A stretch of 37,862 nucleotides of DNA from Bacteroidota bacterium (lineage in GTDB: Bacteria > Bacteroidota > Ignavibacteria > Ignavibacteriales > Ignavibacteriaceae): the NCBI GenBank assembly GCA_021778375.1, contig JAJYCM010000002.1:1-37862 (forward strand). The letters are read 5' to 3'. The position numbers and the translations under genes are program-made. The notes under the pieces are model-generated. The model did no database searches and was not told where the DNA came from. It saw only the letters and a program-made list of their open reading frames with translations. Positions 1 through 37,862 of the stretch are shown here, in pieces; the stretch's first letter is position 1; each line of letters begins with the position of its first letter.

Positions 1-2
1 CA

Positions 3-659
3 CTCGAATTTCAACCCGGCACAAAATGGAATTACGGTTATAGCGTTGATGTACTCGGAAGACTGGTGGAAGTTGTTTCAGGATTGAGCTTGAATCAATT
101 TTTTCAGAAATATATTTTTAAGCCCCTTGGTATGAACGATACATACTTTTATTTGCCTAAAGATAAATACAAGCGCCTTGAAAAACTTTATATGATGATC
201 AAACCCGGTCATTTAACCGAAGTAAATGAATCCTATCCAAATTCAAACGGTACATTGTTTATGGGCGGAGGCGGGCTTTCATCAACTGCTTATGATTACG
301 CTTTATTTCTGCAGATGCTGTTAAACGGCGGAGAATTAAACGGTAAACGTCTTTTAAGCGAAACTACTATTAAGATGATGACGGAAAATCAAATAGGCGA
401 TTTGGAATGCGGCAGTCTTTTTATTCCCAAAGGAGGAGATAAGTTCGGATTAGGTTTTGAGATTATTTCAAAACCCGGAAGCATTCAAATCCCCATTCCT
501 GAAGGCTCATACGGATGGGGCGGTACTTTCGGTTCATTATATTGGGTTGATCCGGTAAACAAAATTGTTGCTCAACTTGTTCTTCAGGGCAGTCCGAACA
601 GTTATAACGAGATAAGAGAGAAATTTATTGCATTAGTGTATCAGGCCGTAATAAAATAA
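3..659 (+). CDS. Beta-lactamase-related serine hydrolase (class C beta-lactamase/PBP-like), 3' part; the gene starts upstream of the window
   Basis: Frame 3 is open from the window edge (LEFQPGTKWNYGYSVDVLGRLVEVVSG...) and continues as ORF 66-659. The FQPGTKWNYGYSVDVLGRLVE and PLGMNDTYF motifs are typical of the family. Confidence 0.85.
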   Translation, partial: LEFQPGTKWNYGYSVDVLGRLVEVVSGLSLNQFFQKYIFKPLGMNDTYFYLPKDKYKRLEKLYMMIKPGHLTEVNESYPNSNGTLFMGGGGLSSTAYDYALFLQMLLNGGELNGKRLLSETTIKMMTENQIGDLECGSLFIPKGGDKFGLGFEIISKPGSIQIPIPEGSYGWGGTFGSLYWVDPVNKIVAQLVLQGSPNSYNEIREKFIALVYQAVIK

Positions 660-697
660 AATATTAAAATTATTTCTTTAAGTTGGGGGAACTATAA

Positions 698-2200
698 ATG
701 ATCAAGCGTCTACCAATATTGTTGTTATTCGTTACAATATTTAATAGCCTTGTATTACCGTCGCCCAAAATTCCTGTGAAGTCTTTCACTAAACAGGAAG
801 ACGGTGTGTTATTTAAAACGGAACCCGGTCTGCTGAAACTGCAGGTCTGTACGGATAAGATGATACGGGTTATATATACGCCGAAAGACAAATTGCCGGA
901 AAAGATGGACAGTCATGCCGTTGCGAGATTTCAATGGTGTAAAGTTCCTTTCAACATAACACAGGAAAAAGACGAGATAATATTGCATACTGATAAATTA
1001 CAGGTGATTGTAAACAAAGAAAGCGGTGCAGTAAGTTTCTATGACAAGACCGGAAAGACTCTTTTACAGGAGGTTCCTAGCGGCGGAAAGGTGATGCATC
1101 CTAAGAGGATGAAAATCGATATCTTATACAATTTTAAGCAGAAATTTTTAAGTCCTCCCGATGAAAATTTTTACGGCTTGGGAGGACAAATGCACGGATA
1201 TATGAATTTCAAAGGGCAAACTGTGGAGCTATGGCAAAACAATACTACCAAATCGAATCCTGTAATTTATTCAAACAAAGGTTATTTATTGTTCTGGAAT
1301 AATGCCTCAGAAGGATTTTTCCAGGGATGGCCTAAAATAAAAATAATTCCCTCAACACAGTTTTTTACTCCGAACGAAGATAAACATGGTTTACGCGGGG
1401 AATATTTCCAAAATGAAGATTTTACCGACCTTAAGCAGGTTCGCGTAGATAGCTGCATTAATTTTAATTGGGGGCTTGAAAAACCGGTAGGTTCTATTAA
1501 TCCCAAAGCCTATGCGGTAAGGTGGACAGGCAAGATAAAAACCCTTGACAAGACAGGCTATTATACATTCTATACTAAAAGCGATTTCAGAATAAGACTG
1601 TGGATAGACGGAAAGATGGTTATTGAGAATTGGCTTGTTCATAATAAATGTTACGATAGCGGAAAGATATGGTTAAAAGCAAATACCGATTATAATATAA
1701 AAGTTGAATATAACGCCGACCAACCAGGCGTTTCAATAATGAAACTATACTGGATCCCTCCGCATAAACCCGCGAAGGAAGTATCATGGCATTTCACTCT
1801 TGGAAACGCCATTGATTATTATTTTATATACGGTCCGTCGATGGATGAGCAGATAGTCGGCTACCGGATGATTACCGGAAATGCGCCGCTTATGCCAAAA
1901 TGGGCTTACGGATTATTTCACAGTCAGGCAATGTCAAAAGACAATACTATTCCGGCTACTCAGAAAGATATTGAGGGACTAGTAAACGGATACAGATCCA
2001 GAAAAATTCCTATCGATGTGGTTGTGCAAGATTTTCATTACTGGCCGCAAGGGATGATGGGCTCGCATCTATTTCGTGCCTACACGCATCCGAATCCAAA
2101 GGAAATGGTAGATTTTATACATGAAAATAATATGCATTTCATGATATCGGTTTGGCCGAGTTTTAATAATAATAGTCCCGCAAACATGATGTTGAGATAA
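698..2200 (+). pseudogene. GH31 alpha-glycosidase (alpha-xylosidase-like) with PA14 insert, truncated within the catalytic barrel
   Basis: Signal peptide, GH31 N-terminal domain (FYGLGGQMHGYMNFKGQTVELWQNN), PA14 insert (GLRGEYFQNEDF...IRLWIDGKMVIENW), barrel start (YRMITGNAPLMPKWAYGLFHSQ, MHFMISVWPSF). It stops right after ISVWPSFNNNSPANMMLR, before the catalytic Asp residues expected in GH31. Confidence 0.8.
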
Positions 2201-3465
2201 AGGGGGATGTTAAGAAAAACTTCCGGCTTCTTAACAAGGGATCTTACATACTAAAGGCCCATTGGAAAAAAATTGTATGGCTGAATCCCCAAGGAAAAAT
2301 TCAAATTAAGCAATTAAAATATAATGACAAATGGAGTGCTTTAGGAGAACCGCTGCGTTCTTTTAATTCTTTCTTTTGCGCTTATCCTTATATAGGTGGA
2401 AACGATGCATTAATACTGCACCGAGTAACCGGGAAGTTTAACGGAAAAGCATTTAATAAAGTAGGATTTTCCGCCATCGGACATAAAGGTAATAAAACCG
2501 AACTGGTACTTGTTCCTTTAATTCAGAGTGACGTAATAAAAGCAGGAAGCTCAATAGAACTGGATTGCATTTTAATGCCTTACGGAGACGATGCTTCATC
2601 ATATATCGAACCAATGCAGGAAGCTGTACGCTGCGGTCTTTCTCATCAAGAATTGGCAGATGCGGGAATTGATACTTCCGGTACAAACTTGAAAATATTC
2701 GGTCCTGAAGTGCATGTAAGTCACGGTGAATTAATCCGAGATCTTCCTCCTATAATAAGAGCAAAAGATAATTGGGCTGCATTCAATTACAAAGGCGGAC
2801 ATAATAAAATATCACTGGTGGTAAAGGGATTCTCATCCTATAAATTGCCGTTGTTAAGGGACGGTTCGGAGTTTATCGATTTGCAGGTTTTAGGAGGCGA
2901 TGGATATCAGGTTGTTAAAGATAAAGACGGTAATTATTGCTTTGTTTTTGCTGCGGGAGCAAGAACAACCAGGGCAGGCGGAAAATGGAAAACTGAAACG
3001 CACTCGTTTATTGTAACGGAAGCAGTTTCAAAAGGCAATATAAAATCGGTAAAATCATTAAACGGAGAAGTTAAACTAAAAATATCGGGAAAAGGAATGA
3101 CTAAATTAAAAAGCCCGCGAATATGGTGTCCGGCTAATAATTTAAAGAATGCCAAAGAATCAGTTTATACATCCGAATTTAATTCTAACGAAGCTGAAAC
3201 AATTCCTGTTGAATTGACTACGGATGCGGATTCATTATTATGCAATGTAAACTCATATTCTTCTCAAGGATTTCAAATGACAATATCTTGCAGTAAAAAT
3301 ATATTGTTCCGGGGAAGCGGATTAAATCCGGATTCGGAATATCTTATTAAAATGGAAGGTAAAGAATTAAAATTCAACACAAATGAATTGGGCGAATATC
3401 AATTTACAGCTCCGGCAGGAAAAAATATTACATTAAAATGTTCTACGGAAAGAAAGGCAGAATAA
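2176..3465 (+). pseudogene. C-terminal portion of an uncharacterised secreted/hydrolase-like protein, 5' end missing
   Basis: Frame 1 is open from just after the in-frame TAG at 2173 to 3465 (...KGDVKKNFRLLNKGSYILKAHWKKIVWLNPQGK...MPYGDDASSYIEPMQEAVRCG...). It reads as coding well upstream of the ORF-track ATG at 2575 and does not resemble GH31 C-terminal domains. Confidence 0.55.
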
Positions 3466-3466
3466 T

Positions 3467-5842
3467 ATGCTCGGAAGATTATTAATTTTAACCGGATTGC
3501 TTCTTACATTTTCCGGTAGACTTTCATTTGCTCAAGAAGGGCATGTTTATAAACTTGATGTATCAGGAAAAGGACTAAGACCTCAATATTCAACAGTCAA
3601 GGGTTGGGGCGGAAAAAATCTTAAAGGCGATGTAATCCGCGCAAATTCATATTACTTTGAGTATAACGGAAAGCCCATGTCAATTGTAGCCGGAGAATTT
3701 CAGCCTCAGCGCTATCCGGAATCGGAATGGGAAGACGCAATTATAAAGATGAAAGCCGCCGGACTGAATACAATTTCATCTTATATATACTGGACTTTGA
3801 TAGAGCCGGAGCCGGGTAAATTTGATTTTACCGGGCGCAACAATATTAGGCGATATGCCGAGCTATGTAAAAAGCACGGAATGCGTATCTTCCTCAGACC
3901 CGGACCTTTTAATAATTCGGAAATATTAATAGGTGGCTTGCCAGCGTGGTTTTATGGTAAACCTTGTACCGAACGAAGCAATCAGAAGGCTTACTTAAAT
4001 TACGTAAAAAGATATTATACCAAACTGGCAGAACAATTGAAGGGATATTTCTGGGACCAGGGCGGTAATATTATAGCGGTCCAGCCCGAAAATGAGCTTG
4101 GTCTCGCACCAGATAGCTGGAATACATTGTTTCAAGGAGGAGTGGATGACGGTTACAAGGGGCCGAAGGGTAATGAGTATACTGAAGAGTATTACAACTT
4201 GTACAAGATTGCACATGAAGCCGGAATGCTCAGTCCAATTTATACTGTAACATCATGGGGAGCAACGGGACCTTTACCCACAAAAAGATTTATGCCCACA
4301 TACGGCGGTTATATGTATTTAGGCCCACCCGGAGAAAAAAATTCTCCGCTTACACTTTTCAGCAGTCAAGGAAATCAGTTCATTGGAAAAGTACCGGTCG
4401 GTTTTTGCGAAATAGGAACAGGTTCACCGGACAGGGAAGATTTCAGACCGAATCCTCCGGAAGCTTCTTATTTGAGCACCGCGATGGGATTGTTCGGGGG
4501 AACGCCGACAACTTTTATGGGATATTACATGTTCCACGGCGGAAGTGATCCGATGCATCCGGTATACGGTTTCATGCCTAAATTTTACGGATTGCCTTTG
4601 ATATCATACGATTTTAACGCGCCGATAGGTGAATATGGAAATATCAGATCATCTTATTATTTCCTTCGGCCTTTTAATTTATTCCTTCAAAACTTTGTTG
4701 ACGAATATGCCGACGGCGAAGTGGTAAAACAATCTGATCCGGTTACTAATCCGGAAGATGACAGACTGAGAGTAATAGCAAAATCTAATAATGACAGCGG
4801 ATTTATCTTCGCAATGAATTACGGAAATATTCACCCGCTCTCGGATAAGAATAACATTCATTTTGAAATAACAACTTCCGAAGGTAATTTGGAATTTCCG
4901 AAATATGAAAGTCTTAATATTAAATCTGGCGACTTTGCGATAATACCTTTTAATCTTAAGCTTTCAAACGGGGTAAAACTTGTTTATGCAACTGCCTGGC
5001 CTTTTATTAAAATAATTAGGAACGGTGAACAATGGATATTCTTTCATGATATTTCAGGATGTAATGCGGAATTTAAATTAGAGACCAAAAACCTTATTAA
5101 TGTTGAAATAAATGGCGGAAGTAAAGTAGGCGAAGATACGTGGTCGTTAAAGGCTGGAAGAAATAGCGAGATCATTATTACCGGAAAAAACAAAGAAAAA
5201 TCTCATCTGGTATTATTGACTGAAGGAGATGCTGAACATATAACGGAAATAAATCGCAAGAATAAAAAAATGCTTGTATTAAGCGGTCAGCCTGCATTAG
5301 AGGACGGCAAAGATTATAAAATATGTTCCTTGGGAAAAAATAAGATTACGTTTGATCTGTTCCCTTCCAGCGAAAAGATTGAAGCAGACGGACAAACACT
5401 TAAGGGGGTGGAAGACGGACTTTTCGATAGATTCACGTTTGAAACTGCACCTAGAAAATTAAAATATTCGGTAGATTCGGTTAATGAAGAGAAAACTGTA
5501 GTGCGGATGGATAAAGCCGAATTTAAGGGTTTAAATAATATTTATATGAGTGTGGATTATGACGGGAATATATGCCGGCTTTTTGATATCAGTAAAGGTC
5601 TGCTTATCGGGGATAGTTATTACAAGGGAAAGCCATGGAATTTAAGTCTTAAGAGATTTGAAAAACAGCTTAATGGAGATGGTGTAATGCTTCGCATCGC
5701 ACCCCGGTTGGAAGGGGCTAAAGAAGAGACTACCCAAAACGGAATATTATTAGATTTGAATCAGATTACGGCAAGTAATAAACTTCATATTAAGAAGGTG
5801 GATCTTATTCCTGAGTATAAATTCACTTTCAAATTATTCTAG
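3467..5842 (+). CDS. GH35-like beta-galactosidase, secreted
   Basis: Signal peptide MLGRLLILTGLLLTFSGRLSFAQ. GH35 motifs include GKPMSIVAGEFQPQRYPESEWEDAIIKMKAAGLNTISSYIYWTLIEPEPGKFDFTG, a probable acid/base in VQPENEL and a probable nucleophile in VGFCEIGTGS. Confidence 0.85.
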   Translation: MLGRLLILTGLLLTFSGRLSFAQEGHVYKLDVSGKGLRPQYSTVKGWGGKNLKGDVIRANSYYFEYNGKPMSIVAGEFQPQRYPESEWEDAIIKMKAAGLNTISSYIYWTLIEPEPGKFDFTGRNNIRRYAELCKKHGMRIFLRPGPFNNSEILIGGLPAWFYGKPCTERSNQKAYLNYVKRYYTKLAEQLKGYFWDQGGNIIAVQPENELGLAPDSWNTLFQGGVDDGYKGPKGNEYTEEYYNLYKIAHEAGMLSPIYTVTSWGATGPLPTKRFMPTYGGYMYLGPPGEKNSPLTLFSSQGNQFIGKVPVGFCEIGTGSPDREDFRPNPPEASYLSTAMGLFGGTPTTFMGYYMFHGGSDPMHPVYGFMPKFYGLPLISYDFNAPIGEYGNIRSSYYFLRPFNLFLQNFVDEYADGEVVKQSDPVTNPEDDRLRVIAKSNNDSGFIFAMNYGNIHPLSDKNNIHFEITTSEGNLEFPKYESLNIKSGDFAIIPFNLKLSNGVKLVYATAWPFIKIIRNGEQWIFFHDISGCNAEFKLETKNLINVEINGGSKVGEDTWSLKAGRNSEIIITGKNKEKSHLVLLTEGDAEHITEINRKNKKMLVLSGQPALEDGKDYKICSLGKNKITFDLFPSSEKIEADGQTLKGVEDGLFDRFTFETAPRKLKYSVDSVNEEKTVVRMDKAEFKGLNNIYMSVDYDGNICRLFDISKGLLIGDSYYKGKPWNLSLKRFEKQLNGDGVMLRIAPRLEGAKEETTQNGILLDLNQITASNKLHIKKVDLIPEYKFTFKLF

Positions 5843-6075
5843 ATGTTCATTTTACGATAGTATGGTTGCAATTGCTGATAGTATTTACGGACTTTACGAC
5901 AATCGTTTTTGCGGTATTCGTATCGGAGGTAACAACGCATATTAAAGTTATCATTGCTGCAAGGTTTCAGAATTGGGATGTAAATTTTACCAGATCAGGA
6001 AACGAATTTTTAGTCCTATTAGAAAAGATTATTGAAAATTCTTAAACTCTTTACAAAACAAAGAAAGTACTATTT

Positions 6076-8616
6076 ATGAAATTGTTTGCATTATTTATTA
6101 CGTTAGTAGTTTGTACTTCTGGCTATGCTCAAAAGGGATCACAGCAAGACATTTATTCGAGAAAGAATAATGAAAAAGTAGAAGCTATTATAAAACAAAT
6201 GACGCTTGAAGAAAAAATAAAGATGTTACTTGGTAGTGCTGATGATCGCGTAGGAATGGAAGGTGTTTCAAGGCTTGGAATTCCAATTATGCAGTTTTCT
6301 GACGGTCCGCGTGGACCTCACGGACCTGTCGGTTATCCAGCAGGTATAAGCATGGGAGCTTCATTTAATCCAAATCTTTTAAGGGAAGAGGCGACCGCAA
6401 TGGGTAAGGAATGCAGGGCAAAAGGAATAGGTATGCTGTTAGGTCCGGCGGTTAATATAGACCGGGATCCGTTGGGAGCCCGCTTTTTTGAATATTTTAC
6501 TGAAGACCCGTATTTGGATGCAAAGTTAGCTGTTGCCTTTATTCAGGGGGTTCAAAGCCAGCATGTGGCCGCCTGTGTAAAGCATTTTGTTTGCAATAAT
6601 CGGGATTGGAATCGAAATAATTATATGTCGATGGTAGATAAGCGTACGCTTCATGAAATTTATTTTCCAGCATTTAAAGCCTCAGTAATTGATGGAGATG
6701 TAAAAACAATCATGACCGCAGTAAATGGGCTAAATGATACCTTTTGCAGTGACAGTTATTATTTAATTACGCATATCTTAAAAAACAGATGGGGATTTAA
6801 AGGATTTGTTCGAACCGATGGATTCGGAACACGATCCACAGTTAAAGCAGCAATGGCAGGTTTAGATATGGCAATACCTTATTCTAAAAATTCGCTTTTC
6901 GGTAAACCTTTACTTGAAGCAGTTAAAGAGGGCAAAGTTCCAATCAGTGTAATAAATGATAAGGTTCGCAGAATACTTAGTGTAATGGATTGGGCAGGAA
7001 ATTTAGAAAAAGGAGGTATAAAGGCAACCGGTACATTTGACACTACAGCTCATGAAAACATTGAGCTTAGAGCGGCAGAGGAAGGCTTAGTTTTATTGAA
7101 AAACAAAAATAATGTTTTACCCCTTAATAGAAATAAAATCAAAAACATACTGGTCTTGGGACCGAATGCTAACAAAAGATTTTGTGTCCCTGGTCTTGGT
7201 GGGAGTTCATGGGTCGGATCTCCGGATGAAGTTACAGTATTAAAAGGAATTGAAAATCTTGCAGGTCCAAAAGTTAAAGTCAAATACTTTTCTGCCAATG
7301 CCCTTGGAGGTTATCAAGCGATTAATGAAAAGTATTTAAGGACAGTAGATGGAAAGAATGGATTTACAGCAAAATATTATAACGGTGAGATAAGCGGGAC
7401 TCCTATTATTACTAGGTTTGAAAAAAATGTTGATTTTAACTGGGAGATGAGATCGCCGGATGTCCAAAAAATTCATACTGATAATTTTAGCGCGCAATTT
7501 ACGACAACAATAATTCCGCCTGAAACAGGTACATATATTTTAAGAATAAAGGCTGATGATAATGCCCAAATGTATGTAGATCCAGTAGGAGGCGCACCAA
7601 TAGCAGTTACCTCGAATAATGGAAAGAATGGAGTAGGGGAAGGTACGGCAACTGTTCAGATGGTTAAGGGGCAGCCATTTTTTCTAAGAATTGATTATCA
7701 CGAGAATACCGGAGATGCAAGCTGCTATCTTGACTGGCAATTACCTAAAGATAAAAAGGATGTAGAAGCAGAGACAAAAAGTCTAGATAAAGAATTAAAG
7801 CAAGCAGATGCTGTAGTTTTTGTAGGCGGGATAGATCATAGTTTGGATTCAGAGGGACGTGACCGAATAAACATAGATTTCCCAAAATCACAAGAGGAGT
7901 TAATAAATCATATAGCAAAGAAGAATCCAAATACTATTGTAGTATTGATAAACGGATCTCCGCTTGTATTGGGAGGATGGATAGAGAATGTTCCATCAGT
8001 ATTAGAGGCTTGGTACGGAGGCAGCCGGGCAGGCACAGCGGTAGCTAAAGCATTATTCGGAGATATTGATCCTTCAGGAAGACTGCCTTTTACCTGGCCC
8101 AAGGAATTAAAAGATTCACCTTCACATGCAATCGGAAGTGAGAATAAAGATTTCGTGTATTATAAGGAAGGTATTCTGGAAGGATACAGATATTATCTTA
8201 CGAAAAATGTAAAACCGGAATTTCCGTTTGGCTACGGATTAAGTTACACTACTTTTAAGTATTCGAATCTAAGTATTACTAAGAACGAAAACGGATCAAT
8301 AAATGTAAGATTTGAATTAACGAATACAGGAAATCGGGAAGGGGCAGAAGTAGCACAGCTTTATATACATGAAGAGAAGCCATCGGTGGAAATGCCTCTG
8401 CGTCAGCTTAAAGGTTTCAAAAAGGTATTTCTAAAACCAGGAGAAACAAAAACAATTTCCCTAAATCTAAACCCGATTGATTTCGCATATTATGATGTTA
8501 ACCGGAAAGCATGGCATGTAGAAGCCGGGCAATATGATATACAGATTGGAGCTTCCTGCAGTAATATTAAATTATCACATCAATTAAAAATGACTGATAG
8601 TATAATCGCTGATTAA
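6076..8616 (+). CDS. GH3 beta-glycosidase with inserted PA14 domain, secreted
   Basis: Signal peptide; MTLEEKIKMLLG, SDGPRGPHG, KHFVCNNRDWNR, probable nucleophile region GFVRTDGFGTR; PA14 insert (GFTAKYYNGEISGTPI...AQMYVDPVGG); C-terminal fibronectin III-like domain. Confidence 0.93.
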   Translation: MKLFALFITLVVCTSGYAQKGSQQDIYSRKNNEKVEAIIKQMTLEEKIKMLLGSADDRVGMEGVSRLGIPIMQFSDGPRGPHGPVGYPAGISMGASFNPNLLREEATAMGKECRAKGIGMLLGPAVNIDRDPLGARFFEYFTEDPYLDAKLAVAFIQGVQSQHVAACVKHFVCNNRDWNRNNYMSMVDKRTLHEIYFPAFKASVIDGDVKTIMTAVNGLNDTFCSDSYYLITHILKNRWGFKGFVRTDGFGTRSTVKAAMAGLDMAIPYSKNSLFGKPLLEAVKEGKVPISVINDKVRRILSVMDWAGNLEKGGIKATGTFDTTAHENIELRAAEEGLVLLKNKNNVLPLNRNKIKNILVLGPNANKRFCVPGLGGSSWVGSPDEVTVLKGIENLAGPKVKVKYFSANALGGYQAINEKYLRTVDGKNGFTAKYYNGEISGTPIITRFEKNVDFNWEMRSPDVQKIHTDNFSAQFTTTIIPPETGTYILRIKADDNAQMYVDPVGGAPIAVTSNNGKNGVGEGTATVQMVKGQPFFLRIDYHENTGDASCYLDWQLPKDKKDVEAETKSLDKELKQADAVVFVGGIDHSLDSEGRDRINIDFPKSQEELINHIAKKNPNTIVVLINGSPLVLGGWIENVPSVLEAWYGGSRAGTAVAKALFGDIDPSGRLPFTWPKELKDSPSHAIGSENKDFVYYKEGILEGYRYYLTKNVKPEFPFGYGLSYTTFKYSNLSITKNENGSINVRFELTNTGNREGAEVAQLYIHEEKPSVEMPLRQLKGFKKVFLKPGETKTISLNLNPIDFAYYDVNRKAWHVEAGQYDIQIGASCSNIKLSHQLKMTDSIIAD

Positions 8617-8639
8617 TTCATTATTAAGAAGACCATAAT

Positions 8640-9875
8640 ATGGTAGAGAAAAAATTATTTTTTGAAATATTTTTAATATTATTCTTTGTGATATTATTCC
8701 CGCTTCAAAATTCTTTTCCTCAGAATAATCGAAATAATACTGGAATTTTAGTAAAAAATAATTTATCTAAAAGTAAATACGATATTGCCGCGTTTTATTG
8801 GCCCGACTATCATTATGAGCCGAGACTGAAGTTTATCTTTCCAGGTAAAAAAGGCGAATGGGAAACTGTTTGGAACGCAAAACCCAAAGGGAAAGGAGAA
8901 TACCAACCTAGAGTTCCCCTTTGGGGCTATCAGAATGAAGCTGATCCTAAGGTAATGGACGAAAAAATCAAAGAAGCCGTTTTGCACGATGTTAACGTTT
9001 TCATTTTCGATTGGTACTGGTTTAACGATAAACCGCTGCTTGAAGACTGCCTTAATAACGGATTCTTAAAAGCCAATCATAACAGAATGAAGTTTTACAT
9101 AATGTGGGCTAACCACAATGCCACCTCCTACTGGAATTATAAGGACGCAAAAAAGGATTCAGTTTATTGGACAGGTAAAGTAAATATGAATGTATTTAAA
9201 AATATTGTGAACAGAATAATAAAGAAATATTTTTCTAAGCCCTCATATTATAAAATCAACGGTAAACCTGTGTTCGCGATATACCAGCTTGACAATCTAA
9301 TAAACGGATTAGGGGGACCGGAAGCAACAAAGAGAGCGCTGAAATATTTCGAGAAGAAGACTGTAGAAGCCGGATTTCCGGGCTTACATTTACAATCAAT
9401 ACTCTGGAGTGCTGTACCTAATAGTATTAAGATTGCTAACGATGTTTTAGTGAAAGGGCAGAATAAAGTTCTGGATTATTTCGGCTTTGATAGTTTTACC
9501 AACTACACTTGGGCTCATTTAGTAAAACCGGAAGGTGACTATGATAAATGGGCTGATGCAAGTACATATATTTGGAAGACATACAGCAAGAAATTTAATA
9601 TCCCGTATTTTCCGCAAGTCTCAATCGATTGGGATAACAATCCAAGGTACCCGGCATCTGTTAAAACTCCTTATATAACGAATTCCGGTCCTGAGAAATT
9701 TAAGAAATATCTAATTAAAGCAAAGGGATACTTAGATGAACATCCTGACCAGCCAAAATTAATAACCATTAATGCCTGGAACGAATGGACGGAGGGTAGT
9801 TATTTGGAACCGGATAAAAAATTCGGTTATGGATATTTGGACGCAATTAAGCAGGTCTTTGAGCCCGCTAAATAA
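8640..9875 (+). CDS. WbsX-like / GH99-like TIM-barrel protein, secreted
   Basis: N-terminal hydrophobic signal; AAFYWPDYHYEPR, FIFDWYWFNDKPLLEDCLNNGFL, FYIMWANHNAT and terminal INAWNEWTEGSYLEPD are WbsX-family hallmarks. Confidence 0.85.
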   Translation: MVEKKLFFEIFLILFFVILFPLQNSFPQNNRNNTGILVKNNLSKSKYDIAAFYWPDYHYEPRLKFIFPGKKGEWETVWNAKPKGKGEYQPRVPLWGYQNEADPKVMDEKIKEAVLHDVNVFIFDWYWFNDKPLLEDCLNNGFLKANHNRMKFYIMWANHNATSYWNYKDAKKDSVYWTGKVNMNVFKNIVNRIIKKYFSKPSYYKINGKPVFAIYQLDNLINGLGGPEATKRALKYFEKKTVEAGFPGLHLQSILWSAVPNSIKIANDVLVKGQNKVLDYFGFDSFTNYTWAHLVKPEGDYDKWADASTYIWKTYSKKFNIPYFPQVSIDWDNNPRYPASVKTPYITNSGPEKFKKYLIKAKGYLDEHPDQPKLITINAWNEWTEGSYLEPDKKFGYGYLDAIKQVFEPAK

Positions 9876-9979
9876 TTATTGTATAGTATACTTAATGCAA
9901 ACAGTAAGGTAATAGCAAATGCATAAATGCTCTTTGTACTTTATTTAATTAAAGAGAATCTTCTTAAAAGGAAATAAGA

Positions 9980-12820
9980 ATGAAAATAAAATTTCTATTG
10001 CTCATTTTATTTATGATTACTATCGGGGATATATCTTTCTGTAACCCTGGATCTGAAGGAAGTCTAAATGCAGTTCAATTACAATGCGAGTATTTGTCGA
10101 ACCCGATTAATATAGATAATGTCAATCCGAATTTGAGTTGGATATTGAAAGCAACAAAAAAAGATGGCAGAAACTTAAGCCAGTCGTCTTACAGAATTTT
10201 AGTATCCAGCAGTATAAAATTATTAAAAGATAATATAGGTGATCTATGGGATTCCGGCAGAATTAAATCTTCTAATTCCGCTCGAGTTAGATACGAAGGG
10301 AAAAAATTAAATTCGAGGCAAAGGTGTTATTGGAAAGTGAAGGTTTATGATCAAAATAATAAGGCATCAGATTGGTCTTCAATTGCAGAATGGAAGATGG
10401 CTCTTCTGAATAAAAAAGACTGGAACGGATCTATGTGGATCGGATTAGGAAAAGACGAACGGACTTCACCGTTAAGGTTCCGTCCGTTTCAAACTTCAGA
10501 TATGAAAGAACCTGTCCAGGAATCCTCACATGCTTCGCCATTGTTGAGAAAGGAATTTAAGATATCCAAAAAAATAACAAATGCAACTTCCTATATTGCA
10601 GGGCTAGGATATTATGAACTTTTCATTAACGGTAAGAAAATAGGAGATCATGTATTAGATCCCGGGCAAACCAATTACGATGTTTATTCTTTATATGCAA
10701 CATATGATATTACAAAAAATTTGAAAAACGGCGAGAATGCCATAGGTGTAATGCTGGGGAACGGATTTTACGGACAGAATATTGCATTTGCAAACTGGTT
10801 GAATTACGGTAAACCGAGGATGAGATGCAGAATATTTATAACATACGAGGATGGTTCGATAGATACTGTAGTCTCCGATTCCACTTGGAAAGCTTCGAAC
10901 GGACCAGTCATTTTTGATAATGTATATGCGGGAGAAACATACGATGCTAGGAAGGAAAAGAAAGGTTGGGATGAAGCTGGTTATAACGATTTGAACTGGC
11001 AGAAAGCGGAAATAGAAAAATTTCCGAATGATAGTCTGCGTTCTCAGTTGATGCCGCCGATAAAAGAAATCTTGACAGTGAAGCCGGTAAATATATTTAA
11101 AGCTAAAGATGGTAATTGGATAATCGATATTGGTCAAAACATTTCCGGGTGGGTAAGAATAAAAGTAAAAGAAAAAGCGGGCACTAAAATAACAATGCAT
11201 TTTGCTGAGAACTTAAAACCGGATGGGAATGAATTAGATTATGCTTCACTTGGAACTTCTGCCACTGGAGTATTACCAACAAATATTTATGTATGTAAAG
11301 GCAGCGGTTGGGAAACATGGGAACCAACTTTTACATATGCAGGATTTCAGTACGTTGAAATATCCGGTTTGACTCAAAAACCTACCAATGAAACGGTACA
11401 AGGAATTATTGTTCATACCGCTGTTAAGAGAATTGGACATTTTCTCTCTTCAAACAAGATGCTTAATAAAATTTATGAAGTTTCTTTAAGAACGATAGAA
11501 GATAATTTACACAGCATACCGACAGATTGTCCGGACCGAGAAAAATGCGGCTGGCTTGGAGACGCCCATACTACAGCTAATACCGATCTTTACAATTTCG
11601 ATATGTACAGATTTTATGTTAAGTATCTGAGAGATATTATAAGCCAATTAGGCAGGGGCGGCGAAACATACAAGCATGAACCTGCAACTCCAGGAATACC
11701 GACAAATATAGCTCCCGGAAAAAGAATCTGCCAGGAAGCAAGAGTAGATTGGGGAGCGGCTATAGTTTATCTCCCTTATGATTTATATCTCTACGATGGG
11801 GATATTCGTCCGTTTAAAGAATTATATCCGCACATGAAAGATTTTATAAAATACACCGAACGATATGAATCATCTAATGGGATAATACAAAACGGCTATG
11901 GAGATTGGTGCCCTCCGGATGGAAACAAAAACATGGAATGTCCTCCAGAACTTTCTTCCACCGCTATATATTATAACATGTTGGATATTCTTAGCAAGAT
12001 TTCACCAAAGCTTAACGATATTGAATATTCCAAATTATGTACTGAGAAAAAAATATCAGTTAAGAAAAATTTTAATAAAGCATATTTAAAAAAGATTCCC
12101 GGTACTGATTATTGGGGATATGGAAGTCAAACCGCTGATGCGATGGCATATAGTTTCGGTCTCGTTCCAGAGGATAAAATCAAGTCTTTTGCTGAAGGTC
12201 TTGTATATGATATAAATAAACTGCACAACGGTCATCTTACAACCGGCATTCATGGCAGCAAATATATTTATAATGTCTTGTGCGATTTGGGTTACTCTAA
12301 ACTTGCATATAAGGTTATGACAGAACCAACATTTCCAAGTCTGGCTTATACGATTTCATGCGGATTCACAACATGGCCCGAAGTTCCTCTGGAATACAAA
12401 AACAGAAACATTCAAAGGACTTCTTCGTTTAACCATCCTATGAACTCCGGCTTTGCCGCGTTCTTTAGCGACGGCATCGGCGGAATTCTGCCGGACGCGA
12501 ACAAACCCGGCTTTAAGCATTTCTATCTGAAGCCAGCGTTTATTAAAATACTGAAGTATGCAAATACCGATTTAAATTCGAAATACGGTATGATAAAGAG
12601 CGACTGGAAGAGTAAAAATGGAGTTTTCGAATGGAATATAGAAGTGCCTTGTAATACTACTGCAACTATTTACGTCCCATCGGCTTCCTCGGAAAGTGTA
12701 AAAGAAAGCGGACGACCAGTTAAGGAGAAATCGGGAATAAATTTCATTAGTTATAAAAACGGAATCGCAGAATATCAAATAGGATCCGGGATTTATAGTT
12801 TTACGTCGTCTTTGCGTTAA
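9980..12820 (+). CDS. GH78 alpha-L-rhamnosidase, secreted
   Basis: Signal peptide; SWILKATKKDGRNLSQSSYRILVSSS start, YYELFINGKKIGDHVLDPGQTNYD, catalytic-region IPTDCPDREKCGWLGDAHTTANT. Confidence 0.94.
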   Translation: MKIKFLLLILFMITIGDISFCNPGSEGSLNAVQLQCEYLSNPINIDNVNPNLSWILKATKKDGRNLSQSSYRILVSSSIKLLKDNIGDLWDSGRIKSSNSARVRYEGKKLNSRQRCYWKVKVYDQNNKASDWSSIAEWKMALLNKKDWNGSMWIGLGKDERTSPLRFRPFQTSDMKEPVQESSHASPLLRKEFKISKKITNATSYIAGLGYYELFINGKKIGDHVLDPGQTNYDVYSLYATYDITKNLKNGENAIGVMLGNGFYGQNIAFANWLNYGKPRMRCRIFITYEDGSIDTVVSDSTWKASNGPVIFDNVYAGETYDARKEKKGWDEAGYNDLNWQKAEIEKFPNDSLRSQLMPPIKEILTVKPVNIFKAKDGNWIIDIGQNISGWVRIKVKEKAGTKITMHFAENLKPDGNELDYASLGTSATGVLPTNIYVCKGSGWETWEPTFTYAGFQYVEISGLTQKPTNETVQGIIVHTAVKRIGHFLSSNKMLNKIYEVSLRTIEDNLHSIPTDCPDREKCGWLGDAHTTANTDLYNFDMYRFYVKYLRDIISQLGRGGETYKHEPATPGIPTNIAPGKRICQEARVDWGAAIVYLPYDLYLYDGDIRPFKELYPHMKDFIKYTERYESSNGIIQNGYGDWCPPDGNKNMECPPELSSTAIYYNMLDILSKISPKLNDIEYSKLCTEKKISVKKNFNKAYLKKIPGTDYWGYGSQTADAMAYSFGLVPEDKIKSFAEGLVYDINKLHNGHLTTGIHGSKYIYNVLCDLGYSKLAYKVMTEPTFPSLAYTISCGFTTWPEVPLEYKNRNIQRTSSFNHPMNSGFAAFFSDGIGGILPDANKPGFKHFYLKPAFIKILKYANTDLNSKYGMIKSDWKSKNGVFEWNIEVPCNTTATIYVPSASSESVKESGRPVKEKSGINFISYKNGIAEYQIGSGIYSFTSSLR

Positions 12821-13041
12821 ACAGACTATTAAAATATTTCGCATGAACATAAAAGATTTTAATCATCTCCATATTTGTGTGGCGATACATGAACGAAGTC
12901 CTGGCAACCAATGTGTAGCGAAATACAGTCGATAAGACAAAAGTTGACGGGAAAAACCGTCGAGCTAGCTCATAAACTTGAGAACATAGTAAAGAAGACG
13001 ATCCCGGGAGAACAACCGTAATGGCGATCGAGTATACTTAA

Positions 13042-13295
13042 AGAATAGAATATTTCAGCAGCAGATTAGCTTTTGTACCTAAAGTAATAGGATGGAATTT
13101 ATATCTCGGGGAAAATAATAGCGGAGTTCACGGTACAATTGAGAAAACAGGACAAATAGCATTAGCCGAAGGTTTTTATCCTTGGCGCATAAATTATTTT
13201 CAGGGTATTGGCGGAAAGAACTAAAAATTTTTATGAAAGTACCGGATACTAAAAAAGAACTGATCCCGGAAGGAATTTTATTTCGGAAAAAATAA
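13042..13295 (+). pseudogene. Decayed PA14-domain remnant with a frameshift
   Basis: Translation RIEYFSSRLAFVPKVIGWNLYLGENNSGVHGTIEKTGQIALAEGFYPWRINYFQGIGGK then, in the next frame, ELKIFMKVPDTKKELIPEGILFRKK*. This matches a PA14 C-terminal pattern. The first frame ends at TAA 13222-13224; the shifted frame ends at TAA 13293-13295. Confidence 0.6.
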
Positions 13296-13424
13296 ATTGT
13301 CTTACGTGTAAAAACTTAATTGACAGAATTTAGATATGGGTCGCTTAATGATCTATTAATCAATATTAACTAATTCCTGTGCAGACTAGTCTTTTTAAAA
13401 ATCATTAAAAAAGGAATATGCTAA

Positions 13425-16313
13425 ATGACCAAACAATTACATCGTAGGTTTTATTACCGCCGATATACTATTTCATTGATATCAATAATACTTATTATGT
13501 CGTTTTTTGCTATTGGAAATATCAATGCATTTCCAGTATCCCACCATAGTCAATATAACTCGGTAAAAGATACAATATCGCTTGCGGGTAAATGGAGGTT
13601 TAAACTTGATCCCCTTAGAATCGGATTAAGTCAAGAATGGTATATGACAGATTTACCCGATACACTGCATCTACCCGGTTCCTGCCAGGCGCAAGGTTAC
13701 GGTGAAAAAATATTAAAACCTTGGATAGGAAGACTCACGCCTAAATATAAATACGAAGGACCTGCATGGTACCAGCGTGTAATAAACGTACCGGTATCTT
13801 GGAATGGAATGCACGTAAAATTATTTCTGGAAAGATGCTATTGGAAGTCTACCGTATGGCTGGATACAACAGAATTCGGAAGTCAGAATAGCCTTTCGGT
13901 GCCTCATGTCTATGATCTTGGTATATTAAAACCCGGAAAGCATGTACTTACGATTTGTGTTGATAATACATATAAATTTAAAATAGGCAGATGGGTTTCG
14001 GCAATAACATATGATACTCAAGGATTATGGAACGGGATAATAGGGAAAATAGATCTAATGGCTGAAAAGCCTTTGGAAATAGGGATGGTTGATATTTATC
14101 CGGATACATTAAAAATTAATCTGATAAACCATACCGGAAACAAAAGAGATGCAGAAATTCAAGCAAATATTCCGGGTGTTAAGAAGGAAAATAAGAAAAT
14201 AGAACTTGACGAAGGAAAAACAACAGTTAACATTCCATTTAAAATTAACGGCAAACTTTGGAGTACTTTAAATCCTTTAATCAGAAAATTGGGAATCACA
14301 TTAAATTCAGAAAATCTTTCCGATAAAAAATATTTGCCTTACGCAGTTAGGGACTTAAGTACAAAAGACAGGCAATTTGTATTAAACGGTAAACCGATAC
14401 TATTGCGGGGAACGGTTGATGAAGCAGTTTATCCTCTTAACGGATATCCGCCTATGACAAAAGCTGCTTGGCTCCGTACACTTAAGATTTGTAAATCTTA
14501 CGGATTCAACTTTATGAGATTTCATTCCTGGTGTCCGCCGGAAGCGGCATTCGAAGCAGGCGATGAGCTTGGATTTTTATTTCAGGTGGAATTACCTCTT
14601 TGGACAATGGATGCTCCGCAATTCGGGAAGGATCCTAAAAGAGATCAGTTTATTGTAAATGAGTTGAAGCGCATTCTGAAAGTTTACGGTAATCATCCTT
14701 CTTTCGGTCTGATGGCAATGGGAAACGAATCCGGCGGATCACTGGACAGTCTAGTAAAACTGGCGCGAAAACTTGATAGCCGGCATCTTTACAGAGGCGA
14801 GAACGGTCAGACATCAGCCCAAGGCGATTATGTTGAGATCGGAGAACGCGGAGTCATGGGACCAAGTACCGACTGGGACAGATCGGAAATTGCAGGATGG
14901 ATTGCAGGAAACAACAATACAAATAATTCAAGAACAGTTCCTACGCTGTCTCATGAAGTTGGGCAGTGGTGCATGTATCCGGATTTTGATGAGATCAAAA
15001 AATTCAAAGGATCTCTTAGACCTTATAATTATGAGAGCTTTGAAAAGTCCTTAAAAGCCCACCACATGTTGAACGAAGATAAGGCATTTGCAGAAGCAAG
15101 CGGAAAATTCAGCGTACTGCTTTATAAGGAAGAAATTGAAGCCTGCGAACGAACTTATCCTTTCGGAGGTTTTGAGATTCTTGATGCGCGAGATTATCCT
15201 GGTCAAGGCACTGCGATAGTTGGATGGCTAGATGCATTTTGGGATTCGAAAGGACTTAGAACACCTGAAGAGTTTCGCAGATTCTGTGCTCCGTTCGTAT
15301 GCCTTCTGCGGATGCCAAAGAGAGTCTATTCAAAAGGCGATTTGTTTGCCGCAAAAGCTGAGATTGCTAACTACAGCCCTAATTCGTTAAATGTAATCCC
15401 ATCATGGCAGATAAAGAATACTGAAGGAGATATAATTGCCAGTGGTAATCTACAGCTTTCAAATCTTGAAGAAGGAAAGTTGACGGCTGTGGGTGATATA
15501 AAGGTTGATCTTAATAAAGTTAAGGTTCCTGACCGGCTTACCGTTATGTTAAGTGCCGCTGGTACTTCTAACAGTTGGAATATTTGGGTCTATCCTAAAA
15601 AGCAGGTAACCATACCTTCAAATGTAATTATTACTCATGAGTTTGATGATAGAACACTGAATTATCTGAAATCAGGAAAACGTGTTCTTCTATTCACTTC
15701 TCCTAAAGAAGGAGTCATTGTCCCTCCGAGAGGATTTTATTCTCCCGATTCGGTAAGATTTCTTCCGCGCGCAACCGCCGGTAAAAACGCCATACCTGGC
15801 AGCTTTCTGCCGGTCTTTTGGAATGCACGTTTATTTAATCAAATCGGAACACTGGGAATTCTTTGTAATCCAAAGAATCCCGCTCTAGCTGATTTCCCCA
15901 CTGAGGCACATAGCGATTGGCAATGGGCTGATCTATTGGGAAGGTTTTCAGCTGCGGAATCATTTCGAGTAGCTGGTGCCCCGCTTGCAATGTGCGATAC
16001 TATCGAAAAGAAAGCTGGCGACAAGCTTTACCGGTCAAAAGCTATCATATTGAATGAAACCCCTCACGGTTTCAGACCGATTGTTCAAGTCATAGATAAT
16101 TATGATCGTAATGCAAAACTAGGTGTCATTTTCGAAGCGCGTGTCGGTAAAGGTAGACTCCTTGTCTGCGCGATGGATCTGGAAAAAGATTCCGATAATC
16201 GTCCGGAAGCACGTCAAATGGAACAAAGCTTATTGAACTATATGGCGGGGAATAAATTTTTACCCAAGTACGAGCTCCCTGTAAAATTATTAAAGAGACT
16301 ACTCCTACCTTGA
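13425..16313 (+). CDS. GH2 glycosidase (beta-galactosidase/glucuronidase-like)
   Basis: ISLAGKWRFKLDPL start, LPGSCQAQGYG, WYQRVINVP, LLRGTVDEAVYP, FMRFHSWCPPEAAFEAGDELGFLFQVE, probable acid/base in MAMGNESGG, probable nucleophile in LSHEVGQWCMYPD. Confidence 0.88.
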   Translation: MTKQLHRRFYYRRYTISLISIILIMSFFAIGNINAFPVSHHSQYNSVKDTISLAGKWRFKLDPLRIGLSQEWYMTDLPDTLHLPGSCQAQGYGEKILKPWIGRLTPKYKYEGPAWYQRVINVPVSWNGMHVKLFLERCYWKSTVWLDTTEFGSQNSLSVPHVYDLGILKPGKHVLTICVDNTYKFKIGRWVSAITYDTQGLWNGIIGKIDLMAEKPLEIGMVDIYPDTLKINLINHTGNKRDAEIQANIPGVKKENKKIELDEGKTTVNIPFKINGKLWSTLNPLIRKLGITLNSENLSDKKYLPYAVRDLSTKDRQFVLNGKPILLRGTVDEAVYPLNGYPPMTKAAWLRTLKICKSYGFNFMRFHSWCPPEAAFEAGDELGFLFQVELPLWTMDAPQFGKDPKRDQFIVNELKRILKVYGNHPSFGLMAMGNESGGSLDSLVKLARKLDSRHLYRGENGQTSAQGDYVEIGERGVMGPSTDWDRSEIAGWIAGNNNTNNSRTVPTLSHEVGQWCMYPDFDEIKKFKGSLRPYNYESFEKSLKAHHMLNEDKAFAEASGKFSVLLYKEEIEACERTYPFGGFEILDARDYPGQGTAIVGWLDAFWDSKGLRTPEEFRRFCAPFVCLLRMPKRVYSKGDLFAAKAEIANYSPNSLNVIPSWQIKNTEGDIIASGNLQLSNLEEGKLTAVGDIKVDLNKVKVPDRLTVMLSAAGTSNSWNIWVYPKKQVTIPSNVIITHEFDDRTLNYLKSGKRVLLFTSPKEGVIVPPRGFYSPDSVRFLPRATAGKNAIPGSFLPVFWNARLFNQIGTLGILCNPKNPALADFPTEAHSDWQWADLLGRFSAAESFRVAGAPLAMCDTIEKKAGDKLYRSKAIILNETPHGFRPIVQVIDNYDRNAKLGVIFEARVGKGRLLVCAMDLEKDSDNRPEARQMEQSLLNYMAGNKFLPKYELPVKLLKRLLLP

Positions 16314-16374
16314 ATCAAATGTTCGGGGAAAAATATTTTTGCAAATTCTAATCTAAATGGGATTAAAAATTTAA

Positions 16375-18594
16375 ATGAACATGAAAAAAATTAACATATT
16401 GACTTGGGTAATAATTTTATTTGTTGCTATTGTCAATCTAAAAGCCAAATCATTACAAGGGGATTTAAAATTTACAAATGCAAAGTCGGTTTATGCGGAA
16501 ATAATTTATTCCGACAGTTCGACTTTCAGAATCCCGATTAATAACCTAACATCTTCTATAAGTAAATCGGATTTATATACAAAAGTAAATATTACGTCCA
16601 AAGACGAAGACTGCGGAAAGGAATTGATGATTTCCTTAAAGGAATTGAAATCAAAAAAAATAAAATTTATGGATATCGTTATTAAGTTCACACCGCAGTT
16701 CGGTGACATTAATCTAGTATTCTATAATAATGCTACTATCACCAATGCATGGGTGATGGTTATGAAGCCCGATAAAAAAGGTACGATATCGCGAGAGCTG
16801 GTTTTATTTAAAAATAAAAAATCAGGTAAGAGTCTTAATATCGCGTTTACCACTTTCAACAGGTTTTTTACATACTTTAAAACCTACGATGATAAAGTAG
16901 TAATACGCGAATGCATGCAAGACAGGATTTTAAAGAAAAACAAAAATTATCGACTGGAATCAATTCTGCTGGACGAAATTTTACCCGGCGATAAATTCTT
17001 TGAAAAATATACCTCTTTAGTTAAAAGAAATTATCATATTAAAATTAAACCGATACCCGCAGGATGGTCAAGCTGGTCTTGCTATTACGGTAATATAAAT
17101 GAGAAAAAGCTTATGCCGGACGCAAAGGCTATGGCAAAAGGTTTTGAGAAACAGGGGGCAGATATTTTTCAACTGGACGCCGGATGGTACGGTAAATCTT
17201 GGGGTGACTGGATACCCTTGAAGACTAAATTTAAACAAGGTATAGCTAAATTCAGCGAAAGACTTGAAAAAGTGGGACTCAAACTCGGATTATGGTATGC
17301 GCCAACAATGTTCGAACCTCAATCCGACTTATTTCACAACCATTTTGATTATAACATTTTTTATAACGGAAAGATTAAAAAGTCATTCGGCGGTACAATT
17401 AATGGTAATATAACGGGTATCGATTCGAGTGCATTTTATTCTCTGGATTTGTCTAATCCTGAAGTAAATAAATACATTTATAATTTATTCAATACGGCTG
17501 TAAATAAATATAAATCTAAATACTTTAAACTTGATTTTCTAGTATGCTCATTATTAAGACAAGCAGATAAAAGTATGTCCGATAATCTTATTACTTTTCC
17601 CAAAGGTGATTATTCCGTTGCAGTTTACCGGAAAACAATGATGACAATTAGAAAAGCTGTCGGTGATTCTATTTTCTTAAATGCCTGCGGCGCACCGATT
17701 GGCGAAAGTGTAGGTATCTTTAACGGCAGCCGGATTTCTCCCGATATTATTTGGGAGAAAGGGGTAAAGGATGCTCCTGCCTGGTGGACAATATTTAAAG
17801 ACGATGCCCGCAATATATTTCTAAGATCGTATTTCAACAATAAATTTTTCGTGAATGATCCCGATGCTCTTGTTATTAGGGATTATAATAACGGCAGCGA
17901 TTATGTGAAACTAAGTGATAATCAAGCTAAATTCTGGGCAACTGTAGTAGGTATGAGTGGTGGGACAATCTTCTTAAATGAAAATATGAATAAGTTATCT
18001 GCAAAAAGAAAGAGAATTTTTGAACAAGTTCTTCCTGTTTGGGGGAAAGCTGCTCATCCTCTCGACTTTTTCGAACAACCCTATCCGACGGTGACTCATA
18101 TTGAAGTAAATGATGAGGCGGTTCCAACTCAAATTGTCGCAATCTATAATTTTTCAGATTCAACTATAAATAAATCCGTTTCTCTTGAAAAATTAGGACT
18201 TGGAAAAAATGTTATCGCTATTGATTGCTGGGATAATACAATTATCGGAAATATTCATAATGAATTTTCTATCAATGAAATGTCTTCTAACTCTGTGAAG
18301 GTTCTCTTACTAAAAAATAGACCAGTTATTCCTTCGTTTTTTTTCATGAATTCTAACATATATATGGGGGCTGATAGAGTTAAAGAAGAATATTCGGTGT
18401 CTAAGAAAGAGCTGATTCTTACGATAAATAGAGAAGGATTAAAGAAAATACCGAACATTTATTTTTACGTGCCGATTAAATATAAATTAAAAAATTTTTC
18501 GAATGAAGATATTATTTGGAATGATGCATATGGTAAAATCATAAAGGATAATTCATATAAAGGTGCACATAAAAAAATATATTTATTCGAGTAG
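16375..18594 (+). CDS. GH36-like (clan GH-D) alpha-galactosidase-like glycosidase
   Basis: IPAGWSSWSCYYGNINE, FQLDAGWYGKSWGDW, LGLWYAPTMFEPQSD, YFKLDFLVCSLL (probable nucleophile Asp), RISPDIIW (probable acid/base Asp). Confidence 0.8.
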   Translation: MNMKKINILTWVIILFVAIVNLKAKSLQGDLKFTNAKSVYAEIIYSDSSTFRIPINNLTSSISKSDLYTKVNITSKDEDCGKELMISLKELKSKKIKFMDIVIKFTPQFGDINLVFYNNATITNAWVMVMKPDKKGTISRELVLFKNKKSGKSLNIAFTTFNRFFTYFKTYDDKVVIRECMQDRILKKNKNYRLESILLDEILPGDKFFEKYTSLVKRNYHIKIKPIPAGWSSWSCYYGNINEKKLMPDAKAMAKGFEKQGADIFQLDAGWYGKSWGDWIPLKTKFKQGIAKFSERLEKVGLKLGLWYAPTMFEPQSDLFHNHFDYNIFYNGKIKKSFGGTINGNITGIDSSAFYSLDLSNPEVNKYIYNLFNTAVNKYKSKYFKLDFLVCSLLRQADKSMSDNLITFPKGDYSVAVYRKTMMTIRKAVGDSIFLNACGAPIGESVGIFNGSRISPDIIWEKGVKDAPAWWTIFKDDARNIFLRSYFNNKFFVNDPDALVIRDYNNGSDYVKLSDNQAKFWATVVGMSGGTIFLNENMNKLSAKRKRIFEQVLPVWGKAAHPLDFFEQPYPTVTHIEVNDEAVPTQIVAIYNFSDSTINKSVSLEKLGLGKNVIAIDCWDNTIIGNIHNEFSINEMSSNSVKVLLLKNRPVIPSFFFMNSNIYMGADRVKEEYSVSKKELILTINREGLKKIPNIYFYVPIKYKLKNFSNEDIIWNDAYGKIIKDNSYKGAHKKIYLFE

Positions 18595-18726
18595 TATAAA
18601 AGACTTTTACGACTGTTAAAAAGTTCATAACATAAATTTCTTCCTCATTTTAGTAAATTGAGATTTTCATACAATTAATCTGCTATATAAATACCGAACA
18701 ATTTTAATAATAAATATGGGATAAAT

Positions 18727-21700
18727 ATGTCAATTTTTAAGAATTCGATTTTTGTCTTAATTTTTTTACTCCTTACTTTATCTTCCCCTAGAGCTGAATC
18801 AGGGGAAATGATAAGATCTTACAAACAAAATCGTATCGCTTTGATTTTGTCGAAAAGCAATAGTAATGATATAAAACTAAATGTGGGAAATAATAACGTA
18901 TACGATATTGTGACAACCGGGAAGAATCCGTTTGTAACGACAGAGCCGGTAAGGCAAAATTTGGAACCAGGTAAATACGTTTTATCGTTTGAATATTTTT
19001 GTCCGAAAGGTCTTGACAAATTAGTAATATTTTTTGGTCCTAATTTCACTCCATTCAAAAAAATTGTAATCAATCGGCTGTCGCCAAGCGAAGGCTGGGT
19101 AGCATTTTCAACCGAATTAGATAAAGCAGATAAAATTTGGAACGAAACAGGAAATATACTCAAGCTAAATCTCGGGAATCTCAAGGGTGCTAGAATTCAA
19201 ATAAGAAGTATTGAAATGCGATTGCCTACTGCGGGAGAGAAAGCCTTGGCTGAGGAGAGGAAAAATAATGAGAGAAAAGAAGTAATACTGGATAAAGATC
19301 TGAGTAATTATCTAATTAAGGATTATAGTTCGGCAATTACTTCGGTATCTGTTGAGAAAGATAATATAAAAATCGAAGGGATTTCAAAGTCGATTAATGA
19401 GATGTACTTATGCGAAGTACCTCCTTATCAGAATGTAACGGAAGATTCAACATTTGCAACTGAAATGCCATTAAAAAGCGAAAAATTTTCGGTAACGCTT
19501 AAAAGATATGTTGATGAAGGAGGTTTTAAATATGATAGAATACTATCTAAATGGGTTTTAGCTGTAAAAAATGGGAATAAATATCAAATAGTTTCTCACG
19601 CGCATTATGCCGATAAGATTTATTCGAAATATAATTTACCGGATGAAAAGCCTTTAACCAAAAAAGGACTTGGCGGTTTTAGTGTCGACAGAGGACATGT
19701 TAGTGATTTAAAGAATCTTGGTATTACCAGTGTAACAGTTAATATTTGGTTTACAAAATTTATATACTCAAAGCCTTCTCTCAATAGAATTGAGCATATT
19801 TATGATGGTATACCATATTACTTCGACCGGAAAGCAGTTCAAGAACTGGACTCTACTCTTAGAACAACCGCACGAAGAAAAATAATAGTATCTGCTATCT
19901 TATTGGTTAATAAGGCTAAAGATTGTCCCGATCCCGAAATAGGAAAGTTGTTACAGCATCCTGATTTTGATCCGGCTGGAATCTACAGTATGCCAAATAT
20001 GACTAACCCGGCTAGTGTTAATTGTTATGCCGCCGCTATAGATTTCTTTGCCAGCAGATACAGTCGTCCAGATGAAAAATACGGCAGAATAAATCACTGG
20101 ATCATCCACAACGAAGTTGATGCCGGGTGGGTTTGGACGAATGCTGGCAATGAACCACTGAATGTATTTATGGATAATTATATTAAGTCCATGCGGCTAG
20201 TTTATAATATTGCAAGAACTTATAATCCCCATTCGAAAGTTTTTATATCGTTAACACATTATTGGAATTGGACTACAGATAAACATTTCTTTTTACCTAA
20301 GAAGATGTTGGAATTACTTGTAGATTATTCTAAAGACGAAGGTGACTTTGATTGGGGAATAGCTCAGCACCCTTATCCAGAAGATTTATTCAATCCAAAA
20401 AGCTGGTTGGATACACTGTGTACATTTACTCTTAATACCCCACTCATAACTTTTAAAAATATTGAAGTCTTGAACGATTGGGCTAACCAACCTCAGACAT
20501 TTTATCTAGGTAAGTACCATAGAACCATTTATCTGTCGGAGCAGGGACCGAATTCTCCTGATTATTCAAAAAAAAGTTTGACTGAACAAGCTGCCTGTAT
20601 GGCTTATGCTTGGAAAAAAATTGAAAAACTTAAAAACATCAAAGCATTTCAATATCATAACTGGATTGATGCTCGCGGTGAGGGTGGATTGCGCATAGGG
20701 CTTCGTCGTTTTCCAGATGACAGTACTGATCCGGGCGGAAGGAAACCTATCTGGTTTGTTTATCAAAAACTTGGAACACATTCGGAGGATTCCGCATGCA
20801 GTTTTGCAAAAAAAATTATCGGGATACAAAACTGGAGTGAAGTTAGATATATTGGTCCAATTGATTCTACGGAGCGCGCATCTATTTACAGAAATGTTCA
20901 AAGCGATACCTGGACAGCAACGGATGCATTAGGACGTAAACTTCCCGGATATAGAGAATGCGGTCCCATTAAAAAAGACAGATTTGTCGGAATTTTTTAT
21001 TTTATGACTCATGTTAATCATGGCGACAAAGGTCCTTTTAACGTAACCGAAATTTTGAAGAAGAACCCGGAGCATCCCAATTGGGGAAGTGGCAATAATT
21101 ATTATTGGGGTGAACCAGAAATCGGTTACTATTTAAATACTGATGAATGGGCAATTCGCAGGCATGCATACGAACTGGTTAATGCAGGCATAGACGTGAT
21201 CATATTTGATGTAACTAACGATAATACTTTTCCACAGGTTTATCTGACTATTTGTAAAGTATATCGAGAGATGAGAGCAGAAGGTGAGAAGACACCATAT
21301 ATTGCTTTCCTAGGGAGTGAGATTTCGGTTAATAAATTATGGAATGAATTTTATAAAAAAGCTCTTTACCCCGATCTTTGGTTTTATTGGAAAGGGAAAC
21401 CATTAATCTTATTCGGTCAGCATGAAATTCCCAGTAGACATAAAATGAACGATGTCAGATTTTCTGACCAGATTACTAAATTCTTTAGCCTCAGGCAAAG
21501 TTGGGCTTGGACTTCTCTGCCATGGTATCATAGCTGTCCTTACGGTAAGGATAAATGGCCATGGGTGGATCATTATCCTCAAGCCATCGGATGGCACGAT
21601 TCACCAGACGAAAAAGAAATGGTGCCTGTTGCAGTCGCTGAACATCCTTTATCTAATATAGGCAGAAGTTTTCACGATTTTTATCAACCCGAACCTAATA

Positions 21701-22638
21701 AATATGATCTCACACCTTACACCGCAGAGGGTTTGTGTTTTCAAGAGCAATGGAACAGAGCATTAAATGTAGGACCTAAATTCGTTTTCGTAACAGGATG
21801 GAACGAATGGAGTGCAGGCAGACAGGTTATGGGAAAGGATGTAAGCAAAGAACTTCTGAAATGGAAATTCTATCCGGGAGCTCATCTGGGCAAAGCTGGT
21901 AAACCTATCAAACCGGGAGAAAGTTATTTCATCGATCAATATAATGAAGAATATAGCCGAGATATTGAACCTATGAAGGGCGGATATGGTGATGATTATT
22001 ATTATCAACTTATTGCAAACGTAAGAAGATATAAAGGAGTGGAAAAGCCTGTTAAAGCTGGTCAAGAAAAATCCATTAATATCGCAGGTGATTTCGATCA
22101 GTGGAATAATATAACAGCAGTTTATTATGATCATATCGGAGATACAATGCATAGGAACGCATTAGGGGAAGATCAGGCTGGACCGTATATAGATAACACC
22201 GGCAGAAATGATTTCGCAATATTAAAGGTAGCCAGGGATTCTAACTACATATATTTTTATGCTGAGACAGTAAAATCTATTACTCCATATACCGACAAGC
22301 ACTGGATGTTGCTTTATATTGACTCGGATACCAACACGTCTACAGGATGGGAAGGTTATGATTTTGTTGTTAACAGAAAAATTATAAACCAAAATACTAC
22401 CATTATAACAAAATTAAATAAAGACGGTTCTTTTGGTAAATCTTATCATGTGCATTTCAAAACTGAAGGGAACAAACTTATGATTGCAATTCCCAGAAGA
22501 ATATTAGCTAACAAGGGAAAAGCTTTATTTGATTTTCATTGGGCAGATAACATTCAAAAATTCGGAGATATAAACGAATTTTCTTTGCATGGTGATAGTG
22601 CCCCAGACAGAAGATCAAATTATCGTTTCGCTGAATAA
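18727..22638 (+). CDS. Large multidomain secreted protein: N-terminal beta-rich region, DUF5722-like barrel, WbsX/GH99-like barrel, C-terminal CBM9-like domain
   Basis: One uninterrupted 1303-codon ORF. DUF5722-like: LGITSVTVNIWF...INHWIIHNEVDAGWVWTN...PHSKVFISLTHYWNW...TIYLSEQG. WbsX-like: AYELVNAGIDVIIFDVTNDN...VTGWNEWSAGRQV. CBM9-like: ILKVARDSNYIYFYAETVKSITPYTDKHWMLLYIDSDTNTSTGWEGYDFVVNR. Confidence 0.75.
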   Translation: MSIFKNSIFVLIFLLLTLSSPRAESGEMIRSYKQNRIALILSKSNSNDIKLNVGNNNVYDIVTTGKNPFVTTEPVRQNLEPGKYVLSFEYFCPKGLDKLVIFFGPNFTPFKKIVINRLSPSEGWVAFSTELDKADKIWNETGNILKLNLGNLKGARIQIRSIEMRLPTAGEKALAEERKNNERKEVILDKDLSNYLIKDYSSAITSVSVEKDNIKIEGISKSINEMYLCEVPPYQNVTEDSTFATEMPLKSEKFSVTLKRYVDEGGFKYDRILSKWVLAVKNGNKYQIVSHAHYADKIYSKYNLPDEKPLTKKGLGGFSVDRGHVSDLKNLGITSVTVNIWFTKFIYSKPSLNRIEHIYDGIPYYFDRKAVQELDSTLRTTARRKIIVSAILLVNKAKDCPDPEIGKLLQHPDFDPAGIYSMPNMTNPASVNCYAAAIDFFASRYSRPDEKYGRINHWIIHNEVDAGWVWTNAGNEPLNVFMDNYIKSMRLVYNIARTYNPHSKVFISLTHYWNWTTDKHFFLPKKMLELLVDYSKDEGDFDWGIAQHPYPEDLFNPKSWLDTLCTFTLNTPLITFKNIEVLNDWANQPQTFYLGKYHRTIYLSEQGPNSPDYSKKSLTEQAACMAYAWKKIEKLKNIKAFQYHNWIDARGEGGLRIGLRRFPDDSTDPGGRKPIWFVYQKLGTHSEDSACSFAKKIIGIQNWSEVRYIGPIDSTERASIYRNVQSDTWTATDALGRKLPGYRECGPIKKDRFVGIFYFMTHVNHGDKGPFNVTEILKKNPEHPNWGSGNNYYWGEPEIGYYLNTDEWAIRRHAYELVNAGIDVIIFDVTNDNTFPQVYLTICKVYREMRAEGEKTPYIAFLGSEISVNKLWNEFYKKALYPDLWFYWKGKPLILFGQHEIPSRHKMNDVRFSDQITKFFSLRQSWAWTSLPWYHSCPYGKDKWPWVDHYPQAIGWHDSPDEKEMVPVAVAEHPLSNIGRSFHDFYQPEPNKYDLTPYTAEGLCFQEQWNRALNVGPKFVFVTGWNEWSAGRQVMGKDVSKELLKWKFYPGAHLGKAGKPIKPGESYFIDQYNEEYSRDIEPMKGGYGDDYYYQLIANVRRYKGVEKPVKAGQEKSINIAGDFDQWNNITAVYYDHIGDTMHRNALGEDQAGPYIDNTGRNDFAILKVARDSNYIYFYAETVKSITPYTDKHWMLLYIDSDTNTSTGWEGYDFVVNRKIINQNTTIITKLNKDGSFGKSYHVHFKTEGNKLMIAIPRRILANKGKALFDFHWADNIQKFGDINEFSLHGDSAPDRRSNYRFAE

Positions 22639-22667
22639 AATAATATTGTTAGAAAAAAAATATTAAA

Positions 22668-25049
22668 ATGAAAATTCAACAAATACATTTCCGGTTACTT
22701 CAATATATTGTGCTTTCAATGCTTATTATTGTTTCATTAAGTAAGGATTTAAATGCTCAATCAATTGAATACAAAAATTTTATAAAGCATCCTCCTACTG
22801 TCGATCCTACTTATGGTAAGCCTATACCGGCTGTTAAACACAGGTCAGGACCTATTGCCGATTGGATATGGAGTAACAGTACTTCAAACGAACAAAAAGT
22901 GTATTTCCGAAAAACTTTCATGATACATAATCTTCCGAAATCCGCGGTTATATATATAACCGGCGACGATGGATATTTCCTTTGGATCAACGGACGTCCA
23001 CTTGAAAAAGAACTTACACCGGAAGACAATCTTACATGGAAAAATGTACAACATTGTAATATTACTAAGTATTTGCTTAAAGGGAAAAATATTATAGCTG
23101 TTGAAGGCATAAATAAAAAAGGAACCGCAGGCATTCTTGCAATGCTTAATTTTAACGGAAAGCTTCTATTAACAACAGATAAAACATGGAAAGTTTTTAA
23201 CGAAATTACTCCTCCTATGTTATGGAATCAAATTAATTTCAATGATGAATTATGGAGGACGGCAAAAGTTATTACACCTTACGGCTCAGGTTATTGGGGG
23301 AGCGATGTAGCAGCTTGGCCTGGTGCCGGAGGAGATGAAGAATATTTTGCACATATGCCTATCATGCCGAAAAAAGTATATGTTAAATCAGGTGAAGGGC
23401 ATATAACAGGTGCCGAATCTTTGACTAACTTTAAGGGGGGAAAAGTGCTTATAACTCCAACTTCTTCACCTTCGGATACCCAACATGTTTTAATGTTTGA
23501 TTTCGGTAATGAGTTGGCTGGTAGATTGCAAATCTGGGGTACAAGAGGCAGGAAAGTTATTATTACGACTGGTGAGTCTGTCCAAGAGTGTACTCACGAA
23601 GAATTAGCTTTAGATAACCATGGTCCTTTTACTCTTATACTGGAAGGAAAGCAACCGTCTTCTACACCTTATACTGCCTTTCGCTATGCAAGAATTCAGT
23701 ATAATGGTTCGAAACCTCTGAGGCTAACAAAGGTATTATGCGATTTCAAATATTATCCTGTTAGTTACAAAGGTTCATTCAACTGTTCAGATTCTCTTCT
23801 TACACAAATTTGGTATGCAGGAGCCTATACTGCACATCTTTGTATGCAGGAAGATATTTGGGATGCCCCGAAACGGGATCGAGGACTCTGGATTGGGGAT
23901 ATGCAAGTTAGCGGACAAACAATCAATGTTGCTTTCGGTGACAAGTTTTTAATGGAACATTCTATAGAACGTGTAAGGGATTTGGCACAAGGCGATAGAC
24001 CAGATAGTGCACTTCCTTTGTCAGAAGTCAACTCAATACCCGGATATTCGGCTGCTTGGTTCTGTACGCTTGCGGATTATTATTTACATCAAGGAGATAA
24101 AAATTTTCTGAAGAGACAGCATCAAAAAATTATTTCCCTTCTTAAATATTTGCAAACTGATTTCGATAACAAATATCTTTTTAATAATCCTCATAAAGTA
24201 TGGGATTTCTGCGACTGGGCTCCAGGATTTGTCTTAGATGGACCCTTTGCACTTGCAACTACAGATCTTTTTATTATATACGGTGTAAAAGAGGCGGTTT
24301 TTCTCTTGGATCAGTTGGGAGACAAAGTAAATGCTGATCATTTTAAAAAATGGAACAGTCAGCTTATACAAGCAGCACGACATAATCTTTTTAATGATAC
24401 TTCAAAAACCTACAGCAAGCGACTTCAAGAAAACGTTATGGCTGTACTTTCCGGCGTTGCTAAACCAGAACAGGATTCAATAATTTTCAAGCATGTTATA
24501 AATCCGGAAAGCCCTGCCTGGATAGTACCGAAAGGAAAAAGCTTAAGAGATAACGAAGTTATGTCACCTTATTACGGTTACTTTGTTATAAACGCTATGA
24601 ATAAGTTAGAGCACGATAATACTGCACTCAACCTTATAAGAAGATATTGGGGAAACATGTTGTCGCGAGGAACTACAACCTGGTGGGAGATGTTCGATCC
24701 TTCATGGCCGCGCGACTTTAATTGGGTTATTAATCGTTTGCCCTATTTGAGTTTGTCTCATGGATGGTCTTCCGGACCGACGTCATTTTTAACGGAACAC
24801 ATTTTAGGAGTACAACCGGTAGCGTCTGGATATGATGATGTAATTATCAAACCTAATTTATGTGATCTTAAGTGGGCAGAAGGCAGTGTTCCGACCCCCC
24901 ATGGAATCATATTGGTTACTGCTTTTTACCGGAATAATAGGCTTACTGTCAAAGTTAAACTTCCCTCAGGCATCAGAGCTAATATTTTAGTTCCAGGTAT
25001 ATCCCGGAGAGTTTATGCACAAGGTGAATACATTATCACTTCAAAATAA
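22668..25049 (+). CDS. GH78-like alpha-L-rhamnosidase (second paralogue), secreted
   Basis: Signal peptide; WIWSNSTSNEQKVYFRKTF, GDDGYFLWINGRPLEKE, catalytic-region DIWDAPKRDRGLWIGDMQVSGQT, C-terminal TTWWEMFDPSW...SLSHGWSSGPTSFLTEHILGVQP. Confidence 0.88.
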   Translation: MKIQQIHFRLLQYIVLSMLIIVSLSKDLNAQSIEYKNFIKHPPTVDPTYGKPIPAVKHRSGPIADWIWSNSTSNEQKVYFRKTFMIHNLPKSAVIYITGDDGYFLWINGRPLEKELTPEDNLTWKNVQHCNITKYLLKGKNIIAVEGINKKGTAGILAMLNFNGKLLLTTDKTWKVFNEITPPMLWNQINFNDELWRTAKVITPYGSGYWGSDVAAWPGAGGDEEYFAHMPIMPKKVYVKSGEGHITGAESLTNFKGGKVLITPTSSPSDTQHVLMFDFGNELAGRLQIWGTRGRKVIITTGESVQECTHEELALDNHGPFTLILEGKQPSSTPYTAFRYARIQYNGSKPLRLTKVLCDFKYYPVSYKGSFNCSDSLLTQIWYAGAYTAHLCMQEDIWDAPKRDRGLWIGDMQVSGQTINVAFGDKFLMEHSIERVRDLAQGDRPDSALPLSEVNSIPGYSAAWFCTLADYYLHQGDKNFLKRQHQKIISLLKYLQTDFDNKYLFNNPHKVWDFCDWAPGFVLDGPFALATTDLFIIYGVKEAVFLLDQLGDKVNADHFKKWNSQLIQAARHNLFNDTSKTYSKRLQENVMAVLSGVAKPEQDSIIFKHVINPESPAWIVPKGKSLRDNEVMSPYYGYFVINAMNKLEHDNTALNLIRRYWGNMLSRGTTTWWEMFDPSWPRDFNWVINRLPYLSLSHGWSSGPTSFLTEHILGVQPVASGYDDVIIKPNLCDLKWAEGSVPTPHGIILVTAFYRNNRLTVKVKLPSGIRANILVPGISRRVYAQGEYIITSK

Positions 25050-25248
25050 AGTATCCAAATCAATGCACCATACATTGTATAAAAATGGCTTCAATTTGAT
25101 GAGATTAGATCAAAATAATTTTCAAATGAAAAGGATCAATCATATATTCTTGAATCTTTTGGAGATGGACACTATTTGGTCATTTTTTTGGATTTGAAGA
25201 AATATCGATTGCGATATAAACTAATAAAATTAAATAATAATTTTAGAT

Positions 25249-25255
25249 AAGGAGG
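25249..25255 (+). promoter_or_regulatory. Shine-Dalgarno-like site for the sulfatase at 25265
   Basis: AAGGAGG nine bases upstream of ATG 25265. Confidence 0.55.
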
Positions 25256-25264
25256 AAAATACTA

Positions 25265-26830
25265 ATGGCTCGCAATAACAATTCTGAAACGAATAAAGAC
25301 ACACAGTTAAAAGAAAGTAATTCAGGTGGCTCTACCAGAAGGAAATTTATAAAACAACTAGCAACCGTTGCAGTTGCCGCACAAACAGCACCAGCACTTG
25401 GATTTTCTTTGAAAAAAGAACATGATTATGATAAGTTTTCTAATAAAACTTCCAAGAAGCCAAATATAATATTATACCATTCTGATGAATTCCGCTGGGA
25501 CTTTGTCTGTGCAGCAGGCCAGAACCCGATGGCTTTTACTCCGAATCTTGATTCAATGTATAGACACGGAACGGTTTTCCAAAATTTCATTACTAACCAG
25601 CCGTTGTGCTCACCATCCCGTTCATGTCTTTTTACGGGGCAATATGCAACCACAACCGGAGTTTGGAAAAACGGTCCCGGATTGAAAGAAGACGCCGTTA
25701 CACTGGCAACACAGTTGACTCAAGCCGGCTACTCCGCAAATTATATAGGTAAATGGCATTTGGCGCCGTGGGATAAAGTAGAAGCAGGTGCAGTAACGAA
25801 GGAGTACAGAGGAGGTTTTACCGGGCTTTGGCAGGCATCCAATGCACCTGAGATTAGTTCTCATCCTTACCACGGAACTTTTTGGGATAACGACGGAAAA
25901 CCATTGAATTACGACGGACAATACCGGGTTGATTTTCTAACCGATCTAGCCGAGAAATTTCTAAAACAAAAACATGACAAACCTTTCTTTCTTGTATTAT
26001 CTCAGTTAGAACCTCATCAGCAGAATGATCTTTTAGGCTTTGCCCCGCCAAAAGGATACGAAGAGAGGTTCAGTAATCCTTTTATTCCTCCTGATTTAAA
26101 ACCGTATCCAGGCGATTGGCAGTATCAGATAGCGAACTATTACGGCGACGTAAAATCAATTGATGAATCATTAGGAAGAATTTTTAAGACGCTTAAAGAA
26201 GAAAATCTGGATGAGGACACTATAGTTATTTTTACAAGTGATCACGGTTGTCATTTCCGTACGCGTAATGATGAATATAAAAGAAGTCCTCATGAGAGCT
26301 CGATACATGTTCCTTTAATGATCCAGGGACCTGGATTCAACAATCGGCTGACGGTTCCCGAACTCGTGAGTATGATAGATCTTGCCCCTTCCATTCTTGA
26401 TTCTGTTGGAGTAGCAGTTCCTTCAACTATGCAGGGGCAAAGCTTCATTCCATTGATAAACGATCCAGAAGCCCGTGCATCGTGGCGCAACGAAGTGTTG
26501 ATACAAATAAGCGAATCGGAAACAGCTAGGGCATTAAAAACACCGGAATGGACGTATGTCGCGCTTTCGCCGGATTCGCGTCCGGGATTAGATTCCAGTA
26601 GTCTGCATTACAGAGACTATCAGTTATACAATAACAGAGCTGATCCTGCGCAATTGGTAAACATGGCGGGACGCTCCGATGTTATAATGCCAAGCACCAA
26701 AACACTTCATTTTATAGGTGAGCGTTCCATGAAAGATATTACTGAAGGTCTTAGAAATCGTCTTATTGAAAGGATGGTGGAGGCTGGAGAGGAAAAACCT
26801 AAAATAGATTACTGGCCGTATTATCCGTAA
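25265..26830 (+). CDS. S1-family sulfatase, CSPSR motif, Tat-like signal
   Basis: STRRKFIKQLATVAVAA Tat-like leader; KPNIILYHSDEFRWDF; PLCSPSRSCLFTGQYATTTGVW (C-x-P-x-R); IGKWHLAP; TSDHGCHFRTRNDEYKRSPHESSIHVPLM. Confidence 0.94.
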   Translation: MARNNNSETNKDTQLKESNSGGSTRRKFIKQLATVAVAAQTAPALGFSLKKEHDYDKFSNKTSKKPNIILYHSDEFRWDFVCAAGQNPMAFTPNLDSMYRHGTVFQNFITNQPLCSPSRSCLFTGQYATTTGVWKNGPGLKEDAVTLATQLTQAGYSANYIGKWHLAPWDKVEAGAVTKEYRGGFTGLWQASNAPEISSHPYHGTFWDNDGKPLNYDGQYRVDFLTDLAEKFLKQKHDKPFFLVLSQLEPHQQNDLLGFAPPKGYEERFSNPFIPPDLKPYPGDWQYQIANYYGDVKSIDESLGRIFKTLKEENLDEDTIVIFTSDHGCHFRTRNDEYKRSPHESSIHVPLMIQGPGFNNRLTVPELVSMIDLAPSILDSVGVAVPSTMQGQSFIPLINDPEARASWRNEVLIQISESETARALKTPEWTYVALSPDSRPGLDSSSLHYRDYQLYNNRADPAQLVNMAGRSDVIMPSTKTLHFIGERSMKDITEGLRNRLIERMVEAGEEKPKIDYWPYYP

Positions 26831-26907
26831 TAAGATTCAGACTTTTGAAAATTAGTTATAAAATTAATAAAAAATAACTTGAATAGTACCTTCACATAAG
26901 GAGATAT

Positions 26908-27957
26908 ATGAGCAAACAGAAAGTATTTGGATTACTAATTATCCTTGCATTATCGGCTTTCACACTGGCCGTTTTTGCAGGCGGGAAAATACAATATGTG
27001 AAGTCCGCTTTGCGTACAGAGACTCGATGGACCGGAAATCCTTTGATTCCCGGAAAAGGAGTATGCGATCCGGCCGTACGGATATTTAACGGTAAGTTCT
27101 ATTTATTTGCTACTCATGACACACCCATGGATGCTCCTCAAAGAAAAGGTTATAAGGGATTTTACATGACCGACTGGTGGGTATGGTCTTCTACAAATCT
27201 CGCCGACTGGCATCTTGAGAGCAAACTGAAACCGGATATATTCGGCATGAAAGGTATTACTGACTGCTGGGCTACAGATGGGCTATCAAAGAACGGCAAA
27301 TACTATTGGTACGTGTGTACACCAGAGAGCACCTATGTAGCCGTATCTAATTCACCTAAAGGACCATGGACATCCCCCTTAGGAAGCAAATCGTTAATGG
27401 CCGGGCGCGACCCTGCGCTGTTTATGGATAACGACGGCACAGCTTATTTAATCACAGGTGTATGGACCTACAAAATTGCAAGACTGAAAGGTAACTTGAT
27501 CTCACTGGCAGAGAAACCCCACTCTATAAAGATCATTAATCCTCGAGGTCCTTACAACCACAACGGAGATAACACCAAAGAACCCACTGATGACAAACCT
27601 TATTTAAATAAGCGCGATGGCTGGTACTATTTATCGTGGGGTTGCTACTATGCTATGAGCAGAAACATATATGGACCGTATATTTGCAAAGGATCATTCC
27701 TCAGGGAAAAGGATATCGATCCAAAGCTTCTACAAGAACCATGGGACAAAGATAGGCACGGTTCATTCTTTGAATGGAAGCGACAATGGTATTTCATCTG
27801 CAATGACCGCAAATTGTCTAAAGGAATGCCGTTTCGTAATTGTGTTATCAGCTATGTCAAATACAAGAAAAACGGCGAGATAGAACCTATTAAAATTACG
27901 GTCAAAGGGGTTAGGGTAGTCTCAACACCAGATGCCTATACCACGCCGGTGAAATGA
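26908..27957 (+). CDS. GH43-like five-bladed beta-propeller glycosidase, secreted
   Basis: Signal peptide; NPLIPGKGVCDPAVRIFNGKFYLFATHD, AGRDPALFMDNDGTAYLI, DDKPYLNKRDGWYYLSWG. Confidence 0.75.
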   Translation: MSKQKVFGLLIILALSAFTLAVFAGGKIQYVKSALRTETRWTGNPLIPGKGVCDPAVRIFNGKFYLFATHDTPMDAPQRKGYKGFYMTDWWVWSSTNLADWHLESKLKPDIFGMKGITDCWATDGLSKNGKYYWYVCTPESTYVAVSNSPKGPWTSPLGSKSLMAGRDPALFMDNDGTAYLITGVWTYKIARLKGNLISLAEKPHSIKIINPRGPYNHNGDNTKEPTDDKPYLNKRDGWYYLSWGCYYAMSRNIYGPYICKGSFLREKDIDPKLLQEPWDKDRHGSFFEWKRQWYFICNDRKLSKGMPFRNCVISYVKYKKNGEIEPIKITVKGVRVVSTPDAYTTPVK

Positions 27958-28068
27958 TTCCAAGCGTTGAAATATATTGTCAAAAAATGTATTGCTTAGC
28001 GATTAGCTGTTCTTTTGCTAGGTTAAGTTGAAATAAACAATTGTAGAATATTTTTCAAGTTCTTATAA

Positions 28069-29598
28069 ATGAAAGGAAAAAACATGAATAAAATTAAATT
28101 AGTTCTCGTATGTTTTCTAATAATATATTTTTCTTCCGTATTTGCGCAAAGTAAGGTAAAAAGAAAACCAAATGTAATATTCATTCTTGCCGATGATTTA
28201 GGCTGGCGGGATGTTACGTATATGGGGAGTAAGTATTATCAGACGTCTAATATAGACGCACTGGCAAAAGAAGGGGTGGTATTAACAAATGCTTATGCCG
28301 CTGCGCCTTTATGTTCTGCTTCCAGAGCTTCAATAATGACCGGCTTATATCCGGCAAAAACCGGAATTCTTGATGCAGGATGTCATGTTAAAGATGTAAG
28401 ATTATATGCCAGCGTAAGAGAATCTGAATCACCCAAAGCTAAAGTTCTTCCTGTAGTATCAGCTACTAGATTAAAATTAGATTATTACACTTTGGGCAAA
28501 GCTTTTAGAGATGCAGGATATTTTACTGCCCATATAGGGAAATGGCATCTTGGGTGGCCTCCATATGATGCGCTTCATCAGGGCTTTGAAATAGATATAC
28601 CTCACACCGGAGAGTCAGGTCCAACACCGAATGGATGGTTTTATCCTTTCCCAGTATGGCCGGGACATGGAAAGCCAGGTGATAATCTAGAAGATGATAT
28701 GGCAGAACAAGCAGTTAAATTTATTAAAAGCCATAAAGATAAACCGTTCTTATTAGATTATTGGGCTTTTTCAGTACATGCTCCATGGAATGCAAAACAA
28801 AGCCTTATTGATAAATATGCAAAATTGGCTGATCCAAATGATCCCCAGCATAATCCCGTTTATGCCGCAATGATAGAAACACTGGACGATGCTGTCGGAA
28901 GAATAATGAAAACTCTAAAAGAAGAAGGACTGGCTGACAACACTATAATAATCTTTACCTCCGATAACGGCGGGGTAACTTGGGGTGAGAAAACCTACAT
29001 ACCAGACCCATACAAAGGAATACCTATAACCAGCAACGCCCCTCTAAGAGGAGGCAAGGCTACAACCTACAACGGTGGAGTACGCGTGCCTTTTATTGCC
29101 GTCTGGCCGGGACATATAAAACCGGGAAGCGTTAATGATTCAAGTATTATAGATGGTGTAGATATATATCCAACATTAATGAATATGTGCGGCATACAGC
29201 CCAAACAAGGAATTGATTATGACGGTGTCAATGTCTTACCGGCTTTAGAAAATAAACCATTCAAACATGGTCCTATCTTTATACATTTCCCTCTTTATAT
29301 AAAGTTAACTCATCAAATTCCTGCTACGGCAGTTATAGACGGAAATTGGAAATTAATACGATATTACTATGATAGTAATGACCACGCGGACAAATTTGCA
29401 TTGTATAATCTAAAGGATGATATCGGGGAAAAAACTAATCTTGCGTCGAAAATGCCCGATAAGGTAAAGCAGCTAAATAAACTAATTACCGGATTCCTAA
29501 ATAATTCGGGTGCTGTCTTACCGAGACCAAATCCTAAATATAATTCCTCCTTTAATGTCCGGTTAAAAAATAATGAGATCAATGAAAATAAACATTGA
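28069..29598 (+). CDS. S1-family sulfatase, CSASR motif, Sec-type signal peptide
   Basis: KPNVIFILADDLGWRDVTYMGSKYYQTSNIDALAKEGV; APLCSASRASIMTGLYPAKTG (C-x-A-x-R); IGKWHLGW; TSDNGGVTWGE...APLRGGKATTYNGGVRVPFI. Confidence 0.94.
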   Translation: MKGKNMNKIKLVLVCFLIIYFSSVFAQSKVKRKPNVIFILADDLGWRDVTYMGSKYYQTSNIDALAKEGVVLTNAYAAAPLCSASRASIMTGLYPAKTGILDAGCHVKDVRLYASVRESESPKAKVLPVVSATRLKLDYYTLGKAFRDAGYFTAHIGKWHLGWPPYDALHQGFEIDIPHTGESGPTPNGWFYPFPVWPGHGKPGDNLEDDMAEQAVKFIKSHKDKPFLLDYWAFSVHAPWNAKQSLIDKYAKLADPNDPQHNPVYAAMIETLDDAVGRIMKTLKEEGLADNTIIIFTSDNGGVTWGEKTYIPDPYKGIPITSNAPLRGGKATTYNGGVRVPFIAVWPGHIKPGSVNDSSIIDGVDIYPTLMNMCGIQPKQGIDYDGVNVLPALENKPFKHGPIFIHFPLYIKLTHQIPATAVIDGNWKLIRYYYDSNDHADKFALYNLKDDIGEKTNLASKMPDKVKQLNKLITGFLNNSGAVLPRPNPKYNSSFNVRLKNNEINENKH

Positions 29599-29644
29599 TA
29601 AATTTTAATAAAAATATTAAATTTTCAGAAAAAGGCAGAAGAAA

Positions 29645-30970
29645 ATGATTTCGGAAAATGAAGAATTAAATTCTGTTCCAGCCTTTAATATAATGGCAAA
29701 ACCGATTGGGCCAATATGTAACCTGGATTGCAAATATTGTTTCTATCTGGAAAAAGAAAATCTTTATCCGAATGCGGATAATTTTAAGATGCCTTATAAT
29801 ATACTCGAATCTTTTATCCGGCAAAAAATCCGAGCTCATAAAGTACCGAATGTGCATTTTGCATGGCAGGGTGGCGAACCGACATTATTAGGTGTAGAAT
29901 ATTTTAAGAAAGTAGTAGAATTTCAAAAAGAATATGCGAACGGAAAAACTATTACAAATGCATTTCAAACAAATGGAATTTTGCTTGATGATAAATGGTG
30001 TGAGTTTTTTAAAGAAAATAATTTTTTAATAGGCTTGTCGATTGACGGACCGGAGGAGTTACATGACCGGTATAGGGTAAATAAGGGAAATAATCCAACT
30101 TTCAATCAAGTAATAAAAGGGATCGGATATCTTAAAAAACATAAAGTTGAATTTAATACACTTACAGTAGTTAATCGTGATAATTCCTATCAGCCCCTAA
30201 CGGTTTATAATTTTCTTAAAGAAATCGGTAGCGGCTTTATGCAATTCATTCCGATAGTCGAGAGGGTAGCTGACATTCCAAAGAACGGACTTAAATTAAT
30301 TTCACCAGATTATAACGATACTGCAAAAGTTACCGATTGGTCGGTGGAACCCTTACAGTATGGAAATTTTTTATGTTCGATTTTTGATGAATGGGTAAGG
30401 AAAGATGTGGGTAAAATCTTTGTACAATTATTTGATGTCTCTTTAGAATTATGGTACGGCATGCAAGCCTCACTTTGCATATTCAGAAAGACCTGCGGTG
30501 ATGCAATGATAATTGAACATAATGGCGACGTTTATTCTTGTGATCATTTTGTATATCCGGAGAATAAACTCGGTAATATTATGGATAATCCACTTGCAGC
30601 GCTGGTTAATTCAGGTCAACAAAGAAAATTCGGGGCAGACAAGCTTATGTCGCTACCTAATTATTGCAAAAACTGCGAAGTAAGATTTGCATGCAACGGT
30701 GAATGTCCGAAGCACCGCTTTCTTAAAACTCCAGACGGCGAAGAGGGGTTAAACTACTTATGCGCCGGATATAAAAAATATTTTAACCATATCAATGTAT
30801 ACATGAATTATATGGTAAACGAATTAAAGAATAGGAGACCGCCGGTAAACATAATGAGTTGGGTTAGGGAGAAAGATAAGGGATTCCCGAGTCTAAAACC
30901 GGAACGAAACGAACCATGTCCTTGCGGTAGTGGTTTGAAATATAAAAAATGCTGCGAACCTAAGGCATAA
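29645..30970 (+). CDS. Anaerobic sulfatase-maturating enzyme (radical SAM/SPASM) with C-terminal SEC-C motif
   Basis: MAKPIGPICNLDCKYCFYLEKE (CxxxCxxC), FAWQGGEPTLLG, AFQTNGILLDDKWCEFFKENNFLIGLSIDGP, Cys-rich CKNCEVRFACNGECPKHRF SPASM region, terminal RNEPCPCGSGLKYKKCC. Confidence 0.92.
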   Translation: MISENEELNSVPAFNIMAKPIGPICNLDCKYCFYLEKENLYPNADNFKMPYNILESFIRQKIRAHKVPNVHFAWQGGEPTLLGVEYFKKVVEFQKEYANGKTITNAFQTNGILLDDKWCEFFKENNFLIGLSIDGPEELHDRYRVNKGNNPTFNQVIKGIGYLKKHKVEFNTLTVVNRDNSYQPLTVYNFLKEIGSGFMQFIPIVERVADIPKNGLKLISPDYNDTAKVTDWSVEPLQYGNFLCSIFDEWVRKDVGKIFVQLFDVSLELWYGMQASLCIFRKTCGDAMIIEHNGDVYSCDHFVYPENKLGNIMDNPLAALVNSGQQRKFGADKLMSLPNYCKNCEVRFACNGECPKHRFLKTPDGEEGLNYLCAGYKKYFNHINVYMNYMVNELKNRRPPVNIMSWVREKDKGFPSLKPERNEPCPCGSGLKYKKCCEPKA

Positions 30971-30999
30971 CAAACAAATCTTTAAAAAGCTAAAAAGAA

Positions 31000-31047
31000 T
31001 TTTATGCTAATTGAATCAAAAAATATTGGAAAATTATTAGCATAAAA
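31000..31047. terminator. Perfect 12-bp inverted repeat; candidate transcription terminator or operator
   Basis: TTTTATGCTAAT (31000-31011) and ATTAGCATAAAA (31036-31047), 24-nt loop, located between the anSME stop and the next sulfatase. Confidence 0.45.
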
Positions 31048-31244
31048 ATAAATAATGCCATTATAATCAGATATACAAGTTTTGTTTATCCGAAATTCAG
31101 ATAAAAAGCAAGATGAGATCAAGTATAATCAAAAACAAATGTAAATTTAATTCAATGCGTAAATTCAATAATAATTTTGAATAAATTATTTCTTGATAAT
31201 GTTTAGAAGAGAATCTGTTTAATTTATATAATCGGAGTAATATT

Positions 31245-32834
31245 ATGAGTAAAAAAGAAATAAATTCAATTTCCCGAAGGCAGTTTGTCAAACTGACTGG
31301 CGCCGCTGCTTTGTCATCAATGGTGCCTATACCGGTATTAAAATCGGGTAATATTCTCGGGAAACAACTAGGGAAAAAGAAAAAACCAAACCTATTATTT
31401 ATTTTTTCGGATCAGCAAGCAAGAGATATGGTAGGATGCTATGGAAACCGAGATATTCTTACTCCGAACCTTGATAATTTTGCTTCGGAAGGAGTAAAAT
31501 TTCAAGAGTGTATTTCATCTTCACCAGTCTGTACCCCATACAGGGGTATGTTGATGAGTGGACAGCATAGTCTTTATAACGGGGCAATATACAATGATAT
31601 ACCGTTATTGGCAGACAACGGAAAATATTTCGGACATGTATTAAGGGATGCCGGTTATAAGATGGGATACATTGGCAAATGGCATATACTTGGAGGGGAT
31701 CGTAACAGACCTGTGCCTCCTGGAAAGATGCGCTATGGTTTCGATGGAGTATTTCTCTCAGATAATTGCCATGTAGATTTCAGACCATTCAAATGCTATT
31801 ATTGGAATGATGAAGGTAAAAAGGTGTACTTCGATGAATGGGAAGTATACGGTCAGACAAATCAGGCTCTTGATTTTTTGGATAACTGTTCACCTGAATC
31901 GGATGAGCCTTTTGCATTGTTTGTATCCTGGCATCCACCACATGACTGGGGAATTCATGAAGATTCTCTTGTATTTCAATATGATACCATACCAGAACTA
32001 ATGAATCTATATAATCCTGAAAAAATACGACTTCGCCCGAACGTGGAAGATAGTCCCGCTGTTCGCAGAGCATATCAAGGATACTACGGTATGATCAGTG
32101 GTGTTGATACAGCATTTGGTTGGCTAATGGAAAAACTTCGTAAAAAAGGTTTGGAAGAAAACACATTAGTGGTCTTTACTTCTGATCACGGTGCTAACCT
32201 ACATTCATATAACTATACTATAGCAAAAGATCATCCGGAGGATACCGCATCTAGGATTCCGTTCTTGATGCGCCTTCCCAATCGTATTCCTAAAAATAGA
32301 TCAAGTAATTTATTAATTAATCCGATGGATGTTATGCCTACGGTGCTTGGTTTATTAGGATTGGATGTCCCAAGTACGGTACAAGGGCAAGATTACTCCT
32401 CGGCAATAATAAAAGGTAAAGACGACGTTGCCGAATCGGTACCTTTGTTTTTCATTAATCCTGCATGGAGGGGTGTTTATACTCCAAGGTATACCTATGC
32501 TAGAGGTATAGTAAAACAATTTGCTCATGGAAAAGACGGAAAATTAATTCTAAAAGACTTTCCTGTAAAAGTACTTTACGACCGTAAAAAGGATCCTTAC
32601 CAAATGAAGAATCTTTATGATGAGAAAGGCTCTGTTTCCTTGCAGAAGGAGATGGAAAGATTAACAAAGAAGTGGTTGGATCGATTTGACGATCCCGGTG
32701 CTGAACTTTCCATCGAGGAGTTAAATCGCCTATATAGTTATGAGGACGGACATTTTCCCGAGGACACGCAGGAACCCGGATTTAGGGGTAGACCGATCGA
32801 TGTCATTAAAAAATATTATAAACCTGCGCACTAA
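31245..32834 (+). CDS. S1-family sulfatase (tandem copy A), CTPYR motif, Tat-like signal
   Basis: SRRQFVKLTGAAALSS; KKKPNLLFIFSDQQARDMVGCYGNRDILTPNLDNFASEGVKF; SSPVCTPYRGMLMSGQHSLYNG; IGKWHILGGDRNR. Confidence 0.92.
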   Translation: MSKKEINSISRRQFVKLTGAAALSSMVPIPVLKSGNILGKQLGKKKKPNLLFIFSDQQARDMVGCYGNRDILTPNLDNFASEGVKFQECISSSPVCTPYRGMLMSGQHSLYNGAIYNDIPLLADNGKYFGHVLRDAGYKMGYIGKWHILGGDRNRPVPPGKMRYGFDGVFLSDNCHVDFRPFKCYYWNDEGKKVYFDEWEVYGQTNQALDFLDNCSPESDEPFALFVSWHPPHDWGIHEDSLVFQYDTIPELMNLYNPEKIRLRPNVEDSPAVRRAYQGYYGMISGVDTAFGWLMEKLRKKGLEENTLVVFTSDHGANLHSYNYTIAKDHPEDTASRIPFLMRLPNRIPKNRSSNLLINPMDVMPTVLGLLGLDVPSTVQGQDYSSAIIKGKDDVAESVPLFFINPAWRGVYTPRYTYARGIVKQFAHGKDGKLILKDFPVKVLYDRKKDPYQMKNLYDEKGSVSLQKEMERLTKKWLDRFDDPGAELSIEELNRLYSYEDGHFPEDTQEPGFRGRPIDVIKKYYKPAH

Positions 32835-32923
32835 AAAACGTATGTGTCCGGTGTTGCTTATGTTTTGGTAAAAATAGAAAAAATTTAATAAACTTTCATG
32901 GGGCATATTCGAAGTTATTAACT

Positions 32924-33268
32924 AAATTAAGAAAATGGATTGGTTTCAAGAATTTTCCATTAAGAACCCTGTACGATAGGGAAGACGATCCATACCATCG
33001 TAAAAATCTTTACAGAGAAAGAAGCGCCTCCTCGCTTCAGCATGAGATGGAAACTTTGACTCAGAAGTGGCTCGACCACTTCGGGGATCCCGGGATCGCG
33101 TTATCCACTGAAGAGTTGAATCGGCTATATCTCTGGCCCAACGGACATGCATTTCCGATTGACAATCTCGGCACATATAAGGGATACCTACCTAGGGATA
33201 CTCAGGAACCCGGTTTCAGAGGCAGACCTATAGATGTAATTAAAAAATACTATAAACTAGCGCACTAA
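32924..33268 (+). pseudogene. C-terminal remnant of a further tandem sulfatase (copy B)
   Basis: Frame 2 reads KLRKWIGFKNFPLRTLYDREDDPYHRKNLYRERSASSLQHEMETLTQKWLDHFGDPGIALSTEELNRLY...LPRDTQEPGFRGRPIDVIKKYYKLAH, parallel to the C-termini of copies A and C. No N-terminal or catalytic region is present upstream. Confidence 0.85.
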
Positions 33269-33370
33269 AAGAAGCATATGCCGCAGATAGTTTCTATAAC
33301 AAAGAGTAAAAAAACTATATTAATTATCCGAAGGTACATTCGAGTTTAATGAATAATTAAGGCTTTTAAC

Positions 33371-34999
33371 ATGAAAAATAAAAAGAACAATTCATTATCA
33401 AGAAGAAATTTTATCAAGTTGAGCGGTGCAGCGGCATTATCATCGGTTGTCCCAAAAATGGGGAATACTGCAAAAAATGTAATATCGGGGCACCTTGGAA
33501 GTAAACCAGGGGAAGTTTATACCGGACAACAAGGAAAGAAGAAAAAACCGAACCTGTTATTTATCTTTTCAGATCAGCAGTCGAGAGACATGGTAGGATG
33601 TTACGGAAATAGAGATTTACTAACACCAAATCTGGACAATTTTGCTTCCGAAGGAGTAAAATTTGAAGAGTGCATCTCATCTTCACCAGTTTGTACAGCA
33701 TATAGGGGGATGTTGATGAGTGGCCAGCATAGCCTTTATAACGGTGCACTTTTTAATGATATGCCATTGTTGGCGAACAATGGAAAATATATTGGGAATG
33801 TATTAAGAGATGCCGGATATAAGATGGGATATATCGGCAAATGGCATTTACTCGGCGGTGATCGTAACAGACTAATACCACCAGGAAAGATGCGCTATGG
33901 ATTTGACGGCACTTTCCTTTCGAATAATTGCCAAGTGGATTTTAGACCTTATAAGTGTTTTTATTGGAATGATAAAGGAGAAAAAGTGTTTTTTGATGAA
34001 TGGGAGGTTTACGGTCAAACTAATCAAGCTCTTGATTTTTTGGATAACTGTTCACCTGAATCCAACGAGCCTTTCGCGCTTTTTGTATCCTGGCATCCGC
34101 CGCATGATTGGGGAATACATATGGACTCATTAATATTTCAATACGATACAATCCCAGAATTAATGAATCTATACGATCCGGATAAGATACGGCTACGTCC
34201 GAATGTGCAGGATTCTCCGGCGGTACGCAGGGCTTATCAAGGATATTATGGCATGATCAGCGGGGTTGATACAGCTTTTGGTTGGCTAATGGAAAAACTT
34301 CGTAAAAAAGGTTTGGAAGAAAATACACTGGTAGTTTTTACTTCGGATCACGGTGATAATTTGCATTCTCATGATTTAGTTATTTGTAAAAGAACACCGT
34401 ATGACACGTCAATAAGAACACCTTTAATTATGAGGTTTCCGAATCATCTTCCGAAGAATAAATCCTCAGAATTGATTATTAATTCTATGGATATAATGCC
34501 GACTATATTGGGTTTATTAGGTCCTGATATACCCGTTTCGGTTCAAGGTCAGGATCTTTCATCGGCAATATTAAATGGCAAAGAAGATGTCGTGGAATCA
34601 GCGCCTTTATTTTTCTTTTATCCAGCTTGGCGAGGTGTTTATACACCTGAATATACGTATGCTGTCGGTAAATTCTCTCAATACATCATCTCAAAAAACG
34701 GAAAACTAGGGATGAAGGATGATTATCACTTAAATGTACTGTTCGACCGGCGTAAAGATCCTTACCAAATAAATAATCTTTATGATGAGAAAGGCTCTGC
34801 CTCATTGCTGAAGGAGATGGAAAGATTAACGAAGAAATGGTTAGAGCATTTTGACGATCCGGGCACGGAATTATCCGAAGCTGAGTTAAACCGCCTTTAT
34901 AGTTATCCCGATGGACATTTTCCGGAAGACACTCGGGAACCCGGTTTCAGGGGCAGACCCATAGATGTTATAAAAAAATATTATGATAAACTCAATTAG
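33371..34999 (+). CDS. S1-family sulfatase (tandem copy C), CTAYR motif, Tat-like signal
   Basis: LSRRNFIKLSGAAALSSVVP; KKKPNLLFIFSDQQSRDMVGCYGNRDLLTPNLDNFASEGVKFEECISSSPVCTAYRGMLMSGQ; TSDHGDNLHSHDLVICK. Confidence 0.93.
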   Translation: MKNKKNNSLSRRNFIKLSGAAALSSVVPKMGNTAKNVISGHLGSKPGEVYTGQQGKKKKPNLLFIFSDQQSRDMVGCYGNRDLLTPNLDNFASEGVKFEECISSSPVCTAYRGMLMSGQHSLYNGALFNDMPLLANNGKYIGNVLRDAGYKMGYIGKWHLLGGDRNRLIPPGKMRYGFDGTFLSNNCQVDFRPYKCFYWNDKGEKVFFDEWEVYGQTNQALDFLDNCSPESNEPFALFVSWHPPHDWGIHMDSLIFQYDTIPELMNLYDPDKIRLRPNVQDSPAVRRAYQGYYGMISGVDTAFGWLMEKLRKKGLEENTLVVFTSDHGDNLHSHDLVICKRTPYDTSIRTPLIMRFPNHLPKNKSSELIINSMDIMPTILGLLGPDIPVSVQGQDLSSAILNGKEDVVESAPLFFFYPAWRGVYTPEYTYAVGKFSQYIISKNGKLGMKDDYHLNVLFDRRKDPYQINNLYDEKGSASLLKEMERLTKKWLEHFDDPGTELSEAELNRLYSYPDGHFPEDTREPGFRGRPIDVIKKYYDKLN

Positions 35000-35056
35000 A
35001 GAATAACAATTAATTATACTTGGTTATTTTATACAATTAGCTAACGGAGAACAATT

Positions 35057-35875
35057 ATGATAATGTATGATATTCACGACAAGACAAGTTTAATATCAAA
35101 TTTGTTTTTGTCTATAATAATACCCGAACAACTGTTTGAGCCCGAAAACAATTGGGAACACAAATATTTCGGAATAGATACATACTCTGCAATTTCAAAC
35201 CCAAAGATTATAAGAAAAAGAATAGAGCTTACAATAGAAAGGAAAAATCAGACTAACGGATTTAGCAATCTAACAATTAAAACGGAGCGTTACTGTAAAA
35301 GTAACTTCTTTTTTTATGCCGATGCTGAGTTGAAATGCAAGAACGACGAAATATCCACACCATTGCTATGGACTTATGAATCAAAGGTAGCAAAAAGAAG
35401 AAGTGATACACCGTATCTTAAAAGCGGAATGAAAAAAAATATTAAGGTTGCCGAAAGAAAATTAATTGTTGAAACGGGCGAAGTTTCCTCAAAAATGGAG
35501 CTCTCAGACAACTATACATGTAAATGGTGTCTTTTGGATGCGATTCAGAGAATGCCTAAAGTACCGGATAAGTCTTTAGAGTTTAAAATGATTGATGAAT
35601 ATGATTCGATCATAGGGGATCAAACTTTACGATTCAGAGAGGCAGCCAAAACCGAAACCGGAAACGGAATGAAAGATATCTATTGTTTCGAACTGTTAGG
35701 CCCCGGAACTATACCAGCTACTTATTGGATTGATTCTTCAGGAAGACTTCTATTCTATCTTTCTGGTATGGAGCTTTTAGTGCTAACAGAGGAAAACGGT
35801 AAAACAGTAATTCCGATTTCTATTTTTTCCGATTGGCAAAAAAAAAGCACTTTTGATTTGACCTTACCAGGGTAA
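35057..35875 (+). CDS. Uncharacterised 272-aa protein, predicted beta-rich, no evident signal peptide
   Basis: Complete ORF with a codirectional start upstream of the last sulfatase. Contains DNYTCKWCLLDAIQRMP and a C-terminal IPATYWIDSSGRLLFYLSGMELLVL segment that loosely recalls DUF3108/DUF6134-type barrels. Confidence 0.65.
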   Translation: MIMYDIHDKTSLISNLFLSIIIPEQLFEPENNWEHKYFGIDTYSAISNPKIIRKRIELTIERKNQTNGFSNLTIKTERYCKSNFFFYADAELKCKNDEISTPLLWTYESKVAKRRSDTPYLKSGMKKNIKVAERKLIVETGEVSSKMELSDNYTCKWCLLDAIQRMPKVPDKSLEFKMIDEYDSIIGDQTLRFREAAKTETGNGMKDIYCFELLGPGTIPATYWIDSSGRLLFYLSGMELLVLTEENGKTVIPISIFSDWQKKSTFDLTLPG

Positions 35876-35907
35876 TTATTTCCATTATTAATTAAAGGAC
35901 TAAAATA

Positions 35908-37422
35908 ATGTCAAAAATAAATCGCAGAGATTTTTTAAAAAGCAGTGCTTTAATAGGCGGTGCTACGTTATTTAATTATAAAAAATTATCTATCGCATCT
36001 CAATTAATTGAACAGAAAAAGCCAAACTTCCTTTTCATAATATGCGATCAAATGGTTATTGATGCCATTAGTATTTACAGAAATTATTTTCCGGATTTAG
36101 CTTATACTTGTCATTGGACGAATACGCCAAATATAGATAATCTGATAGAAAACAGTGTGTCTTTTATTGAATCCCATTCTTCAAATCCAGTCTGTTCTCC
36201 ATCAAGGTCTAGTCTTTTCACTGGAAGGATGACAGTTGAAACCGGTGTAATACATAACAATATTGGTATCGATGTAAATGTTCCGAATTTGGGACAATGG
36301 CTCGAAGACAAAACTATATACGAGCGTGTTTATTGCGGCAAGTGGCATGCGGGAGGTCAATGGAACGTACCGGATGTTGATGGTCCTAGAATAGTCCCGG
36401 GATTTGATACCTTGCCTAACGGTCCCGGAGATTTTGGACAATTTATGGACTATGGAGTTGCCGGTGCATCGGAAGCTTATTTAAGAAATCATTCGAATAG
36501 AAATCCTTTCTTATTAGTTGCTAGTTTCATGGATCCGCATGATATCTGCTTTTGGGGACCACCAATAAACGAAGGACGCAACCGCGGAACGGATTTTTTC
36601 AATCTTGGAAATAAACTGCCCGTATTACCGCCTAATCAGAATTATTCATTTAAAGAGATTTGGCATGATGCAATACCTAAAAGTGAATTAGACGGAATGA
36701 AATGGAGAAATTATCTTTATGATTATGGTAGAATGGTTGAAAGGATAGATAATTATGTGGGGCGCTTGTTAAAAGCCGTCCATGACAGAGGAGACGATAC
36801 AATCGTTATTTTTACTTCAGATCATGGTGACGGTCAGGGTAGACATAGAAGAGTTGAAAAATGGCACCCGTACCAGGATTCAATAAAAGTTCCGTTAGTA
36901 ATATACGGACCGAAATTTGGGATTAAAAAAAATGTAGTCGATACCGAACATCTTGTGCAAGGGACCGATATTTTAAGCACCATCTGCGATTATGTCGGAA
37001 TAAAGCCTCCTCCGAATGCCAGGGGAAATAGTCTTCGTCCTTTACTTGAAGGAAAGAAAGTCAGCAATTGGAAGGATAACGTTTACATCGAACTTCAGAT
37101 GACAGGAAGAATAATTAGGACAAAACAATACAAATTTGTTATGGCTTATAAAAAATCGAAAGAAACTGATAGAAAAACTCTTGAGTCTGTTTTTATTACG
37201 AATGAAGGCAAAGCTTCGGAATTTATTCCCGGCGAAGATCGAAAATTTCAGAAAGTTCCAGTCAAAATGCTATTCGATATTAAAAACGATCCGTGGGAAA
37301 CAGTTAATCTCGCCGAGAATTCAAAGTATAAAAATATTATCGAAGAACATGAATATATACTTCATAACGAATGGGAAAATAAATTAATACCAGGTCATCA
37401 TTTTACAAGAGATTATAAATGA
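35908..37422 (+). CDS. S1-family sulfatase, CSPSR motif, Tat-like signal
   Basis: INRRDFLKSSALIGGATLF; KPNFLFIICDQMVIDAISIY; NPVCSPSRSSLFTGRMTVETGV; CGKWHAGG; TSDHGDGQGRHRRVEKWHPYQDSIKVPLVI. Confidence 0.93.
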   Translation: MSKINRRDFLKSSALIGGATLFNYKKLSIASQLIEQKKPNFLFIICDQMVIDAISIYRNYFPDLAYTCHWTNTPNIDNLIENSVSFIESHSSNPVCSPSRSSLFTGRMTVETGVIHNNIGIDVNVPNLGQWLEDKTIYERVYCGKWHAGGQWNVPDVDGPRIVPGFDTLPNGPGDFGQFMDYGVAGASEAYLRNHSNRNPFLLVASFMDPHDICFWGPPINEGRNRGTDFFNLGNKLPVLPPNQNYSFKEIWHDAIPKSELDGMKWRNYLYDYGRMVERIDNYVGRLLKAVHDRGDDTIVIFTSDHGDGQGRHRRVEKWHPYQDSIKVPLVIYGPKFGIKKNVVDTEHLVQGTDILSTICDYVGIKPPPNARGNSLRPLLEGKKVSNWKDNVYIELQMTGRIIRTKQYKFVMAYKKSKETDRKTLESVFITNEGKASEFIPGEDRKFQKVPVKMLFDIKNDPWETVNLAENSKYKNIIEEHEYILHNEWENKLIPGHHFTRDYK

Positions 37423-37499
37423 GGCAACATTAGAATTTATTAATTCCTTTAAGCATTGATATTATATTGAAAATTAAAATTAAAATTAAATAAATTTAT

Positions 37500-37862
37500 T
37501 TGATTAGTCCTTTTACAACCTTTCAATTATATAAAAAAAATTTCTTTGCTTTATTTGTGACATTATTTATCATCGTTAACAATTCAGACACTTATGCACA
37601 GTTAAATACTGCGGAAGAGATGTTGTGCAACAGGGATTAAATAAAGCAGGTAATGGAATGAGTTTCTAAATTTCAAATACAAGCCTTCGACGGAAAAATT
37701 ATTGCGGATTGGAAAGTAGGTACATTCTATACAGGCGTATTTGCCGCATACATGGCTACTTTTGCGGATAGAACTACTGAAGATTCTAAATTTAATATTA
37801 ACGTTAGCTCATCTTACAACGAAAATCGTTACATTTATAATAGTGGGACTGAGACAACAGAA
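37500..37862 (+). pseudogene. GH105/GH88-like unsaturated glycuronyl hydrolase N-terminus with in-frame stops, running off the window
   Basis: One frame from 37500 reads LISPFTTFQLYKKNFFALFVTLFIIVNNSDTYAQLNTAEEMLCNRD*IKQVME*VSKFQIQAFDGKIIADWKVGTFYTGVFAAYMATFADRTTED... It has a signal-peptide-like start, stops at 37638-37640 (TAA) and 37659-37661 (TGA), and a DWKVGTFYTGVFAAY segment resembling GH105/GH88 N-termini. Confidence 0.5.

Follow-up and report, generated by a model that had tools for sequence, protein, structure and literature searches.

A predicted secreted fusion of a DUF5722 barrel with a GH99-like barrel, and a possible poly-A slippage site between the two in flavobacterial relatives

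Does one reading frame in an Ignavibacteriaceae genome encode two catalytic barrels in a single exported enzyme, and do relatives of this gene keep the two together? We addressed this question for the gene at positions 18727–22638 (plus strand) of the window, a 37,862-nt stretch of Bacteroidota DNA (contig JAJYCM010000002.1, assembly GCA_021778375.1). As a preliminary description of the locus had stated, the frame is uninterrupted, running from the ATG at 18727 to the stop at 22638 over 1303 codons with no internal stop. On the plus strand, the encoded protein consists of a Sec-type signal peptide, read by eye (MSIFKNSIFVLIFLLLTLSSPRAES; 18727–18801), an N-terminal beta-sandwich (18802–19323), a DUF5722 domain (19648–20844), a short linker (20845–20901), a GH99/GH71-fold barrel (20902–22071) and a C-terminal beta-sandwich (22072–22635). 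The N-terminal module, predicted with moderate confidence at residues about 26–200, is CBM4/16/29-like by Foldseek, the model being mediocre, and similar modules occur as tandem repeats in the long DUF5722 proteins of genomes G688 and G103. No other Pfam or NCBIfam match besides DUF5722 was found on the whole fused protein, and phmmer comparison of the whole protein with the PDB gave a chance match only. The gene is thus confirmed as a genuine fusion of two uncharacterised glycoside-hydrolase-like domains, with export and activity predicted from its sequence. Multi-catalytic carbohydrate enzymes, to which this fusion would belong, are already known as a kind.

The first block, which the preliminary description had placed at 19360–20910, is recovered by Pfam as DUF5722 (PF18989) at residues 308–706, with a score of 400.5 bits (E 1e-119) over model positions 4–393 of 393, above the gathering cut-off of 30.5 that served as the membership threshold. 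Because the predicted model of this half is poor (pLDDT 59), its assignment to clan GH-A, for which catalytic Glu residues are expected where barrel strands 4 and 7 end, rests on motif positions: eight strands read as barrel strands end at fragment residues 294, 316, 368, 437, 487, 523, 580 and 620, with HNE463 (in HNEV) at the end of the strand read as 4 and SE605 (in LSEQG) at the end of that read as 7. Both Glu are kept in all aligned homologues from Bacteroidota and Granulicella. A search of a plasmid collection returned only distant DUF5722, in Butyrivibrio, and the Butyrivibrio megaplasmid homologue has Gln at both positions. We infer that the DUF5722 half is a clan GH-A type (beta/alpha)8 enzyme that would use Glu463 and Glu605. 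In most of the relatives that we saw, DUF5722 stands alone; in others, modules are repeated at the N-terminus and a secretion-type tail closes the C-terminus. In the window protein it is instead joined to a GH99-like barrel. One candidate for a second fusion, L117, with DUF5722 in a 1576-aa frame, was rejected, because only the repeated modules and the C-terminal tail, and no GH99-like barrel, were found in it. The literature searched contained no paper naming DUF5722, PF18989, or WbsX together with GH99, and nothing on WbsX with polysaccharide utilization or on rhamnan utilisation.

For the second barrel, Pfam made no call on the fused protein alone. Relatives of this half, gathered from one genome per species, amounted to at least 375 confirmed candidates, of which 80 were kept and 41 form the profile and alignment; judged by record titles, they span at least Bacteroidota, Planctomycetota, Verrucomicrobiota, Armatimonadota and Acidobacteriota. 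The family is also widespread in stand-alone form, and most of the stand-alone relatives inspected have a signal peptide. The 41-member profile matches the PDB structure of a GH99 endo-alpha-mannosidase, 4acy (E 1.7e-6), and the predicted structure of the second half (pLDDT 86.3, pTM 0.90) matches GH99 and GH71 structures in Foldseek (probability 1.00, E 6e-6), so that profile and predicted fold agree on a GH99/GH71 barrel. The claim of two separate barrel blocks in one protein is supported. Of the proposed WbsX/GH99-like identity of the second, the GH99 part stood (26 of the 41 members match GH99 in Pfam) and the WbsX part did not (a single member at E ≤ 0.1, with E 0.011).

The GWNEW block of this barrel is invariant among the 41 members, as is Asp828. 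The catalytic Glu residues of bacterial GH99 are E333 and E336, numbers that both occur in the titles of mutant structures among the Foldseek matches. In the alignment with 4acy, NEW of the second barrel falls on the same three residues of the NEWHEG motif in GH99; the position of E333 is Glu in 41/41 members (Glu1027 in the window protein), and that of E336 is Ala in 40 and Met in one (Ala1030), leaving the barrel with one of the two GH99 catalytic Glu. Since Glu1027 is kept but the second GH99 carboxylate is replaced by Ala1030, the acid of this barrel must lie elsewhere. Compared with GH99 endo-alpha-mannosidases and endo-alpha-mannanases (PDB 4acy, 4ad1, 5m5d; human MANEA), it shares the (beta/alpha)8 fold, the NEW motif and the first catalytic Glu but differs in the E336-to-Ala exchange, an identity of about 12% in the structural alignment, an extra beta-sandwich behind the barrel and the lack of a Pfam GH99 call. 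By its profile and motifs, the second barrel belongs to a family of GH71/GH99 fold that is separate from Pfam WbsX.

This distinction bears on a further claim, that the locus carries the WbsX-like domain both free and fused. The free gene (8640–9875, plus strand) is a member of Pfam Glyco_tran_WbsX (PF14307; 164.8 bits), the model of which finds no match in the fused protein. The two have the GH99-like superfamily in common, but the free gene reads NEWTEG, with both GH99 Glu, and the fused barrel NEWSAG; belonging to different families, they are not two copies of one domain. Nor was the suggested CBM9 nature of the tail borne out: the C-terminal domain of about 190 aa is a predicted beta-sandwich, and the label is unconfirmed because a 19-member profile matched nothing in Pfam or the PDB.

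The same domain order recurs in frame in the congeneric metagenome-assembled genome (MAG) G711 (77% identity, same neighbours), in G507 and G521 (55–56%) from Flavobacteriaceae, the family of Ulvibacterium, and in the acidobacterium Granulicella sp. L46 (52%), making five genomes from two phyla with the window included. The source assembly is a MAG with 384 contigs, which might suggest that two adjacent genes were joined during assembly; recurrence of the in-frame fusion in four other genomes, G521 being a one-contig genome, rules this out for practical purposes. A tree built from second halves groups the fused proteins in a single clade (support 1.0), and its span over Bacteroidota and Granulicella indicates that the fusion is old. 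Within this clade, L016 is cleanly split, with a stand-alone second half that has a signal-peptide-like start (MKHPAIIILLLLTGISIQVKAQ) and no DUF5722 found within 6 kb.

A different arrangement is found in two marine Flavobacteriaceae, Ulvibacterium marinum (NZ_RBCJ01000004) and the finished genome G103, in which the halves are adjacent and the second lies in the −1 frame. Like the N-terminal beta-sandwich, this frameshift had escaped the preliminary description, the frameshift being visible only with relatives. The junctions, GGA AAA AAA AAC TGA and GGA AAA AAA AAG CCC AAA CCT TAA, each contain nine A's (A9) with a −1 slippery heptamer (A AAA AAC and A AAA AAG). The corresponding A-run comprises ten A's in G521 and seven in G507, both in frame, and the linker of the window gene has none. 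In both split genes, the conserved TW..TDALGR block of the second frame is preceded by neither an ATG nor a GTG or TTG, and this frame encodes no signal peptide. If the mRNA gained one A, or the frame shifted by −1, the products would read GKKKLKSS.. and GKKKAQTL.., the former sharing KKKLKSS with in-frame G521 (EKKKLKSS..); the predicted junction peptides of the joined U. marinum product are IGKKKLKSSTNIPNQNW. Stand-alone DUF5722 genes stop at about the same place as the unshifted frame. The transition thus combines a slippery sequence, a startless second frame and in-frame fused homologues, as expected of a gene with programmed frameshifting or slippage. Runs of at least nine A on the sense strand are rare, with one or two per 31–49 kb of coding sequence in four flavobacterial regions, and homopolymer error is not general, because the remaining runs of this length sit within ORFs that are intact. 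As synonymous sites are saturated, pN/pS values are here ratios of proportions rather than distances; they are 0.17 and 0.16 for the out-of-frame half of Ulvibacterium against G521 and G507, and 0.17 for in-frame G521 against G507. The out-of-frame second half thus appears to be under purifying selection as strong as that on in-frame relatives. The frameshift was seen in two genomes only, and searches of the genera of G103, Ulvibacterium, G521 and G507 gave no further members. A Lys-rich linker by itself partly predicts an A-run.

Recoding, phase variation and two recent mutations are each compatible with these sequence data. We tentatively propose, at somewhat less than an even chance, that in Flavobacteriaceae one gene yields both a DUF5722-only enzyme and a bifunctional fusion, in a ratio set by poly-A slippage, with fusions fixed in frame elsewhere. 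The joined protein would most likely arise when RNA polymerase adds an A or the ribosome shifts by −1 on A AAA AAG or A AAA AAC, and the unshifted product would be a DUF5722-only enzyme ending where natural stand-alone proteins of this family end. GeneTack likewise argues for recoding of a split pair from homologues in which the two parts are fused in frame (PMC3711429). The nearest parallel is fucA1 of Saccharolobus solfataricus, an alpha-L-fucosidase made by a −1 frameshift at A AAA AAT, with full-length genes of relatives differing by one A (PMC8211752). Here too a glycoside hydrolase is split at a poly-A heptamer and restored in relatives by a one-base change in the A-run, but fucA1 is archaeal, a single enzyme split near its N-terminus and proven to be recoded, whereas the flavobacterial case is bacterial, involves two separate domains and is known from sequence. 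In Thermus dnaX and in the transcriptional slippage of IS elements, nine sense-strand A's similarly lead to more than one product (PMC1088944), although, for the flavobacterial genes, such products are predictions.

The A9 runs may instead be ordinary recent one-base deletions or phase-variable tracts, with replication slippage between A10 and A9 toggling between DUF5722-only and fused forms and no recoding at the level of expression, a possibility that we take seriously, if at somewhat less than an even chance. Run lengths of 7, 9, 9 and 10 across relatives agree with it, long A/T runs are probably hypermutable (PMC1088944), and the GeneTack work connects phase variation with poly-A/T tracts close to frameshifts, many of them in proteins that are secreted or at the cell surface (PMC3711429). 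Nor did we find a conserved or consistent RNA structure 3' of the A9 run in G103 and Ulvibacterium, with folding z-scores of 0.3 in the former and −2.3 in the latter, for a stretch further downstream. Yet the −1 phase is identical in two different genera, the same run could also correct it during transcription, and the out-of-frame halves show neither stop codons nor acceleration. A recent one-base mutation in each genome, or an assembly error in G103, also fits the data. Independent translation of the second ORF, by re-initiation at a TTG inside the DALGR motif or, in Ulvibacterium, at a CTG overlapping the TGA stop, is improbable: the stop codon does lie in close overlap with the second frame, an arrangement known from translational coupling, and the TTG is present in both genomes, but a start within the conserved TW..TDALGR block would delete that block, and the product would have no signal peptide, unlike most stand-alone relatives inspected and the true split L016.

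As to substrate, the window encodes two GH78-type rhamnosidases, an alpha-L-rhamnosidase at 9980–12820 and a GH78-like gene at 22668–25049 (both plus strand), the latter directly downstream of the fused gene and adjacent to it in G711 too. Sulfatases number five in the window, which also encodes a radical-SAM/SPASM protein of a sulfatase-maturing type. The Ulvibacterium locus contains SusC/SusD, GH78, a sulfatase-GH78 fusion and sulfatases. Beside it lie a RhaD-type bifunctional aldolase/dehydrogenase (above its cut-off), an FGGY kinase and a homologue of L-rhamnose isomerase (495 bits, under the curated cut-off of 647), by which the locus appears to adjoin an L-rhamnose catabolic operon. GH106, GH78 and sulfatases are present in the G103 locus, GH78 in that of G521, and GH106 with GH78 and no sulfatase match in that of Granulicella; the GH78 matches in the G507 locus are only partial and weaker. 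Among 77 other loci of second halves, GH78/GH106 were the commonest of the tested families (16 loci, as a raw count). Our best guess for the substrate is therefore a polysaccharide rich in rhamnose, which in the marine cases would be sulfated.

Overall, we consider it probable that the gene encodes a secreted glycoside hydrolase with two catalytic modules for a rhamnose-rich polysaccharide, the product of an ancient fusion that may undergo A9 slippage in two Flavobacteriaceae. The sequences themselves give the domain order, its recurrence in relatives, the −1 offset, the lack of a start codon and signal peptide in the second frame, and the purifying selection; catalysis, substrate and recoding are our interpretation of them. 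The DUF5722 barrel would cut through Glu463 and Glu605 in the manner of clan GH-A, and the GH71/GH99-fold barrel would act with Glu1027 and an acid placed elsewhere than Ala1030. With a short linker between the barrels and beta-sandwich modules flanking them, one exported polypeptide may attack either two linkages or a single chain at two sites. The earlier suggestion of a bifunctional enzyme acting on one glycan thus holds with regard to two catalytic-type barrels, and its plausibility is raised by the conserved fused clade and the rhamnosidase-rich neighbourhoods. That one barrel is instead non-catalytic or regulatory, so that the protein would be one enzyme carrying a large binding domain, seems unlikely. 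Ala in place of the second GH99 catalytic Glu in 40/41 members could mean a non-hydrolytic or binding barrel, and both candidate Glu are absent from the Butyrivibrio DUF5722; yet the first Glu, the GWNEW block and Asp828 are invariant, stand-alone members are widespread and carry signal peptides, and purifying selection appears strong on both halves.

Without the canonical carboxylate, the second barrel offers a test case for a change of mechanism within the GH99 fold. If the proposed slippage is real, recoding would set the module composition of a bacterial polysaccharide-degrading enzyme, and wherever A9 sites work, gene callers would be reporting one enzyme as two genes, one for DUF5722 and a headless second one. 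The analysis links two uncharacterised glycoside-hydrolase-like families, of which one is widespread, both with one another and with polysaccharides rich in rhamnose, a concrete class of candidate substrates.

In two of the compared genomes, the DUF5722 half and the GH99-like half of the protein are out of frame by −1 at a run of nine adenines (A9), in the finished flavobacterial genome G103 (L006:1440-1530) and in Ulvibacterium marinum (L115:3575-3620). A single 1176-aa protein joining a sulfatase to a GH78 rhamnosidase domain is encoded in Ulvibacterium (L150:10617-14144). Within the window, an A9 run is also found at position 35838, close to the 3′ end of an ORF (35057-35875) without a Pfam family. 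At the other end of the window, the GH31 gene (698-2200) reaches its stop after matching no more than the initial quarter of the GH31 barrel model, and an ORF without a family follows (2575-3465); the GH31 gene may be truncated or broken.

DUF5722 was also found in open frames of 1400-1576 aa in G103 (L164 and L165) and in genome G688 (L159:8449-13125), in which the N-terminal modules are repeated and, as read in L164 and L159, the C-terminus carries a secretion-type tail. The DUF5722 protein of the Butyrivibrio proteoclasticus plasmid pCY360 (L166:5722-7335), encoded among chiefly hypothetical and plasmid-type genes, carries Gln in place of each of the two candidate catalytic Glu residues (Glu463 and Glu605 in the window protein) and is possibly a pseudoenzyme.

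Among the stand-alone GH99-like relatives, the gene on a 4-kb contig (G000:C249; loci L002 and L003) encodes a sorting-type tail at the C-terminus, and an identical 61-aa stretch of it is encoded at both contig ends, suggesting a tandem copy or a circular join. In GH99-like relatives from same-genus MAGs (L123, L127, L128, L131, and L135; open frames of approximately 700-880 aa), the barrel match is split into 2 separated pieces, which suggests a domain inserted within the barrel.
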